Assembly: GCA_016779995.1 (NCBI GenBank)
Contig: JADHMO010000002.1
Coordinates: forward strand, 1-64,000
DNA from: Flavobacteriales bacterium
GTDB lineage: Bacteria; Bacteroidota; Bacteroidia; Flavobacteriales; UBA7312
Length of the DNA: 64,000 nucleotides
Direction of reading: 5' to 3'
Positions 1 to 64,000 of this stretch are shown one piece after another. Numbering within the stretch: the first letter of the stretch is position 1; each line of letters starts with the position of its first letter. Made by a program: the position numbers and the translations under genes. The notes beneath the pieces are model-generated. The model worked only from the letters and a program-made list of their open reading frames with translations. It was not told the origin of the DNA and did no database searches.

Positions 1-464
1 AACTCATCTCTATGAGAAAAGAAACGCTCTTTAGCTCGAGCTTTTTCTTCATCTCTACGAGCTCCACCCATAGCAGCATCTACTTTGTGTTCTTCTAAAG
101 TGTCTAGTAAAGAAACTATTTGCAATGAATTCCTTGATGCATCAGCTCCTGTTTCTTCTTTGGCTCTTCCTTTATCGATAGCTTCTTGAACAGAACCGAC
201 TATCAATTGAACACCTAGGCTTTTAACTAAATTATCTCTAAACTTAATGGTCTCAGGAAAATTGTGACCCGTATCTATATGAACTAGTGGAAAAGGTATT
301 TTGGCAGGATAAAAAGCTTTTTTTGCTAAATGAGTCAGCAAAATAGAATCTTTCCCTCCAGAAAATAATAGAACAGGATTTTCAAACTGAGCGGCTATTT
401 CTCTGATAACAAAAATTGCCTCTGATTCTAATTCTCTCAAATGAGTGATAACGTAATTACCCAT
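1..464 (-). CDS. cysD: Sulfate adenylyltransferase subunit 2 (CysD), N-terminal part, runs off the left edge
   Basis: This is the small subunit of ATP sulfurylase, which with the GTPase CysN makes APS from ATP and sulfate. The visible 154 residues start MGNYVITHLRELE and carry the PP-loop ATP-binding motif SGGKDS near residues 35-40, followed by the family segment HIDTGHNFPET and, near the cut, GGARRDEEKARAKER. The ATG at 464 overlaps the stop of the APS kinase gene by 8 bases, so the two are translationally coupled. The rest of the gene and the expected cysN lie outside the window. The frame is open to base 1 and the family call is firm. Confidence 0.93.
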   Translation of the reverse strand, partial: MGNYVITHLRELESEAIFVIREIAAQFENPVLLFSGGKDSILLTHLAKKAFYPAKIPFPLVHIDTGHNFPETIKFRDNLVKSLGVQLIVGSVQEAIDKGRAKEETGADASRNSLQIVSLLDTLEEHKVDAAMGGARRDEEKARAKERFFSHRDE

Positions 465-1053
465 ACAATCTTTTTTCTAAATATTTAAAAATTTTATCTA
501 CTGACTCCTCTACCGATTCCTTTATAGTATCAATTTCTAAATCAGGATTTTGAGGGATCTCATAGGGAGCAGATATACCCGTCATATTCTTAATTTCTCC
601 CTCCCGGGCTTTTTTATAAAGCCCCTTAACATCTCTTCGCTCACATTCATCAAGGCTAGTATTAACATACACCTCAATATAATTTTTCGCTCCAACAGTA
701 TTTCTTACATCTTCCCTATCCTTAGAGTAAGGAGAAACAAAACTTGCCAAAGTTACTATTCCTGCATCAACAAACAAATTAGCAATTTCAGCTATCCTAC
801 GAATATTTTCTGTTCTGTCTTCAGGGGAAAATGTCAGGTCTTTACAAATACCAAATCGAATGTTGTCGCCATCCAAAGCATAAGTTGATACATTTAAACT
901 ATTGAGTTTTGATTCCAATGCATTGGCAATAGTCGATTTTCCAGAGCCAGATAGTCCAGTAAACCAAATTAAAAATGCTTTGTGCTGGTGTAACCTTTCT
1001 CTATCAGATTTAGAGACGTTGAAATTATGATGGACTATATTATTCATTCGCAT
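457..1053 (-). CDS. cysC: Adenylylsulfate (APS) kinase
   Basis: It phosphorylates APS to PAPS, the sulfate donor for sulfotransferases and for PAPS reduction. The 198-residue length fits a stand-alone kinase. The P-loop GLSGSGKST is at residues 33-41, the DGDN motif at 61-64, and an SPYSKDRE segment follows near 107. It overlaps the DUF2061 gene upstream by 14 bases and cysD downstream by 8 bases. A second Met three codons in could also be the start. Its position in a sugar-nucleotide gene run suggests PAPS for polymer sulfation, although assimilatory use cannot be excluded. No PAPS reductase or sulfotransferase is visible in the window. Confidence 0.95.
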   Translation of the reverse strand: MRMNNIVHHNFNVSKSDRERLHQHKAFLIWFTGLSGSGKSTIANALESKLNSLNVSTYALDGDNIRFGICKDLTFSPEDRTENIRRIAEIANLFVDAGIVTLASFVSPYSKDREDVRNTVGAKNYIEVYVNTSLDECERRDVKGLYKKAREGEIKNMTGISAPYEIPQNPDLEIDTIKESVEESVDKIFKYLEKRLYG

Positions 1054-1447
1054 TATCTTTTTCTAATCCATAATTAAACTTATACCAAACCTTCTCGTGA
1101 ATGAAATACAAAACCATCTTAGTGATGACTTCAGCAAACCCAATTTGCAATCCAGTAAATGGATCCCCTGAAATTAGCCACCCAATAGCAATGGTGTCAG
1201 CAGTACCTAAAAAGCGCCAACTGAATGTCTTATAAATATGACGCTTTGAACTATTAGAAACAGTAGAGTTAAACCAAAAACGTTCATGGATATAATACAG
1301 CACCATTTTGGTTACAACTTCAATAGCACTAATTTTAAAGCCTGTAAATAAATTACCAGTAATCAGCCAAGACAGCAGCAAAGTATCCACAGTACCTACA
1401 AGGCGCCAACTTATGGTTTTTATAATATGTCTTTTACTTAACTTCAA
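1040..1447 (-). CDS. Tandem DUF2061 membrane protein
   Basis: This 135-residue protein consists of two copies of a DUF2061 unit. The first copy starts with RHIIKTISWR at residues 6-15 and ends with YYIHERFWF near 51-59. The second repeats as RHIYKTFSWR at 69-78 and ends YFIHEKVWY near 114-122. Each copy has one or two hydrophobic stretches, so it is probably an inner-membrane protein. The biochemical role of DUF2061 is unknown to me. In Bacteroidota such genes are often found with PAPS-forming cys genes, as here, where it overlaps both fcl (14 bases) and cysC (14 bases). A helper role in sulfate activation or transport is inference only. Confidence 0.85.
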   Translation of the reverse strand: MKLSKRHIIKTISWRLVGTVDTLLLSWLITGNLFTGFKISAIEVVTKMVLYYIHERFWFNSTVSNSSKRHIYKTFSWRFLGTADTIAIGWLISGDPFTGLQIGFAEVITKMVLYFIHEKVWYKFNYGLEKDNANE

Positions 1448-2399
1448 ATTTAACTTCTTTTAAATGAGCTTGATTTGCCAAAAACCATGAATACGTGTTT
1501 GCAATACCTGTTTTTAAATTATAAGTAGGCCGCCAACCTAATTGCATCATTTTTGAACTATCCATTAACTTTCTAGGAGTTCCATCAGGCTTTGAGGAAT
1601 CCCAATTAATGTTTCCCTTATGACCAACTTGTGATTGAATAGTCTCAGCTAATTCTTTAATAGTAACATCTGTTCCAGTACCCACATTATATAAATAATC
1701 AGGTAATACATTTTCAAGTGCAAAAACAACGGCATTGGCTAAATCATCAACATGAAGAAACTCACGCATGGGACTCCCTGAGCCCCAAAGAGTAACATCT
1801 GAATGATTATTTTCTTTTGCTTCATGAAATTTCCTAATCATTGCAGGTAAAACATGAGAAGTTTGTAAGTCAAAATTATCATTCGAACCATAAAGGTTTG
1901 TAGGCATTAAACTCACAAAGTCTTTTCCAAATTGTCTTCGAATAGCTTCACATAATTTTACTCCAGAGATTTTAGCAATAGCGTACCACTCATTAGTTGG
2001 CTCTAAAGAATCTGTAAGTAAATATTCTTCCTTCAGTGGTTGTGGAGCCAACTTAGGATAGATACAAGAGCTGCCTAAAAAAATGAATTTAGCAGTATTC
2101 AAATCATGGGCTGCACTAATCAAATTATTTTGGATTTGCATATTCTCCATCAAAAATTGATAGGGGTAATCTTTATTGGCTACAATACCACCAACTTTTG
2201 CTGCCGCATCAATAATAACATCTGGTTTTGAATCTCTTAAAAAATCATAGACTTGTGATTGACTTCTTAAATCTAACTCATTCGATGTCCTTCCTATTAA
2301 ATTAGAGTAACCTAATTTTTCTAAGACCCTCCAACAAGCTGAACCAACCATCCCACGATGACCTGCAATATATATTTTGGAAGACTTGTTAAGATTCAT
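1434..2399 (-). CDS. fcl: GDP-L-fucose synthase
   Basis: This extended short-chain dehydrogenase/reductase (321 aa) converts GDP-4-keto-6-deoxymannose to GDP-L-fucose by epimerisation and NADPH reduction. The Rossmann glycine motif GHRGMVGS lies at 13-20, the GSSCIYP segment at 109-115, and the catalytic YxxxK pair is Y139 and K143. Family segments MPTNLYG and REFLHVDDLA are also present. It lies 7 bases downstream of the UDP-glucose dehydrogenase gene and overlaps the DUF2061 gene. The partner GDP-mannose 4,6-dehydratase (gmd) is not in the window. The mannose-1-phosphate guanylyltransferase that would feed the route is at 62158-63246, far from this locus. Confidence 0.95.
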   Translation of the reverse strand: MNLNKSSKIYIAGHRGMVGSACWRVLEKLGYSNLIGRTSNELDLRSQSQVYDFLRDSKPDVIIDAAAKVGGIVANKDYPYQFLMENMQIQNNLISAAHDLNTAKFIFLGSSCIYPKLAPQPLKEEYLLTDSLEPTNEWYAIAKISGVKLCEAIRRQFGKDFVSLMPTNLYGSNDNFDLQTSHVLPAMIRKFHEAKENNHSDVTLWGSGSPMREFLHVDDLANAVVFALENVLPDYLYNVGTGTDVTIKELAETIQSQVGHKGNINWDSSKPDGTPRKLMDSSKMMQLGWRPTYNLKTGIANTYSWFLANQAHLKEVKFEVK

Positions 2400-2406
2400 T
2401 TTTTTA

Positions 2407-3798
2407 TCATTTACCTATCGAGAACACCTCAAAACCTATTTCTTCAAGAGCATCTTTATCTAAAATGTTTCTACCATCGAAAACTTTAGCTGGACTCATA
2501 ACATTATCATATATTTTATACCAATCGTAAGATTTAAACTCATCCCACTCTGTGATGACTGCTACTGCATGCGAGTTTTCACAAGCTTTTAATGGATCTG
2601 AATAATAACTTAATGCGTTTTTATTTTCTTCAGATGAACGACTATTCAGATAATCCAAATCTGAAAGCATCTGTTGTTCACTAACCTTAGGGTCATACAC
2701 ACAAATTTCAGCTCCATTTTCAATGAGTATATCAGCAATATATATAGCCGCTGATTCTCTAGTATCGTTAGTGTCCTTTTTAAATGCCCAACCTAATAGA
2801 GTTATTTTTTTACCAGAAACTGTACCGAAAAGTGAAGTCATTATTTTTTTTGCAAAACGCTCCTTTTGGTAATCATTAATCTTAATGACTTGATTCCAAT
2901 ACTCAGAAACTTCATCTAAACCCAAAGATTTAGCAATATATACTAGGTTTAAAATATCTTTTTGGAAACAACTGCCTCCAAAGCCTACTGAAGATTTTAA
3001 AAACTTATTTCCTATTCTAGAATCCATTCCGATAGCTGTTGCCACTTCATCAACATCAGCTTCTGTAGCTTCACACAAGGCAGATATACTATTAATAGAG
3101 CTGATCCTTTGTGCTAAAAAAGCATTAGCCACTAATTTCGATAATTCTGAAGACCAGACATTAGTTGTGTATATCTTTTCTTTAGGAATCCAATTAGCAT
3201 ATATATCAACAAGAGCAGATATCGCTTCTTTTCCACTTTCAGTTTGTTGGCCACCAATCAAAACTCTATCTGACTTAAATAAATCTTGAATAGCCGTTCC
3301 CTCAGCTAAAAACTCAGGATTAGAAAGTACCTCAAAGTGAACACCATTTCCAGTAGAATCTAAGATAGTTTGTACAGCTTCGGCAGTTCTTACAGGTAAA
3401 GTTGACTTTTCTACAACTATTTTGTCTGTTTTAGCTACTTTGGCTATAGTTCGAGCACACAACTCAACATATTTCAAATCAGCAGCTTGACCTTTTCCCT
3501 CACCATAGGTCTTAGTAGGAGTATTCACTGCGATGAATACCATTTCAGATTCATCAATGGCTTTTTCAACATCCGTAGAAAAAAACAAATTGCGACCTCT
3601 AGCTTCTTTAACGACATCAGCTAAACCTGGCTCATAAACTGGTAGATTATCTAAATTATTATCGTTCCAAGCATCTATCCTATCCTGATTAATATCAACA
3701 ACATTAACTTTGATATGTGGACATTTCAAAGCTATCACCGCCATAGTAGGGCCGCCTACATATCCTGCTCCAATACAACAAATGGATTTAATTTTCAT
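2407..3798 (-). CDS. ugd: UDP-glucose 6-dehydrogenase, eukaryote-like long form
   Basis: It oxidises UDP-glucose to UDP-glucuronate with two NAD+, giving an acidic sugar for capsule or exopolysaccharide. The N-terminal dinucleotide motif GAGYVGGPT is at 10-18, VNTPTK at 91-96, and the catalytic cysteine is C277 in [10 protein letters not shown]. The 463-residue length and internal sequence resemble the animal/plant-type enzyme more than the shorter bacterial type. It overlaps the upstream winged-helix gene by 11 bases, which suggests coupled expression. All catalytic landmarks are intact. Confidence 0.95.
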
Positions 3799-4306
3799 AA
3801 TACATTATATCTTTATCATAGAGTACAATACCCTCTTCTTCTGATTCCACCGAAAAGACCACTTTTCTTCCTATCTTATTTTTTAATTTTTTCTCTAACT
3901 CATCAATGTAATCCAAATTAATGTCATTGGCAATCAAAAGAACTTCGATTAGTCCAGAATCAATGCCTTTAGCATAATCGCCAATCAAAATAATCTTCTG
4001 AACATCACCAATACGCTTAACAATTGTCTCTACCATTTCGTCTAGCCTAAGATGTTTTTTTACGAGTTGTTGTAAAACTGAGTATAAAGGATGATTGGTA
4101 TTTGCCCTATAAATTACTTTATTCTGCTCTTTATTACTTACTAAATAGCCTGCATCTTTTAACTTATTTAACTCCTTACGTACGCCATTGGTAGATTCGC
4201 CAAACTCTGATGCAAGTGAATTAAGGTGACCTTTGTTAGCTGCTCTTATAAAGAACTTAACAAGAACTCGTAATCTGGTTTTAGATGTTATTAATGAATT
4301 AAGCAT
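3788..4306 (-). CDS. Winged-helix protein with degenerate nucleotidyltransferase-like C-terminal domain
   Basis: This 172-residue protein has an ArsR-like winged helix at about 5-68, with the likely recognition helix around [14 protein letters not shown] at 37-50. A linker helix follows, then a segment [11 protein letters not shown] at 108-118 leading into IEVLLIA. That pattern resembles the GSxAxG...DxD core of minimal nucleotidyltransferases, but the acidic DxD is not kept, so catalysis is doubtful. It sits between the UpxY-like gene and ugd and overlaps ugd by 11 bases. It probably regulates the polysaccharide locus. DNA-binding fold is well supported; NTase ancestry is inference. Confidence 0.7.
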
Positions 4307-4385
4307 AATTTACAATCTATTTAAAGGATAGCAAGTAGCTATCATAAATAAATGAGTAACAAAAGTACTTAAAAAAAGAAGAAAA

Positions 4386-4898
4386 TTAAACTATTTCGAG
4401 ACTAACCTTAATATTTAGACTTTTTATTTTTACCCAAAGTCTGTTTGATGTGACTTTAACAATCTCTCCTATTTGGTTTTGAAATTGCTCCACCTTCAAT
4501 TTCTGTCCGACATTTAAACTAGTAACAGTAGATTTCAAACAACACTTCCCTTCGAGATAATTTTTAAGTAAATCCACCTCATGCTGTGGAATGCTGACTA
4601 TTTTTTTGTTGTAAAACATATAACGTAAAACTCCAGGGCAATCAAAAACTTGACTTCTTTCGTGTTCAAACATATATACTAAAACCATAGAAGGAAGTGC
4701 AGCTGATCTAATTTTCTTTTTTCTATCTGACCATTGAGAGACTTTAATAACTACAGGACAATAAGAATCAATACCCAAAAGTTGTAAGCGCTCGTTTACC
4801 TTTATCTCATGCCTAGGCTTAGTATATAAAACATACCACTTTTTAATTGGTGTATTTTGCTGTCCATTGTTATAGTATTTAGAAAGTGTAGCCCTCAT
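4386..4898 (-). CDS. UpxY/NusG-family transcription antitermination protein
   Basis: This is a specialised NusG paralog (170 aa). The NGN domain opens with KWYVLYTKPRHEIKVNERL at about 20-38, a family hallmark. A KOW-like C-terminal region follows around 125-160 (LNVGQKLKVEQF...GEIVKV). In Bacteroides, UpxY proteins let RNA polymerase read through long capsule operons, and this protein lies in such an operon. It lies 4 bases downstream of the WecA-like transferase and 79 bases upstream of the winged-helix gene. UpxY genes usually lead their operons, whereas here a transferase gene precedes it. General NusG is normally encoded elsewhere with secE. Confidence 0.87.
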   Translation of the reverse strand: MRATLSKYYNNGQQNTPIKKWYVLYTKPRHEIKVNERLQLLGIDSYCPVVIKVSQWSDRKKKIRSAALPSMVLVYMFEHERSQVFDCPGVLRYMFYNKKIVSIPQHEVDLLKNYLEGKCCLKSTVTSLNVGQKLKVEQFQNQIGEIVKVTSNRLWVKIKSLNIKVSLEIV

Positions 4899-4902
4899 AA
4901 TC

Positions 4903-6003
4903 TTACTTTTTGGCTTTTGACAACAACCATATCATTGAAAGTAATAGAAGAATAGATAGCACTAAAATCAAAATAAAATGTTTCAAAATCATATTATCAA
5001 ACAATAAAAAAGAACATACTATAATTATTAAACAATATAAGATTATGAAAATAGTGGACTGTATATGAGAAAAACCTGCCTCTAACAATTTATGGTGAAA
5101 GTGGTTTTTATCGGCTAAAAATGGACTATTTCCAGAAATTCCTCTTAATGCAAATACGCGAAGAGTGTCTAAAAAAGGAAATGCAAACAAGGCTAATATG
5201 AAAACTGGTTTATTATCAATAACATGGACTGAACTAAATTCTGTAGAAAGAATCATTGTTGTAAAAAGAGCTAAAACATAGCCTATCACAAGAGAACCTA
5301 CATCTCCCATAAAGATTTTACGTTTGCCTTTTGAAAGATTAAACCTCAAGAAAGCTAAAATACTACCCAGCATAGAAGAAATACAAATTACAGCTAAAAA
5401 TGACTTAATACTGATAAAATAATACAGAAAACAACTAAAAATTATGAGTGCAATAGAAGCCGCCAAACCGTCTATACCATCTATTAAATTGTATGAATTA
5501 ATAATGATAACAAAAACAAAAATGGTATAGATATAGGATACAGCTACAGGCAATTCATTTATACCAAATAAACCATAAAAACTATCAATACGAATATCTG
5601 TCAATACAATAAAAATTAAAGCAGATAATACCTCAACAAACAGCTTAATCTTGGGAGATAATCCAAAAATATCATCTTTTAGCCCAGCTGAAAAAAGGAT
5701 TACAAGAGATGCTGTAACAGAAATTAAAATGGACATTTCACGAGAATCTAACATGAATGAACCAAAAACTCCGCTAACAAAAAACGCTCCAAAAGAAACT
5801 CCTAAACCACCAAGGTGAGGTGTACTTTTTTGATGAGAGCTTCTTTCGTTAGGACTTGCTGTTAAATTTTTAATAACACTTACGTACACAATCATTGGAA
5901 AAGTTCTGTATGCAGCAACAAGTGAAAGAGCAAAAACAGTCAGCGAAAAGATAAGAATGTTATCTTTAAAAAAAACAGAAACTACTTCAATAAATGTACT
6001 CAA
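4903..6003 (-). CDS. Undecaprenyl-phosphate sugar-1-phosphate transferase, WecA/MraY family
   Basis: This polytopic inner-membrane enzyme (366 aa, about 10-11 helices) transfers a HexNAc-1-phosphate from its UDP-sugar to undecaprenyl phosphate, starting a lipid-linked glycan. Conserved motifs are the DD pair at 110-111 in LKDDIFGL, NLIDGIDGLA at 172-181, MGDVGS at 232-237, and HFHHKL at 301-306. The histidine-rich loop is typical of WecA-type (GlcNAc or similar) rather than MraY enzymes. It is the first gene of the minus-strand polysaccharide run. The exact UDP-sugar used cannot be read from sequence. Confidence 0.9.
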   Translation of the reverse strand: MSTFIEVVSVFFKDNILIFSLTVFALSLVAAYRTFPMIVYVSVIKNLTASPNERSSHQKSTPHLGGLGVSFGAFFVSGVFGSFMLDSREMSILISVTASLVILFSAGLKDDIFGLSPKIKLFVEVLSALIFIVLTDIRIDSFYGLFGINELPVAVSYIYTIFVFVIIINSYNLIDGIDGLAASIALIIFSCFLYYFISIKSFLAVICISSMLGSILAFLRFNLSKGKRKIFMGDVGSLVIGYVLALFTTMILSTEFSSVHVIDNKPVFILALFAFPFLDTLRVFALRGISGNSPFLADKNHFHHKLLEAGFSHIQSTIFIILYCLIIIVCSFLLFDNMILKHFILILVLSILLLLSMIWLLSKAKK

Positions 6004-6175
6004 GGTGTACTAATTTTGGTTAAGATTTTTTATAAAAATACTAAAAAAAAAGCACTTTTTAAAATGTTGTAAATTAAATTTCCTCATCTATAATTTTAAA
6101 ATTTATTTCAATAAATAAATTAAGATATTATTTACAGATATATTTATTGATTATATTGCTGGCTATTCATTAAAT
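6004..6175. other. AT-rich divergent intergenic region of the polysaccharide locus
   Basis: This 172-base AT-rich gap separates the leftward WecA-like gene from the rightward GT2 gene and must contain both promoters or a leader. I see only imperfect matches to the Bacteroidota TAnnTTTG element, such as TAttTTTA read on the minus strand. I see no convincing hairpin, RNA gene or short ORF. An antitermination leader for the UpxY-like protein could lie here, but nothing in the sequence proves it. Confidence 0.35.
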
Positions 6176-6934
6176 ATGAAAATATCAATAATTACAGCTA
6201 CATTTAATCGAGGTCATTTTATTGAATCCTGTATATTATCAATTTTAAGACAAAACATAAAAGATATAGAAGTCATTATAATTGATGGTCTTTCTACAGA
6301 TTCAACGTCAGAAAAACTTGAGCCACTGATTAAAAAAAACAAAAACATTAAGTTTTATTCAGAAACAGACTTGGGAATTTATGATGCTTTAAATAAAGGA
6401 ATTGATAAGGCAAGTGGTGATATTATTGGTTTTTTGCATTCTGATGATCTTTTTTACAACTCAGAAGTTTTAGAAAACGTCATTAATACCATTCAAAATA
6501 ATGACCTTGACGGTGTATATGGCGACTTAGAGTATGTAGAGAAAATTAATACAAGTAAAGTAGTGAGATACTGGCAAAGCTGTGTATTCAACACAAAACT
6601 TCTTAGAAAAGGATGGACACCTCCCCACCCTACCTTATTTCTGAAAAAAGAGGTTTACAAAAAACATGGAAAGTTTGATTTAAAGTTTAACATTTCAGCT
6701 GATTATGATTTTATGCTAAGGGTATTTAAAGATGACACCCTAAATCTTGACTATATACCTAAAGTGATAACTCGAATGAGAGTTGGTGGCATTAGCAACA
6801 AAAACATTAAAAATATTTTACTAAAAACGTTTGAAGACTACAAGGCTATTCGCAAGAATAAAATTGGAAGTATAGGTACATTATTAAGAAAAAACACCTC
6901 AAAAATTAAACAGTTTTTTAAAAAAAGAGTCTAA
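6176..6934 (+). CDS. Family 2 glycosyltransferase
   Basis: This GT-A fold glycosyltransferase (252 aa) opens with ISIITATFNRG at 3-13. It has the nucleotide-binding acidic segment IIDGLSTDST around 36-44 and a DXD-like motif LHSDD at 87-91. DLGIYDALNKG at 65-75 is typical of bacterial GT2 enzymes similar to the colanic acid WcaE group. No membrane span is visible, so it is probably peripheral on the cytoplasmic face. It diverges from the polysaccharide operon and its stop codon abuts the next gene at 6935. Donor and acceptor are not predictable. Confidence 0.88.
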   Translation: MKISIITATFNRGHFIESCILSILRQNIKDIEVIIIDGLSTDSTSEKLEPLIKKNKNIKFYSETDLGIYDALNKGIDKASGDIIGFLHSDDLFYNSEVLENVINTIQNNDLDGVYGDLEYVEKINTSKVVRYWQSCVFNTKLLRKGWTPPHPTLFLKKEVYKKHGKFDLKFNISADYDFMLRVFKDDTLNLDYIPKVITRMRVGGISNKNIKNILLKTFEDYKAIRKNKIGSIGTLLRKNTSKIKQFFKKRV

Positions 6935-8158
6935 CTATTCTTTTTTATCCCTTTTAGCGAAAAGGAATTTAACACCGATACCAACATTTATACCATACAT
7001 CGAGTTTAAATCAAAAATGTTAGCCTGCCTGGTAAACAATTGAAGATGTATGCTATCAGCTTTGTAATTGTATTTAAATTGTAAGCCATTTTTTTCTAAT
7101 CCACCTAGATGATATCCAAGGGTTAACTCGTGCTTCTTTAATGTTTTATGAAAATCAACCGCAAGTCTTGGCCTAGGATACATACCAACTCTGTGCTCAG
7201 CAGTTATAGTATATCCATCCGTGTATTTATTTCCAACAATTTCCTTATTGAAAGAGCCGTTTAATCGAGCGGGAAGTGTAAAAGTATAGCTTTCATTATA
7301 AGGATTGATTAAGTCTCTTAAAGTGTCTAATTCGGCAGTAAAATAGCTAGATTCTATTTCTGAAAAATCAGAAACTTCCATAGGAACAATTATATCATCA
7401 GCAACGATATCAAAATGACGTGCAGATTCATCCCATTTAATGAAACCCAAGTCTTTTACTGAAATCATATAATTTCCATCATATATTTCTCCCTTATAAT
7501 CAAAACCAACAGAAAAGCCACTACCAACGCTTTTAAATAACTCATCAATTCCCTTTAAAGCTGTAAGATCAGATCCATTGTCAATAATATACCTAACGGG
7601 GACACTCTCAATACCCTCAAGAGCCATATCGTATGAAATAGATTGCCCATATTCAGCTGAAGCATAATCTAATTTTGAAAATTCACCAGAAACAAATTGA
7701 TGTCCTGCAATTAAGGATACAGAAGCTGATAATTGTTCCGAAATATCGTAACCCAATGTGATGTCTGAATAGTGAAAAAACTTTCCTTCAACTGGAGTCA
7801 AATCAAAACTCTGTGCTGAAGAAGAAGTATTACCATACAAACCTAAACGCACCAATTCTCCATCGAAAATCCCGTAAGAAGAAACATGATTTCCAAATGC
7901 TAGACTAATGCCTTTTCTAGTTGTAAATTTAATAACATTGTTGATGTCAACATAATAAAAGTTTTCGTCATCCATGTTCTTAAGAATAGCTTGTTTTTGA
8001 TCTTCATCAATATATCCTAAAGAATTTAAAAGTGTCTGGGCATCTAGAGACGAATTGTATAATCCAATATCAGAACTTAAATCAATAGTGAACTTTTCTT
8101 GTGCTTTCAAAAGAAAAGGGAGTAAAAACAAACAGATTGTAAAGATTATATTTCTCAT
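6935..8158 (-). CDS. DUF5723-like outer-membrane beta-barrel protein
   Basis: The 407-residue protein has a signal peptide (about 1-19, ending LLKAQ) and alternating hydrophobic/polar strands through its length, as expected of an outer-membrane barrel. Segments such as FKYNYKADSIHLQLFTRQANIFDLNSMYGINVGIGVKF-type strands at the C-terminus fit the DUF5723/PorV-like group of Bacteroidota. No function is known to me. It follows the 680-aa lipoprotein gene by 35 bases, so the two are probably co-transcribed and may act together at the outer membrane. The family name is from recollection of sequence style, not from a search. Confidence 0.6.
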   Translation of the reverse strand: MRNIIFTICLFLLPFLLKAQEKFTIDLSSDIGLYNSSLDAQTLLNSLGYIDEDQKQAILKNMDDENFYYVDINNVIKFTTRKGISLAFGNHVSSYGIFDGELVRLGLYGNTSSSAQSFDLTPVEGKFFHYSDITLGYDISEQLSASVSLIAGHQFVSGEFSKLDYASAEYGQSISYDMALEGIESVPVRYIIDNGSDLTALKGIDELFKSVGSGFSVGFDYKGEIYDGNYMISVKDLGFIKWDESARHFDIVADDIIVPMEVSDFSEIESSYFTAELDTLRDLINPYNESYTFTLPARLNGSFNKEIVGNKYTDGYTITAEHRVGMYPRPRLAVDFHKTLKKHELTLGYHLGGLEKNGLQFKYNYKADSIHLQLFTRQANIFDLNSMYGINVGIGVKFLFAKRDKKE

Positions 8159-8193
8159 TGTTTAGTTATAAAATGTCAAAAAATATTAGATAA

Positions 8194-10236
8194 TTATTCT
8201 GCAATTGATTGACTTATTAATTTTTCAAAATTTGCTATCACTGTCATATCAATAGAGTAATCGCTGTATAGCTTGACAAATTGATCAGCAGGTTGTGTAT
8301 TTAATGTTATTTCTACACCTATTTTTTTAGTTCGATTTAATATCAAACTCAAATCATCAAAAGGAAAATTAAGGACGCTTTCTGTTGAAGCAACGGTAAC
8401 ACCTTCAATATCAACCTGACTAGCTCTAACAAAATTTTCACTTTCTAATGTCTCCAGGACTCTGCCTGCATTATTCATTAGTTCCATCTTTATTTCAGCA
8501 TCAAATGGAAAACCATTATTGACTATAATAGTAAATGAGCCGTCTAATAGGATACTTGGAACCGACAAACTAACATCAACTGTATCTTTCATAACCATAT
8601 TAGATGCTTTCATTGAAACTGGAATTTCAATTTGCAATTCTGAACTCACGCCATAATCAAGATAAACAAAACCTTCGTTTTGATTATTATCTCCATTCAC
8701 AACCATCTCAAAATCAAAAGCAATACTATTAGGTTTACTTTCAACAATCTTGTCAATATTTGAATTGGATTCATCAAAAATAATTTCAGTTATTACAGCA
8801 GTAACAGGATTTTGAGGGTCCATACTTTCTACGGCAGGCTGAATAGTAAATGGAGAAGCAAGTAAAGGACTTTCTAATTGAATAGATGATTCAGCACTTG
8901 AACTCTCAATTTTAAGCACGTGCAAATCTGCAGCAACACCTAAGTTATTTTCGGTCACCATTTTGACTTCAACAAATTCGAAGTCAATATCTCCTTTCAA
9001 TGCACTTAAATCTAGGAAAGAAGTTTCTCGACTTTCTTTGATGGTATCCTGTCCTAAATAACCCCAAGCTGCTGAAGGTGATATATTCTCAATAGAAATT
9101 GTGCTTTCAACACCATTATCTAAGGATATTGATACGTATTCACCGGTAGAATCTATTCTAGCGTAAGACTCAACAAATATGGTATTACTTTGATTGCCAT
9201 CCTGTCCAGTTAGGTCAAACTCATAGTTAGCAAGTGAGATAGTCTCATTTAAAGTACCTCCAGCAGGAATTTCTCTGTACACAGAAAATGGCTCCCCATT
9301 AAGAGTAGCTTTTGGTATTTTATATTCAAATTTCAAAACAGTATTTAGAGAGCTAGAAATATCCATTTTTATATCTCCACTACTCATTTTTACTCTATCT
9401 AATAATGCTCCACCTGCATCAAAAACAAAGGAGGTGTCTTCATTTATGAGCTCTTGATTAGGCAAAATAACAATAGCTTCATCTAATTGAATGTCCATAA
9501 TATCGACCTGAGCAACCAACTCATCAGAGTAATTAACAATAAAAGCATTTGTTTGAGCTGGAATATCAATATTTGAAATAGAAACCTCAATGTTTCCAGT
9601 CATAGATTTTCCGGATAAATTAATCTCTTCTGAATATGTGCTACCAGCATTGAGGTTAGCGATATTAAATGTATTTAAAGGTAAGTTTTGGCCATTATCT
9701 ACCGAATATATATCTATGATAATGTTACTTAAGTCAACATCATAACCATTACTAAAAGTTAGTTTTAAGGTCCCATCTGCAAATTTAATTTCTTGAAAAT
9801 CATCTGATGCATCATGCGTAATAGTTTTGTTCAAAACATCGTTTATTTCATTTTCAAATGAAAATGGTGTGCCATCAGCAATATTAAATTGAGATACTAT
9901 TTCACCAAAATTTGTGCCGTCAGAAAAAGAAACATCATCAATATCGACATCTCCTATTGTTTCAGATCTACTGATAGAAATAGAGTTTAATTCAACTATT
10001 TCATCGAAACTATAATCGACCAAGTCTTTTTGGTAAACAAAAACTAAACTTTTATCGCCAAGCGTATCAATCGATAATGTTGTGTCTCCTAACAAATCGT
10101 CGAAACTTACACTACTTCTAGCGATTGGAGCAGATGCCTCTACATCCCAACTTGGCAGTTGATAATCTTCTCTAATATCACAAGATGAAACTAAAAAAAT
10201 AAGAAAAAGTGATGAAGCTTGAATTAAGGTTTTCAT
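8194..10236 (-). CDS. Large hypothetical lipoprotein
   Basis: This 680-residue protein has a lipoprotein signal with lipobox LVSSC, the lipidated cysteine being C19, followed by DIRED. The remaining sequence is beta-rich, acidic, and poor in cysteine after C19. It looks like stacked Ig- or jelly-roll-like domains, but I recognise no named domain. The start is clear because the signal peptide begins at the first Met. It precedes the DUF5723-like barrel gene by 35 bases. It lacks SusD features (no TPR-like helices), so a nutrient-uptake SusCD pair is unlikely. Function unknown. Confidence 0.65.
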   Translation of the reverse strand: MKTLIQASSLFLIFLVSSCDIREDYQLPSWDVEASAPIARSSVSFDDLLGDTTLSIDTLGDKSLVFVYQKDLVDYSFDEIVELNSISISRSETIGDVDIDDVSFSDGTNFGEIVSQFNIADGTPFSFENEINDVLNKTITHDASDDFQEIKFADGTLKLTFSNGYDVDLSNIIIDIYSVDNGQNLPLNTFNIANLNAGSTYSEEINLSGKSMTGNIEVSISNIDIPAQTNAFIVNYSDELVAQVDIMDIQLDEAIVILPNQELINEDTSFVFDAGGALLDRVKMSSGDIKMDISSSLNTVLKFEYKIPKATLNGEPFSVYREIPAGGTLNETISLANYEFDLTGQDGNQSNTIFVESYARIDSTGEYVSISLDNGVESTISIENISPSAAWGYLGQDTIKESRETSFLDLSALKGDIDFEFVEVKMVTENNLGVAADLHVLKIESSSAESSIQLESPLLASPFTIQPAVESMDPQNPVTAVITEIIFDESNSNIDKIVESKPNSIAFDFEMVVNGDNNQNEGFVYLDYGVSSELQIEIPVSMKASNMVMKDTVDVSLSVPSILLDGSFTIIVNNGFPFDAEIKMELMNNAGRVLETLESENFVRASQVDIEGVTVASTESVLNFPFDDLSLILNRTKKIGVEITLNTQPADQFVKLYSDYSIDMTVIANFEKLISQSIAE

Positions 10237-10396
10237 AAGGTTAAAATTTACCGTAAATATATTTGTTTTTTTTTATCTAGTAAAATTTAATTTAAAAAAA
10301 AACAAAGTAATTTTTTACTAATAAAAATTCTAAAGATTGTATTCAACTGGGCATTTATTGATAAAATTTTGTTAAATTTATGAATTACTTAATTCA

Positions 10397-11047
10397 ATGA
10401 TAATGCTTAAACTTATGTGCCTTTCTCTTCTTTTTGCGTCTACTATATTCGCACAAGATATTACTACAGAACTAGAGAAAAAAAATCCCATTAGACAACA
10501 AGACAAAGATACACCTAACACGCTTAAAATTAGTGGTAAAGACACCATTAATGTCAGTGATGAAAACGGAGAGCTACAAGGTCAATGGGAACGCACTCAT
10601 CCAGATGGTAGTTTTAAATGCAAAGGCGTATATAAAGATGGCTATAAAATGGGCTATTGGGAAAGAAAATGGCCAAATGGAAAATGGAGATATCAGATAA
10701 ACATGAAAGATGGTTATCGCCATGGATATTGCAAGTTTTATTATGAAAATGGCAATATTGAAAAAGAAGGAAACTATATAATGAGTAAAGAAGATGGGCT
10801 CATATTAACATTTTATGAAAATGGCAATTTAGAATCTGAGGAAACATATAATAATGGTGTACTTCATGGCTTATGTAAATATTTTGATGAAAATGGCACT
10901 TTAACAAGAGAAGGAGCCTTTTTGGAAAATAAAAGAAATGGTTTGTGGAAATTTTACTCGCCTAAAACTTCCAAACTTAGCTCACAAATAACATTAGTTG
11001 AATACGATAATGGTCAAGCCATTAGCACAAAAATATCAGCTTATTAA
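10397..11047 (+). CDS. Secreted MORN/YwqK-type repeat protein
   Basis: This 216-residue protein has an N-terminal signal peptide ending ...STIFAQ near residue 20. About five repeats of roughly 22-24 residues follow, with the pattern YENGNIEKEGNY / YENGNLESEETY / DENGTLTREGAF. Such repeats are named MORN_2 or YwqK; databases often label them as antitoxins, but no toxin partner is present here. The signal peptide indicates an exported protein. A second Met two codons in (10403) may be the true start. Upstream is a 160-base AT-rich divergent gap shared with the lipoprotein gene. Its role is unknown; repeats of this kind usually bind proteins or lipids. Confidence 0.75.
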   Translation: MIMLKLMCLSLLFASTIFAQDITTELEKKNPIRQQDKDTPNTLKISGKDTINVSDENGELQGQWERTHPDGSFKCKGVYKDGYKMGYWERKWPNGKWRYQINMKDGYRHGYCKFYYENGNIEKEGNYIMSKEDGLILTFYENGNLESEETYNNGVLHGLCKYFDENGTLTREGAFLENKRNGLWKFYSPKTSKLSSQITLVEYDNGQAISTKISAY

Positions 11048-11080
11048 ATTAAAAATCTGTCAATTTTTCAGAATAAGACA

Positions 11081-11109
11081 TTTGAAAATCTCTTACTAAG
11101 CTATATTTG
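11081..11109 (+). promoter_or_regulatory. Bacteroidota-type promoter of htpG
   Basis: TTTG at 11081-11084 is followed after 17 bases by TATATTTG at 11102-11109, a full match to the -33/-7 consensus of Bacteroidota primary sigma factors (TTTG, then TAnnTTTG). It leaves a leader of about 55 bases before the htpG ATG at 11171. Confidence 0.72.
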
Positions 11110-11170
11110 TCAGTCAAACTAAGCTTGGCATAATTATTGTGTCGTTGTTTTTTTAAAACACTATAAACTG

Positions 11171-13078
11171 ATGGCAAAAAAAGGCAATATCAATGTTCAA
11201 ACGGAAAATATTTTTCCAATTATCAAACAGTTCTTATACTCAGACCACGAAATCTTTCTAAGGGAGTTGGTTTCTAATGCTGTTGATGCTACTCAAAAAG
11301 TAAAAACACTAAAATCAATAGGTGAGTTAAAAACTGATATCGACAAATTAAGAGTTGAAGTTATCATTGACAAAAAGAAAGAAACCTTAACCATTAGAGA
11401 TAATGGTATAGGAATGACAGAAGAAGAAGTTGATAAGTACATTAACCAAATAGCTTTTTCTGGTGCTGAAGAATTCGTAAACAAATACAAAGATGTTGAT
11501 GCTAAAAATTCTATAATTGGACATTTTGGGTTAGGCTTTTACTCTTCATTTATGGTTTCTAAAGAAGTAGAAATCATTACTAAAAGTCAAAAAGCTAATA
11601 GCACTGCCGTTAGATGGATTTGTGATGGCTCGCCAAATTATACTATTGAAGAAACAAGCAAAAAAACAAAAGGAACAGATATAATTCTTCATATCGATGA
11701 AGACTCTAAAGAGTTTCTTGAGGAAGGAAGAGTCAGTGAAATTCTAAACCGATACTGCAAGTTTCTGCCAGTCGAAGTGAAATTTGGAACAAAAAGCATT
11801 TTTGTTGATGATCCCTCAGGAGAAAAAGACGACAAAGGAGAGATAAAACAAATTGAGAAAAAAGTTGACAACATCATCAACAACACTAAACCAACATGGA
11901 CAAAAGCTCCACAAGATTTAAACGAAGAAGATTATTCCAATTTCTACAAAGAATTATACCCAACAGAATTTAATGACCCTATCTTTAATATTCATCTTAA
12001 TGTTGACTATCCATTTAATTTAACTGGAATTCTATACTTCCCAAAACTAAAGAACAACTTAGAGGTACAGAAAAATAAGATAAACCTTTACAGCAATCAG
12101 GTATTTATCACTGATAATGTAGAAAATATAGTTCCAGAGTTTTTGACACTTTTACATGGCGTCATAGACTCTCCTGACATACCCTTAAATGTATCCCGAT
12201 CCTATCTTCAGGCTGATGGTAATGTGAAAAAAATATCAAAATATATTACTAAGAAAGTTGGTGATAAGCTAAGTAATATGTTCAAAAATGACAGAGAAGA
12301 TTTTGAAAGTAAATGGGATGAAATCAAAGTTTTCATAGAGTATGGAATGCTTACGGAGGATAAGTTTTTTGAGAAAGCAAAAGATTTTTGCCTGTATAAA
12401 AACACGAACAATAAGTACTCAACATTCAACGAATTAATTGAGCGAGTTAAGGACAATCAAAGCAACAAGGACGGTAAGACTATTATACTTTACACTCACA
12501 ATAAAGAAGAGCAAGACAGTTTCGTTAATAGTGCCATAGAAAAGAATTATGAAGTGATGGAGCTAGAAGGTCCTCTTGTTAGCCATTTGATTTCTAAATT
12601 AGAGTCTGAAAATAGCAATGTCCAATTTGCAAGAGTTGATGCCGATACTATAGATAAGCTTATTGAGAAAGAAGACAAAACCCCATCATTATTAAGTGAA
12701 GAAGAGGAAAAAACTCTCAAAGAAATAATTGAAAAGAAAATTGATGATAAAAAATTTAATGTTCAAATTGAAAGTTTATCAACAACTGACGCACCTTTTA
12801 TAATTACACAAAGTGAATTCATGAGAAGAATGAAAGAGCAACAACAACTTTCGGGGGGAATGAATGTTTTTGGAGAACTCCCTGAAAGCTATAATTTGGC
12901 AGTAAATTCAAACCATCCAATCACAAGTCAACTATTAAACGAAAGCGATGAAAATATTCAATCAGAACTAATCCGCCAAATTCTTGATTTAGCATTATTA
13001 TCTCAAGGACTACTTAAAGGCAAAAATCTGACTGAATTTATCGCTAGAAGTGTATCAATGATTAACTCAAAAATCTGA
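11171..13078 (+). CDS. htpG: Molecular chaperone HtpG (bacterial Hsp90)
   Basis: This cytosolic ATP-dependent chaperone has 635 residues, near the usual 620-640. The GHKL ATPase motifs are E32 and N36 in LRELVSNAVDAT, DNGIGM at 77-82, and the lid segment GHFGLGF at 117-123. Middle-domain features are present, including an SRSYLQ segment for the catalytic arginine loop. The C-terminal dimerisation region is intact. It has its own promoter at 11081-11109 and appears monocistronic. The region just after the stop shows no strong terminator hairpin. Confidence 0.97.
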   Translation: MAKKGNINVQTENIFPIIKQFLYSDHEIFLRELVSNAVDATQKVKTLKSIGELKTDIDKLRVEVIIDKKKETLTIRDNGIGMTEEEVDKYINQIAFSGAEEFVNKYKDVDAKNSIIGHFGLGFYSSFMVSKEVEIITKSQKANSTAVRWICDGSPNYTIEETSKKTKGTDIILHIDEDSKEFLEEGRVSEILNRYCKFLPVEVKFGTKSIFVDDPSGEKDDKGEIKQIEKKVDNIINNTKPTWTKAPQDLNEEDYSNFYKELYPTEFNDPIFNIHLNVDYPFNLTGILYFPKLKNNLEVQKNKINLYSNQVFITDNVENIVPEFLTLLHGVIDSPDIPLNVSRSYLQADGNVKKISKYITKKVGDKLSNMFKNDREDFESKWDEIKVFIEYGMLTEDKFFEKAKDFCLYKNTNNKYSTFNELIERVKDNQSNKDGKTIILYTHNKEEQDSFVNSAIEKNYEVMELEGPLVSHLISKLESENSNVQFARVDADTIDKLIEKEDKTPSLLSEEEEKTLKEIIEKKIDDKKFNVQIESLSTTDAPFIITQSEFMRRMKEQQQLSGGMNVFGELPESYNLAVNSNHPITSQLLNESDENIQSELIRQILDLALLSQGLLKGKNLTEFIARSVSMINSKI

Positions 13079-13133
13079 AAGCTATCTGCAATTTTAAAGT
13101 TTGAACACGTAATAAATTGACTGTTGATATTTT

Positions 13134-13161
13134 TTTGTTGGTACGTAATAGTATATATTTG
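13134..13161 (+). promoter_or_regulatory. Promoter of the CotH-kinase gene
   Basis: TTTG at 13134-13137 is followed after 16 bases by TATATTTG at 13154-13161, close to the Bacteroidota consensus (spacing slightly short). The ATG of the CotH gene is 28 bases downstream. Confidence 0.65.
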
Positions 13162-13188
13162 CTCTACAATTACTAACAACAAGTCATC

Positions 13189-16100
13189 ATGCGACTATTT
13201 TTTATAATTTTTATTTTTTTTAGCTTAAATTCATACAGTCAAATTGTTGTAAATGAATACTCAGCTGCAAATTTTGATGACTTCAATGATAATTATGGTC
13301 AAAATGAAGATTGGTTTGAACTGTACAATCCTTCTGGAACTGCAATAAACCTAAACGGCTACTATGTCAGCGACAAAGATGACAACCTCACAAAATGGCA
13401 ATTCACTTCAGATGTTAACATCAACCCCAATGAGCACTTAGTTGTTTTTTGTTCAGGTAGAGATGAGATAAACGGAGGTAATATTCACACCAGCTTCAAA
13501 CTTCATCAAACAAAAGGTAATGAATGGATTATTTTGACCGACCCAAATGGAATTACCGTTATTGACTCTGTCTTTATCAGACCTTGCTTAACTAATTCAT
13601 CAAGAGGAAGATTAAATTACTCAGACAACACTAAAGGAGTTTTTACTACGCCAACTCCTGGAGCTATTAATACTGGAGGATATATTGATTATTCATCAAC
13701 ACCATCATTTACGCCTGCTGCTGGTATTCATAACAATCCTATCAATGTGACTATTACAGCAGATTTAGGATCAACTATATACTTCACTACAGATGGAAGC
13801 TTACCAGATAATACAGATACACAATACAATGGACCGATTCCAATTAATAATACTACAGTTTTAAAAGCTGTTGCTTACAGTGATAATCCTGATATTTTGC
13901 CTAGTTTCATGGAATTTGGCACCTATTTCATCGGAGTTTCACATAGTATTAAAATTCTTTCTATATCTGGAAGAGAGTCCAATAATCCAGCCTTCCCTGA
14001 GCTTTATGAACTAATAGCTGGAGGAAATCAAGTGCAGCCTTTTGGAACTTTTGAAATATACAACCCTGACGGAAGCTTATTTGATAAAGCTAGAGGAGAG
14101 TTTAACGAACACGGAAACGATTCTTGGGCCTATCAACAAAGGGGATTTGACTACATAACTAGAGATCAATTTGGTTATAACTATGCAATTAAAGGTGAGG
14201 TTTTTAATGATAATGATAGAGATAGATTCCAAAGATTTATTGTAAAATGTGCTGCTAACGACAACTATCCTTTTTCTTACGGAAGCTCAGGAGCACATAT
14301 TAGAGATGCTTATGTTCAGTCTCTTTCACAGGTTGCCAAGTTGAGACTTGATGAACGTTCATACGAATCGTGCGTTATGTATCTTAATGGAGAATATTGG
14401 GGCGTTTACGAACTCCGAGAAAAAGTGGATGATTTAGACTACACCGAAATTCATTACGATCAAGACTCTGTTGCATTTTTGAAAACTTGGGGAGGCACAT
14501 GGGTAGATGTATTAACAGACGGGCAAAACCCTAATGATGTTGAGAATAGCTGGGATGATATAAGAAACTACATAACCGGCAACGACATGAGTATTCAAGC
14601 CAATTATGATTACGCTAAAGATCAATTTAATGTGGGAAGTTTAATTGATTACTTTATTCTTAATTCTTACACCGTAAACGCAGATTGGCTAAATTGGAAC
14701 ACGGCTTGGTGGAAAGGACTTAATGAAGATGGCGACAAAAAGAAATGGCGCTACGCTCTTTGGGATATGGATAATACTTTTGACCATGGTGCAAATTATA
14801 CAGGCATACCTAATGATGGTCCCGATGCAGACCCATGCGCCCCTGAATCATTAGGAAATATTGGTGGTCAAGGACACATTCCTATATGGAATGCATTGAT
14901 TGAAAATGAAGAATTTTTTGACGACTACATAAACAGATGGACAAATCTTTCAAATTCTTATTTGTCATGCGACTTTATGATTGCTCACCTAGATAGTTTG
15001 ATAGGTATTATAGAACCTGAAATGCAAGACCAAATTGACACTTGGGGAGGAAGCTACAACGAATGGATGGACAATGTCAATGATATGAAAGAATTCATGA
15101 ACGAACGTTGCACATTTTTGAACGCTGCAATTGTAGATTGTTATGATGTTGAAGGTCCATTTAATGTAAATGTGGTTATTAATGGTGTTGGCGAAGTGGA
15201 TTTTAACAATTTTTTCGATGTAAATGAATCAAACACTCCATTCAACGGAGAATTTTTTGGTGGAATTGATATTGATTTTAGTGTTACTAGTGGCAATTTC
15301 TCTTATTATGAAATTATTAGTAATGATAATTACAACTATAATGAAACAGATACGGATTTCTCATTAGAACTATTGGGTGATATAACTATCGTATTTTATT
15401 TTGATGCTAACGAAATAACTTTTTTAGTCGAACCTATTGGCTCAGGCAGTATGTCTATAAATGGAAATTCTATCACTGCATTTCCGCACTCACAAGCTTT
15501 TATTGACAATAGCAATATTGTGCTAAACGCACAGCCAAACCTAGGTTGGGAAATGGCATATTGGAGTAGCACAAATCATTCATTTTCGCCAACTACTACA
15601 GATGAAAATGTAAGTATAGTGGCTAACAGCTCTGATACTATTATCTTACATTTAAACCAACAACGTTTTGATTTAACTTACATATTAGAACCATCAAATG
15701 CTGAAGTAGATGTCGAGATTAATGGTAATATAATATCATCATTCCCCCATACTACTACAGAATTTTATGGTACCAACATTAGCCTAGATGCCAAGTCCAA
15801 TATCGCTTGGGACTTTTCGTATATGACCTCCAGCAATGGTTATTTTGCTGGACAATCTATTTCTCCTGTCTTTTCATTTGATGTAGATAAGTCTGACACC
15901 ATAACGATTTATTACGATGCGAACATCTTTTATGACGTTTCATATGAGGTCTCTCCAATAGGAAGTGGACAGATAAGAGCTAATAATGTTATGATTGGAG
16001 ATACCATTGTAACTATAACATATCCTTATACTGAATCAGTAAGCCTAGAAGCAATTGCATCTGATGGTTGGAGGTTTTCTCACTGGGACAAGCAAAATAA

Positions 16101-16473
16101 TATACTTAATCCTAGCGAAGATAATAGTAATGTGAATTTCACTGTCGAATCTTCTGATAATATTCGAGCGAACTTTAAAGAAATGTTCGAAGTATATGTG
16201 CCTAATTCATTCACTCCTGCCAATGACGATAACTTACACAACACATTTGATGTATCTATCTTCTCCATAGAAGGTGTAAAATTTGAATTTGAAGTGTTCA
16301 ATCGTTTTGGCGAATCTTTATTCTATAGCAATGATGAAAACATCTCTTGGGATGGTTCCTATAAAAATGGCTCTCAAGTACCATCTGGAGTTTACATCTA
16401 CATGCTTACTGTAGAATCAAATATGACAGGAAAAAAGATTCGGAAAAAGGGTTCAATTACTCTCTTAAGATAG
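13189..16473 (+). CDS. T9SS-secreted CotH-kinase protein with lamin-tail and bacterial-repeat domains
   Basis: The 1094-residue protein begins with a signal peptide (about 1-18). A lamin-tail domain spans roughly 19-155, and a chitobiase C-terminal-type beta domain roughly 165-235. A CotH-type protein kinase domain lies around 290-600, with GVYELREK at 405-412 and the metal-binding WDMDN at 525-529. Three InlB-like bacterial repeats follow at about 740-990, each with PIGSGSM- or PSNAEV-like cores. The C-terminal ~90 residues match a gliding-motility/T9SS type B sorting domain (FNRFGE, WDGSYKNG, VPSGVYIY). The predicted product is a surface-exposed kinase-fold protein. It has its own promoter and heads a four-gene run. 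The substrate is unknown. Confidence 0.88.
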   Translation: MRLFFIIFIFFSLNSYSQIVVNEYSAANFDDFNDNYGQNEDWFELYNPSGTAINLNGYYVSDKDDNLTKWQFTSDVNINPNEHLVVFCSGRDEINGGNIHTSFKLHQTKGNEWIILTDPNGITVIDSVFIRPCLTNSSRGRLNYSDNTKGVFTTPTPGAINTGGYIDYSSTPSFTPAAGIHNNPINVTITADLGSTIYFTTDGSLPDNTDTQYNGPIPINNTTVLKAVAYSDNPDILPSFMEFGTYFIGVSHSIKILSISGRESNNPAFPELYELIAGGNQVQPFGTFEIYNPDGSLFDKARGEFNEHGNDSWAYQQRGFDYITRDQFGYNYAIKGEVFNDNDRDRFQRFIVKCAANDNYPFSYGSSGAHIRDAYVQSLSQVAKLRLDERSYESCVMYLNGEYWGVYELREKVDDLDYTEIHYDQDSVAFLKTWGGTWVDVLTDGQNPNDVENSWDDIRNYITGNDMSIQANYDYAKDQFNVGSLIDYFILNSYTVNADWLNWNTAWWKGLNEDGDKKKWRYALWDMDNTFDHGANYTGIPNDGPDADPCAPESLGNIGGQGHIPIWNALIENEEFFDDYINRWTNLSNSYLSCDFMIAHLDSLIGIIEPEMQDQIDTWGGSYNEWMDNVNDMKEFMNERCTFLNAAIVDCYDVEGPFNVNVVINGVGEVDFNNFFDVNESNTPFNGEFFGGIDIDFSVTSGNFSYYEIISNDNYNYNETDTDFSLELLGDITIVFYFDANEITFLVEPIGSGSMSINGNSITAFPHSQAFIDNSNIVLNAQPNLGWEMAYWSSTNHSFSPTTTDENVSIVANSSDTIILHLNQQRFDLTYILEPSNAEVDVEINGNIISSFPHTTTEFYGTNISLDAKSNIAWDFSYMTSSNGYFAGQSISPVFSFDVDKSDTITIYYDANIFYDVSYEVSPIGSGQIRANNVMIGDTIVTITYPYTESVSLEAIASDGWRFSHWDKQNNILNPSEDNSNVNFTVESSDNIRANFKEMFEVYVPNSFTPANDDNLHNTFDVSIFSIEGVKFEFEVFNRFGESLFYSNDENISWDGSYKNGSQVPSGVYIYMLTVESNMTGKKIRKKGSITLLR

Positions 16474-16490
16474 ATTGTTAAATTTGCTAA

Positions 16491-17108
16491 ATGAGCAAAT
16501 TACTATTCCTACTAAAATATCTAAGGTATATTTTTATTAGCAAAACAAAGCATGGCGTTCATTCTCCCTTTGTTTATGATTTGGTTACCAATGTTTTAAA
16601 TGACAAAAGTCAAAGACAAGAGTATGCAAAAATTCGAAATTTAAATACTTTCACAATTAATTCGAAGCACCTCAAATTAATATACAGAATAATCAATCAT
16701 TATAAATCTGAGAACATCTTAGAACTAGGACATTCTGAACATTTAAATAAGACAATTCTAAGTCATATTCAGCTCAAAGCTAATATGTTCTATTGCAATA
16801 TAAAAACAAACGAAATTTCTGAAATTAATACTCAAAACAAGATACAATCACAAAGTTTTGACTTTGCAATTTATAATATGCAAAATAAAGAGGAATTGAC
16901 GCTAAATAAATTCATGAGTCATCTAAAATATTTTCATAACAACAGTGTTGTAGTTATTAATCATATCCATCAATCTAAGAAAATGGAGGACCTTTGGAGA
17001 AAGATTAAAACTCAAAAAGAAGTCACCATAAGTATTGATCTATTTTTCATTGGACTTGTGTTTTTTAGAAAAGAACAAGTAAAAGAAAATTTTATCATTC
17101 GTTTTTAA
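16491..17108 (+). CDS. Degenerate class I SAM-methyltransferase-like protein
   Basis: This 205-residue protein opens with YIFISKTKHGVHSPFVYDLV, as in a Bacteroidota family of class I methyltransferases. In the SAM-binding motif I region, near residues 75-85, the usual glycine-rich ELGTSxG is replaced by ILELGHSEHLN, and motif II residues are also weak. It is therefore likely either inactive or strongly diverged. It follows the CotH gene by 17 bases and precedes an ABC ATPase gene by 16 bases, so it is probably co-transcribed. It is a complete ORF without frameshift. Function unknown. Confidence 0.6.
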   Translation: MSKLLFLLKYLRYIFISKTKHGVHSPFVYDLVTNVLNDKSQRQEYAKIRNLNTFTINSKHLKLIYRIINHYKSENILELGHSEHLNKTILSHIQLKANMFYCNIKTNEISEINTQNKIQSQSFDFAIYNMQNKEELTLNKFMSHLKYFHNNSVVVINHIHQSKKMEDLWRKIKTQKEVTISIDLFFIGLVFFRKEQVKENFIIRF

Positions 17109-17124
17109 TTAACTTTACACAACT

Positions 17125-17820
17125 ATGGCGGTAATTGAAATTGAAAATATTGCAAGGCATTTTTATGTAGGAAACGAAACCATTAAAGCTTTAAAAAAGA
17201 TTGATATTTCTATTGAAAAAAATGAATTTGTTGCTCTTATGGGACAATCTGGTTCTGGTAAATCTACCTTAATGAATATACTTGGGTGTTTAGATACACC
17301 AACTAAGGGAAATTATCATTTAGCAAACAAAAATGTTAGCTTATTAAATGACAATAGCTTAGCAGAAATCAGAAATAAAGAAATAGGATTTGTATTTCAA
17401 AGTTTCAATTTGCTGCCTAAGTCAACAGCTTTAGAAAATGTAATGCTTCCCCTAATATATTCTGGTTTTGACAAAAAAGAAAGACAGCAAAAAGCCTTAG
17501 TGGCCTTAGAAAAAGTTAATCTATCGGATAGAGTTAATCACAGACCAAATGAACTTTCTGGAGGACAAAGACAACGAGTAGCAGTAGCAAGAGCATTAGT
17601 CAATAACCCATCTATTATTTTAGCAGACGAACCTACTGGAAACCTCGATAGTGCCACTTCTGAAGAAATAATGGCTCTTTTTCAAAATATTCATAAAAAT
17701 GGTAATACCATAATTATTGTAACCCACGAGGAAGATATTGCACAATATGCCCATCGAATAATTAGACTTAAAGACGGTGAAATAGAAAGCGATAAGGTAA
17801 ATAAATCCCCCAAGCAATAA
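17125..17820 (+). CDS. ABC transporter ATP-binding protein, MacB/LolD type
   Basis: This 231-residue ATPase has Walker [10 protein letters not shown] at 40-48, the signature LSGGQRQR in the second half, Walker [13 protein letters not shown], and the H-loop IIVTHEED. The PTGNLDS sequence and length are typical of the MacB/LolD/FtsE group, which drives mechanotransmission-type exporters or lipoprotein release. No permease gene is adjacent, so its partner must lie elsewhere. It sits in the CotH-methyltransferase-ABC-adenosyltransferase run with 9-16-base gaps. Confidence 0.93.
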
Positions 17821-17829
17821 ATTTAAGAT

Positions 17830-18378
17830 ATGAAGATTTATACTAAAAAAGGAGATAAAGGAACTACCCAACTCATTGGAGGAAAACGAGTGCCAAAAAA
17901 CAACTCCAGAATCGAAGCATATGGTACTATTGACGAACTTAACTCATACATAGGCTTGGTTAGAGATCAAGGCATAGACCAACAATCCTTTGATATGCTA
18001 GTTGAAACACAAGACCGACTGTTTACCCTAGGAGCATTACTTGCAAATGATGGCGCATCAAATAAAATGAAACTTCCTTTAATTGACGAAAAGGATATTC
18101 ATTTACTAGAAAAAGAAATCGATAAAATGAATGAAGAATTAACTGAAATGAAATCTTTTATTCTTCCAGGAGGGCATACCACTGTATCCTATTGTCACAT
18201 AGCTAGATGTATTTGCCGAAGAGCAGAACGCTTAGTTGTTGATTTGCCAGAAACCACATTACAATTTGATTTAATCCTTAAATATTTAAACCGACTTTCT
18301 GACTATTTATTCGTTTTAAGCCGGTTTTTAACAAAAAAATTAAACGCTAAAGAAATACCTTGGAAACCTAGGATGTAA
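17830..18378 (+). CDS. Cob(I)yrinic acid a,c-diamide adenosyltransferase, PduO type
   Basis: It transfers adenosyl from ATP to cob(I)alamin to make coenzyme B12. The 182-residue protein has the N-terminal ATP-binding motif YTKKGDKGTTQLIGG (4-18), the AYGTIDELNS segment around 31-40, and the C-terminal CRRAERLVV and LNRLSDYLF helices of the PduO family. It is 9 bases downstream of the ABC ATPase gene. No other cobalamin gene or cobalamin riboswitch is near, so it probably adenosylates salvaged B12 for an enzyme encoded elsewhere, such as methylmalonyl-CoA mutase. Confidence 0.94.
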   Translation: MKIYTKKGDKGTTQLIGGKRVPKNNSRIEAYGTIDELNSYIGLVRDQGIDQQSFDMLVETQDRLFTLGALLANDGASNKMKLPLIDEKDIHLLEKEIDKMNEELTEMKSFILPGGHTTVSYCHIARCICRRAERLVVDLPETTLQFDLILKYLNRLSDYLFVLSRFLTKKLNAKEIPWKPRM

Positions 18379-18385
18379 AAAAGTG

Positions 18386-18415
18386 TTGTCTATTTGACTA
18401 AAAAAATTACATTTG
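18386..18415 (+). promoter_or_regulatory. Promoter of the DUF2795 gene
   Basis: TTG at 18386-18388, a 19-base spacer and TACATTTG at 18408-18415 fit the Bacteroidota promoter consensus. The element covers the in-frame TTG at 18394, so translation must start at the ATG at 18433. Confidence 0.72.
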
Positions 18416-18432
18416 CAAAAAAATTTAAGGTT

Positions 18433-18654
18433 ATGTATTGGACATTAGAATTAGCATCAAAATTAGAAGACGCACCTTGGCCAGCAAACAAAGATGAACT
18501 TATCGATTTCGCCATTCGCTCTGGAGCACCTATGGAAGTAGTAGAAAATCTTCAAGAATTAGAAGATGACGGCGAAATGTTTGATTCTATTGAGGATATT
18601 TGGCCTGATTATCCTGATAAAGACGACTTCTTCTTCAATGAAGATGAATATTAA
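18433..18654 (+). CDS. DUF2795 domain protein
   Basis: This 73-residue acidic cytosolic protein starts MYWTLELASKLEDAPWP and ends in a very acidic tail (FFFNEDEY). The DELIDFAIRSGAP segment around 21-33 and the ENLQELEDDGE segment fit the DUF2795 family, small helical proteins of unknown function that are common in Bacteroidota. The longer reading from a TTG at 18394 was rejected because that codon lies within the promoter. A strong hairpin terminator follows at once, so it is a monocistronic unit. Confidence 0.8.
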   Translation: MYWTLELASKLEDAPWPANKDELIDFAIRSGAPMEVVENLQELEDDGEMFDSIEDIWPDYPDKDDFFFNEDEY

Positions 18655-18660
18655 AACATT

Positions 18661-18690
18661 AGCTGCTATTTAGCAGCTTTTTTTTATTCA
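18661..18690 (+). terminator. Intrinsic terminator after the DUF2795 gene
   Basis: The perfect inverted repeat AGCTGCTA/TAGCAGCT at 18661-18678 (tight loop) is followed by a run of T from 18678 on. It separates the DUF2795 gene from secA. Confidence 0.85.
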
Positions 18691-18717
18691 AAAAGCTATG
18701 TATATCTCTTAAAAAAG

Positions 18718-18725
18718 TAAATTTG
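18718..18725 (+). promoter_or_regulatory. Likely -7 element of the secA promoter
   Basis: TAAATTTG at 18718-18725 matches TAnnTTTG and lies 33 bases before the secA ATG. No clear TTTG -33 box is seen at the normal distance, so it may be a weak or modified promoter. Confidence 0.5.
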
Positions 18726-18758
18726 CTAATCCATAATATAACAGCATAATTTTAGGCG

Positions 18759-21700
18759 ATGGGACTATTCGATTTTACAACAAAACTTTTTGGCAATAAA
18801 TACGATAAGGATTTAAAAGAAATTAATCCTATCATTGATAAAATTAAAGCTGTTTATCCATCCATTCAAGCACTTTCCAACGACGAACTAAGGCAAAAAA
18901 CAGAGTCCTTCAAAAAACAAATAAAGGAAGCTACTCAAGAGCACGAAGATGATATAAAATCACTTCAAGAAAAAGCTGAAAATTCTGATATAGAACTTCA
19001 AGAAAAAGAAGATATATATAGCCAAATAGACAAGCTACAAAAAGAAATAGTTAGTACAACAGAAGAAAAACTTGAAGAGATTTTGCCTGAAGCTTTTGCA
19101 GTAGTCAAAGAAACAGCCTCACGCTTTTCAAAAGGAAACATCATAGTTACTGCCAATGACTTTGATAAAGACTTGGCAGCAGAATATAGCAATGTAGAGA
19201 TTAGTGGAGAACAAGCCACATTTTTCAACAAATGGATAGCAGCAGGGAATGAAATTGAATGGAATATGGTTCATTATGACGTTCAATTAATTGGTGGATA
19301 TGTATTACACTCTGGTAGGATTGCAGAAATGCAAACAGGTGAAGGTAAAACACTTTCTGCCACCCTGCCCGTTTATTTAAATGCCCTAGCAGGAAAAGGT
19401 GTTCACCTAGTAACAGTAAACGATTACTTGGCTAAAAGAGACTGCGAATGGATGGGCCCTATTTATCAATTTCACGGATTAACAATAGACTGTATTGATA
19501 GACATCAGCCTAACTCTGAAGAAAGAAGAAAAGCATATCTCGCTGACATCACTTATGGAACTAACAATGAGTTTGGCTTTGATTACTTAAGAGATAATAT
19601 GGCAAGAAGGCCTCAAGATTTAGTTCAAAGACCTCATAATTATGCTATTGTTGATGAGGTGGACTCAGTACTAATTGATGATGCACGTACACCATTAATT
19701 ATTTCCGGTCCTACACCTACAGGTGATAAACACGAATTTGGTGAATTGAAACATAAAATCAGTTCACTAGTAGATGCTCAAAAGAAATTCGTTAATACCG
19801 TTTTAGCTGATGCTAAAAAACTCATTAATGAAGGCAATGATAAAGAAGGTGGCTTTAAATTATTAAGAGCATATCGAGGACTTCCTAAGAATAAAGCACT
19901 TATAAAATACTTGAGTGAAGATGGTGTAAGGACTTTATTGCAAAAAACAGAAAACTTCTACATGCAAGACCAAGGTAAAGATATGCCAAAAGTCGATGAA
20001 GACCTCTTTTTTGTAATAGATGAACAACACAATGCTATTGAACTGACAGATAAAGGGATTGACCTTATTACCAGCAATTCAGATGACAACAACTTTTTCA
20101 TTATGCCAGATGTAGGCGCAGAAATAGCTGTACTAGAGAAATCCGATTTATCAGAAAAAGAAAAACTTGTCAAAAAAGACGAGTTAATGAGAGATTATTC
20201 CATTAAAAGTGAACGAATTCACTCCGTAAATCAATTACTAAAAGCTTACACACTCTTTGAAAAAGATGTAGAATACGTTTTAATGGACAACAAAGTAAAG
20301 ATTGTTGATGAACAAACTGGTCGTATTATGGATGGAAGACGTTATTCAGACGGCCTCCACCAAGCTATAGAGGCTAAAGAAAACGTAAAAATAGAAGCAG
20401 CAACACAAACCTTTGCTACCATTACTCTGCAAAACTATTTCAGAATGTACAACAAACTGTCAGGTATGACAGGTACAGCTGAAACAGAAGCAGGAGAATT
20501 TTGGGATATCTATGAATTAGATGTAGTTGTAATTCCTACAAATCGCCCTATTCAAAGAGACGATAAAGAAGATAAAGTATATAAAACTGCAAGAGAAAAA
20601 TACAATGCAGTCATAGATGAAATTGTTGAATTGAGTAAGCAAGGAAGACCTGTGTTGGTAGGTACGACATCTGTAGAAATTTCAGAGCTACTTAGTAGAT
20701 TGCTAAAAATGAAAAACATTAAGCACAATGTACTTAATGCAAAACTTCATCAAAAAGAAGCTGACATTGTAGCCGAAGCTGGAAAAGGCGGTAATGTGAC
20801 CATAGCAACAAATATGGCAGGTCGTGGTACCGACATCAAACTTTCTGACGAAGTCAAAGTAAATGGCGGATTAGCCATCATTGGTACCGAACGCCACGAC
20901 TCTCGAAGAGTTGATAGACAGCTAAGAGGTCGTGCGGGACGTCAAGGAGATCCAGGCTCATCACAATTCTTTGTATCTCTAGAAGATAACCTGATGCGAT
21001 TATTTGGCTCAGACAGAATTGCCAAAATGATGGACAGAATGGGGCTTGAAGAAGGCGAGGTTATACAACACTCCATGATAACTAAGTCTATTGAACGTGC
21101 TCAAAAGAAAGTAGAAGAAAACAACTTTGGTATAAGAAAACGATTACTTGAGTATGATGATGTTATGAATGCTCAAAGAACCGTCATCTATAAGAAAAGA
21201 AAACACGCATTATTTGGTGAAAGGCTAGCCGTAGATATTGACAATATGATTTACGACACCTCCGAAACTATTGTCAATGAGTATCAAACACTGCAAGATT
21301 TTGAAGGCTTCAAACTAGAACTTATTCGTTTCTTAAGTATAGATTGCCCGGTAGATGAAGCCGAATTCAAATCATTAAAATCTGAGGACTTAACCAACAG
21401 GGTTTATCAAAATGCCGTAACAAATTATAAAACAAAGTCGCAAGTCATTTCGCAAAAGACATATCCTGTTATTAAAGATGTTTACGAAAATCAATCGGCA
21501 AGCTATCAAAACATTGTTATACCATTTACCGATGGTTTAAAAACCTTACAAGTGGTTACCAATTTGAAAGAAGCCTTTGAATCTGAAGGAGGAAACATAC
21601 CTTTATCAATAGAAAAAGGTGTCAGTTTAGCTATAATTGACGAGTCTTGGAAAGAGAACCTTAGAGAGCTTGACGATTTAAAACAATCTGTTCAAAATGC

Positions 21701-22022
21701 TACCTATGAGCAAAAAGACCCACTTTTAATCTATAAGTTTGAATCGTTCAACTTGTTTAAACAAATGGTAGAAAAAGTCAATAAAGATATCGTCTCCTTT
21801 TTAATGAAAGCGAATCTTCCTGAACAAACTTCTGTCCAACAAGAGCAAAAAATTGCTAGAGAAAAACTACAAACCGGCCGTCAAGACATTGGTGGTAATA
21901 CTAATACTGAACCAAAGAAACAAGCTAGAGTACAACCAGTAAGAGTAGAACAAAAAGTAGGCAGAAATGAACCCTGCCCATGTGGAAGTGGAAAGAAATT
22001 CAAACAATGTCACGGAAAATAA
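18759..22022 (+). CDS. secA: Protein translocase ATPase SecA
   Basis: This is the motor of Sec protein export. At 1087 residues it is longer than E. coli SecA (901), partly from a charged coiled insertion around 50-110 typical of Bacteroidota. Walker A MQTGEGKT is at 191-198, [19 protein letters not shown] marks NBD1, and NMAGRGTDI and [12 protein letters not shown] mark NBD2. The C-terminal zinc-binding SEC-C tail [13 protein letters not shown] ends the protein, intact. It is a single gene between a terminator upstream and convergent pnuC, with only 1 base between the two stop codons. Confidence 0.98.
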
Positions 22023-22023
22023 T

Positions 22024-22596
22024 TTAGACAAACTCTTTTTTCCACTTAAAATAACCGACAAAAGACATGATAAAGTATATAACTGTTAAGCCTGAATAAT
22101 AGTCTAAAGCTTTGCTATAATACAAAGCTACAGTCATACCATTAATTATTATCCAATAAATCCAACCAGAAAGTACTTTTTTTGTTTCCAAATAAGTAGC
22201 CAAAAAACTAAAAATAGTAGTAAAAGCATCTAAATAAGGCGAACTAGCATCCGTGAAATTTTCAAAAACCCATGCCAATGAAATTGCAACTAAAGATGAA
22301 AAACTAATTACTTGAATATGAAAGCTCAACCCCTTTTCGCTAATTAAAAGACCTGTATTACCGCCGCTATTAGGAATTGTTCGACTCCAAGAGTAATAGC
22401 CATAAAACCCCATAAAGACATAATACGTGTACAAAATCGCTTCTGAATACAACTTACTATTATAAAACAAAAAAATACTTAGAAGAGAAGCTGCGATACC
22501 AAACCACCAACAGTTTATATTTTGTTTTATGAGTAGGATTAAATAAATCAATCCAAGAATAACTGATACTATTTCAATAGTTAAAAATAAATCCAT
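22024..22596 (-). CDS. pnuC: Nicotinamide riboside transporter PnuC
   Basis: This 190-residue inner-membrane protein has about seven hydrophobic helices and family aromatic motifs, including NCWWFGIAAS near 28-37, YVFMGFYGYYSW around 59-70, and WIYWIIINGMTVALY in the C-terminal half. It imports nicotinamide riboside (or a related vitamin) by facilitated diffusion for NAD synthesis. It is convergent with secA and starts only 10 bases from the divergent oxygenase gene, so its promoter must lie inside that gene. No NAD or thiamine riboswitch is visible. The substrate could in principle be thiamine (PnuT). Confidence 0.88.
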   Translation of the reverse strand: MDLFLTIEIVSVILGLIYLILLIKQNINCWWFGIAASLLSIFLFYNSKLYSEAILYTYYVFMGFYGYYSWSRTIPNSGGNTGLLISEKGLSFHIQVISFSSLVAISLAWVFENFTDASSPYLDAFTTIFSFLATYLETKKVLSGWIYWIIINGMTVALYYSKALDYYSGLTVIYFIMSFVGYFKWKKEFV

Positions 22597-22606
22597 AACC
22601 TAAATC

Positions 22607-23365
22607 ATGAATGTAAAAATAGAACTTATAAACGGATATTTTAAGACCAATATTTGTTTAGATAAAACTATAATTGATGAATCTTTTAAAACCTTTATGT
22701 CAAGACATATCTCGTATAGAAAAAACTTTCTACAAACTGAATACAATTATGCATTTGATGGATATTCATATATGGGACAAAAAAACAGTACTAATCAATA
22801 TGCCCATGACTCATTGCACTCATTTGTGGTATCCGATTTTCAAGCGGTTAAAAATTATCCTATAGAATTTCACCCTTTCTTGAATACATATTGGAATAAG
22901 TTAACTTCCATTGTAAAAGCAGTTGAACATAACCTATTACATAAAATGTTAGTCCAAAGTGAAATAATTCAATTTCATGAAAAAAACGTTGGTCACATGA
23001 TGAGTTTAAACTTCTATCCAATAGTTAAAAAAGAAAATACTAAACGATTATCTATACACAAAGACGTGTCGTTAATTAGTATTTTTCCTTTTGGAATTTC
23101 GAGGGAATTATTCATTATTGATGAAAATGGAAATGAAATAAAAATACCAGCGACAAAAAATCTTATCGCCTTTCCTGGATTTTTAATAGAACTACTCTCA
23201 AAAGGAAGAATTAAAGCCTTACAACACTATGTCAATTACGATGAATCGATAAATCAAGAGCGATACTCATATGTCATATTTTCTATACCCAAACCTTACA
23301 CTAATCTCCCGATTATAAATATCAATAGTGAAAATTACTTCAAAAAATACTTATCTTTATTTTAG
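22607..23365 (+). CDS. 2-oxoglutarate/Fe(II)-dependent oxygenase, isopenicillin N synthase-like
   Basis: I assign this 252-residue protein from its active-site pattern. The iron ligands HxD are H151 and D153 (SIHKDVS) and the third ligand is H207 (KALQHYV). The 2OG-binding RxS is R219-x-S221 (QERYSYVIF), and an upstream SLNFYP at 133-138 matches the LNxYP turn of the family. The order and spacing are those of IPNS-like oxygenases, although the N-terminal half is unlike any member I know. It diverges from pnuC with a 10-base gap and ends 34 bases before the Crp-like start. The substrate is unknown. Confidence 0.72.
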   Translation: MNVKIELINGYFKTNICLDKTIIDESFKTFMSRHISYRKNFLQTEYNYAFDGYSYMGQKNSTNQYAHDSLHSFVVSDFQAVKNYPIEFHPFLNTYWNKLTSIVKAVEHNLLHKMLVQSEIIQFHEKNVGHMMSLNFYPIVKKENTKRLSIHKDVSLISIFPFGISRELFIIDENGNEIKIPATKNLIAFPGFLIELLSKGRIKALQHYVNYDESINQERYSYVIFSIPKPYTNLPIININSENYFKKYLSLF

Positions 23366-23399
23366 TTATAAAGAAACCCTTAAAAGCATCATATTTACT

Positions 23400-24032
23400 A
23401 TGGAAAAAGAAAAAATGTTTACCAACTTACTTTCTCATTTGAATTTAAAAGAGCCACTACTTCAATATGAACTAGCTAAAGATTCAATAGTAGAGTTTGT
23501 TCCAAAAAATAGCCAGCTTATAAAACAAGGACAGTATGTCAAATGGTTTACAATAATTGTAACAGGTAAAATAAGAGTTTGGCATAAAGAAAATGAAAAA
23601 GAAATCACACTGTATAAAATTAAAGATTCTGAAACTTGTGTTTACTCAATTGTAGCTATTGAACAAAACTATCAAAGCTTGGTCAATGCTACAACTTTGA
23701 AAGATACTATAATTGTAAAAATCCCAGTAAGATTGATGACTGAATGGAAAAAATACCCCTCATGGCAAGAATTTATTATTAAAACATTAACCGAAAAATA
23801 TGAGTTATTATTGAGATGTATTAAACTTATTGCATTCAAAAAAATTGATGAGAGAATAATGATTTTGCTAAAAGAAATTTCTAGCAAATCACAATCAAAG
23901 GAGGTAAATATTTCTCATAACGATATTGCTAAAGAAATAGGAACTACTAGAGAAGTAGTATCAAGATCCTTAAAAAGGCAAGAACAGCTAGGAGAAGTGT
24001 TTTTAAAATTCAAGAAAATAAAACTTAAATAA
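23400..24032 (+). CDS. Crp/Fnr-family transcription regulator
   Basis: This 210-residue regulator has an N-terminal cyclic-nucleotide-binding-type beta barrel (roughly 15-130; QLIKQGQYVKWFTIIVTGKIRVW) and a C-terminal Crp-type helix-turn-helix (HNDIAKEIGTTREVVSRSLKR). It lacks an iron-sulfur cysteine cluster, so it is not FNR-like for oxygen. The ATG at 23400 (MEKEKMF) is chosen over the upstream ATG at 23328, which lies inside the preceding oxygenase gene and adds 24 atypical residues. It may control the lipoprotein hydrolase gene 81 bases downstream. The effector is unknown. Confidence 0.87.
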   Translation: MEKEKMFTNLLSHLNLKEPLLQYELAKDSIVEFVPKNSQLIKQGQYVKWFTIIVTGKIRVWHKENEKEITLYKIKDSETCVYSIVAIEQNYQSLVNATTLKDTIIVKIPVRLMTEWKKYPSWQEFIIKTLTEKYELLLRCIKLIAFKKIDERIMILLKEISSKSQSKEVNISHNDIAKEIGTTREVVSRSLKRQEQLGEVFLKFKKIKLK

Positions 24033-24081
24033 TAATTTTCAATTGTAACAATAGACACAAATTTAATATAATAAAGGTCTT

Positions 24082-24089
24082 TATATTTG
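24082..24089 (+). promoter_or_regulatory. Likely -7 element upstream of the hydrolase gene
   Basis: TATATTTG at 24082-24089 is a full TAnnTTTG match 24 bases before the ATG at 24114. There is no TTTG at normal spacing, as expected for an activated promoter. An imperfect palindrome TTGT-N10-ACAA lies upstream at 24044-24061 and could be the regulator's operator. Confidence 0.5.
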
Positions 24090-24113
24090 CTGCATTAATT
24101 AAAACTAAAAATC

Positions 24114-24944
24114 ATGATAAAACTTAAAAATCTTATGGCAGTTAGTGCACTATCACTATTATTTTTCAGCAGCTGCACTACTAACAATTCTCAGAATAAA
24201 TCTGAAGATATGGCAGTAGAAGAAGTTAAAAAAGAGACCTTTGTTCTTGTTCACTCCGCTTGGCTTGGAGCTTGGCAATGGGAAGGTGTAAAAAATATTC
24301 TTGAAGCAGAAGGACATAATGTGATTACGCCTGACTTACCCGGACACGGAAATGACAAAACAAGCCCCGCCGACATTACAATGGATAACTATGTAAATAC
24401 TATTTTATCCATTCTTGACTCTCAAGAAGAAGATGTAATTTTATTAGGCCATAGCTTTAACGGAATTACTATAAGTAGAGTTGCTGAACTAAGACCTAAT
24501 AAAATTAAAAGTTTGGTTTACCTTACAGCATTCTTGTTACCGAATGGAGGTTCATTTTTTGGAGCTGTACAAGGTGTTGAAGGCTCAAAAGCTGTAGAAA
24601 ACTTTTACCTATCTGACGACAAAACATTTGCTTTAGTAAAAGAAGAAGAAATTCAAAACGCTTTTGCCCACGATATTCCAAAAGAAGTATTTGATGGTGC
24701 TAAGCCTTACATCGTGCCAGAACCGTCTGCTCCTTTGATGTATGAATTAGAAATCACTAATGAGAATTTTGGTCAAGTACCTAAGTATTACATCGAGTGT
24801 ACAGAGGATAAGGCAATTCCTGTAGAAATACAAAGAGCTATGTATACAGATAAAGTGGTAAAGTCATTTTCTATCAACTCAAGTCATACTCCAAACTTTT
24901 CACAACCCGAAAAAGTGGCAGAAATACTTCTCTCTATTATTTAA
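24114..24944 (+). CDS. Lipoprotein alpha/beta hydrolase
   Basis: This 276-residue protein has a lipoprotein signal with lipobox FFSSC, cysteine C21. The alpha/beta-hydrolase core follows: the HSAW oxyanion segment around 47-50, the nucleophile elbow GHSFNG at 112-117 (S114), probable acid D232, and H258 in SSHTPNF. The pattern resembles the plant methylesterase/hydroxynitrile lyase-like group, which also includes many bacterial esterases. It is expected to be membrane-anchored and facing the periplasm or surface. It has its own -7 element and a strong terminator downstream. Confidence 0.88.
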   Translation: MIKLKNLMAVSALSLLFFSSCTTNNSQNKSEDMAVEEVKKETFVLVHSAWLGAWQWEGVKNILEAEGHNVITPDLPGHGNDKTSPADITMDNYVNTILSILDSQEEDVILLGHSFNGITISRVAELRPNKIKSLVYLTAFLLPNGGSFFGAVQGVEGSKAVENFYLSDDKTFALVKEEEIQNAFAHDIPKEVFDGAKPYIVPEPSAPLMYELEITNENFGQVPKYYIECTEDKAIPVEIQRAMYTDKVVKSFSINSSHTPNFSQPEKVAEILLSII

Positions 24945-24966
24945 AAAATTTGTTTTTTCATTGTGT

Positions 24967-25002
24967 AAAAAGGCGGTGACATTTTTGTCACTGCTTTTTT
25001 TT
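24967..25002. terminator. Bidirectional terminator between the hydrolase gene and yifB
   Basis: The hairpin GCGGTGAC/GTCACTGC (one G-T wobble, loop of A/T) at 24973-24994 is flanked by an A-run on the left and a T-run on the right, so it can stop transcription from both convergent genes. Confidence 0.82.
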
Positions 25003-26539
25003 ATCCTGCCCAATCGCCTCTGTCTAAAGATCTAAATTGAATGGCCTCTGCTATGTGATTAGTTTGAATATCACTACTACCTTCTAAATCAGCAATTGTT
25101 CTTGCTACTTTTAATATTCTGTCATACGCCCTAGCAGATAAATCTAACTTCTGCATTGCTTTTTTAAGTAGTTCTTGGCTAGTTGTGGATAATGTACAAA
25201 ACTGCCTTATTTGCTTAGGATTTATTTGAGCATTACAATGTATTTGTGGCATTTCGGCGTATCTATTAGTTTGCCTCTGTCTAGCTTCTATAACTCTTTT
25301 ACGTATTAAATGACTGGCTTCAGACTTTTTATCTTTAGATAATTCTTCAAATTTTACTGGCGTAACCTCAACATGCAAATCTATTCTATCAAGCAAAGGT
25401 CCTGAGATTTTATTGAGATACTTTTGCACAATACTTGCACCACATAAACATTCTTTTTCAGGATGATTATAAAATCCACAAGGACAAGGATTCATTGAAG
25501 CAATAAGCATAAAACTAGCAGGAAAATCAACGCTAAACTTAGCTCTAGAAATGGTAACTACCCTATCCTCTAGAGGTTGTCGCATTACTTCCAAAACTGT
25601 ACGCTTAAACTCTGGCAGCTCATCTAAAAATAACACCCCATTATGAGATAATGAAATTTCACCAGGCTGAGGAAAAGCTCCTCCACCAACTAAGGCAACA
25701 TCTGAAATGGTATGATGAGGAGAACGGAAAGGTCGTGAAGTTAAAAGAGAAGAATTATTTGACATTCTACCAGAAACAGAATGTATCTTAGTCGTTTCCA
25801 AGGCTTCGCTTAGACTCAAAGGGGGTAAAATTCCAGGAATACGCTTAGCTAACATAGTTTTACCTGAACCTGGCGGTCCAATAAGTATGGCATTATGACC
25901 ACCTGCTGCAGCAATTTCTAACGCACGTTTAATGTTCTCTTGTCCTTTTACATCGGCAAAGTCAGCGTCTGAAAATAACACTGAATCAAAAAACTCTTTA
26001 CGAGTATCAACATACTCTGGATTTAACTCTTTTTCTCCATTTAAAAAATCTATTAATTCTTTGATATTATCCACACCATACACGTCCAAATCGTTTACGA
26101 TTGCTGCCTCCTTGGCGTTTACTTTAGGCACAATTAAGCCTTTAAATCCTTCTTTTCTAGCTTGTATAGCTATTGGTAAAGCTCCCTTTATGGATTGAAC
26201 ACCACCATCTAAAGATAATTCACCCATAATCACATACTCTTCCAAACCTTCTGATTTGACTTGATGAGTGGCTGCCAAAATACCTATAGCCAATGGTAAA
26301 TCATAAGCTGAGCCTTCTTTGCGAATGTCTGCTGGAGCCATATTGATTATAAACTTTTTACCTGGCAATCGATAACCTGTATTTTTAAGAGCTGCTTCTA
26401 TACGGAAATGACTTTCTTTAACGGCGTTATCAGGAAGACCAACTAAGAAAAATTTAATGCCAGGAGATACATTCACCTCAATAGTGATAGTAGTAGCATC
26501 AATACCAAAAACGGCAGAACCAAAAGTTTTGACTAGCAT
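25001..26539 (-). CDS. YifB/ComM-family Mg-chelatase-like AAA+ ATPase
   Basis: This 512-residue protein has the N-terminal Lon-S5-like ChlI domain (about 1-165) and the AAA+ core with Walker A GPPGSGKT at 221-228, Walker B LFLDELPEF, and the Mg_chelatase C-terminal region. In other bacteria ComM acts as a branch-migration helicase in natural transformation. The CPCG cysteine motif (near 350) is kept. It is the last gene of the minus-strand run, 37 bases after dsbD. The function here is by family. Confidence 0.93.
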   Translation of the reverse strand: MLVKTFGSAVFGIDATTITIEVNVSPGIKFFLVGLPDNAVKESHFRIEAALKNTGYRLPGKKFIINMAPADIRKEGSAYDLPLAIGILAATHQVKSEGLEEYVIMGELSLDGGVQSIKGALPIAIQARKEGFKGLIVPKVNAKEAAIVNDLDVYGVDNIKELIDFLNGEKELNPEYVDTRKEFFDSVLFSDADFADVKGQENIKRALEIAAAGGHNAILIGPPGSGKTMLAKRIPGILPPLSLSEALETTKIHSVSGRMSNNSSLLTSRPFRSPHHTISDVALVGGGAFPQPGEISLSHNGVLFLDELPEFKRTVLEVMRQPLEDRVVTISRAKFSVDFPASFMLIASMNPCPCGFYNHPEKECLCGASIVQKYLNKISGPLLDRIDLHVEVTPVKFEELSKDKKSEASHLIRKRVIEARQRQTNRYAEMPQIHCNAQINPKQIRQFCTLSTTSQELLKKAMQKLDLSARAYDRILKVARTIADLEGSSDIQTNHIAEAIQFRSLDRGDWAG

Positions 26540-26576
26540 TTAAGTAAGTTTAATAAATCAATAAAGGTTGTAGCCT

Positions 26577-28565
26577 CTATTGATTAAATTCATCTATGCC
26601 TTTTTGCAACCAAGCTTTAAATAAATCTACCTCACCATAATCTTGATAATTGGCAGAAACACCAAGTTGATTTTCATTATGATCTAGAATAACATAATAA
26701 GGTTGAGAGTTGGTTTTATAGGTTTCGGCTTGTAGAACAGTCCATTTATCACCTACTGTTCTAACCTTTTTCTTTTTACCAGCAATAGTCGTCTCGTATT
26801 GTTCGTCTTCAGCCAAAGGAGTTCTTTCATCTACATACAAAGAAATCAAAACAACATCTTCAGTAAGGATTCTTTTGACCTCCGAATCAGACCACACTTG
26901 TTCTTCCATCTTACGACAATTTACACATGCCCAGCCTGTAAAATCTATCATTATTGGCAGTCCCACTTTTTTAGCATGAGCTATACCTTTATCGTAGTCA
27001 TGAAAAACCATAATTCCCTGAGGACCTAAGTGTTGACCTTCTTCTTCAGAGTGTGCAACAACAGCTCCACCACCTTGAGTATAGCCTACACCATAGGGAG
27101 ATTCGCTGTAATGCATTGGAGGAGGAAAAGCATTAATAATTTTTAATGGAGCACCCCACAAACCTGGTATCATATAAACCGTAAACATCCCTGTTAATAC
27201 AGCAGTAAACAATCGACCTACCGAAACATATTTTAAATCACTGTCGTGCGCTAACTTGAACATTCCTAACAGATACATTGTTAAGAAGGCAAAAATGATA
27301 ATCCATATAGCAATAAACACTTCTCTTTCCAAAAGGTGTGTTTGCCATACTAAGTCTGCATTAGATAAGAATTTGAAGGCAAGTGCTAACTCTAAAAATC
27401 CTAAAACAACTTTTACAGAGTTTAGCCAACCACCAGATTGTGGCAATGAATTTAACCAACCTGGAAATGCCGCAAACAGGGCAAATGGTAAAGCAATAGC
27501 TAATGAGAAGCCTAGCATACCAATGATTGGGCCCATATAACTACCCCCTGAGGCAGCCTCAACCAATAATGTTCCGACAATAGGTCCTGTACAAGAAAAT
27601 GATACTAGGGCTAAAACCAATGCCATAAAAAATATGCCAATAAAACCACCTCTATCAGAAGCTTTGTCAGCTTTATTTATCCACGAATGCGGTAATGTTA
27701 AATCAAAGGCTCCTAAGAATGATGCCGCAAAAACTACAAGAAGAACAAAAAATGCAATATTAAAATAGGCGTTAGTAGCCATACTATTAAGCACTTCAGG
27801 ACCAAATGCCGCAGATACGCCTACTCCTAGTCCAACGTATATTATGATGATAGATATACCATATATGATGGCATTAGAAATACCTTTTGCTCTACTTTTA
27901 CTTTGCTTAGTAAAATAGCTCACTGTCATAGGTATCATAGGGAATACACATGGAGTTAAAAGAGCCGCAAAGCCACTAAAAAAAGCAATGAAAAATATGC
28001 TCCACATACCTTTATTATTCGATGATTCATTTTCAGATTCATCAGCATCTGCTGAAACTAAATTAAGAGATGAGGTACTTTCTGCGTCATCAACATCCTT
28101 AGTTTCGACTTGTTCAGACGCTGAACCTAAGGTAAAAGTAAAATCAACATATTCTGGTGGTAAACATTGAGTAGCATCACAAACCATAAACATTAACTCC
28201 CCATCGACCTTGGCATCAGCATTAATTGCTTTTACTTTTTGAGTAAAAACAGCCTCTTTAGTAAAATAGGATAAGACCATATCAAAATTAGGGTCATATT
28301 CTTGTTTGGGCTCACCCTCTTGTGTCGTCCCAATAAGCTCATAGCTATTGGATTCAAAAAAAGTAAAAGTAGTCGGCAAAGGACCATCATCTTCAACAAA
28401 TTGAGAATACAAATACCACCCGTTCTCAATACTTGCTTTGAAAACAAGTTCGTACTCACCGCCTCCTAAATCTTCTTTAGAAAACTCCCAAGATACAGGA
28501 TTGAAAATCTGAGAAAATAGTAGTGTTGGAAACACTAATGTAATGACAAAAAGAAATTTTTTCAT
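26577..28565 (-). CDS. Thiol:disulfide interchange protein DsbD-like
   Basis: This 662-residue membrane reductase carries electrons from cytosolic thioredoxin to periplasmic partners. It has a signal peptide (1-18) and an N-terminal DsbD-alpha-like domain with a cysteine pair in MVCDATQC. The CcdA-type helical domain follows, beginning near 190 with TPCVFPMIPM, and a second redox cysteine lies in SFSCTGP. The C-terminal thioredoxin fold has TGWACVNCRKM. A low-complexity acidic linker separates the first two parts. It overlaps no gene but lies 2 bases after the PH-like gene. Confidence 0.92.
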   Translation of the reverse strand: MKKFLFVITLVFPTLLFSQIFNPVSWEFSKEDLGGGEYELVFKASIENGWYLYSQFVEDDGPLPTTFTFFESNSYELIGTTQEGEPKQEYDPNFDMVLSYFTKEAVFTQKVKAINADAKVDGELMFMVCDATQCLPPEYVDFTFTLGSASEQVETKDVDDAESTSSLNLVSADADESENESSNNKGMWSIFFIAFFSGFAALLTPCVFPMIPMTVSYFTKQSKSRAKGISNAIIYGISIIIIYVGLGVGVSAAFGPEVLNSMATNAYFNIAFFVLLVVFAASFLGAFDLTLPHSWINKADKASDRGGFIGIFFMALVLALVSFSCTGPIVGTLLVEAASGGSYMGPIIGMLGFSLAIALPFALFAAFPGWLNSLPQSGGWLNSVKVVLGFLELALAFKFLSNADLVWQTHLLEREVFIAIWIIIFAFLTMYLLGMFKLAHDSDLKYVSVGRLFTAVLTGMFTVYMIPGLWGAPLKIINAFPPPMHYSESPYGVGYTQGGGAVVAHSEEEGQHLGPQGIMVFHDYDKGIAHAKKVGLPIMIDFTGWACVNCRKMEEQVWSDSEVKRILTEDVVLISLYVDERTPLAEDEQYETTIAGKKKKVRTVGDKWTVLQAETYKTNSQPYYVILDHNENQLGVSANYQDYGEVDLFKAWLQKGIDEFNQ

Positions 28566-28567
28566 GA

Positions 28568-29065
28568 TTATTTTTTTAATTGTTGGTTTAATACTCTTAA
28601 TAATTCTGTAGGGTTTTGACTTCCTATTAAGTATTTCAAACCATCTTTATCGGTAAGCTGTATACACTCCTTACCTCGAGTATAAAAATGGATTGCTCCT
28701 TTAAGGTGTAAATTATATACCGCTCTATTAAAAAAGAAACGGCTGTATTTAACTTTACTGACATCTTTAATTGACGATAAGTCAATTTTTACTTTTCTAG
28801 CCGTCCACAGTCCATCTAAAATTAGACTACCATTTTCGACTCTTGTTCTATAATGTAAAATAAAAACGAGAATTGCCGAAACTCCTATGATAGCTACTCC
28901 TAAGAAAAAAAGTAAACTACCCGAACCCTCAGCATCAACTGAGTTCCCAGACCAATAATAGGACAAAAAACAGAATAAGGCTAAAACCATTCTCCTCAAA
29001 AAGGATAGTCTGTTGTAGCCTAAATATTGACTTTCTTCGTATAAAATATCACTTTCCATGTTCAT
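28568..29065 (-). CDS. Small membrane protein with PH-like C-terminal region
   Basis: This 165-residue protein has two hydrophobic helices (about 24-42 and 51-70). A beta-rich soluble tail follows (LILDGLWTARKVKIDLSSI...), resembling a bacterial PH-like domain. No catalytic motif is seen. It overlaps tilS by 17 bases and ends 2 bases before dsbD, so it belongs to the pabB-tilS-dsbD operon. The function is unknown and the PH-like label is from secondary-structure impression only. Confidence 0.55.
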   Translation of the reverse strand: MNMESDILYEESQYLGYNRLSFLRRMVLALFCFLSYYWSGNSVDAEGSGSLLFFLGVAIIGVSAILVFILHYRTRVENGSLILDGLWTARKVKIDLSSIKDVSKVKYSRFFFNRAVYNLHLKGAIHFYTRGKECIQLTDKDGLKYLIGSQNPTELLRVLNQQLKK

Positions 29066-30368
29066 TCATCAAAGGTTCGACAAGATATACTTTTTCTGTC
29101 TCTGGCACAAGTTTGAATTCATCATTAATTCGATGACCTACTATGCAAACTATGGTATCTAACGAACAAATTACCCAAGTATTTTCTTTTTGGTAGGTAG
29201 AAAATTTTTCGTCAATCATAAAATCACTAATTTTCTTCTTTCCTTTCATTCCAATAGGAGTGAAAACATCCCCCTTTTGCCAAGGTCGAAGTATCAAAGG
29301 AAAATGGAGTTTACTATAATCCAAAGCAGCTAAGCGACTGTTTTTAATGAGTTTGAAATCTTTGAAATCGTGAACTCTCAGCTTTATACTAATAGGAGAA
29401 GTTAATACGGTATCATTAACTTTAATAAAAAGCTGTTCTTTTAAATTCTCTGATATTTTTGAAACAAAAAAACCTTGTCGTTCTCTAACAATTCTGAATT
29501 CAGAGTTGGCAACATACCTACCGACTTCGCTATCAATTAGAGAAAAGACATCTCGCCAAGAAAATGGTCCGTATTGCTTTAATATCTCGTATAAAATTTC
29601 TTGCTTTTCATCTTGCTTAAGTAGGTATTCAAATGGCAAGAAGATTCCATTGTTTTTGTTTTCACAAAACTTGGTATTGTATCTCTCACATTTTTCGAGA
29701 AGCTTGGAATAGGCATTTTTGTTACTTTCTATCTCATCAAGGTATTTAGCTCTTTTATCTTGACTATCATATTGTAATGATTTTCTAATACTATTTCTTT
29801 GATATTGAATAGATGAATTAGATTTATCTTCTCTATACTCAATAGAATTTTCTAAGATATAGTTTTGAATTTGCTCTACACTAAAAGTCAAAAAAGGTCT
29901 TATGATATTGGCATTTTTAACTGGAATCCCTTGCAAAGCTCCAATACTAGATTTTCTGCTTTTTTTGATTAGCAAAGTCTCTATGGCATCGTCTTGATGA
30001 TGAGCAGTTACAATTTTATTATAGCCCTCTTTCTTAGTCAAATTGTCAAACCATTCATAGCGCAAATCTCTAGCTGCCATTTGAATAGATAATTTATTTT
30101 CAATAGCATATGTCTTGGTGTCAAATGATTGAGAATAAAAAGGAACGTTTAGTTTATGGGCTAATTCTTCAACAAACTTTTCATCGCCATCACTATCTTC
30201 TGCTCTCAATTTAAAATTGCAATGAGCTATTGCAAAAGCATAGTCCAATTGATGAAAAAGGTGAGCCATCACAACACTATCTTTACCACCACTAACTGCT
30301 AGAAGTAATTTTTCATTAGATTCTGCCAATTGATATTCTGCTATAAAAGATTTTAGCTTATTTAGCAT
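29049..30368 (-). CDS. tilS: tRNA(Ile)-lysidine synthase TilS
   Basis: It modifies C34 of the tRNA-Ile(CAU) anticodon to lysidine so that it reads AUA codons. The 439-residue protein has the PP-loop SGGKDS at 26-31, the HxxD-type segment TAHHQDDAIETLL, and a TilS C-terminal domain with LRPWQKGDVFTPIGMKG. It overlaps pabB upstream by 11 bases and the PH-like gene downstream by 17 bases. It is an essential housekeeping gene. Confidence 0.96.
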   Translation of the reverse strand: MLNKLKSFIAEYQLAESNEKLLLAVSGGKDSVVMAHLFHQLDYAFAIAHCNFKLRAEDSDGDEKFVEELAHKLNVPFYSQSFDTKTYAIENKLSIQMAARDLRYEWFDNLTKKEGYNKIVTAHHQDDAIETLLIKKSRKSSIGALQGIPVKNANIIRPFLTFSVEQIQNYILENSIEYREDKSNSSIQYQRNSIRKSLQYDSQDKRAKYLDEIESNKNAYSKLLEKCERYNTKFCENKNNGIFLPFEYLLKQDEKQEILYEILKQYGPFSWRDVFSLIDSEVGRYVANSEFRIVRERQGFFVSKISENLKEQLFIKVNDTVLTSPISIKLRVHDFKDFKLIKNSRLAALDYSKLHFPLILRPWQKGDVFTPIGMKGKKKISDFMIDEKFSTYQKENTWVICSLDTIVCIVGHRINDEFKLVPETEKVYLVEPLMNEHGK

Positions 30369-31653
30369 TAAGCACCTCCATCATAGCTTTAGCTTTTAAA
30401 TAACATTCATCATACTCATCTTGCGGATTGGCATTTGCAGTAATAGCACTACCTACTGGCAAAGATGCGTATTGATTGGTAGAATTATAAAGAATACTTC
30501 TTATTACAACATTGAAATCAAAATTAGAATCAGGAGTAACAAATCCAACTGTCCCAGAGTACAAACCTCTTTTAAAAACTTCTGTCTTTTCAATAAGCTG
30601 CATAGCACTAATCTTAGGTGCTCCTGTCATACTACCCATTGGAAAGGCGTGACGAATGGCTTCCGTCCAAGGTGTGTTTTCTTCCAATTCTGAGACTACT
30701 GTAGAAATCATTTGATGTACTTGAGGAAAGGAATAAATACCAAAAAGTTCTTCTACTTTTACAGATGAGGGACTAGCAGTCTTAGACAAATCATTTCTAA
30801 CCAAATCAACAATCATCACATTTTCAGATTGTTCTTTGGGGCAGTTTAACAATTCATTTTTTAAACGATTATCTTCTTCTGCTTGTGGACTTCTTTTTCT
30901 TGTTCCTTTTATAGGCTGAGAAATTAGTGTTGTATTATCTTTTTTAAGAAACCGTTCTGGGCTAGCACACATTAGGTGCTTATCTTGACACCTATAATAG
31001 GCTGCAAAAGGTGGCTTTGAAACACTGTATAAGTTTTGATAAACAGAAATGGGGTTTAAGATTACATTTTTTGCAAAAAACTCTTGACAATAGTTGACCT
31101 CATAAATGTCCCCTCTAAAGATATGTTGTTGCAATTTTTCAAATCCTGCAATGTATTCCTCCTTGCTAATTCTTGCTTCAATACTTACCGTTCCATTGGA
31201 GTTATCCTCCAATTCAAAATTCATAATTTCCTTAAATAAGAGTTGCATTTCTTTGCGTTCAACATTTGTAGGAAAATGAATACTGACTTGATTCTCTATG
31301 ATTTCAAATACCCACTTAGGCTGAAAAAAATGCAAGGAAGGAAAATTTAAAAAATCTAAATTTTCGGATTTTAAATCTTCTATCTCATTTTTTAAATCAT
31401 AAGACATAAAACCAAATAGCCAATCTTGTTTGTCATTATGAAAATTGAATAAATTATCAAAACTATCTTTTTCAGAAAACAGCTCGTCTAAGGCATCAAC
31501 ACCAACTAACATATCGTACTTTAAATACAAACCGTTATTTTTATCAGTTTTTCCTTGTAAAACAGCCGATTGTTCAAACTGTGAAGCCCAAGACGTTAAA
31601 CGTTTTTTGAAAAATTCAATATCTGAAATATTATAAACCGCAGTCTGACGCAT
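30358..31653 (-). CDS. pabB: Aminodeoxychorismate synthase component I (PabB-like)
   Basis: This chorismate-binding enzyme (431 aa from the Met at 31653) makes 4-amino-4-deoxychorismate for folate, or less likely anthranilate. Conserved segments are GDIYEVNYCQEF, SPERFL, QPIKGTRKR, VDLVRNDL, and MTGAPKISAMQLIE near 330-350. The PIKGT lysine is of the PabB/TrpE type. The internal Met is preferred because the upstream Met adds six residues not expected in the family. No pabA or trp genes are near. Component I identity is firm; PabB versus TrpE is a judgement from length and lone context. Confidence 0.83.
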   Translation of the reverse strand: MRQTAVYNISDIEFFKKRLTSWASQFEQSAVLQGKTDKNNGLYLKYDMLVGVDALDELFSEKDSFDNLFNFHNDKQDWLFGFMSYDLKNEIEDLKSENLDFLNFPSLHFFQPKWVFEIIENQVSIHFPTNVERKEMQLLFKEIMNFELEDNSNGTVSIEARISKEEYIAGFEKLQQHIFRGDIYEVNYCQEFFAKNVILNPISVYQNLYSVSKPPFAAYYRCQDKHLMCASPERFLKKDNTTLISQPIKGTRKRSPQAEEDNRLKNELLNCPKEQSENVMIVDLVRNDLSKTASPSSVKVEELFGIYSFPQVHQMISTVVSELEENTPWTEAIRHAFPMGSMTGAPKISAMQLIEKTEVFKRGLYSGTVGFVTPDSNFDFNVVIRSILYNSTNQYASLPVGSAITANANPQDEYDECYLKAKAMMEVLNAK

Positions 31654-31752
31654 AAGTACAAAACTAAACAATATTCAATCCTAAAGAATATCAAATTGTT
31701 TAGCTTTATAATATTTTTTTTAAATTGTAAAAAAATTAAAACCCAAGAAATT

Positions 31753-32016
31753 ATGAAATTTAGCGAAATGATTATCACGGCTGTTCTAGTAATCGGTGCT
31801 TTTATTATTGGTTTTATGAAAAACACTAACTCAAGTCCTATTCTAGAAAATACACCAAAAAATACTGTACTCAATATAGAAGCCTCATCAACTAATGAAG
31901 AACAAAATTTAATGATGATGAAATTTGATATTGAGAGTGAAGTTGAAGTTATTGAAACAGACTCTTTAATTACAGATTCTATATCTCAAGATACTGCAAT
32001 GGTTATCGAAGAATAA
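31753..32016 (+). CDS. Small single-span membrane protein
   Basis: This 87-residue protein has one hydrophobic helix (about 6-22, MIITAVLVIGAFIIGFM) and then an acidic, threonine/serine-rich tail. No known domain is seen. The Met at 31753 is chosen, because an upstream reading from 31696 adds residues not preceded by a ribosome-binding-like purine stretch. It diverges from pabB and converges on lnt with 10 bases between stops. It could be a true gene, as its codon usage is like its neighbours, but the function is unknown. Confidence 0.55.
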   Translation: MKFSEMIITAVLVIGAFIIGFMKNTNSSPILENTPKNTVLNIEASSTNEEQNLMMMKFDIESEVEVIETDSLITDSISQDTAMVIEE

Positions 32017-32026
32017 AGATGCTAAC

Positions 32027-33553
32027 TTAATCTCTTTTAGCCACAGCAAAGCATAAAAACATTACTGCAATAAAAGCAGATATTCGACCAATATAGTCGC
32101 CGAACCTAACATAAATAGTTTGAGTTGTGTTCGTTTCCAAACGACCTTTTATTACTATTTCCTCATCCCATTGTGTGGCGTTTGATATTTTACCTTTACT
32201 ATCAATGAAGGCTGAAATTCCTGTGTTTGCAGAACGTGCAATAGCCCTTCTACATTCTATTGCTCTAAGACTAGCATAATTCAAATGCTGTTTGTAACCG
32301 GGCGTATCTTTCCACCACCCATCGTTGGTAATAATAGCAAACAAATCAGCACCATTGCGAACATACTGACTAATGAATTCTCCAAAGATAGATTCGTAAC
32401 AAATGATGGGTGCCATCTGTGCTGACTTAGACGCAAATACTTCTCTATAATCTTGAGTACCAAGACTTCCAGTAATTCCACCTAAGTCAATAGCTAAAAA
32501 TTCGAGGTTTTCTAAAAGTGCTGGAAAGGGCGTAAATTCTACACCTTGAACTAACTTAGACTTATTATAAACGGAAATTTCAGAAGCATTTATTTGAATA
32601 GCAGAATTAAAAACATCATAATAAGCATCTAACCCTGTAAACTGACGAGCTGTTTTTGGAATTTGCTCAGTTTTAGAATAAGCTTTGTAAGTTACTGCCC
32701 CTACAATGATATTCAATTTAGGGTACTTTTCAATTAATTGTATCAATCTCTGTATTTCTGGAGAATTTTCAATTTTATTTTCCCATACCCCATCAACAAT
32801 AGCTGTTTCAGGACCTATTAAATAATTGGTAGATGAATCCAATTTACTTTCAGCTAATTCGATGAACTTTTCTAATTGTTGTATAGAAGTCAGGTCATCA
32901 AATTTTTCGAAATAGGGGTCAATATTGGGTTGTACCACCACAATTTCAATGACTTTTCCTGTTTCATTCTTAGTATTGATTAGGAATGAAAATAGAGTTG
33001 GTAAAGCTATTACTACAGAAGATAAAAGGTATTTAGATTTATTCTTTATGGAATGAAATAAGCTAATATTAGCTAATAGTATCCATAAACTTCCTCCCAG
33101 AGTTCCAGTATATTCATACCATTGTATAGATTGAGGGTAGTGAGCAAATGCATTTCCTAAAGTTAGCCAAGGCCAAGACAAATCCCAATTTAAATGAAGG
33201 TACTCAAAACTTAACCATAAACTAATAAGTGCCCACCAAGCACGTCTATCGTTAAACTTTGATTTTAGCCATATGAACAGAGTCATCACACTAGCCATCA
33301 AAATACTATTTACACAAACTGCAGCTATTGCACCAAACAAACTGGCATTATAAATCCAATAAGTTGTGAATGTATTCCACAAAGCAAAAACCAAAAAAGA
33401 GTAAAAAAAAGCGAATCTTTTCTTTTGAAGGTCTTTAAGAATAAAAAACAAAGGCACAAAAGCACCAAAAATTAGGAATGGGAAACCTGAAGGTGGCCAT
33501 GAAAGCACCAAAAATAGAGCTGAAATAAGGCAAAGTAGTAGTTTGCGGAACAT
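32027..33553 (-). CDS. lnt: Apolipoprotein N-acyltransferase
   Basis: It adds the third acyl chain to lipoproteins, consistent with the several lipoproteins in this window. The 508-residue protein has N-terminal membrane helices (about 1-195) and a nitrilase-type catalytic domain. The catalytic triad is E in IGPETAI, K in the KSKLVQGVEF stretch, and C in APIICYESIF. The start is the ATG at 33553 (MFRKLLLCLISALFL). A longer reading frame upstream would run through the divergent pssA and is rejected. It is divergent from pssA. Confidence 0.9.
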   Translation of the reverse strand: MFRKLLLCLISALFLVLSWPPSGFPFLIFGAFVPLFFILKDLQKKRFAFFYSFLVFALWNTFTTYWIYNASLFGAIAAVCVNSILMASVMTLFIWLKSKFNDRRAWWALISLWLSFEYLHLNWDLSWPWLTLGNAFAHYPQSIQWYEYTGTLGGSLWILLANISLFHSIKNKSKYLLSSVVIALPTLFSFLINTKNETGKVIEIVVVQPNIDPYFEKFDDLTSIQQLEKFIELAESKLDSSTNYLIGPETAIVDGVWENKIENSPEIQRLIQLIEKYPKLNIIVGAVTYKAYSKTEQIPKTARQFTGLDAYYDVFNSAIQINASEISVYNKSKLVQGVEFTPFPALLENLEFLAIDLGGITGSLGTQDYREVFASKSAQMAPIICYESIFGEFISQYVRNGADLFAIITNDGWWKDTPGYKQHLNYASLRAIECRRAIARSANTGISAFIDSKGKISNATQWDEEIVIKGRLETNTTQTIYVRFGDYIGRISAFIAVMFLCFAVAKRD

Positions 33554-33587
33554 CTTTTGTATTATTGCATAGCAAATATCGTATTTC

Positions 33588-34319
33588 TTGAGCATTTTTA
33601 AACATATACCCAACCTAATTACTTTAGGAAACTTAGCATTCGGAATTTTAGCTATCCTTTTTGCCTTTGGCGGTAAGCTGACTTTAGCTTCTACTTGCAT
33701 CCTAATAGGTGCATTTCTTGACTTTTTTGATGGCTTTTTGGCTAGATTACTCAAGGCTAGTGGAGAAATGGGAAAACAACTAGACAGTTTAGCTGACTTA
33801 ATTACATTTGGCTTAGCTCCTTCAATTATCGTTTTTCAATTGTTATTTCTTCTAGAAACAGAAAGCTACTTCACAGCAACCAATAACCTATGTGATTATT
33901 TTAGGCATTACTTACCGTACATTGCTTTTTTAATTCCCTTATTTTCAGCTTATCGTTTGGCAAAATTCAACATTGACACCAGACAAAGCGATTCTTTCAT
34001 AGGCTTACCAACACCTGCCAATGCACTTTTTTTTATTTCTATCCCCTTTATTGTAGAATACGGAGAAGGATTCGTTTATGATTTGATTTACAGAAAAGAG
34101 GTAATTATTATTAGTGTAGTTATTCTTAGTCTATTGATGATTTCTGAATTAAATTTGATTGCACTAAAATTTAAATCTACCCGCTGGTCAGAAAATAAGT
34201 ACCGATATATACTAATTGTAACAAGTGTGATATTATTATTGCTTTTAGGCTTTGAAGCTGTTCCAATTATTTTAATTTTGTACCTAATATTATCGATTAT
34301 TAATAAGCAAGTTAAATGA
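33588..34319 (+). CDS. pssA: CDP-diacylglycerol-serine O-phosphatidyltransferase
   Basis: It makes phosphatidylserine, the precursor of phosphatidylethanolamine. The 243-residue polytopic protein has the CDP-alcohol phosphotransferase motif DGFLARLLKASGEMGKQLD with the trailing SLAD. It begins at a TTG codon (33588), because the N-terminus SIFKHIPNLITLGN is conserved and no ATG precedes it. It overlaps purS by 4 bases (ATGA). Confidence 0.94.
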   Translation: MSIFKHIPNLITLGNLAFGILAILFAFGGKLTLASTCILIGAFLDFFDGFLARLLKASGEMGKQLDSLADLITFGLAPSIIVFQLLFLLETESYFTATNNLCDYFRHYLPYIAFLIPLFSAYRLAKFNIDTRQSDSFIGLPTPANALFFISIPFIVEYGEGFVYDLIYRKEVIIISVVILSLLMISELNLIALKFKSTRWSENKYRYILIVTSVILLLLLGFEAVPIILILYLILSIINKQVK

Positions 34320-34567
34320 AATTTATAGCAGAAATTGACATCATGCCATTAAAGGCACTTTTAGACCCACAAGGCAAAGCAGTAAGTGGTAGCATGAAAA
34401 ATGTTGGTCTTCCAGAAATCACCAATGTTAGAATCGGTAAACACATTACATTAGAAATAGAGGCAAATAGTGAAGCCGAAGCCAGTGAAAAAGTTGACAA
34501 AGCTTGTTCTGAACTGTTGTGTAACCAAATTATGGAAGCTTACAATTTTAAAATCACAGCAGCATAA
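34316..34567 (+). CDS. purS: Phosphoribosylformylglycinamidine synthase subunit PurS
   Basis: This 83-residue protein is the small subunit that bridges PurL and PurQ in the FGAM synthase complex of purine biosynthesis. It has the typical sequence MPLKALLDPQGKAV near 10-23, then NVRIGKHI and the NQIMEAYNF tail. It overlaps pssA by 4 bases and is not beside purL or purQ, which must be elsewhere. It ends 3 bases before the convergent lptB. Confidence 0.9.
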   Translation: MKFIAEIDIMPLKALLDPQGKAVSGSMKNVGLPEITNVRIGKHITLEIEANSEAEASEKVDKACSELLCNQIMEAYNFKITAA

Positions 34568-34570
34568 GTA

Positions 34571-35296
34571 TTATTTCCTCAATTCGAAGTTCTGTCCTAA
34601 ATATACTTTTCTGACTTGCTCATCAGCTGCCAATTCATCAGCTGTTCCAGATTTAAGAATTTTTCCTTCAAACAACAAATAAGCCCTATCAGTAATAGAA
34701 AGTGTTTCGTGGACATTATGATCGGTTATTAGTATTCCGATATTCTTATCTTTTAATTTAGATACAATTTGCTGAATATCCTCAACAGCAATGGGATCAA
34801 CACCAGCGAAAGGCTCATCTAGTAAAATGAATTTTGGGTCGGTTGCCAAACAACGAGCAATCTCTGTTCTTCGTCTTTCACCTCCTGACAGTAAGTCCCC
34901 TCGATTTTTACGAATGTGTTGCAGCCCAAACTCGTCAAGTAGGGATTCTAACTTCGCATTTTGTTCAGACTTAGATAAAGCTGTCATTTCTAGTACAGCC
35001 AATATATTATCTTCAACAGATAACTTTCTAAAAACTGAAGCTTCTTGTGCCAAATAGCCAATTCCCATTTGTGCTCTACGATACATGGGCTGGTCGGTTA
35101 CGTCTTCATTATCCAAATAAACATGTCCTTCGTCTGGCTTTACTAAACCTACCATCATATAGAAAGAGGTGGTTTTACCAGCACCATTTGGACCTAATAG
35201 ACCTACAATCTCGCCCTGTTTAACATCTAACGATATTCCATCAACGACTCTTCTATTCCTATACGTCTTGACTATGTTTTTAGCTGTTATCTTCAT
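34571..35296 (-). CDS. lptB: LPS export ABC transporter ATP-binding protein LptB
   Basis: This 241-residue cytosolic ATPase powers LPS extraction by LptFG. Walker A GPNGAGKT is near 35-42, the signature [14 protein letters not shown], Walker [17 protein letters not shown], and the H-loop [11 protein letters not shown] are present. The ERRRTEIAR wording is typical of LptB. It overlaps tatC by 4 bases as the last gene of the kdsD-tatC-lptB operon, linking KDO supply and LPS transport. Confidence 0.96.
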
Positions 35297-36102
35297 TCTT
35301 CATCTTGAAATCTAGCTGACACCTTAATACTAACTTCATAAAGTAGCATAAGTGGGAAAGTCACCAAAATTAAACTCATAATGTCTGGAGGAGTGATTAC
35401 TGCCGCCAAAATCATCAATATAACTAAAGCATGTCTTCTATATTGTCTTAAAAAGGCAGGAGTTATGAAACCTAATTTACTAAGGAAATATATAAGAACA
35501 GGTAAAAGGAAAACTATCCCATTTGCCAAACATACAGTAGTAACTGTAGTAATGTAAGAATTGAGATTGATTTGATTGATTACTTCCGAACTGACTTGAT
35601 AATTTCCTAAGAACTGAACAGATAAGGGAGCTACAGCATAATATCCAAATAAAACACCCAATGTGAAAAGTAGAGAGGTGTAAAAAACAACGCCTCTAGA
35701 ATATTTTTTCTCACTATTATGAAGGGCTGGCTTTACAAATCGCCATATTTCCCAAAAAATATAGGGAAAAGCAATCACAAAACCGGCAACGACAGATGAG
35801 ACAATATGAGTACTAAATTGACCAGACATATTGATGTTCATTAACTCAAATGGCATTTCATCAATACACAAAGCTTCTCCAAAATGAAGCGTTTCAGACA
35901 TCCAACAGAAAAATCTATAGGTAGCAAAACTGGGGTCTTTTGCGGCAAAAATTATCTTATCAAAAAGAATTTCTGGAAATACAAAAGCTAAAACTGTAAA
36001 TAACAAAACGGCAGCAGAGCTTCTTATAAGATGCCAACGCAATATTTCTAAATGTTCTAAAAAAGACTGTTCTTGTTTTTCTTCGCCTATTTTTTCCATC
36101 AA
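35293..36102 (-). CDS. tatC: Twin-arginine translocase subunit TatC
   Basis: This 269-residue inner-membrane protein binds Tat signal peptides. It has six hydrophobic helices and the family's N-terminal [14 protein letters not shown] segment near 15-28. The segment [16 protein letters not shown] is near 113-128, with a Bacteroidota-type periplasmic insertion ([14 protein letters not shown]) between the first helices. It overlaps kdsD and lptB by 4 bases each. No tatA is adjacent. Confidence 0.95.
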
Positions 36103-37064
36103 ACTAATCCTTCTTTTAAAATATCATGAATATGTACAATTCCAATATATGCATCATCATTGACTACTACAATTTGAGAAATATTATTGTGTTGCATAAC
36201 TTTAAGAGCATCACTAGCTAACTCTGCCTCTTTAACAATTTTGGGGTTTGAGTTCATAATATCAGTCGCTTTAAAATGATTCCAATCGCTTTGATTTTCT
36301 AGCATTCTTCTAATATCTCCATCCGTAATTATTCCGAGAAGCTGATTATTTTCTATTACGGCAGTAGCTCCTAGTCTTTTATTAGAAATTTCAACAATTA
36401 CCTCCTTGACGCTAGAGTCAGCCGAGACCTGAGGAGCTTGATTATCAGAGCATAATTCACCAATTTTCATAAACAATTGCTTGCCTAATGTTCCTCCTGG
36501 ATGATAACGAGCAAAATCAGCATCGGTAAATTCACGACATTCTAATAAGCAAACAGCTAAAGCATCGCCCATTACCAATTGAGCGGTAGTGCTTGTTGTA
36601 GGGGCTAAATTATTTGGACAAGCTTCTTTTTCAATACTAGTATTTATAGTCCAATTGGACTGTTTAGACAAATAAGAATCTGTATTGGCAGTCATGGCAA
36701 TAATAGTATTACCCATAGCCTTAATGAGTGGCAGCAGGACTTTTATCTCCTCTGTATTTCCACTTTTTGAAATACACAATACGATGTCATCAGCTTGTAC
36801 ATTACCTAAATCGCCATGAATGGCGTCTGCAGCATGCATAAATATAGCAGGTTGTCCTGTAGAATTAAAGGTCGAAACCATTTTTTGAGCAATATTGGCA
36901 CTCTTTCCAATACCACTGACAATCAATCTGCCCTTTGACTTAAGGATAGTTGATATGATAGCCGTAAAGTCGTCATTTACAAAAGCTTGCAAATTAAGAA
37001 TAGACTCACCTTCTGTGCGTATAACAGACTTGGCAATTTTTTTTATGTCAATATTAGATTTCAA
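36099..37064 (-). CDS. kdsD: Arabinose-5-phosphate isomerase (KdsD/KpsF) with TTG start
   Basis: It converts ribulose-5-phosphate to arabinose-5-phosphate for KDO. A SIS domain (roughly residues 20-190, SGIGKSANIAQKM and HGDLGNV) is followed by two CBS domains in the C-terminal part. The upstream ATG at 37175 would overlap recQ and lies before the -7-like element, so the TTG at 37064 is chosen. That gives 321 residues, the usual size. It is the first gene of the operon with tatC and lptB. Confidence 0.86.
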   Translation of the reverse strand: MKSNIDIKKIAKSVIRTEGESILNLQAFVNDDFTAIISTILKSKGRLIVSGIGKSANIAQKMVSTFNSTGQPAIFMHAADAIHGDLGNVQADDIVLCISKSGNTEEIKVLLPLIKAMGNTIIAMTANTDSYLSKQSNWTINTSIEKEACPNNLAPTTSTTAQLVMGDALAVCLLECREFTDADFARYHPGGTLGKQLFMKIGELCSDNQAPQVSADSSVKEVIVEISNKRLGATAVIENNQLLGIITDGDIRRMLENQSDWNHFKATDIMNSNPKIVKEAELASDALKVMQHNNISQIVVVNDDAYIGIVHIHDILKEGLV

Positions 37065-37123
37065 TAAATTTATTTTGAATAGGTTAATAAAATTGTCTAA
37101 ATTTATACCTATGTTGTTTGATG

Positions 37124-37131
37124 CAAAAGTA
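37124..37131 (-). promoter_or_regulatory. Likely -7 element for the kdsD operon
   Basis: Read on the minus strand, TACTTTTG (37131-37124) matches TAnnTTTG. It lies about 60 bases upstream of the chosen TTG start of kdsD and inside the longer ATG-initiated reading, which argues against the longer start. No clear -33 box is seen. Confidence 0.45.
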
Positions 37132-37156
37132 TCAAATTTTAGCTTGATTATATTAA

Positions 37157-39346
37157 ATGAACACACACACCACATCTTTAACGGATGAACTTCAAAAGTA
37201 TTTTGGATTTAACCGTTTTAAAAGCCAGCAAGAAACCATCATTAAGAACACATTAGATGGTAATGATGCTTTTGTAATTATGCCTACTGGTGGCGGCAAG
37301 TCAATGTGTTATCAACTACCAGCTTTGATAAGTGAAGGTTGTGCCATCGTAGTGTCTCCATTAATAGCCCTGATGAAAAATCAAGTGGACGCTATTCGAG
37401 GTTATAATAATAATGATGCTATAGCTCACGTGCTAAACTCCTCACTTTCCAAAAGAGATGTCGCACAAGTTAAAGAAGATGTGGAGACAGGAAAAACTAA
37501 ACTTCTATATGTCGCTCCGGAATCTTTAACTAAAGAAGAATATATCGACTTTTTAAAAGGTAGAAAAATATCCTTTTACGCTATTGACGAGGCACATTGT
37601 ATTTCTGAATGGGGCCATGACTTTAGACCAGAGTATAGAAATTTAAGAAAAATCATAGAAAATATTGGACTTGCTCCAATCATTGCCCTTACAGCTACAG
37701 CTACTACCAAAGTACGAGAAGATATTCAAAAAAACTTAGGCATAAGTGACTGCCCTGTATTTTTCGATTCGTTCAATAGGGATAATTTATACTACGATAT
37801 CCGACCAAAAATTGATGTAGAAAAGGAAATTATAAAATTCATTAAACAAAACGAAGGTAAATCCGGCATTGTTTACTGTTTGAGTAGAAAGAAGGTGGAA
37901 GAGATAGCCGAAACGCTTCAAGTAAATGGCATCAATGCGCTTCCTTATCACGCTGGATTAGAAAACAAAACCAGAGTAAAACATCAAGATGCCTTCCTCA
38001 TGGAAGATGTAGATGTAATTGTGGCTACGATTGCTTTTGGAATGGGTATAGACAAACCAGATATTAGGTATGTTATTCATCACGATATTCCAAAAAGTTT
38101 GGAAAGCTATTATCAAGAAACAGGACGAGCTGGCCGAGATGGTGGAGAAGGAAATTGCGTGACTTTTTATAGTTATCAAGACATTGAAAAACTAGAAAAG
38201 TTTTTGCAAGGTAAGCCTGTTGCTGAACAAGAAATTGGCAGACAACTCATTCTAGAAACTATCTCTTTTGCCGAAACCTCTATGTGTAGAAGAAAATACA
38301 TTCTACACTACTTTGGAGAAACATTTGATGATGCCAATTGCAACGAAATGTGCGACAATTGTAGACATCCAAAACCTAAATTTAATGGTGAAGAATATAT
38401 TCTTCAATTATTAGAAAGTGTTAAGGCTGTAAGTGAGCGACTAAAAGCCAAAGAGGTAGTTAAAGTTATTGTAGGTGAAAGTAACTCTTTAATCAAACAA
38501 CATAAATCTGAATCTCTAGATGTCTTTGGCAAAGGGAAAAACAAAACAAAAGGCTTTTGGCATTCCGTAATTCGTCAATCATTAGTCAAAGGTTTTTTAA
38601 GAAAAGAAATAGAAAGTTATGGCATTCTTAAACTCACTGATGAAGGGAATGAATACAATCAAAAACCCTACGAAATCTTATTGACTGAAGACCACGACTA
38701 TGATGCAATAAATGCTAAAAACGCCGTAACAAGCAATCAAAAAGGGGCTGCAGCTGATACAATACTATTTGCTAACCTCAAAGATTTGAGAAAAAAATAT
38801 GCTAAAGAAAAAAGCTTACCTCCAAATATTATTTTTTCTGAAGCATCTCTTATAGACATGGCTAATCAATACCCCATAACTACTGATGAACTAGCGCAAA
38901 TACATGGGGTTGGGCAAGGAAAAGCTAAAAAGTTTGGAGAACCATTCTTGAAATACATCAAACAGTATGTCGAAGACAACGATGTGATAAGACCTGAGGA
39001 AATGGTAGTAAAAACAGTAGCTAAACAGTCTAGTAACAAAGTCTATATTATTCAAAGTATTGACAGAAAACTTTCCATTGAAGATATTGCATCTGCCAAA
39101 GGACTAACTGTAGAAGAACTAATTACAGAAATAGAAACAATTGTAGAATCAGGTACTAAAATCAACCTCAACTACTATCTTGATGAAATAATTGATGAAT
39201 ATCAAGAAGAAGAATTATCTGACTTTTTTAAAAATTCTGAAAGCGCAACCTTTGACGAAGCAAGAAATGAATTTGAGGAAGATGAATATACTGACGAGGA
39301 ATTGAGACTTTACAGAATAAAATTCATTTCAGATATCGCTAACTAA
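37157..39346 (+). CDS. recQ: ATP-dependent DNA helicase RecQ
   Basis: This 729-residue 3'-5' helicase works in recombination and repair. It has PTGGGKSMCYQLPA near 39-52, the DEAH-box IDEAHCISEWGHDFRP around 148-163, and the motif VI segment YYQETGRAGRDG. The RQC zinc-binding cysteines appear in MCRRKYILHYF and CNEMCDNC. An HRDC domain (about 540-620) and an extra C-terminal helical region of ~100 residues follow. Its stop overlaps that of the convergent M20 gene by 4 bases. Confidence 0.97.
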   Translation: MNTHTTSLTDELQKYFGFNRFKSQQETIIKNTLDGNDAFVIMPTGGGKSMCYQLPALISEGCAIVVSPLIALMKNQVDAIRGYNNNDAIAHVLNSSLSKRDVAQVKEDVETGKTKLLYVAPESLTKEEYIDFLKGRKISFYAIDEAHCISEWGHDFRPEYRNLRKIIENIGLAPIIALTATATTKVREDIQKNLGISDCPVFFDSFNRDNLYYDIRPKIDVEKEIIKFIKQNEGKSGIVYCLSRKKVEEIAETLQVNGINALPYHAGLENKTRVKHQDAFLMEDVDVIVATIAFGMGIDKPDIRYVIHHDIPKSLESYYQETGRAGRDGGEGNCVTFYSYQDIEKLEKFLQGKPVAEQEIGRQLILETISFAETSMCRRKYILHYFGETFDDANCNEMCDNCRHPKPKFNGEEYILQLLESVKAVSERLKAKEVVKVIVGESNSLIKQHKSESLDVFGKGKNKTKGFWHSVIRQSLVKGFLRKEIESYGILKLTDEGNEYNQKPYEILLTEDHDYDAINAKNAVTSNQKGAAADTILFANLKDLRKKYAKEKSLPPNIIFSEASLIDMANQYPITTDELAQIHGVGQGKAKKFGEPFLKYIKQYVEDNDVIRPEEMVVKTVAKQSSNKVYIIQSIDRKLSIEDIASAKGLTVEELITEIETIVESGTKINLNYYLDEIIDEYQEEELSDFFKNSESATFDEARNEFEEDEYTDEELRLYRIKFISDIAN

Positions 39347-40518
39347 CTGTTTATAGCTAGCCAACTCATTATTCCAATACTATTTTTCAAAGCCGACTCG
39401 TCGATATCAAAATAAGCGTTGTGCAAATGTTTTCTCTCTTGATTATTAATACCCACACCTAGTCTATAAAAACAAGCTGGTACATGATGCGAATAATACG
39501 AGAAATCCTCGGCAGTCATTCGTTTTGGAATTTCAATCACATTTTTAGCACCTATGAACTTTTGAGCATTTTCAAAACAAAGCTTAGTAAAAGACTTATC
39601 ATTTTTTAAAAAAGGATAGCCAATTTTAATTTCTATATTACACTCACCACTCATTTCTTGTGCTGTAGAACAACAAATGTCTCGCATAATTTGGTGTGCT
39701 TCTTTACGCCATTCTTCATTCATAGCTCTAAAAGTACCCTGTAAACTAACCGTGTCGGGAATAATATTTCCAGCAGAACCGCCTTCAATAACTCCAATAG
39801 AAAATACCGATGGGGTATCTTTTACTCTATCAAATCTATCGTATAAGGCTATTAATATTTTACTTGCAATTAGTACTGGATTTACCCTACCCTTTGGAAG
39901 CGCAGCATGTCCTCCTTTACCAATAACATCTATATATATTTCATCTGCTGAAGCCATAAACATTCCACCACGCATTCCAATAACACCACTATCTAGCTCA
40001 GGCGAAACATGTTGACCAATAATTTTATCTACTTTAGGGTTTTCCAATACACCTTCGGCAATCATTAAAGATGCACCGCCAGGCAATTTTTCTTCACCAG
40101 GCTGAAATATTAACTTAATTGTCCCCTCCCATTCCTCCTTCAATTCATTGAGGATACGCCCTACACCTAGAAGTGATGCTGTATGAACATCGTGCCCACA
40201 AGCATGCATAACACCCTTATTTTTAGAAGTATAATCTAAGTCATTCAATTCCTGAATTGGTAATGCATCTATATCGGCACGTAAGGCGATGCATTTAGAA
40301 TTGGGGTTTTTACCTTTGATAAGCCCTACAACTCCTGTTTCTACTAATCCAGACGTAAAAGGGATACCGTATGCTGTAAGTTTTTGCTGAATATACTCCG
40401 ATGTTTTGTATTCTTTAAACGAAAGTTCAGGGTAGGTATGAAGATATCGTCTAATTTCAACAGTATCTTTGAAATAATTTTCGGCAAGATATTTTATCTT
40501 ATTTTGAAGATTTTTCAT
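39343..40518 (-). CDS. M20-family amidohydrolase
   Basis: This 391-residue zinc or manganese enzyme hydrolyses N-acyl amino acids or similar amides. It has ALRADIDALPI near 78-88, the metal-ligand HACGHDVHTA at 105-114, and the C-terminal MTAEDFSYY with further family residues. A dimerisation lid domain lies between about 185 and 300. It overlaps the TauE-like gene by 4 bases, so both are co-transcribed. Substrates cannot be told from sequence. Confidence 0.93.
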   Translation of the reverse strand: MKNLQNKIKYLAENYFKDTVEIRRYLHTYPELSFKEYKTSEYIQQKLTAYGIPFTSGLVETGVVGLIKGKNPNSKCIALRADIDALPIQELNDLDYTSKNKGVMHACGHDVHTASLLGVGRILNELKEEWEGTIKLIFQPGEEKLPGGASLMIAEGVLENPKVDKIIGQHVSPELDSGVIGMRGGMFMASADEIYIDVIGKGGHAALPKGRVNPVLIASKILIALYDRFDRVKDTPSVFSIGVIEGGSAGNIIPDTVSLQGTFRAMNEEWRKEAHQIMRDICCSTAQEMSGECNIEIKIGYPFLKNDKSFTKLCFENAQKFIGAKNVIEIPKRMTAEDFSYYSHHVPACFYRLGVGINNQERKHLHNAYFDIDESALKNSIGIMSWLAINS

Positions 40519-40883
40519 TTACCAAAGATTAGTTTAAAGCCGCCAATAAGTAGCATTATGCCAAAGACTTTTTTTAGTGTTTTTGCATCAACATTTACTG
40601 CCCATTTAGAACTTAGGTAACCCCCTACAATAAAAGCTACTGAAATTATTAAGGCATATTTCCAATCTACAAAACCCGCTTTATGATAATTCCAAGCGGC
40701 CAATATTCCAATTGGTGGCAACATAACGGCTAGACTAGTTCCTTGCGCTTGATGTTGAGTCATTCCCAATAATATCATTAATAAAGGAATAATAATTATT
40801 CCACCACCAACACCGATAAATCCACTCAACAATCCTGCTGCTAAACCTATTAAAATTAAAAAAAGTAATGTTATTGTAGACAT
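40515..40883 (-). CDS. Half-size TauE/SafE-family permease
   Basis: At 122 residues with about four helices, this is one half of the usual 250-residue TauE/SafE carrier. The family motif GLLSGFIGVGGGIIIIPLL lies at 17-35, with QHQAQGTSLAV near 43-53. A functional unit would have to be a dimer of two such halves. It starts at the ATG at 40883, 47 bases from the divergent MBL gene. Anions such as sulfite or sulfoacetate are typical of the family; the real substrate is unknown. Confidence 0.82.
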   Translation of the reverse strand: MSTITLLFLILIGLAAGLLSGFIGVGGGIIIIPLLMILLGMTQHQAQGTSLAVMLPPIGILAAWNYHKAGFVDWKYALIISVAFIVGGYLSSKWAVNVDAKTLKKVFGIMLLIGGFKLIFGK

Positions 40884-40895
40884 AATGTAAATTCC

Positions 40896-40926
40896 TTGCT
40901 AAGATATATAAATCAAAATATCTTTG
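40896..40926 (+). promoter_or_regulatory. Promoter of the MBL-fold hydrolase gene, nearly leaderless
   Basis: TTG at 40896-40898 plus TATCTTTG at 40919-40926 (spacing 20) match the Bacteroidota consensus. The ATG lies only 5 bases after the -7 element, so the transcript should start at or next to the start codon. Confidence 0.72.
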
Positions 40927-40930
40927 CCTT

Positions 40931-41572
40931 ATGATACAAATACAATCTTTCACATTTAACGGCTTTCAAGAAAACACCTACGTTTTGTTTGACGATACTA
41001 AAGAATGTATCATAGTTGACCCGGGTTGCTATGATAAGTACGAACAAGAAACGCTAAGCAATTTCGTGTCTGAAAATAAGCTAAAGCCTGTTCTTCTAAT
41101 AAATACACATTGTCACATAGACCACGTCTTAGGTAACCGTTTTGTTGCTGACAAATGGAAATTGGACTTAGCTATGCATGAATTGGATGTGCCAACACTT
41201 AAGTCTGTGAAAGATTATTGTACGGTCTATGGATTTCACAATTATCAAGAAAGCCCTTTACCTTCTCATTTTTTAAATGAAGGTGAAAAAGTAAAGTTTG
41301 GAGAAAGTGAGTTAGATATTCTATTTACTCCAGGTCATGCCCCTGGTCATATTGTTCTTCATTCTAAAAAAGACGATTTTATAATTGGTGGAGATGTGTT
41401 GTTTCAAATGAGTATTGGCAGAACCGATTTGCCGGGCGGTGATTTTGATACACTAATTGAGAGTATCAAAGAAAAACTGTTTCCCCTTGATGACAATACC
41501 AAAATTTATTGTGGACACGGACCAAGTACAAATATCGGCTTCGAAAAAGCCAATAACCCTTTTTTAAAATGA
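40931..41572 (+). CDS. Metallo-beta-lactamase fold hydrolase, glyoxalase II-like
   Basis: This 213-residue protein has the metal-binding HxHxDH motif at H60, H62, D64, H65 (NTHCHIDH), a TPGHAPGH metal ligand near 137-144, and the GGDVLF and CGHGPS segments of the family. It most resembles the hydroxyacylglutathione hydrolase-like group, which cleaves thioesters, although other substrates are possible. It has a promoter immediately upstream and an operon partner 36 bases downstream. Confidence 0.92.
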   Translation: MIQIQSFTFNGFQENTYVLFDDTKECIIVDPGCYDKYEQETLSNFVSENKLKPVLLINTHCHIDHVLGNRFVADKWKLDLAMHELDVPTLKSVKDYCTVYGFHNYQESPLPSHFLNEGEKVKFGESELDILFTPGHAPGHIVLHSKKDDFIIGGDVLFQMSIGRTDLPGGDFDTLIESIKEKLFPLDDNTKIYCGHGPSTNIGFEKANNPFLK

Positions 41573-41608
41573 TTCCTTATATTTGAATATCTTCTTAGAG
41601 CTTATTTC

Positions 41609-42019
41609 ATGATAAAACTACAACTATTCGAAACCAAAAAAAGAATTAGACTTTTACTTGCCGTTGTATCATTATTTTTAACCGCTTATATCCTTTTACG
41701 TCCTATTGAAAGAATATCGACTATAGCTTTATTAGTAAGTTTTATTATTCCAATGCCTTTACATCTATATGAGTTTTATAGAATGAGCAAATATTATTTC
41801 AACATTGAAAAAGAATCCATTTGTTGGAAAATGTTAGCCATGGAAGAAGAAAATAAATTTGACTTAATAGGGCCTATTTATGAAATAACTGAAGATTGGA
41901 AAGGCATTCATTTTAATAATAACAAAAAACAATTTTCAATAATGACAGATGGCTTGTCCAAAAAACAAAAGAAAATAATTATTGAAGGGCTAAAAAATCA
42001 TTCCACTCTCCTTTCATAA
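41609..42019 (+). CDS. Small membrane protein, unknown function
   Basis: This 136-residue protein has two closely spaced hydrophobic helices (about 13-31 and 33-50). A soluble beta/alpha tail follows with PH-like feel (WKGIHFNNNKKQFSIMTDGLSK), reminiscent of small bPH-type proteins. No catalytic residues are seen. It follows the MBL gene by 36 bases and its 3' end overlaps the convergent MFS gene by 22 bases. I do not recognise the family. Confidence 0.55.
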   Translation: MIKLQLFETKKRIRLLLAVVSLFLTAYILLRPIERISTIALLVSFIIPMPLHLYEFYRMSKYYFNIEKESICWKMLAMEEENKFDLIGPIYEITEDWKGIHFNNNKKQFSIMTDGLSKKQKKIIIEGLKNHSTLLS

Positions 42020-43215
42020 TCCAAGATAAGTAGATAATAGGTAAATACCCCAAAAGCATACAGAGCTGCTGTGATATAAAAAATATAAGCGTAGGGCATA
42101 TCCATACTTTTTAAAAATCTAAATATTTGAGAACTGAAGTACCAGCTACCACTCCAAATAGCAGCAGTTATGGCAGATAAAATTTCTTGGTTTTCCTTGC
42201 CTACATAATTCATAGTTAGCTCTGAAGTCATAGGCGCAGCCATATTCATTAAAGGCGTACGTATCCAAAAACATAAAATAGCTAATGGCAAAGCCCACCA
42301 ATACTCCACAAAAAACTCTGTAGTAGCTAAAGCAACTAAAGCCAAAACAGCAATGGACTGAGTTAGTGTAATACCTTTTTTAAACCCTAATATATCTTTG
42401 ACCTTTGGAACTAACAAAGCCATAAACGCTACTAGCAAACTAGCACCGCCTCCAATTAGAGCAAACTCCGAAGAGTCCACACCGAAATCATGATAGAAAA
42501 ATAAATTGATGAATGGGATAGTCAAACCTGCACCAATAGAAATTATTATAGTTGGCACTATGGCTTTAAACAACAAAATCCAGTCGTAAGACTTCCATTG
42601 AATACCTTTCTTTTCTGCTAGTACATCGTCAGTCTTGAGTTGCAATAAGAAAAATACACCAATTAGCCCCACTAATGAAATAAACAACAGGATAGTCCCT
42701 TCATCGATAGTTCTAAATGAACGACTTAAAATAAATATGATGATACTACAAATAATTGTTCCAAAACTATGTGTAGCATAATTTAAAGATATGGCATGAG
42801 ATTGGTTTTCTTTTGAAGTATTTCTCATAATGTATGGCAAAGTACTGACTTGAAAACATGTAAATACTACACCCCAAAACACAAATAAATAGGGTAGAAA
42901 AACAAACATCTGATTACGGATAGCAAGTATCATAACAATAGCCACTAAAGGAACGCCAAGACTACCTATCGTAAAAAATGGTTTAAGGCGTTTGCCTTTA
43001 ATGTAAAACCCCAAAGGAAAAGCTAAGACCATTACTGCTAAAAAACGATAGGAAATATAGTTGGCTATTTCGGGATCACTAAACCCCTCTTTAGCTAGGT
43101 ATATATTTAGGATAAGAAAAAAAGCTGCACCAATAAGCTGAATAAAAAACTCTGCTCTTATCATCAGCAGAATATGCTCTTCTAAGCGTGCATATGATTG
43201 TAAAATTTTTCTCAA
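41998..43215 (-). CDS. MFS-type transporter
   Basis: This 405-residue protein has about 12 hydrophobic helices with a central charged loop. An MFS-like signature appears as GFYIKGKRLKPF after helix 2, close to the GxxxDRxGRR region but lacking its aspartate. It overlaps kmo by 4 bases, so it is the last gene of the kynurenine operon and could move a pathway substrate or product. The substrate is unknown. Family assignment rests on topology. Confidence 0.75.
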   Translation of the reverse strand: MRKILQSYARLEEHILLMIRAEFFIQLIGAAFFLILNIYLAKEGFSDPEIANYISYRFLAVMVLAFPLGFYIKGKRLKPFFTIGSLGVPLVAIVMILAIRNQMFVFLPYLFVFWGVVFTCFQVSTLPYIMRNTSKENQSHAISLNYATHSFGTIICSIIIFILSRSFRTIDEGTILLFISLVGLIGVFFLLQLKTDDVLAEKKGIQWKSYDWILLFKAIVPTIIISIGAGLTIPFINLFFYHDFGVDSSEFALIGGGASLLVAFMALLVPKVKDILGFKKGITLTQSIAVLALVALATTEFFVEYWWALPLAILCFWIRTPLMNMAAPMTSELTMNYVGKENQEILSAITAAIWSGSWYFSSQIFRFLKSMDMPYAYIFYITAALYAFGVFTYYLLILDYERRVE

Positions 43216-44549
43216 GCGATTAAACTAAGCATCAACTGTTCCACCTCATCACTCTCCCATTTATCTTCAATGTTAGGAACGTCCATAACTTTCTGCATTA
43301 GCTTTTCTTGTTGTTGTCCAATCTCCCATGCTTCAGAATAACGAATAGTACTAAATGAAACCATAGAGTACAAAGGCAACCACTTGTCAGGATATTTTTT
43401 GGAAAAATGTAGTTCTATTTTTTTCTGAAGTAAGAATTTAGGGTCGGCAGTCTTGTCTCGCATAACAATAAAATTGTGCATAGATAAATCTTGAACACCA
43501 TCACCATCTGGCTTTCTTATTTTAGAGTATTCATCAAAACAAGCCTGCCAATCTTCGCCATGTTTTTGCATCAATTGGTCCAAAACAAAACAGCCCTCAA
43601 AGCCCGCATTCATACCTTGACCATAAAAGGGAACTGTTGCATGAGCGGCATCTCCAATGAGTAATACTTTATCGTCGACAGTCCAAGGGTTGCAACGCAT
43701 TATAGCTAATGAGGAGGTAGGATTTTGAAAATATTCTTCTACCAAATTAGGGATTAAGTCTAAAGTGTCTGGAAATACTTCTTTGAAAAAGTCGTAAACC
43801 TGTTGTTCGGTTTGTAAGCTGTTAAAGGAATACTCACCTTCATATGGAAAAAATAGTGTGCAGGTAAAACTTCCGTCCATATTTGGCAGAGCAATAAGCA
43901 TATAACTTCCTCTTGGCCAAATGTGTAAGGCATTAACTTCTAATTTGTGAGTGCCATCTGAATTGGCTGGTATTGTCAGCTCTTTGTAACCATGTTCAAT
44001 ATAATGTTGCGAATACTGAAAACGGTCTTGCTTAATCATTTTTGAACGTATCACAGAATATGCTCCATCTGCACCAATAATCATATCAGCATCGACATTT
44101 TTTTGATTGCCATCATTATGCTCAAAGGTTGCAGAGGCTGACTTTAAATCTACATCAACACACTTATAGTTGAAATGCATATTCACATTTTCTTGCTCAC
44201 CCGCTAAGTTCATCAGCAATTGATTAAGACCACCACGAGATACAGAATAAATAGCCTCTCCATCTTGTCCGTACTGTTGGTCAGTAAGAGAGCCGTCAAC
44301 TGCATGCATGACTCTTTTATACATTGGAATAGCCATTTTCTCCACATCTTGATCTACACCAACCGCCTTTAGAGCATTCCAACCTCTAGCAGATAAAGCT
44401 AAATTGATAGAACGACCAGCGGATAATTCAACTTTTCTCATGTCAGGTCGTCTTTCATAAACCTCAACTTGAAACCCACGTTTGGCTAAGTAGATAGCTT
44501 CTAAAGAACCTACCAAACCGGCACCAGCTATAGTAACTTTTTTTCTCAT
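43212..44549 (-). CDS. kmo: Kynurenine 3-monooxygenase
   Basis: This FAD-dependent hydroxylase (445 aa) converts L-kynurenine to 3-hydroxykynurenine with NADPH and O2. It has GAGLVGS at 9-15, the substrate segment [13 protein letters not shown] near 45-57, the [13 protein letters not shown] region, and the [22 protein letters not shown] motif. A hydrophobic C-terminal tail of the mammalian enzyme is absent. It overlaps kynU by 4 bases and the MFS gene by 4 bases. Confidence 0.95.
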
Positions 44550-45814
44550 GATAATGCTTTTTCTATGATTTGACCTAACTGATAAATATCTTCAAAAGAA
44601 TTGTATAATGGAACAGGTGCTAAACGAATAACGTTTGGTTCTCTCCAATCTGCAATAACGCCTTCTTTAGTAATAAAATCAAACATCGACCTACCCTGAC
44701 CGTGACATAAAACAGACAATTGACACCCTCTATATCTTTCTTCTTTTGGAGTGATAATTTCTAAATCGCAATTATTGTATCTAGAAGATATATCGTTGAA
44801 TATAAATTCCATATAGTTTGTCAAACGCTTACTTTTAGATACTAATCGAGTCATGCCTACTTCATCAAAAATATCCATACTAGCCTTACAAGGCGCCATA
44901 GCAAAAACAGGCGCATTACTCAATTGCCAACCTTGAGCTCCTGGCATCGGCACAAAGTTTTTTTCCATCAAAAAACGGCGTTCTTCATCATGCCCCCACC
45001 AACCAGCAAATCGTGGTAAATTGGAATTATTATCATGCTTTTGATGTACAAAAACACCAGAAACACTACCAGGACCAGCATTCAAATACTTGTAAGAACA
45101 CCAACAAGCAAAATCAACGTTCCAATCGTGCAACTTTAGCTCAATATTGCCAACACCATGAGCTAAATCAAAGCCAACATAAGCCCCTTGAGCATGCGCT
45201 TTTTCGGTAATTTTAGCCATATCAAAGACCTGACCACTATAATAATTTACACCGCCCCAAAAGACTAGAGCCAACTCCTCTCCAACTTCTTCAATGGTGG
45301 ATAATATATCTTCTTCTCTAATGGTATGTTCTCCATCACGAGGGGAAACCTCTATAATAGTATCATCTGGGTTTAAGCCGTGAAATTTTACTTGACTTTC
45401 AAGCATATATTGATCTGAAGGAAATGCTTTTGCTTCACAGATAATTTTAGTACGCTTGGAGCTTGGCTGATAGAATGAAACCATCATCAGGTGAAGATTT
45501 ACACTAAGCCCATTCATAGCAACAACCTCCTCCTTATTTGCTCCTACTAATCGAGCAAATGGCTCGGATAATATTTTATGATAAGATACCCACGGATTTT
45601 TGGCTTCAAAGTGACCTTCAACACCATATTTTGCCCAGTCATCTAACTCTTGCTGAACATATTCTCGTGTGCTTTTTGGCTGTAACCCTAAAGAATTACC
45701 AGTAAAATAAAGTGCATCCTTACCATTAATTTTAGGAAGGTAAAAACGTTGTCTGTAGGCTGACAGCTCATCTTGCTGGTCAGAATCTTGGGCAAATTCT
45801 AAAGTGTTTTGCAT
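44546..45814 (-). CDS. kynU: Kynureninase
   Basis: This PLP enzyme (422 aa) cleaves kynurenine or 3-hydroxykynurenine to anthranilate or 3-hydroxyanthranilate plus alanine. The PLP-binding lysine sits in [20 protein letters not shown] supplies the aspartate and histidine, and the SNAPVFAM segment is diagnostic. It is 9 bases downstream of the UbiA-like gene and overlaps kmo by 4 bases. With Kmo it yields 3-hydroxyanthranilate. Tryptophan 2,3-dioxygenase and 3-hydroxyanthranilate dioxygenase are not in the window. Confidence 0.96.
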
Positions 45815-45823
45815 GATGTTAAA

Positions 45824-46693
45824 TTAGAGGGCTAAGATACCAAAAGCCAATGGGATAATAAAAAGAAGTAAATACATTATTATACTTGCTCCTTCTACCC
45901 AAAAAGAAAAGAAGAAGTTATTCTTTTCTTGAGAGGATTTAATTATCAAAATTCCGCTTAGCAAAGAAGTAAACAACAGTGCTAATAATAGCTGCCACGA
46001 AAAATCACCAACAAAAAAGTGAAAAATAGAAATCAATTCGAAGAAAGCAAGACAATAGAGTGCTATCATTTTTGCTTTTTGCTCACCAAAAATTTGAGGA
46101 ATCGTTTTCAATGACAAATCATCATATTTTAAATCTCGAATATCGAATGGTATTGTTATTGCCAAAACAAAACTAAATCTACTGAGAAAAAGCAATAAGG
46201 TATCAAGAGTATAAAATGATTCATTTTCAAGAGTAACTAGAGCAACGCTAACTATGGACCAAACTAAAGCTATAAGAAATATTTTAGCTCTTGGCAGTTC
46301 TCTCAACGAAACCTTTTGATTTCCTAAAGGAATTATTTTGATGGGATAAGACAAGCTGATGATTGAGGCAGGTATCAAAAAATAAAATGTTGAAAATGAT
46401 AAACTCACGGCATAATAAACGGACAGAAATAAGCTTATAACAGTAATTATAAGTATAAATAATCGATTCTTATTGAGCCAATCTAGATGTGCTGATTGTT
46501 CTTTGTTTGGACTAAACCTTACCATACGTTGAAAATTATACGCAAACAAAGTGGAGAAGAATACAAAGGGTAAAAGATGTGATGAATCGACACCAATTAT
46601 TATGCTAGTACTTTGACACAGTGCTAGCACACAAAATGATACAAAGACATTACTATAAACAAAAAATTGACCTAATTTTTTTAGCAAATCCAC
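45824..46693 (-). CDS. UbiA-superfamily-like membrane prenyltransferase with altered first motif
   Basis: This 289-residue protein has about eight to nine hydrophobic helices and the second acidic motif DIRDLKYDD near residues 200-208, as in UbiA enzymes. In the position of the first aspartate-rich motif it has AYNFQRMVRF (near 51-60), which lacks the usual aspartates. It may therefore be an atypical or inactive prenyltransferase. It heads the operon with kynU, kmo and the MFS gene, 9 bases upstream of kynU. No substrate can be assigned. Confidence 0.72.
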   Translation of the reverse strand: MDLLKKLGQFFVYSNVFVSFCVLALCQSTSIIIGVDSSHLLPFVFFSTLFAYNFQRMVRFSPNKEQSAHLDWLNKNRLFILIITVISLFLSVYYAVSLSFSTFYFLIPASIISLSYPIKIIPLGNQKVSLRELPRAKIFLIALVWSIVSVALVTLENESFYTLDTLLLFLSRFSFVLAITIPFDIRDLKYDDLSLKTIPQIFGEQKAKMIALYCLAFFELISIFHFFVGDFSWQLLLALLFTSLLSGILIIKSSQEKNNFFFSFWVEGASIIMYLLLFIIPLAFGILAL

Positions 46694-46741
46694 TAGTCAA
46701 AAATATAGAATATTAGTTCATTAAATTACAACTTCATTTCA

Positions 46742-46749
46742 TATTTTTG
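46742..46749 (+). promoter_or_regulatory. Likely -7 element of gcvP
   Basis: TATTTTTG at 46742-46749 matches TAnnTTTG and lies 21 bases before the ATG at 46771. It covers the in-frame TTG at 46747, so that codon is not the start. The -33 region is not clear. Confidence 0.5.
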
Positions 46750-46770
46750 TACTCTAAATATACTAACAAT

Positions 46771-49650
46771 ATGAATCAGTTCTCAGAACGCCATATCGGT
46801 CCACGACCAAGCGACCAAGAAAACATGCTTAACAAGATTGGAGTTTCTAATATGAGTGAGCTAATTGACCTTACTATTCCTCAGGCTATTCGTCTATCAA
46901 AGAAAATGGATTTACCCAAAGCTCTCAATGAATCCGAGTTACTTGACCATATGAAAATGTTAGGTCAAAAAAATAAAAATTATAGATCTTATATTGGCTT
47001 AGGCTACTACAACACTATTCTACCTGGCGTTATTCAAAGAAATATATTAGAAAATCCGGGTTGGTATACGGCTTACACGCCATATCAAGCTGAAATTGCA
47101 CAAGGCAGACTCGAGGCTTTATTAAATTACCAAACAATGGTAACTGACTTGACAGCTATGGAAATTGCTAATGCCTCATTGCTAGACGAAGGAACTGCAG
47201 CGGCTGAAGCAATGATAATGCTATTCAATGCCATGCACAAAGACAAGAAAAAAGCTAAAGCTTGTACATTTTTAGTTTCTAAAGATTGCTTTCCCCAAAC
47301 TATAGATGTCCTTAAAACAAGAGCTACTCCAATTGGCATAAAACTTCAAATTGTTGAACATTCTGATTTCATTTTTTCAGATGATGTTTTCGGTATGTTA
47401 GTTCAGTATCCTTGCAAATATGGTAACATTGAAAACTATAAAGTTTTGGCTCAAGATGCTAAAAACAATAACGTTGGTATTGCTGTAACAGCCGATTTAT
47501 TAAGTCTTACTCTTTTAACACCTCCTGGTGAATGGGGAGCAGATGTCGTAGTTGGAACAACCCAACGCTTTGGAATCCCTATGGGTTATGGCGGTCCTCA
47601 CGCGGCCTATTTCGCTACAAAAGAAAGCTATAAAAGAAATATACCTGGCAGAATTATCGGTGTTACAATTGATGCTGAAGGCAATAGAGCATTGAGAATG
47701 GCACTTCAAACCAGAGAACAACACATCAAGCGAGAAAGAGCAACATCTAATATCTGTACTGCTCAAGTGCTACTATCTGTTATGGCGGGAATGTATGGTG
47801 TATATCACGGTCCAAAACGACTTAAAAATATTGCTAGAAAAATACACGGCTTAGCATGTGTCTTAACTGAGGGACTAGAGCAATTGGGCTACAAACAACT
47901 CAATAAAAATTACTTTGACACTATTTTGGTCAATATAAATGACGTGTCTATTGATACACTCAAGGTATTTGCTGAAGATGCTAAGATGAATTTTAATTAT
48001 ATCGATGATAAACATCTTTCCATTTCCATTGACGAAAAAGATGGCCTTCAAAACATCAATGATATTCTAAGCGTATTTGCAAAAAGCTGTAATCACTCTG
48101 ACCCGACCGAATTAATAAAAAATGTACTGAGCGGAAATTATACAGATGCCAATTCGTTTATCCCAAAAGAATTATATAGAGAAAGTCCATATATGCAACA
48201 CGAGGTATTCAATACCTATCACAGTGAGACCGAAATGATGCGCTACATTAAGCGATTAGAGAATAAAGATTTAGCATTGAATCATTCCATGATACCTCTA
48301 GGCTCTTGTACCATGAAACTAAATGCTGCTGCTGAGCTTTTTCCTCTAAGTTGGAGTGAATTTAGCAACATACACCCATTCGCGCCAATCAATCAAGCTC
48401 GAGGCTATCAAATTATGTTTCACGAACTAGAAGAATCCCTGTGTGAAATTACTGGCTTTGACGGTATGTCTTTACAACCCAATTCTGGTGCTCAAGGTGA
48501 ATATGCCGGCTTAATGGTAATAAGAGCATATCATCAAAGTAGAAACGAAAGTAATAGAGACATTTGTCTTATTCCTTCATCAGCACACGGTACAAATCCC
48601 GCTTCTGCCACTATGGCTGGCATGAAAGTCGTTGTTACAAAATGCGATGAAATGGGTAACATTGATGTTGATGATCTAAAAGCAAAAGCAGAAGAACACA
48701 GTGAAAATTTAGCTGCCTTGATGATTACCTACCCCTCTACTCATGGTGTATTTGAAGAATCAGTAATTGAAGTGACAAATATCATTCATCAACATGGCGG
48801 ACAAATATATATGGACGGTGCTAATATGAATGCTCAAGTTGGATTAACAAATCCAGCTATTATTGGAGCTGATGTATGTCACCTCAATCTTCATAAAACA
48901 TTTGCCATTCCTCATGGAGGAGGAGGGCCAGGAATGGGTCCTATAGGAGTGGTTGAACATCTCAAGCCATTTTTACCCTCTAACCCTATTATCCCAACAG
49001 GAGGTGAACAAGCCATTTCTGCCATTTCTGCAGCACCTTGGGGTTCATCATTAGTATTGTGCATTTCATATGCCTACATCAAAATGTTGGGTGAAGAAGG
49101 ATTAACAAAATCTACTGAAGTGGCTATTCTTAACGCTAACTATATTAAAGAAGAATTGAAAGACGACTATACCATTCTTTATACCAACCCTAATAATATG
49201 GTGGCTCATGAAATGATACTAGAATGTCGCCCATTTAAAGATGTTGGAATAGAAGTTACGGATATAGCTAAACGACTTATGGACTATGGATTCCATGCAC
49301 CAACAGTCTCTTTTCCTGTTGTTGGAACACTTATGGTTGAACCTACAGAAAGTGAAAGTAAACAAGAATTGGACAAATTCATTGCAGCTATGAAATCTAT
49401 TAGAAAAGAGATTAACGCTATAGCAAGTGGACAGTCTGACGAAAAAGATAATGTTTTAAAAAATGCTCCTCATACTATTAATTTAATAGCCAATGATAAA
49501 TGGGAAAAACCATACAGCAGACAAGAAGCGGCATTTCCACTTGAATATATCAATGACAATAAATTTTGGCCAAGTGTAAGTCGTGTTGACGATGCCTTTG
49601 GAGATAGAAATTTAGTATGCTCGTGCGAGAGTATTGAGAGTTACATTTAA
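46771..49650 (+). CDS. gcvP: Glycine dehydrogenase (decarboxylating), P-protein
   Basis: This 959-residue homodimeric P-protein decarboxylates glycine on PLP and passes the aminomethyl group to lipoyl-GcvH. It is the fused type with both P1 and P2 halves. The N-terminal FSERHIGP segment is at 4-11. The catalytic lysine motif HLNLHKTFAIPHGGGGPG is near 700-720, and SVMAGMYGVYHGP lies in the first half. The ATG at 46771 fits the conserved N-terminus. No glycine riboswitch is present in the short leader, and gcvT/gcvH are not adjacent. Confidence 0.97.
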   Translation: MNQFSERHIGPRPSDQENMLNKIGVSNMSELIDLTIPQAIRLSKKMDLPKALNESELLDHMKMLGQKNKNYRSYIGLGYYNTILPGVIQRNILENPGWYTAYTPYQAEIAQGRLEALLNYQTMVTDLTAMEIANASLLDEGTAAAEAMIMLFNAMHKDKKKAKACTFLVSKDCFPQTIDVLKTRATPIGIKLQIVEHSDFIFSDDVFGMLVQYPCKYGNIENYKVLAQDAKNNNVGIAVTADLLSLTLLTPPGEWGADVVVGTTQRFGIPMGYGGPHAAYFATKESYKRNIPGRIIGVTIDAEGNRALRMALQTREQHIKRERATSNICTAQVLLSVMAGMYGVYHGPKRLKNIARKIHGLACVLTEGLEQLGYKQLNKNYFDTILVNINDVSIDTLKVFAEDAKMNFNYIDDKHLSISIDEKDGLQNINDILSVFAKSCNHSDPTELIKNVLSGNYTDANSFIPKELYRESPYMQHEVFNTYHSETEMMRYIKRLENKDLALNHSMIPLGSCTMKLNAAAELFPLSWSEFSNIHPFAPINQARGYQIMFHELEESLCEITGFDGMSLQPNSGAQGEYAGLMVIRAYHQSRNESNRDICLIPSSAHGTNPASATMAGMKVVVTKCDEMGNIDVDDLKAKAEEHSENLAALMITYPSTHGVFEESVIEVTNIIHQHGGQIYMDGANMNAQVGLTNPAIIGADVCHLNLHKTFAIPHGGGGPGMGPIGVVEHLKPFLPSNPIIPTGGEQAISAISAAPWGSSLVLCISYAYIKMLGEEGLTKSTEVAILNANYIKEELKDDYTILYTNPNNMVAHEMILECRPFKDVGIEVTDIAKRLMDYGFHAPTVSFPVVGTLMVEPTESESKQELDKFIAAMKSIRKEINAIASGQSDEKDNVLKNAPHTINLIANDKWEKPYSRQEAAFPLEYINDNKFWPSVSRVDDAFGDRNLVCSCESIESYI

Positions 49651-49740
49651 GATTACATAAAATACTTGTTAGTTGGTCTAGGTTTTTATGAAAAAAGACC
49701 GTAAATTCGTACACACTTAACTGATAATTTAACAAGTAAT

Positions 49741-51603
49741 ATGAAAAATTTTTATTCTATCATCTGTTTATTAATCCTTGCAAACACTTCTTTTGCTCAG
49801 ATAATGAACAATCAAAATTTTATTGATGCGTCAAGATATGACCAGCACACAAAGTACCTAAACAAATACGAAATTACTCTAAGATCTTCTGTTGATTGTT
49901 CAACTTCAGACGCTTTATATTGTGAAGATTTTGAAACCGTTTCAATTCCAGATTTACCATCTGATGTATCAACAAACACTTTAGAGCAAAATTATTACAC
50001 AATTTCAAATTCAGATCAAATTCAAGTATCAGGTTTTTATACTGGAACTTCAGTTGATGCAAACGCAGGAGGTTATTGGCCAGTAGGAGAGCATGGCCAA
50101 TTTGCTATGACAAATGATGATGCCTGTAGACCCGGTGGAGTAACACCTGGAAACAATAACAACTGTGATTTAGCTTTTGAATCTCTTACTTTACCAATGC
50201 TAGATTTTACTGGTCAATCTGATGTGTTTTTAATATTTGACTACTACCACGATAAAAACTACGGTGGTGGAGATGCTTATGTTGAAGTAAGTAATGACGG
50301 AGGTGTCAATTATACTGATATTTCTGGCCCTCTAAGCAATCTAGAAGCGTGGCAACAAGGAATCATTAGCCTATCTGATTACAATGACCAAGATTCGATT
50401 GTTATTCGTTTCGTATGGAGTGACAACGGAAGTTGGGCAACAGGATTTGCTGTTGATGATATTGAAATTAACGAATTACAAGATAATTCTTTATCAATGC
50501 CACTATTCAACCAATGGTTAGCAGGTTATGATGGGTTTGCATCATCCTATTCTCAAATTCCATTAAGTATGATTCCAAACTCTACAGGAATAATATTCCA
50601 ATCTTATGTATTTAATAACGGAAATCTTGCACAAGATTCTATTCGTTTACATGCATCAGCTACTGGTTTCACTTCACAAAGTACTGCTGTTAACTTAGAA
50701 TCTCTAGAGCAAGATACATTACAATGTACTGAAAGATTCCAGCCAACATCTACTGGTGTTTATCAATTAGATTTTTATCTTATGTCTGATAGTGTAACGA
50801 CTGTTACAAAATCTAAATCTATTGAAATTACAGACTTCATTTATGCTAGAGATGATAACGAAATTGACGCTGTAAATTCACTTCTTCCTTCTGGCGATGG
50901 CATAAGCACATGGGAAAGAGGAGCTATCTACGATATATACGAGAGCAATACACTTTATGCAATCGATGCATATATTCATAACGCTACTACAGCAAATGCT
51001 AAAATTCAAGGTAAAATTTATCTTTATCAAGACAACCAAACTTTCTTTTTAGAAGAAACTAACTTATTATCAGTATCGGCTAGTGACGGATGGCAAAGCG
51101 TAAAGTTTGCTAATCCTGTAGCTTTAGATGCTGAAAGCCAGTATTTAATTACTGTTGCTGGAGATGGTTCTGCTTTAAATGACACCCTTAGAATTGGTTC
51201 AAGTGGTAGTGTACAAAGTAGTTATGGTTATATTGTTTACAACGGTTGGGTTGATAGTAATGGAACAACTGCTACAGATGGAACAACAGGCTCTACTCCT
51301 ATGGTAAGAATGAATATGAATCCAGATGTTGCTGGACCAACTAGTATTGAAGATAATTCATACTCTGCTTTTAACGTTTATCCAAATCCAAACAACGGAA
51401 TATTTAATATTTCATTGACTAATTCAACAGACAAGCAGACAATAGAAATTAAAAATATTATTGGGCAAACTATTTATTCGCAAATCGTTGGTAATTCATT
51501 AAATACTACTATCAACTTGTCTGATATTAACAAAGGAATTTATACTGTTTCTCTAATTAACGAAAACGGAACAAGTTCTACTAAAAAGATAATTATTCAA
51601 TAA
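49741..51603 (+). CDS. T9SS-secreted protein, paralog A1
   Basis: This 620-residue protein has a signal peptide (1-20, ending FAQ) and an N-terminal beta module at about 55-250 of the adhesin/MAM-like type, with CEDFETV at 61-67, FDYYHDKNYGGGDA at 166-179 and a closing AVDDIEI. A middle region of Ig-like character (about 255-375) and a second beta module (about 380-535, ending MVRMNMNPDV) follow. A type A sorting tail starts at YPNPNNG (547) and ends GIYTVSLINENG...KKIIIQ. It is probably surface-attached or secreted. Ligand or function is unknown. Cysteines in the first module could pair. Confidence 0.83.
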   Translation: MKNFYSIICLLILANTSFAQIMNNQNFIDASRYDQHTKYLNKYEITLRSSVDCSTSDALYCEDFETVSIPDLPSDVSTNTLEQNYYTISNSDQIQVSGFYTGTSVDANAGGYWPVGEHGQFAMTNDDACRPGGVTPGNNNNCDLAFESLTLPMLDFTGQSDVFLIFDYYHDKNYGGGDAYVEVSNDGGVNYTDISGPLSNLEAWQQGIISLSDYNDQDSIVIRFVWSDNGSWATGFAVDDIEINELQDNSLSMPLFNQWLAGYDGFASSYSQIPLSMIPNSTGIIFQSYVFNNGNLAQDSIRLHASATGFTSQSTAVNLESLEQDTLQCTERFQPTSTGVYQLDFYLMSDSVTTVTKSKSIEITDFIYARDDNEIDAVNSLLPSGDGISTWERGAIYDIYESNTLYAIDAYIHNATTANAKIQGKIYLYQDNQTFFLEETNLLSVSASDGWQSVKFANPVALDAESQYLITVAGDGSALNDTLRIGSSGSVQSSYGYIVYNGWVDSNGTTATDGTTGSTPMVRMNMNPDVAGPTSIEDNSYSAFNVYPNPNNGIFNISLTNSTDKQTIEIKNIIGQTIYSQIVGNSLNTTINLSDINKGIYTVSLINENGTSSTKKIIIQ

Positions 51604-51626
51604 TTATATACTTAATCTTAACAAGA

Positions 51627-51657
51627 AAAAAAGCAGGCTAGCGTCTGCTTTTTTTAT
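51627..51657 (+). terminator. Hairpin terminator after paralog A1
   Basis: The A-run plus GCAGGC...GTCTGC hairpin (one mismatch) at about 51633-51648 ends in a T-run. It lies between A1 and B1, yet no clear promoter lies between it and B1, so read-through is likely to feed B1. Confidence 0.7.
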
Positions 51658-51671
51658 TAAAACTCAATATT

Positions 51672-53549
51672 ATGAAACACGCTTTATTAATTTTTGGAAT
51701 GGCTTTTAGCTTATGTTCTTATGCACAAGAAAGTATTAAGTCATTAATGAGCTTTACTGAAAAAGCCCCAACTATATATCAGTTACGTTCGTTACAAGCT
51801 GTTGCTGAAGAAGACAGTGCTGATGTCATTTGGTACGAAGATTTTAGAGAAGGTCTAGATGGAAACAATTCTTCTATAGATCCAGCATGGACAGTAAGTG
51901 GCGATGACGGTGATGTCTGGGAACTTGATTTTGATGGTTCTAATGGGGACTATGCAGGAAATACACCTTATTTATTGGAGTCAGAATCTGCAGCTAACGG
52001 TTGGATGATTTTTGATGCTGATGGATCAAATGCAGGATTGCCTACCTCGGCTTACTCTGAAAGACAAGGCCAACTAACCTCTCCTTATATTGATTTATCA
52101 AACGATTCAAATGTGACTCTAAGTTTTGAACATGCTTACAGATGGTGTTGTTTTAGTTCACACGAATTAGTGGTATCCATCAATGATGGTTCTGGATGGG
52201 AATCAGCAGCTAGTTATCAAGTCAATGACCTAGGTACTGTTAACGTCCTATCAGGAACCATAACTTATGAAGTTATTATCACAGAAATAGCAGCATTAAA
52301 GGATAGTGTTCAAATACGTTTTGACTGGGCTGTTGGTGAAAATACAGCTTCTCACTATTTTTGGATGGTTGATGATGTGAAAATTATCAAAACTCAACCT
52401 TATTCTTCAAATCTTTTAAATAGTTTTAATAATGTACCTAGCGCTTATTTTGGAGGCACATCTTATCGTGTAATGCCATTGGAACAAATTTCAGAAACAG
52501 AATACTTTTATGGTGGTTATATTGAAAATGTAGGATATAACACGCTTGACAGTTTGAGAATACATGCCGAAGTGACTTCTGCTGGATTTATGTCACAAAG
52601 TGATGGTTTATCTCTAGTTTCTAGTGATAGGGATAGTATTTACGTCAATGATGGTTTCACGCCAACAGAAATAGGAACATATGATGCTGACATTGTTGGT
52701 AAAGATGATGATGGTTATGTTTTAACTGATACGCTTAGACGCACATTTGTTGTATCTGATTATATTTATGCTCGAGACAATGGAGATAACGCTACCAATT
52801 TTGGACGATATGGCATCAACGCTGACGGCTCAAGACAATATGGAAATGTTTTTGATATATATGCAACAAGTACCTTGTATAGCGTTAAGTTTCGTTTGGA
52901 TGAAAGAACCTCTGCAAATGCTCAAGGTACAATAAGATTAAATACTGTCGATACTCAATCTGGAGAAATTAGCTTTTTAGTAGAAACAGAAACCCTAAAT
53001 TTAGGTCAATATACTGGAGATTGGTTCGATGTATCATTTGACCCTCCAATTATACTAGATGCTGGACAAGTGGTTTTACCTGCTATTTATGCTACATATA
53101 ATGGTATAGACACAGTATTTGTTAATACATCTGGATCCAATCCTAACAACAGTGAAAGTTTAGTGCAAGATATTGATGGCACACAAGAGGGAGTAAACCC
53201 TGGGACTTGGCTATATACAACATCAGCTCCATGTGTAAGATTAAATTTTGATCCTACTGTTGTTGGAGTAAATGTAGGTATTGAAGAAAATAACTCTTTA
53301 TCTAAATTTAATGTTTTCCCTAATCCAAACAACGGGCACTTCAACATACAAATTCAAACTTCGCAATCGGAAGATATAAGTATTAATATTTCAAATTTAG
53401 TAGGTCAAGTTGTGTATTCAGAAAAAGTATCGATAACCAATTCACTGAACAAATGGCTAGACCTTAGCCATTTAGAAAAAGGTGTTTATACCGTTACATT
53501 AGAGAATAACAACAAAAACTTTATGGTAAAGAAAGTGACTATTCAATAA
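51672..53549 (+). CDS. T9SS-secreted protein, paralog B1
   Basis: This 625-residue protein begins with a signal peptide (1-19, ending SYAQ). Its N-terminal module (about 55-240) has GLDGNNSS, NGWMIFDADG, the double cysteine in YRWCCFSSH, and closes with WMVDDVKI. The middle region and second beta module (closing APCVRLNFDP) parallel those of B2. The type A sorting tail begins at FPNPNNG (about 550) and ends KKVTIQ. Adjacent cysteines in a secreted protein are unusual and shared with B2. Function unknown. Confidence 0.83.
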   Translation: MKHALLIFGMAFSLCSYAQESIKSLMSFTEKAPTIYQLRSLQAVAEEDSADVIWYEDFREGLDGNNSSIDPAWTVSGDDGDVWELDFDGSNGDYAGNTPYLLESESAANGWMIFDADGSNAGLPTSAYSERQGQLTSPYIDLSNDSNVTLSFEHAYRWCCFSSHELVVSINDGSGWESAASYQVNDLGTVNVLSGTITYEVIITEIAALKDSVQIRFDWAVGENTASHYFWMVDDVKIIKTQPYSSNLLNSFNNVPSAYFGGTSYRVMPLEQISETEYFYGGYIENVGYNTLDSLRIHAEVTSAGFMSQSDGLSLVSSDRDSIYVNDGFTPTEIGTYDADIVGKDDDGYVLTDTLRRTFVVSDYIYARDNGDNATNFGRYGINADGSRQYGNVFDIYATSTLYSVKFRLDERTSANAQGTIRLNTVDTQSGEISFLVETETLNLGQYTGDWFDVSFDPPIILDAGQVVLPAIYATYNGIDTVFVNTSGSNPNNSESLVQDIDGTQEGVNPGTWLYTTSAPCVRLNFDPTVVGVNVGIEENNSLSKFNVFPNPNNGHFNIQIQTSQSEDISINISNLVGQVVYSEKVSITNSLNKWLDLSHLEKGVYTVTLENNNKNFMVKKVTIQ

Positions 53550-53568
53550 ATACGTTCACTATTCGTTT

Positions 53569-53602
53569 AAAAAAAAGCAGGCTACAAACCTGCTTTTTTT
53601 TT
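53569..53602 (+). terminator. Strong hairpin terminator after paralog B1
   Basis: An A-rich stem with AAGCAGG/CCTGCTT around a CTACAAA loop is followed by ten T. It is a strong intrinsic terminator, and together with the promoter-like elements just downstream it makes B2 a new transcription unit. Confidence 0.88.
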
Positions 53603-53626
53603 TGCTCAGAATTTTATGTAACTTTG
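53601..53626 (+). promoter_or_regulatory. Likely promoter of paralogs B2-A2
   Basis: TTTG at 53601-53604 (in the terminator T-run) and TAACTTTG at 53619-53626 match the consensus boxes with 14 bases between, shorter than usual. The B2 ATG is 25 bases downstream. Confidence 0.52.
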
Positions 53627-53650
53627 TGACAACTTTTTAAACTTAAAACT

Positions 53651-55543
53651 ATGAAACCTGTACTTACTTTTATGGGCATATTATTAACTCTTAATATTTT
53701 TGCTCAGCAACTAACTTCTCAACTTTTACAATCAAACTCATTTCTTAGTCATTCCTCCAACACCCCTACGGAATACCAAGGATGGATTGATGACGACAAT
53801 ACTTATTCCTCGAGTGCTGCCTCTTCAGCTACAGATGTAATATTGTGGTCAGATGACTTTGCCAATGGCTTAGATGGCAATAACACATCTACTGTGCAAA
53901 CTTGGACAGTATCTGGCACACACAGCACCTTATGGGAGTATGATACGGATGGTTCTGAAGGTCCATTTGCTGGTAATCCACCATTAACTCTAGAATCTGA
54001 AACCAAAGATAATGGCTGGATGATTTTTGACGCTGATAAAGCGAATACAAACCTTCCTCAATCTGCATTTGTGAAAAAGCATGGTGAACTTATTTCTCCT
54101 AGTATAGACTTATCCAACGACACTAATGTAACCCTAAAATTTACACACATGTATAGATATTGTTGTAGCCCCGATCATACACTAAAGGTTTACATATATG
54201 ACGGGACTAATTGGAGTAATGGTATAGATGTAAGTATAGGCAGTACTGTAAATTCTGTAAAAGAAACTAATGAAATTGAATTGAATATAACGCAATACGC
54301 CGGTCAAAAATCGGATGTAAAAATTAAATTTTCATGGGAAGCAGACGAAGCCGAAGCTTACTATTGGATGATTGATGATGTCAAAATTGTAAAAACCAAT
54401 CCTTATGATGCTAATCTGCTTAATGCTTTTTATGTAACTCCAACCTCTGTATACGGAGGAACAAGCTATCGAATAATGAATTTAGAACAAGCTGAACAAA
54501 CAACGTATTATTTTGTTGGCTCTTTACAAAACTCTGGATACAACAACATAGATAGCTCAAGAATTTATGCTAGTGTTGTTGGCGAAAACCAATCTTTTCA
54601 AAGTCATGGTCTAGTGAGTACCCCTACATCTATTGATACACTTTACACTAATCAAGGTTTTACTCCATCAGCTACAGGGGTTTATAATGCAGATATATGG
54701 GGAAGCGACAATGATAACCAATTCAATACAGATACCATAAGAGTAGGTTTTGAAATTCACCAATATGAATATGGCAAGGATAATGGTAATTACAACCAAG
54801 GTAATTTTCAACGACGAGTGATGAATGATGATGGTGCTTATGAAATAGGAAATCGTTTTATGATTTATAAAAGCAAAGAGCTAGAAACTGTAAAAATCAG
54901 AATGGATGCTAGAACTGGTCCGGATGCTAAGGGTAGAATTAAACTATACGAAATACAATCGGATGGCTCGAGAGTATTTATTATTGAATCGCAAGAGAAA
55001 AATATAGGTCAAAGTGCTGGGAATTGGTATAATTTTAAGTTTGATAACCCATGGGATTTAAGTGCAAACACGGAATATATGGTTATGTTATACACAGCTG
55101 CAGCAACTTCAACAACTGATACTGCTTTTATCAGCACAGGTGGAATTGTTGATCCACAAGAAAGTTTCTTAGTTGATGTAGATGGAGCAGGAACAAATGT
55201 TGAACCAAATACTTGGTTTTATACTATATCAGCTCCTTGTGTACGATTAAATTTTGACCCTAATGTAATTGGTATAAAAGAGCAATTGGGTTTAGCTGAC
55301 TTAAGTCTATATCCTAATCCAAATAGTGGAATTTTCAAGATAAAAATAAAGTCTGAAAAACAAGAAGATCTTCATCTAAATGTAAGAAATGTATTAGGTC
55401 AGATTGTGTACTCAGAAGATTTTATTAAGGTCAATCAACTGACTAAACAAATGAATCTTACTCATTTGAATAGTGGACTTTACACCATTAGCTTGGAATC
55501 TGAAAGAGGACAGCTTAGTACTCAAAAAGTAATTATTAAGTAA
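53651..55543 (+). CDS. T9SS-secreted protein, paralog B2
   Basis: This 630-residue paralog of B1 has a signal peptide (1-19). Its N-terminal module has GLDGNNTS, NGWMIFDADK and the double cysteine in YRYCCSPDH, closing with WMIDDVKI. The second beta module ends APCVRLNFDP. The type A tail begins YPNPNSG (about 554) and ends QKVIIK. B1 and B2 are clearly homologous along their whole length but diverged. It lies after a terminator with its own promoter-like boxes and is 10 bases before A2, so the two are co-transcribed. Confidence 0.83.
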   Translation: MKPVLTFMGILLTLNIFAQQLTSQLLQSNSFLSHSSNTPTEYQGWIDDDNTYSSSAASSATDVILWSDDFANGLDGNNTSTVQTWTVSGTHSTLWEYDTDGSEGPFAGNPPLTLESETKDNGWMIFDADKANTNLPQSAFVKKHGELISPSIDLSNDTNVTLKFTHMYRYCCSPDHTLKVYIYDGTNWSNGIDVSIGSTVNSVKETNEIELNITQYAGQKSDVKIKFSWEADEAEAYYWMIDDVKIVKTNPYDANLLNAFYVTPTSVYGGTSYRIMNLEQAEQTTYYFVGSLQNSGYNNIDSSRIYASVVGENQSFQSHGLVSTPTSIDTLYTNQGFTPSATGVYNADIWGSDNDNQFNTDTIRVGFEIHQYEYGKDNGNYNQGNFQRRVMNDDGAYEIGNRFMIYKSKELETVKIRMDARTGPDAKGRIKLYEIQSDGSRVFIIESQEKNIGQSAGNWYNFKFDNPWDLSANTEYMVMLYTAAATSTTDTAFISTGGIVDPQESFLVDVDGAGTNVEPNTWFYTISAPCVRLNFDPNVIGIKEQLGLADLSLYPNPNSGIFKIKIKSEKQEDLHLNVRNVLGQIVYSEDFIKVNQLTKQMNLTHLNSGLYTISLESERGQLSTQKVIIK

Positions 55544-55553
55544 ATTTTTAGCT

Positions 55554-57413
55554 ATGAAAAAATTACATCTCATTTTATTGTGCATTTCGTATATCTCCTT
55601 TGCTCAAAATCCGTATCCCGTAAATTTTGAAGCATTCAGAGATAACACCACAAAAAAACTTATCAAAACTACGCCAAGAAGTAGTAATCAACAATTAGAT
55701 TGTTCAGACACATCCTACATCTATTGTGAAAACTTTGAGTCCGTTTCATCTCCTGAATTACCAAGTGATATAACTACATCATCTTTAGAAGATGGATATA
55801 ATGTCACAGTGAATTCTACAGCTCAAAACGTTAGTGGGTTCTACACAGGAAACTTTGAGGATGCCAATGTTGGAGGGTATTGGCCTGTTTCTGAGCATAC
55901 TCAATTTGCTATGACTAATGATGATGCTTGTAAACCCAATGGAATTACTCCTAATACAAATAATAACTGTGATCTTAGCTTTGAAGTCATAGAGTTACCT
56001 AGATTAGACTTTACAGGTCTTGAAGATGTGTTTTTGATATTTGATTATTACCATGACAAAAATTATGGTGGTGGCGATGCTGTTGTAGAAGTTAAAACAG
56101 CTAATCAATCGACTTGGACAGATATATCAGGAAATTTAACGAGTTTAGATGACTGGCAGGAAGGCATTTTTTCACTTTCGGATTATAATAATACAGATTC
56201 TGTGAATATTAGAATTAGATGGTCTGATGGGAATAGTTGGGCAAGTGGGTTTGCTATTGATAACATTGTGGTTAAAAAATTAAAAAATTATGATTTATCG
56301 TTAATTGCTTATGACCATTATATGAGTGGTAATTCGTATATAAACAACTACTCCATAATTCCACTTGAACAACAAAATGTAGAGGGGGTTATTGCTAGAG
56401 CTGTCATAAGAAATACAGGAAACAATGCTCAAGATTCTGTACGCTTAAAAATAGAAGTCAGTTCAGAAAGCTACACGGATCAAAGTTGGGGTAAGAATTT
56501 GGTTTCACTAGCTAGAGATACATTTTTTGCTAATCAATTTTTTAACGTAAGTTCAACTGGCAACTACGATTTGGACTTCATAGCAGAATCAGATAGTACA
56601 TCTACCCAAGCTTTAAGTAGAAGCCTAAATATTAGTGAATATACTTTTGCAAGGGATGATAACACTCCAGCGTTGAGTTTTAGTTTATTTTCCGCAATTG
56701 GAACAGCATCGACTGTTGAGCATGGCAATTCATTTGATATAGCCGCTGATGATGATTTATACGCCGTAGATGTATTCATCGCTGATAACAGTTACCCTAA
56801 TGGTAAAATCCAAGCCAAAGTTTATGAAATCATATCAGGAACGGCTGCATTTCTAACAGAATCTAACCCACTTAGTATAGTCAGTACAGGTGCATGGCAA
56901 AGTGTAAAATTTCCAACTCCTGTTCCATTAGTTGCAGATAAAGAATATTTAATTACTGTTGGAGGTGATGGAACTACAACTGATACAACAAGAATAGGCG
57001 TTAGTAGCTCTAAAATTAGTAGTTATGGTTGGAGAATATATAATGGATTCTCTGGAACTAGTGGAACAGCACCTCAGGACGGTATATACCTATCTATTCC
57101 TATGGTTAGGATGAATTTTGACCCTGATGTTCCTGGACCAACAAGTATTGAAGAAGAAGAGGAGTTATCATTTTTTACCATATATCCCAACCCTAATAAT
57201 GGGGTGTTTAGCCTAAGTTTTGACGATTTATCTGAAAGCTCATCTATAGAAATTCATAATATTCTTGGTCAACTAGTACATAAAGAATTTTTGAATCAAC
57301 ATACTCTAACGAAAGAATTCAACTTGAGTCACTTCGAAAAAGGTATTTATACAGTAAGTTTGATTAATCTTGAAGGAAAAACTGCACAAACGCAAAAGAT
57401 TATAATTAAGTAA
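55554..57413 (+). CDS. T9SS-secreted protein, paralog A2
   Basis: This 619-residue paralog of A1 has a signal peptide (1-17, ending SFAQ) and an N-terminal module with YCENFESV, FDYYHDKNYGGGDA and AIDNIVV. It keeps A1's arrangement throughout, including MVRMNFDPDVPGPTSIE. The type A sorting tail begins at YPNPNNG (about 544) and ends QKIIIK. It follows B2 by 10 bases, so it is in that transcription unit. A1 and A2 share long identical stretches around the first module, which implies either strong constraint or gene conversion. Confidence 0.83.
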   Translation: MKKLHLILLCISYISFAQNPYPVNFEAFRDNTTKKLIKTTPRSSNQQLDCSDTSYIYCENFESVSSPELPSDITTSSLEDGYNVTVNSTAQNVSGFYTGNFEDANVGGYWPVSEHTQFAMTNDDACKPNGITPNTNNNCDLSFEVIELPRLDFTGLEDVFLIFDYYHDKNYGGGDAVVEVKTANQSTWTDISGNLTSLDDWQEGIFSLSDYNNTDSVNIRIRWSDGNSWASGFAIDNIVVKKLKNYDLSLIAYDHYMSGNSYINNYSIIPLEQQNVEGVIARAVIRNTGNNAQDSVRLKIEVSSESYTDQSWGKNLVSLARDTFFANQFFNVSSTGNYDLDFIAESDSTSTQALSRSLNISEYTFARDDNTPALSFSLFSAIGTASTVEHGNSFDIAADDDLYAVDVFIADNSYPNGKIQAKVYEIISGTAAFLTESNPLSIVSTGAWQSVKFPTPVPLVADKEYLITVGGDGTTTDTTRIGVSSSKISSYGWRIYNGFSGTSGTAPQDGIYLSIPMVRMNFDPDVPGPTSIEEEEELSFFTIYPNPNNGVFSLSFDDLSESSSIEIHNILGQLVHKEFLNQHTLTKEFNLSHFEKGIYTVSLINLEGKTAQTQKIIIK

Positions 57414-57435
57414 TAGTTAATATTTGACAATAAAG

Positions 57436-57463
57436 AAGGCTAGTTTTGACTAGCCTTTTTTTG
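57436..57463. terminator. Bidirectional terminator between A2 and mlaF
   Basis: A perfect 9-bp stem AAGGCTAGT/ACTAGCCTT with loop TTTG (57436-57457) precedes a T-run on the plus strand and follows an A-rich stretch. It lies between convergent A2 and mlaF. Confidence 0.88.
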
Positions 57464-57466
57464 TGT

Positions 57467-58213
57467 CTATTTTCTTAACTTTTTGAATAGTTTAGAAGCA
57501 AAAACAAAATCATTTAACTCCTTAGTTGTGGAGTTGATTATGGAGTCTTTATCGCCTTGCCACGCCAATTGACCTTGGTGTATAAATGCAATGTTATCTC
57601 CTATCTCCATAACTGAATTCATATCATGAGTGTTAACTACAGTTGTTATGTTATACTCTTGAGTAATTTCTTGAATAAGGTTATCAATAATAATGGCTGT
57701 TTGTGGGTCTAAACCTGAGTTTGGCTCATCACAAAATAGATATTTAGGCTTCATAGAAATGGCTCTTGCAATAGCTACTCGTTTCATCATACCACCGCTT
57801 AATTCGGCAGGAAATAAGGCATTAGCATTATTTAAATTGACTCTTTTCAAACAAAAATTTACTCTATCTTTTTTTTCCTCATTACTCATATCAGTAAACA
57901 TATTGAGAGGAAAAGCAATATTTTCTTCGACTGTTAGGTAATCAAATAATGCTCCACCTTGAAAAAGCATTCCAATTTCTTTTCTAAGGTTTCGTTTTTC
58001 TTTTTTATCCAAATCATCAAATGAGGATTCATTAAATAAAATACTTCCAGAATCAGCTCTATGCAAACCTACCATGCATTTTATGAGGGTTGTTTTACCT
58101 GAGCCACTAGCTCCTATAACAAGATTGGTTTTACCAGACTGAAAGGTAAAAGATACGTCTTTTAAAACGTGATTATCTCCAAAGGTTTTATGTATATTTT
58201 TAACTTCTATCAT
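57467..58213 (-). CDS. Phospholipid ABC transporter ATP-binding protein MlaF-like
   Basis: This 248-residue ATPase belongs to the Mla group, which moves phospholipids between the membranes. Walker A is GASGSGKTT near 34-42, the signature LSGGMMKRVAIAR, Walker B YLFCDEPNSGLDP, and the H-loop VVNTHDM. The GMMKRV wording is typical of MlaF. It overlaps mlaE by 4 bases and is the last gene of the unit. No MlaD (MCE) gene follows it here; the next gene is a convergent T9SS protein gene. Confidence 0.92.
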   Translation of the reverse strand: MIEVKNIHKTFGDNHVLKDVSFTFQSGKTNLVIGASGSGKTTLIKCMVGLHRADSGSILFNESSFDDLDKKEKRNLRKEIGMLFQGGALFDYLTVEENIAFPLNMFTDMSNEEKKDRVNFCLKRVNLNNANALFPAELSGGMMKRVAIARAISMKPKYLFCDEPNSGLDPQTAIIIDNLIQEITQEYNITTVVNTHDMNSVMEIGDNIAFIHQGQLAWQGDKDSIINSTTKELNDFVFASKLFKKLRK

Positions 58214-58953
58214 GCCAACATTAATTGCGTAAGAATGAAGTTCATAATAAGAATAACTATACAGCTATAAACCACTGATTTAGTACTAGACTTTCCAACG
58301 GCTAAGGCTCCGCCCCTAGTAAAGTATCCAAAAAAAGAAGAAATAGAGGAAATAGCAAAAGCGAAAAATACCGTTTTTACCAGAGCATAAAAAATATAAA
58401 AAGGTTCAAACCAATATATAAGCCCTTGCAAAAATTCTGGCTTACTAATAATTCCACCTAGGGTAGCTGCTAAAAACCCACCGAACATACCAATACCCAT
58501 ACTAATAATAACAAGAAAAGGGAAAAATAATACTGATGCTATTATTTTAGGTTGGATAATAAAGGCAGCAGAATTGATGCCCATAATTTCTAAAGCATCT
58601 ATTTGTTCAGAAACTCTCATTGTTCCAATTTCAGAGGCAATACTAGAGCCTACTTTACCTGCAAGAATTAGGGCAATCATGGTCGGTGAAAACTCTAATA
58701 TGAGTGACTCACGTGTAGCATATCCAATCAAGTATTTAGGAATAAAAGGATTATTTAATTGCAAACCCGTTTGTATAGTCACAACGGCACCCATAAATAA
58801 AGATATGATAGAAACAATTGTCAAAGAGTTTACACCAAGCTTAATCATTTCATCGACAATGCGTTTGATATAAACCTTCTTATTCTCTGGGCGACTAAAC
58901 ACATTCCCCAACATACTGAGGTACAAGCCAAAAAGTTTTAAGCCATTAATCAT
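58210..58953 (-). CDS. MlaE-family phospholipid ABC permease
   Basis: This 247-residue protein has about five hydrophobic helices with the family residues VGSSIASEIGTMRVSEQIDALEIMGI. It pairs with MlaF in the inner membrane. The 4-base overlap with mlaF indicates translational coupling. A -7-like element lies upstream at 58968-58961 on the minus strand, very close to the start, so the leader is very short. Confidence 0.93.
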   Translation of the reverse strand: MINGLKLFGLYLSMLGNVFSRPENKKVYIKRIVDEMIKLGVNSLTIVSIISLFMGAVVTIQTGLQLNNPFIPKYLIGYATRESLILEFSPTMIALILAGKVGSSIASEIGTMRVSEQIDALEIMGINSAAFIIQPKIIASVLFFPFLVIISMGIGMFGGFLAATLGGIISKPEFLQGLIYWFEPFYIFYALVKTVFFAFAISSISSFFGYFTRGGALAVGKSSTKSVVYSCIVILIMNFILTQLMLA

Positions 58954-58960
58954 AGTCCAC

Positions 58961-58968
58961 CAAAAATA
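58961..58968 (-). promoter_or_regulatory. Likely -7 element of mlaE
   Basis: Read on the minus strand, TATTTTTG (58968-58961) matches TAnnTTTG and ends 8 bases before the mlaE ATG, so transcription would start almost at the start codon. The -33 box is unclear. Confidence 0.45.
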
Positions 58969-59003
58969 ACAATATTTATGTGGCTATCTTAAAAGCATAT
59001 TAG

Positions 59004-59011
59004 TATTTTTG
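59004..59011 (+). promoter_or_regulatory. Likely -7 element of the 46-aa lipoprotein gene
   Basis: TATTTTTG at 59004-59011 fits TAnnTTTG and lies 19 bases before the ATG at 59031. It is part of a compact divergent promoter region with mlaE. Confidence 0.45.
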
Positions 59012-59030
59012 ATAAGATTATACAATAATT

Positions 59031-59171
59031 ATGTTTTCTAAAAATCAAATACTTCTGTTCGTCTTAATTACTTCGCTTTTTTTAAGCTTATCTTCTTGTG
59101 GTATTTTAAAAGAAGATTGTGATTGTCCATCATTTTCAAAAACACAACCAGCCGTTGAAAAACATATTTAA
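59031..59171 (+). CDS. Very short lipoprotein upstream of feoA
   Basis: This ORF of 46 residues opens with a Lys-containing hydrophobic signal (FSKNQILLFVLITSLFLSL). The lipobox is LSSC with the cysteine at 23, followed by GILKEDCDCP. The mature part is only about 24 residues and has a CDC motif. A promoter-like -7 box precedes it and feoA follows after 39 bases. It was found by reading the intergenic space; it is shorter than usual annotation cut-offs. Similar small CxC lipoproteins may exist in other Bacteroidota, but I cannot verify this. Confidence 0.65.
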   Translation: MFSKNQILLFVLITSLFLSLSSCGILKEDCDCPSFSKTQPAVEKHI

Positions 59172-59210
59172 TTACTTTTTAGATTAATTCTAAATAAGTA
59201 ATTTAGTGGC

Positions 59211-59438
59211 ATGAAAAATTTAAGTGAATTAAAACTAGGCACTAAAGCTGTTATTGACTCTTTTTCTGATAAAGAATTAGCTTTGAAACTGATGGAAATG
59301 GGATGTTTACCTGGAGAAAAAATTCACATTGAACGCAAAGCACCACTTGGAGACCCCATTGCAATATCTATTTCTGGATATGTTCTTAGCATGAGAAAAG
59401 CAGAAGCAGAAACTATATTAGTTAATGAAATAAAATAA
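59211..59438 (+). CDS. feoA: Ferrous iron transport protein A
   Basis: This 75-residue cytosolic SH3-like protein supports FeoB. The family pattern ELKLGTKAVIDSF, LMEMGCLPGEKI and DPIAISISGYVLSMRK are all present. It ends 4 bases before feoB, so the two are co-translated. No Fur box is recognised upstream. Confidence 0.94.
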   Translation: MKNLSELKLGTKAVIDSFSDKELALKLMEMGCLPGEKIHIERKAPLGDPIAISISGYVLSMRKAEAETILVNEIK

Positions 59439-59442
59439 CTCA

Positions 59443-61551
59443 TTGGCAAAATCAAATAAAATCACTGTAGCCTTAGTGGGTAATCCAAACAGCGGAAAGA
59501 CCACATTATTTAATGCTCTCACGGGTCTAAATCAAAAGGTTGGTAACTTTCCCGGAATTACTGTCGACAAAAAAGTTGGTGCCTGTCAAATTTCTCAACT
59601 TGCTAGTAAAAATAAAATAGACACAGAATTCATCGATTTACCCGGTACTTATAGCTTGTATCCAAAATCTATGGACGAAAGTATTAGCTTTCAAGTTTTG
59701 TGCGACCCCAAAAATGAACATCATCCTGATGTAAATATAATTATTGTTGACGCCTCGAATTTAAAACGGTCACTGTGTTTAGCAACACAAGTTATTGATT
59801 TAAAGACCCCTTGTATTTTGGCATTGAATATGATGGATCTTATAGAAAATGATGGTGTTAAAATTTATCTGAAACTATTAGAAGAAAAACTTGGCGTAAC
59901 AGTAGTACCAATAAATGCACGAAAAAAAATAGGCATTGGAAATTTAAAACAAGCTATTCTTAATGTTAAAGAAAGAGAAAACAAAAATAGTTTTGTAGAC
60001 ATCAAGAATCTTTGTCCGGACCTAATAGAAGATATACAAAAATTACTTAACAAAGCTAGTGACTATAATGCCTTTCAAATTGCGTGCAACTACAAAACAA
60101 TTACTGATTTTTCCAAACAAGACAAAGAAAAATTAGACAACATCATAAGTGAACATAAATTTATAGCCAAACGCTTACAAGCTACCGAAACAGTAAGAAG
60201 ATATAAGGCTATAGACCAACTACTTGAGAAATGTGTTGAATATCCTGAAAACAGTAAAAACAATAGCCTCACTCAAAAATTGGATAATATTTTGACACAT
60301 CCTATTTATGGCTTTGCTATTTTTTTAAGTGTGCTATTTTTAATCTTCCAAGCAGTATTTTCATGGTCCGAATATCCTATGGAAATCATTGATAATTCCA
60401 TTTCTCAACTATCTCAATTTTTTGCCAATTCTTTACCTGAAGGTGCGTTAAATAATTTAATTGTGGATGGCATTATTGCTGGTTTGGGTGGTATTGTCAT
60501 ATTCGTTCCTCAGATAGCATTTCTTTTTGCTTTTATTGCCGTATTGGAAGATACTGGCTATATGTCTAGAGTGAGCTTTATTACAGATAAACTATTGAGA
60601 GGATTTGGTCTAAGTGGTCGTTCAATAATACCTTTATTAAGTGGTGCTGCTTGTGCTATTCCAGCAGTAATGTCAGCCAGAACAATCCCTAACTGGAAAG
60701 AGCGAATAATTACAATTATGGTAGTTCCCTTAATGAGTTGTGCAGCACGACTTCCAGTTTATACGCTACTAATTTCAATGATGATTTCAGCAGAACAAAA
60801 GTGGTTTATATTCAATCTGCAAGGTTTAACAATGATGGGATTCTATCTAATAGGTTTTGTCTCAGCAATATTGATAGCTTGGTTGATGAAATACATAATC
60901 AAGTCTAAAGAACGTAGCTATTTTGTAATGGAAATGCCTACATATAAAACTCCAGATTGGAGAACTGTTTTTTATACCATTATAGAAAAAGTGAAAGTCT
61001 TTCTTATTGATGCTGGAAAAATCATCATTGCTATATCTGTCGTTTTATGGGCCTTATCCTCCTACGGCCCATCTTCTAAATTTGACGAAATAGAACGTAA
61101 ATACCAAAACACAGAAAATGCTGAAGTGGTAATTGCTAGCGAAAAACTTGAATCTTCATACGCAGGAATAATTGGTAAAAGCATAGAACCCGTTATTGCT
61201 CCATTGGGCTTTGACTGGAGAATTGGCATTTCTTTGATAACCTCATTTGCAGCTCGAGAAGTTTTCGTAGGTACTATGTCCACTATTTATAGTGTTGGTG
61301 ATGCCGATAATACCAAGTCAATTCGTGAAAAGTTAATGTCATATAAAAACCCTAAAACAGGAGAAACATTTTTTACTCCGGCAGTAGCCTTGTCTTTAAT
61401 GTTATTTTATGCATTTGCTATGCAATGCATGAGTACTTTAGCTGTAGTTTTCAGAGAAACTAACGGCTGGAAATGGCCTGCTATACAATTTATATACATG
61501 AGTGCTTTAGCTTATTTAGCAAGTTTCGTTGCCTATCAATTATTAAGCTAA
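59443..61551 (+). CDS. feoB: Ferrous iron transporter FeoB, TTG start
   Basis: This 702-residue protein imports Fe2+. The N-terminal G domain has GNPNSGKT at 13-20, the G2 Thr in FPGITVDKK, DLPGTYSL for G3 and NMMD for G4. It is followed by a helical linker and a membrane domain with two Gate regions (SGRSIIPLLSGAACAIPA and the second half). The start is a TTG, because MAKSNKITVALVGN fits the family and no ATG is present. It follows feoA by 4 bases and its stop overlaps the SprT-like start by one base. Confidence 0.95.
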   Translation: MAKSNKITVALVGNPNSGKTTLFNALTGLNQKVGNFPGITVDKKVGACQISQLASKNKIDTEFIDLPGTYSLYPKSMDESISFQVLCDPKNEHHPDVNIIIVDASNLKRSLCLATQVIDLKTPCILALNMMDLIENDGVKIYLKLLEEKLGVTVVPINARKKIGIGNLKQAILNVKERENKNSFVDIKNLCPDLIEDIQKLLNKASDYNAFQIACNYKTITDFSKQDKEKLDNIISEHKFIAKRLQATETVRRYKAIDQLLEKCVEYPENSKNNSLTQKLDNILTHPIYGFAIFLSVLFLIFQAVFSWSEYPMEIIDNSISQLSQFFANSLPEGALNNLIVDGIIAGLGGIVIFVPQIAFLFAFIAVLEDTGYMSRVSFITDKLLRGFGLSGRSIIPLLSGAACAIPAVMSARTIPNWKERIITIMVVPLMSCAARLPVYTLLISMMISAEQKWFIFNLQGLTMMGFYLIGFVSAILIAWLMKYIIKSKERSYFVMEMPTYKTPDWRTVFYTIIEKVKVFLIDAGKIIIAISVVLWALSSYGPSSKFDEIERKYQNTENAEVVIASEKLESSYAGIIGKSIEPVIAPLGFDWRIGISLITSFAAREVFVGTMSTIYSVGDADNTKSIREKLMSYKNPKTGETFFTPAVALSLMLFYAFAMQCMSTLAVVFRETNGWKWPAIQFIYMSALAYLASFVAYQLLS

Positions 61552-62126
61552 TGGAGTCTTTAAATCACTTTTTACCCACCCAATCGGTAAAAACCATTTC
61601 TAAATGGCTAACAGATTATGATTGCACATTGACTATAAAAAAATCGAGATCAAGTAAATTGGGAGATTATCGGTATATTCAAAATAAACATTATATCACT
61701 ATTAATGAGGACTTAAATCCTTACTCATTTTTAATTACGCTAACCCACGAAATAGCACATATGATGGTGACTGATAAATATTCTTCTAGAGTTGCTCCAC
61801 ACGGCAAAGAATGGAAAAACGAATTTAAAACACTTATGCTTGCTTTTATCTCTATTTTTCCAACTGACATACAGCAATACTTAGCAATTCACCTGAAAAA
61901 CCCCAAAGCATCTAGTAGTTCAGACTATAAACTTGTGAAAGCGTTAAGGAAATACGATAAAAATCCTACGCTTACCATTTCTGATATTCCTTACGGCAGT
62001 ATTTTTTCAACGCCCAATGGCAAACGATATATTAAGGAAAAGAAAATTAGAACACGTTTTCAGTGCAAGTCTTTAAATAACAATAGAATTTATCTTTTTA
62101 ACCCCTTAGCTGAAGTACAGATTTGA
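61551..62126 (+). CDS. SprT-like zinc metalloprotease-fold protein
   Basis: This 191-residue protein has the zinc-binding HExxH at H66-E67-H70 (LTHEIAHMM) and a third histidine at H84 in APHGKEWK, a SprT-like pattern. The role is unknown in bacteria; related Spartan proteases act on DNA-protein crosslinks in eukaryotes. Its ATG overlaps the stop of feoB (TAATG). The start at 61551 is preferred over a longer reading inside feoB. Confidence 0.85.
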   Translation: MESLNHFLPTQSVKTISKWLTDYDCTLTIKKSRSSKLGDYRYIQNKHYITINEDLNPYSFLITLTHEIAHMMVTDKYSSRVAPHGKEWKNEFKTLMLAFISIFPTDIQQYLAIHLKNPKASSSSDYKLVKALRKYDKNPTLTISDIPYGSIFSTPNGKRYIKEKKIRTRFQCKSLNNNRIYLFNPLAEVQI

Positions 62127-62131
62127 TTTTG

Positions 62132-62139
62132 TATTTTTG
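62132..62139 (+). promoter_or_regulatory. Likely -7 element of manC
   Basis: TATTTTTG at 62132-62139 fits TAnnTTTG and lies 18 bases before the ATG at 62158. It covers the TTG at 62137, so translation must begin at the ATG. No -33 box is evident. Confidence 0.45.
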
Positions 62140-62157
62140 AAGAATAATATCCTTATT

Positions 62158-63246
62158 ATGAACACAAACAACTATGCCGTTATAATGGCTGGAGGAATTG
62201 GCTCTAGATTTTGGCCAATGAGTAGAAGTACATTTCCAAAACAGTTTTTAGATATACTAGGCACAGGAGAGACACTGATACAACAAACTTTTAGACGCTT
62301 AGCAAAATCTTGTCCTGCAGAAAATATCCTTGTTGTTACCAATGCAAAATACAAGGATTTATGTTTAGAACAACTCAGCGACATACTAGAAGATAATATT
62401 TTATGTGAGCCTTCAATGAGAAATACAGCCCCTTGTATTGCCTATGCCTCTTTCAAAATAACTAAGAAAAACCCTAATGCTAATATCATAGTCGCGCCTT
62501 CAGACCACTTGATTAGTAATGAAGATGAATTCACAAAAATTGTTGCTGATTGTTTTGAAGTGTGTTCAAAAAATAATGTGCTTTTAACCTTAGGCATAAA
62601 ACCTTCAAGACCAGATACTGGCTATGGGTATATTCAATTCAACGAAGGAAATTCTGAACTTCATAATAACATACATAGTGTTAAAACATTTACAGAAAAA
62701 CCTAACTTAGAACTAGCACAACAATTTTTAGAAAGCGGTGACTTTTTATGGAATTCTGGAATATTTATCTGGAGTGCTAAAGCCATTTCTTTAGGTCTAA
62801 GAAAACACTTAAGAGATTTATACGACAGATTTGAAGATGGCAACGATTATTACAATACGGATGAAGAAGTAGAGTTCATTAATCGCATTTTTCCTGGTTG
62901 TAAAAACATATCTATTGACTATGGTTTGATGGAGAAAGCTGAAAATGTTTTTGTTTATCCTTCTGACTTTGGCTGGAGTGATTTAGGAACCTGGGGCTCT
63001 TTATATGGTCATTTAAAGCTAGATGAAAGTCAAAATGGAATTATTGGCGATAATGTAATGATTTATGATTCTAAAAAAAATATTATCAATGCGCCTAATG
63101 ATAAAGTTGTTGTTATTCAAGGTCTGGAAGATTATATTATTATCGATAATAAAAACACCCTACTTATCTGCAAAAAAGAAGACGAGCAACAGATTAAACA
63201 ATTTGTTAGTGATATAAAAAGAGATAAAGGAGACGAATATGTGTAG
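62158..63246 (+). CDS. manC: Mannose-1-phosphate guanylyltransferase
   Basis: It makes GDP-mannose from mannose-1-phosphate and GTP. The 362-residue protein has the nucleotidyltransferase motif MAGGIGSRFWPMSRSTFPKQF near 10-30, then APSDHLI, the FTEKP motif, and WNSGIFIW. It lacks the C-terminal phosphomannose isomerase domain of bifunctional ManC. It feeds GDP-mannose to surface glycans and to GDP-fucose via fcl at the far left. It appears to be a separate transcription unit. Confidence 0.95.
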   Translation: MNTNNYAVIMAGGIGSRFWPMSRSTFPKQFLDILGTGETLIQQTFRRLAKSCPAENILVVTNAKYKDLCLEQLSDILEDNILCEPSMRNTAPCIAYASFKITKKNPNANIIVAPSDHLISNEDEFTKIVADCFEVCSKNNVLLTLGIKPSRPDTGYGYIQFNEGNSELHNNIHSVKTFTEKPNLELAQQFLESGDFLWNSGIFIWSAKAISLGLRKHLRDLYDRFEDGNDYYNTDEEVEFINRIFPGCKNISIDYGLMEKAENVFVYPSDFGWSDLGTWGSLYGHLKLDESQNGIIGDNVMIYDSKKNIINAPNDKVVVIQGLEDYIIIDNKNTLLICKKEDEQQIKQFVSDIKRDKGDEYV

Positions 63247-63247
63247 T

Positions 63248-64000
63248 CTATTTCTTTAGACTACCACACATATCTTCAGGGCGAACCCACTCATCGAACT
63301 CCTCGGCAGTAAGGTATCCTAAATTGACAGACTCTTCTTTTAATGTTGTACCGTTTTGGTGAGCCGTCTTAGCAATTTTTGCTGCTTTTTCATAACCTAT
63401 CTTGGTATTCAAAGCGGTTACTAACATTAAAGAATTATCCAAGTTCTTTTTTAGATTATCATAATTAGGCTCTATGCCTTCTGCGCAATTAACCTTAAAA
63501 GATACACAAGCATCTCCAATCAATCGTGCCGACTGTAAAATGTTAGCTGCCATCATCGGCTTAAATACATTAAGCTCATAATGACCTTGCATTCCACCAA
63601 CACCAATAGCTACATCATTACCCATAACCTGAGCACATACCATTGTTAGTGCCTCACATTGCGTAGGGTTAACTTTGCCCGGCATTATAGACGAACCAGG
63701 CTCATTAGATGGTATTATTATTTCACCAATTCCGCTTCGTGGACCTGATGCTAGCAAACGGATATCGTTGGCTATTTTATTTAGAGAAACTGCTAATTGC
63801 TTCAAAGCATTATGAGACTCTACAATAGCATCATGAGCCGCTAAAGCTTCAAATTTATTGTCTGCTGATACAAATGGTAGCTGTGTAAATTCAGCAATTT
63901 TTTTAGAAACAAGAATGTCATAACCTTCTGGAGTATTTATTCCTGTTCCTACAGCTGTACCACCAAGAGCAAGTTCTGAAAGATGAGCTAAAGTATTTTT
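63248..64000 (-). CDS. fumC: Class II fumarate hydratase, C-terminal part, runs off the right edge
   Basis: It interconverts fumarate and malate. The reading frame is open to the right edge, giving 250 residues of the C-terminal part. The catalytic signature [11 protein letters not shown] lies at about residue 102 of the fragment, [15 protein letters not shown] near the edge, and [17 protein letters not shown] in the C-terminal domain. The upstream part with GRTHLQD is not in the window. A short reading from an internal Met at 63805 was rejected. The end is 1 base from the manC stop on the other strand. Confidence 0.95.

Follow-up and report, generated by a model that had tools for sequence, protein, structure and literature searches.

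What do four related genes lying in tandem in a Flavobacteriales genome encode, and what might their products do for the cell? This question is raised by the 64,000-nucleotide stretch of DNA analysed here (the window). The original prediction described four tandem proteins of 619-630 residues in the order A-B-B-A at 49741-57413, and the coordinates confirm it, there being four intact plus-strand open reading frames in that order with ATG starts and without internal stops:

49741..51603, plus strand: A1, 620 aa, with a head of type A (class H4), an Ig-like module, a second beta module (D3) and a T9SS type A tail
51672..53549, plus strand: B1, 625 aa, with a head of type B (class H5), GLDGNN and a CC pair
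53651..55543, plus strand: B2, 630 aa, with a head of type B (H5)
55554..57413, plus strand: A2, 619 aa, with a head of type A (H4), starting 10 nt past B2

All four proteins have a common layout of a signal-peptide-like start, a jelly-roll head, an Ig-like module, D3 and a type A T9SS tail. The prediction of a single architecture with two N-terminal types also stands: FDYYHDKNYGGGDA is found in A1 and A2, GLDGNN with an adjacent cysteine pair is found in B1 (C159-C160) and B2 (C171-C172), and in this comparison the heads are 22-24% identical between types. When the proteins were aligned module by module, A1 and A2 were 61% identical in the head, 39% in Ig, 48% in D3 and 47% in the tail, and B1 and B2 were 49%, 45%, 42% and 39% identical in the same modules; between types, the Ig, D3 and tail modules are 27-51% identical. 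The four genes are the sole matches in their own genome to a profile built without the tail. No tandem DNA repeats were found, and there are no structured RNA families in the window.

The claim that these proteins are secreted by the T9SS through a type A tail is well supported, since all four match PF18962 (Por_Secre_tail) at 51-56 bits (curated cut-off 27) and TIGR04183 at 41-48 bits (curated cut-off 23). Each N-terminus has an MK start, a hydrophobic stretch and an A-Q junction, read here as a probable signal peptide. The two T9SS parts searched for in the genome, SprA (2605 bits) and a PorU-type sortase (1355 bits), are both present above cut-off. Like other type A cargo (PF18962 / TIGR04183), the proteins combine a signal-peptide-like start, a beta-rich passenger and a C-terminal type A sorting domain over curated cut-offs, but their passenger modules belong to no curated family and they are encoded in a tandem array that frequently has a fixed place next to gcvP. 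Matches among viral relatives were confined to the tail. Elsewhere in the window, a CotH-kinase protein encoded at 13189-16473 has a type B T9SS tail in addition to lamin-tail and chitobiase-C-like domains.

In Pfam and NCBIfam, the only match to the four proteins above cut-off beyond the tail was a marginal one to DUF3244 in A1, which overlaps the tail, and no curated family in either collection covers the head, the Ig module or D3. The cleaved adhesin / choice-of-anchor J sequence model did not match the four window proteins. Among 31 relatives scanned, four matched choice-of-anchor J NF038128 weakly (best E 0.0023), 11 gave a weak match to Reelin_subrepeat-B, and one matched InhA-like_MAM at E 0.0042, short of the curated MAM model; the heads and D3 match weakly in some members and reach a curated domain threshold in none of the 31. 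Neither a ligand-binding site nor an enzyme signature was identified in the array proteins, and literature searches found no paper on the family. The original prediction would have fallen if these modules belonged to a family of known function, and no characterised family covers heads, Ig or D3.

Structure prediction, which had been proposed as a check, was run on A1 and B1. The AlphaFold models are essentially all-beta (mean pLDDT 77.5 and 77.8), with a low-confidence linker directly before the tail (residues 534-542 in A1 and 535-543 in B1). In a Foldseek search of the PDB both models matched the K1 cleaved adhesin domain of Kgp (4itc) with probability 1.00 and target TM 0.64 and 0.63, that is, the same solved domain despite a head identity of about 20%; whole-chain TM-scores are low, and the likeness is supported at the level of the domain fold. 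Other matches were to Reelin repeats and to MAM-Ig receptor fragments or meprin chains, and the jelly-roll modules also matched accessory regions of GH85/GH2 enzymes and tandem CBM22. The head, as modelled, resembles a cleaved-adhesin/MAM-type jelly-roll domain of about 200 residues, and the adhesin/MAM-like beta modules recognised in the original prediction are borne out both by these folds and by the weak Reelin, MAM and anchor-J matches. The cleaved adhesin domains of gingipains and HagA of Porphyromonas gingivalis share the head fold and the T9SS route with the array proteins; however, identity is 14-16%, and the array heads lie on separate proteins rather than in polyprotein repeats and are not accompanied by a protease domain. 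Reelin repeats and the MAM-Ig modules of receptor phosphatases likewise have a jelly-roll followed by an Ig-like domain, though at about 10% identity the likeness is one of fold only.

The reading that we favour, with reasonable though not strong confidence, is that the array encodes abundant T9SS-exported surface adhesins, probably anchored by PorU, with at least two binding heads. A Sec signal peptide would bring each protein to the periplasm, where the type A tail would be recognised and the protein passed across the outer membrane, SprA being present. The tail would then be removed and the protein probably attached to a surface glycolipid by the PorU sortase that the genome encodes, with cleavage in the low-confidence linker just before the tail. 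The mature protein would consist of a 200-residue cleaved-adhesin/MAM-type head on the Ig-like and second beta modules, and the two head types may confer at least two binding specificities on related bodies.

The division into two types is real but is part of a larger variety, as there are at least eleven head classes, A and B among them, when heads are clustered at 45% identity. Nor are the members unmixed A or B proteins; they are mosaics in which modules have been exchanged between paralogs. In the f11 arrays the heads H1, H2 and H3 (and H6) always occur in that order, with subsets. In five of these arrays the H2 and H3 heads form clades (100/100 and 99/97) and an H1 clade is not rejected, whereas for Ig and D3 of the same arrays a clade is rejected for each of the three head classes (AU p 3.6e-3 to 1.4e-13); the alignment that supplied these other modules also served to define the head classes. 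For most sister genomes, orthology between window A1 and the first A gene does not extend over the whole length. A1 and its L171 ortholog have an Ig-D3 of the A2 type, which groups with A2 at 100/100, and a simple orthology of this body to the sister first genes is rejected (AU p 4.8e-5). With first-gene tails the A1 tail groups only weakly (90/85), so that chimerism in A1 is well established for the body but no more than suggested for the tail. Synonymous divergence between window B1 and L171 B1 is 0.14-0.23 in head, Ig and D3 and 0.70 in the tail, which points to replacement of the tail; a search of five genomes for the donor found nothing near-identical.

Within arrays, synonymous divergence is low in some segments only, for example 0.31 in the tails of L181 against 0.95-2.1 elsewhere, and 0.30 in the tails of both L164 and L156; identity profiles along the paralogs agree with these segment-limited drops. 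Neighbouring paralogs at L026 (5760-9392), L164 (5836-14497) and L181 (8876-12786) have 85-91% identical tails on divergent ectodomains. T9SS tails appear to have been converted between neighbouring paralogs, given such near-identical sorting tails on divergent ectodomains, and recombination or gene conversion among paralogs best accounts for the module patterns as a whole. For the surface proteins of P. gingivalis, domain rearrangement and allelic exchange have been reported (PMC5266723). A variable head on a constant stalk was considered as a general rule and rejected: it holds in f11 and partly in f1, and f48 shows the opposite, with heads 52-68% identical and bodies often 20-40% in L210 and L212. 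Faster evolution of the heads was likewise rejected as the cause of the overall pattern, because the heads show the lower similarity only within arrays (0.36, against 0.50 for D3); compared across genomes, their mean best value of 0.60 exceeds the 0.54 of D3.

Whether A and B types co-occur elsewhere was a further check on the original prediction, and both types are found in every genome of the host's family with an intact array. All seven arrays of this family begin A-B and keep the two head types together. The full A-B-B-A order is present in three of the seven (the window, L173 and L174/L021), L168, L170 and L171 have two genes, and L172 has two genes followed by a 182-aa A2 remnant with a B2-like promoter box and start before it. 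Since all seven begin A-B, three are full and L172 retains the remnant of a lost B-A pair, the family's ancestral array was probably A-B-B-A, some genes having been lost afterwards. In G001, the product of L169 4488-9190 has 1567 aa or more and combines azurin-like and fasciclin domains, a B-type head-Ig-D3 block, TIG and an SprB repeat.

Several candidate transcription signals lie around the genes:

49702..49709, plus strand: putative promoter-like box TAAATTCG, upstream of A1
51626..51655, plus strand: hairpin and T run, about AAAAAAAGCAGGCTAGCGTCTGCTTTTTTT, in the A1-B1 spacer, conserved in 7/7 arrays of the host's family
53569..53601, plus strand: hairpin and T run downstream of B1, between B1 and B2
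53619..53626, plus strand: promoter-like box TAACTTTG, before B2
57432..57461, plus strand: intrinsic-terminator-like hairpin at the array end

In every array of the genus, and also in L173, a TAAATTCG box lies ahead of the first gene (spacers of the window, L168, L170, L171, L172 and L173), and the remnant in G004 retains TAATTTTG in the spacer that matches the box before B2. Inspection of the spacers revealed no evident promoter for B1 itself. The four genes are probably not one transcription unit, because terminator-like hairpins part A1 from B1 and B1 from B2 and only B2 and A2 are tightly coupled; the 10-nt gap between the latter suggests that they are probably cotranscribed. Termination at the A1/B1 hairpin may be partial, and read-through there, together with a second promoter before B2, would give a stoichiometry of A1 > B1 > B2-A2.

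Codon usage is consistent with such a graded output led by A1. With the codon adaptation index referenced to the genome's own ribosomal-protein cluster, A1 (0.727) is the highest of the 48 window genes, above the ribosomal mean of 0.702, and B1, B2 and A2 rank 3, 13 and 23. In 17 further genomes most array genes lie near the ribosomal mean, and the best one ranks first to third in its locus. As a proxy, codon usage near the ribosomal-protein level in most of the 18 genomes suggests that the array proteins are probably abundant. It would also suit the main rival to the adhesin reading, an S-layer-like coat of two or more T9SS-exported subunits whose heads make lateral contacts instead of binding an external ligand, as would the encoding of several related subunits together with a fixed order of heads. 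A known S-layer exported by the T9SS consists of two proteins, the abundant TfsA and TfsB of Tannerella forsythia (PMC4175972, PMC10202324), and the logic of more than one T9SS-exported surface protein is alike, abundance here being deduced from codon usage. However, TfsA and TfsB are lattice-forming proteins of 133 and 151 kDa, whereas the array proteins have 619-630 aa; the array heads resemble binding or adhesin folds, some relatives have just two copies or one, and the O-glycosylation motif shows only slight enrichment (481 occurrences against 348 expected in 115 family members). We regard such a coat as rather unlikely.

Two landmarks flank the array in the window:

46747..49650, plus strand: gcvP (glycine dehydrogenase), next to the array on its upstream side in many Bacteroidia
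57467..58953, minus strand: an ABC ATPase and MlaE permease pair, a frequent downstream neighbour

Both serve as landmarks, and gcvP is not proposed as a functional partner. Rather than being peculiar to this genome, the array belongs to a class-wide locus often fixed beside gcvP, as the tail-less profile finds full-length relatives in many Flavobacteriales and across the class Bacteroidia. In 32 loci examined gcvP lies directly upstream, the array starting 17-101 nt after it in 31 and 225 nt after it in the other. These gcvP-linked arrays span several Bacteroidia families, often with mlaFE at the array end. In a class-wide sample of 18 loci picked by strength of match, gcvP adjoins the family in eight, and L210, L212, L222 and L224 have gcvP and an MlaE-type transporter on the two sides of the array. 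Arrays contain one to five copies, several comparison genomes being incomplete MAGs, and relatives away from gcvP occur as single genes or short arrays.

Some loci differ in detail. Beside the MlaE transporter at L152 7663-8745 (G009), the array consists of short fragments at a contig end, reflecting decay or assembly error. An ArsP-type heavy-metal exporter gene occupies the place of the window's feoB at L168 4464-5570, and a gene of the same size lies in the same place at L170 14131-15240, the identification having been made in L168 only. Five f11 arrays (L175, L176, L184, L185 and L186) include a gene for 512-563 aa; the four scanned are arylsulfotransferase-like (PF05935) and lie between members (L175 11699-13240, L184 9352-10890, L185 10977-12515, L186 8375-10066), and that of L176 is of the same size in the same place.

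The window neighbours are gcvP, kynureninase, an MlaE-type ABC transporter and feoB, and those of the f11 arrays are pantothenate kinase and LptC. Because these are housekeeping genes, the position beside gcvP looks like inherited synteny and not a functional pathway. The scanned neighbours, in the window and in f11 alike, include no SusC/SusD, glycoside hydrolase or other CAZyme genes, which makes it less likely that the proteins capture algal polysaccharide at the cell surface for degradation as part of nutrient uptake. The matches of the jelly-roll modules to GH85/GH2 accessory regions and tandem CBM22 would fit such a role, but beta-sandwich fold matches are unspecific, and we consider it more doubtful still than a coat. 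A gliding-motility adhesin set is most improbable, for although SprA is present and the minor gliding adhesin RemA also has a type A tail (PMC10202324), a scan of the four proteins with domain models detected neither SprB repeats nor a type B tail that passed the cut-off.

Our preferred reading remains that of surface adhesins bearing two or more kinds of head. We also put forward, as a speculative extension to which we give little weight, a class-wide Bacteroidia surface-coat locus, often between gcvP and mlaFE, encoding one to five abundant T9SS subunits of a mixed layer, with heads, bodies and tails traded separately among paralogs by recombination. The array ectodomains are covered by no curated family or paper that we found, and the genes are good candidates for a dominant component of the outer surface of Flavobacteriales and other Bacteroidia. 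Because its place in the chromosome is conserved, the locus can readily be located, counted and deleted, and the head and body combinations that module exchange has produced in nature could be used to test the role of each part. If they are abundant and surface-bound, the array proteins would shape attachment, phage adsorption and contact with glycans.
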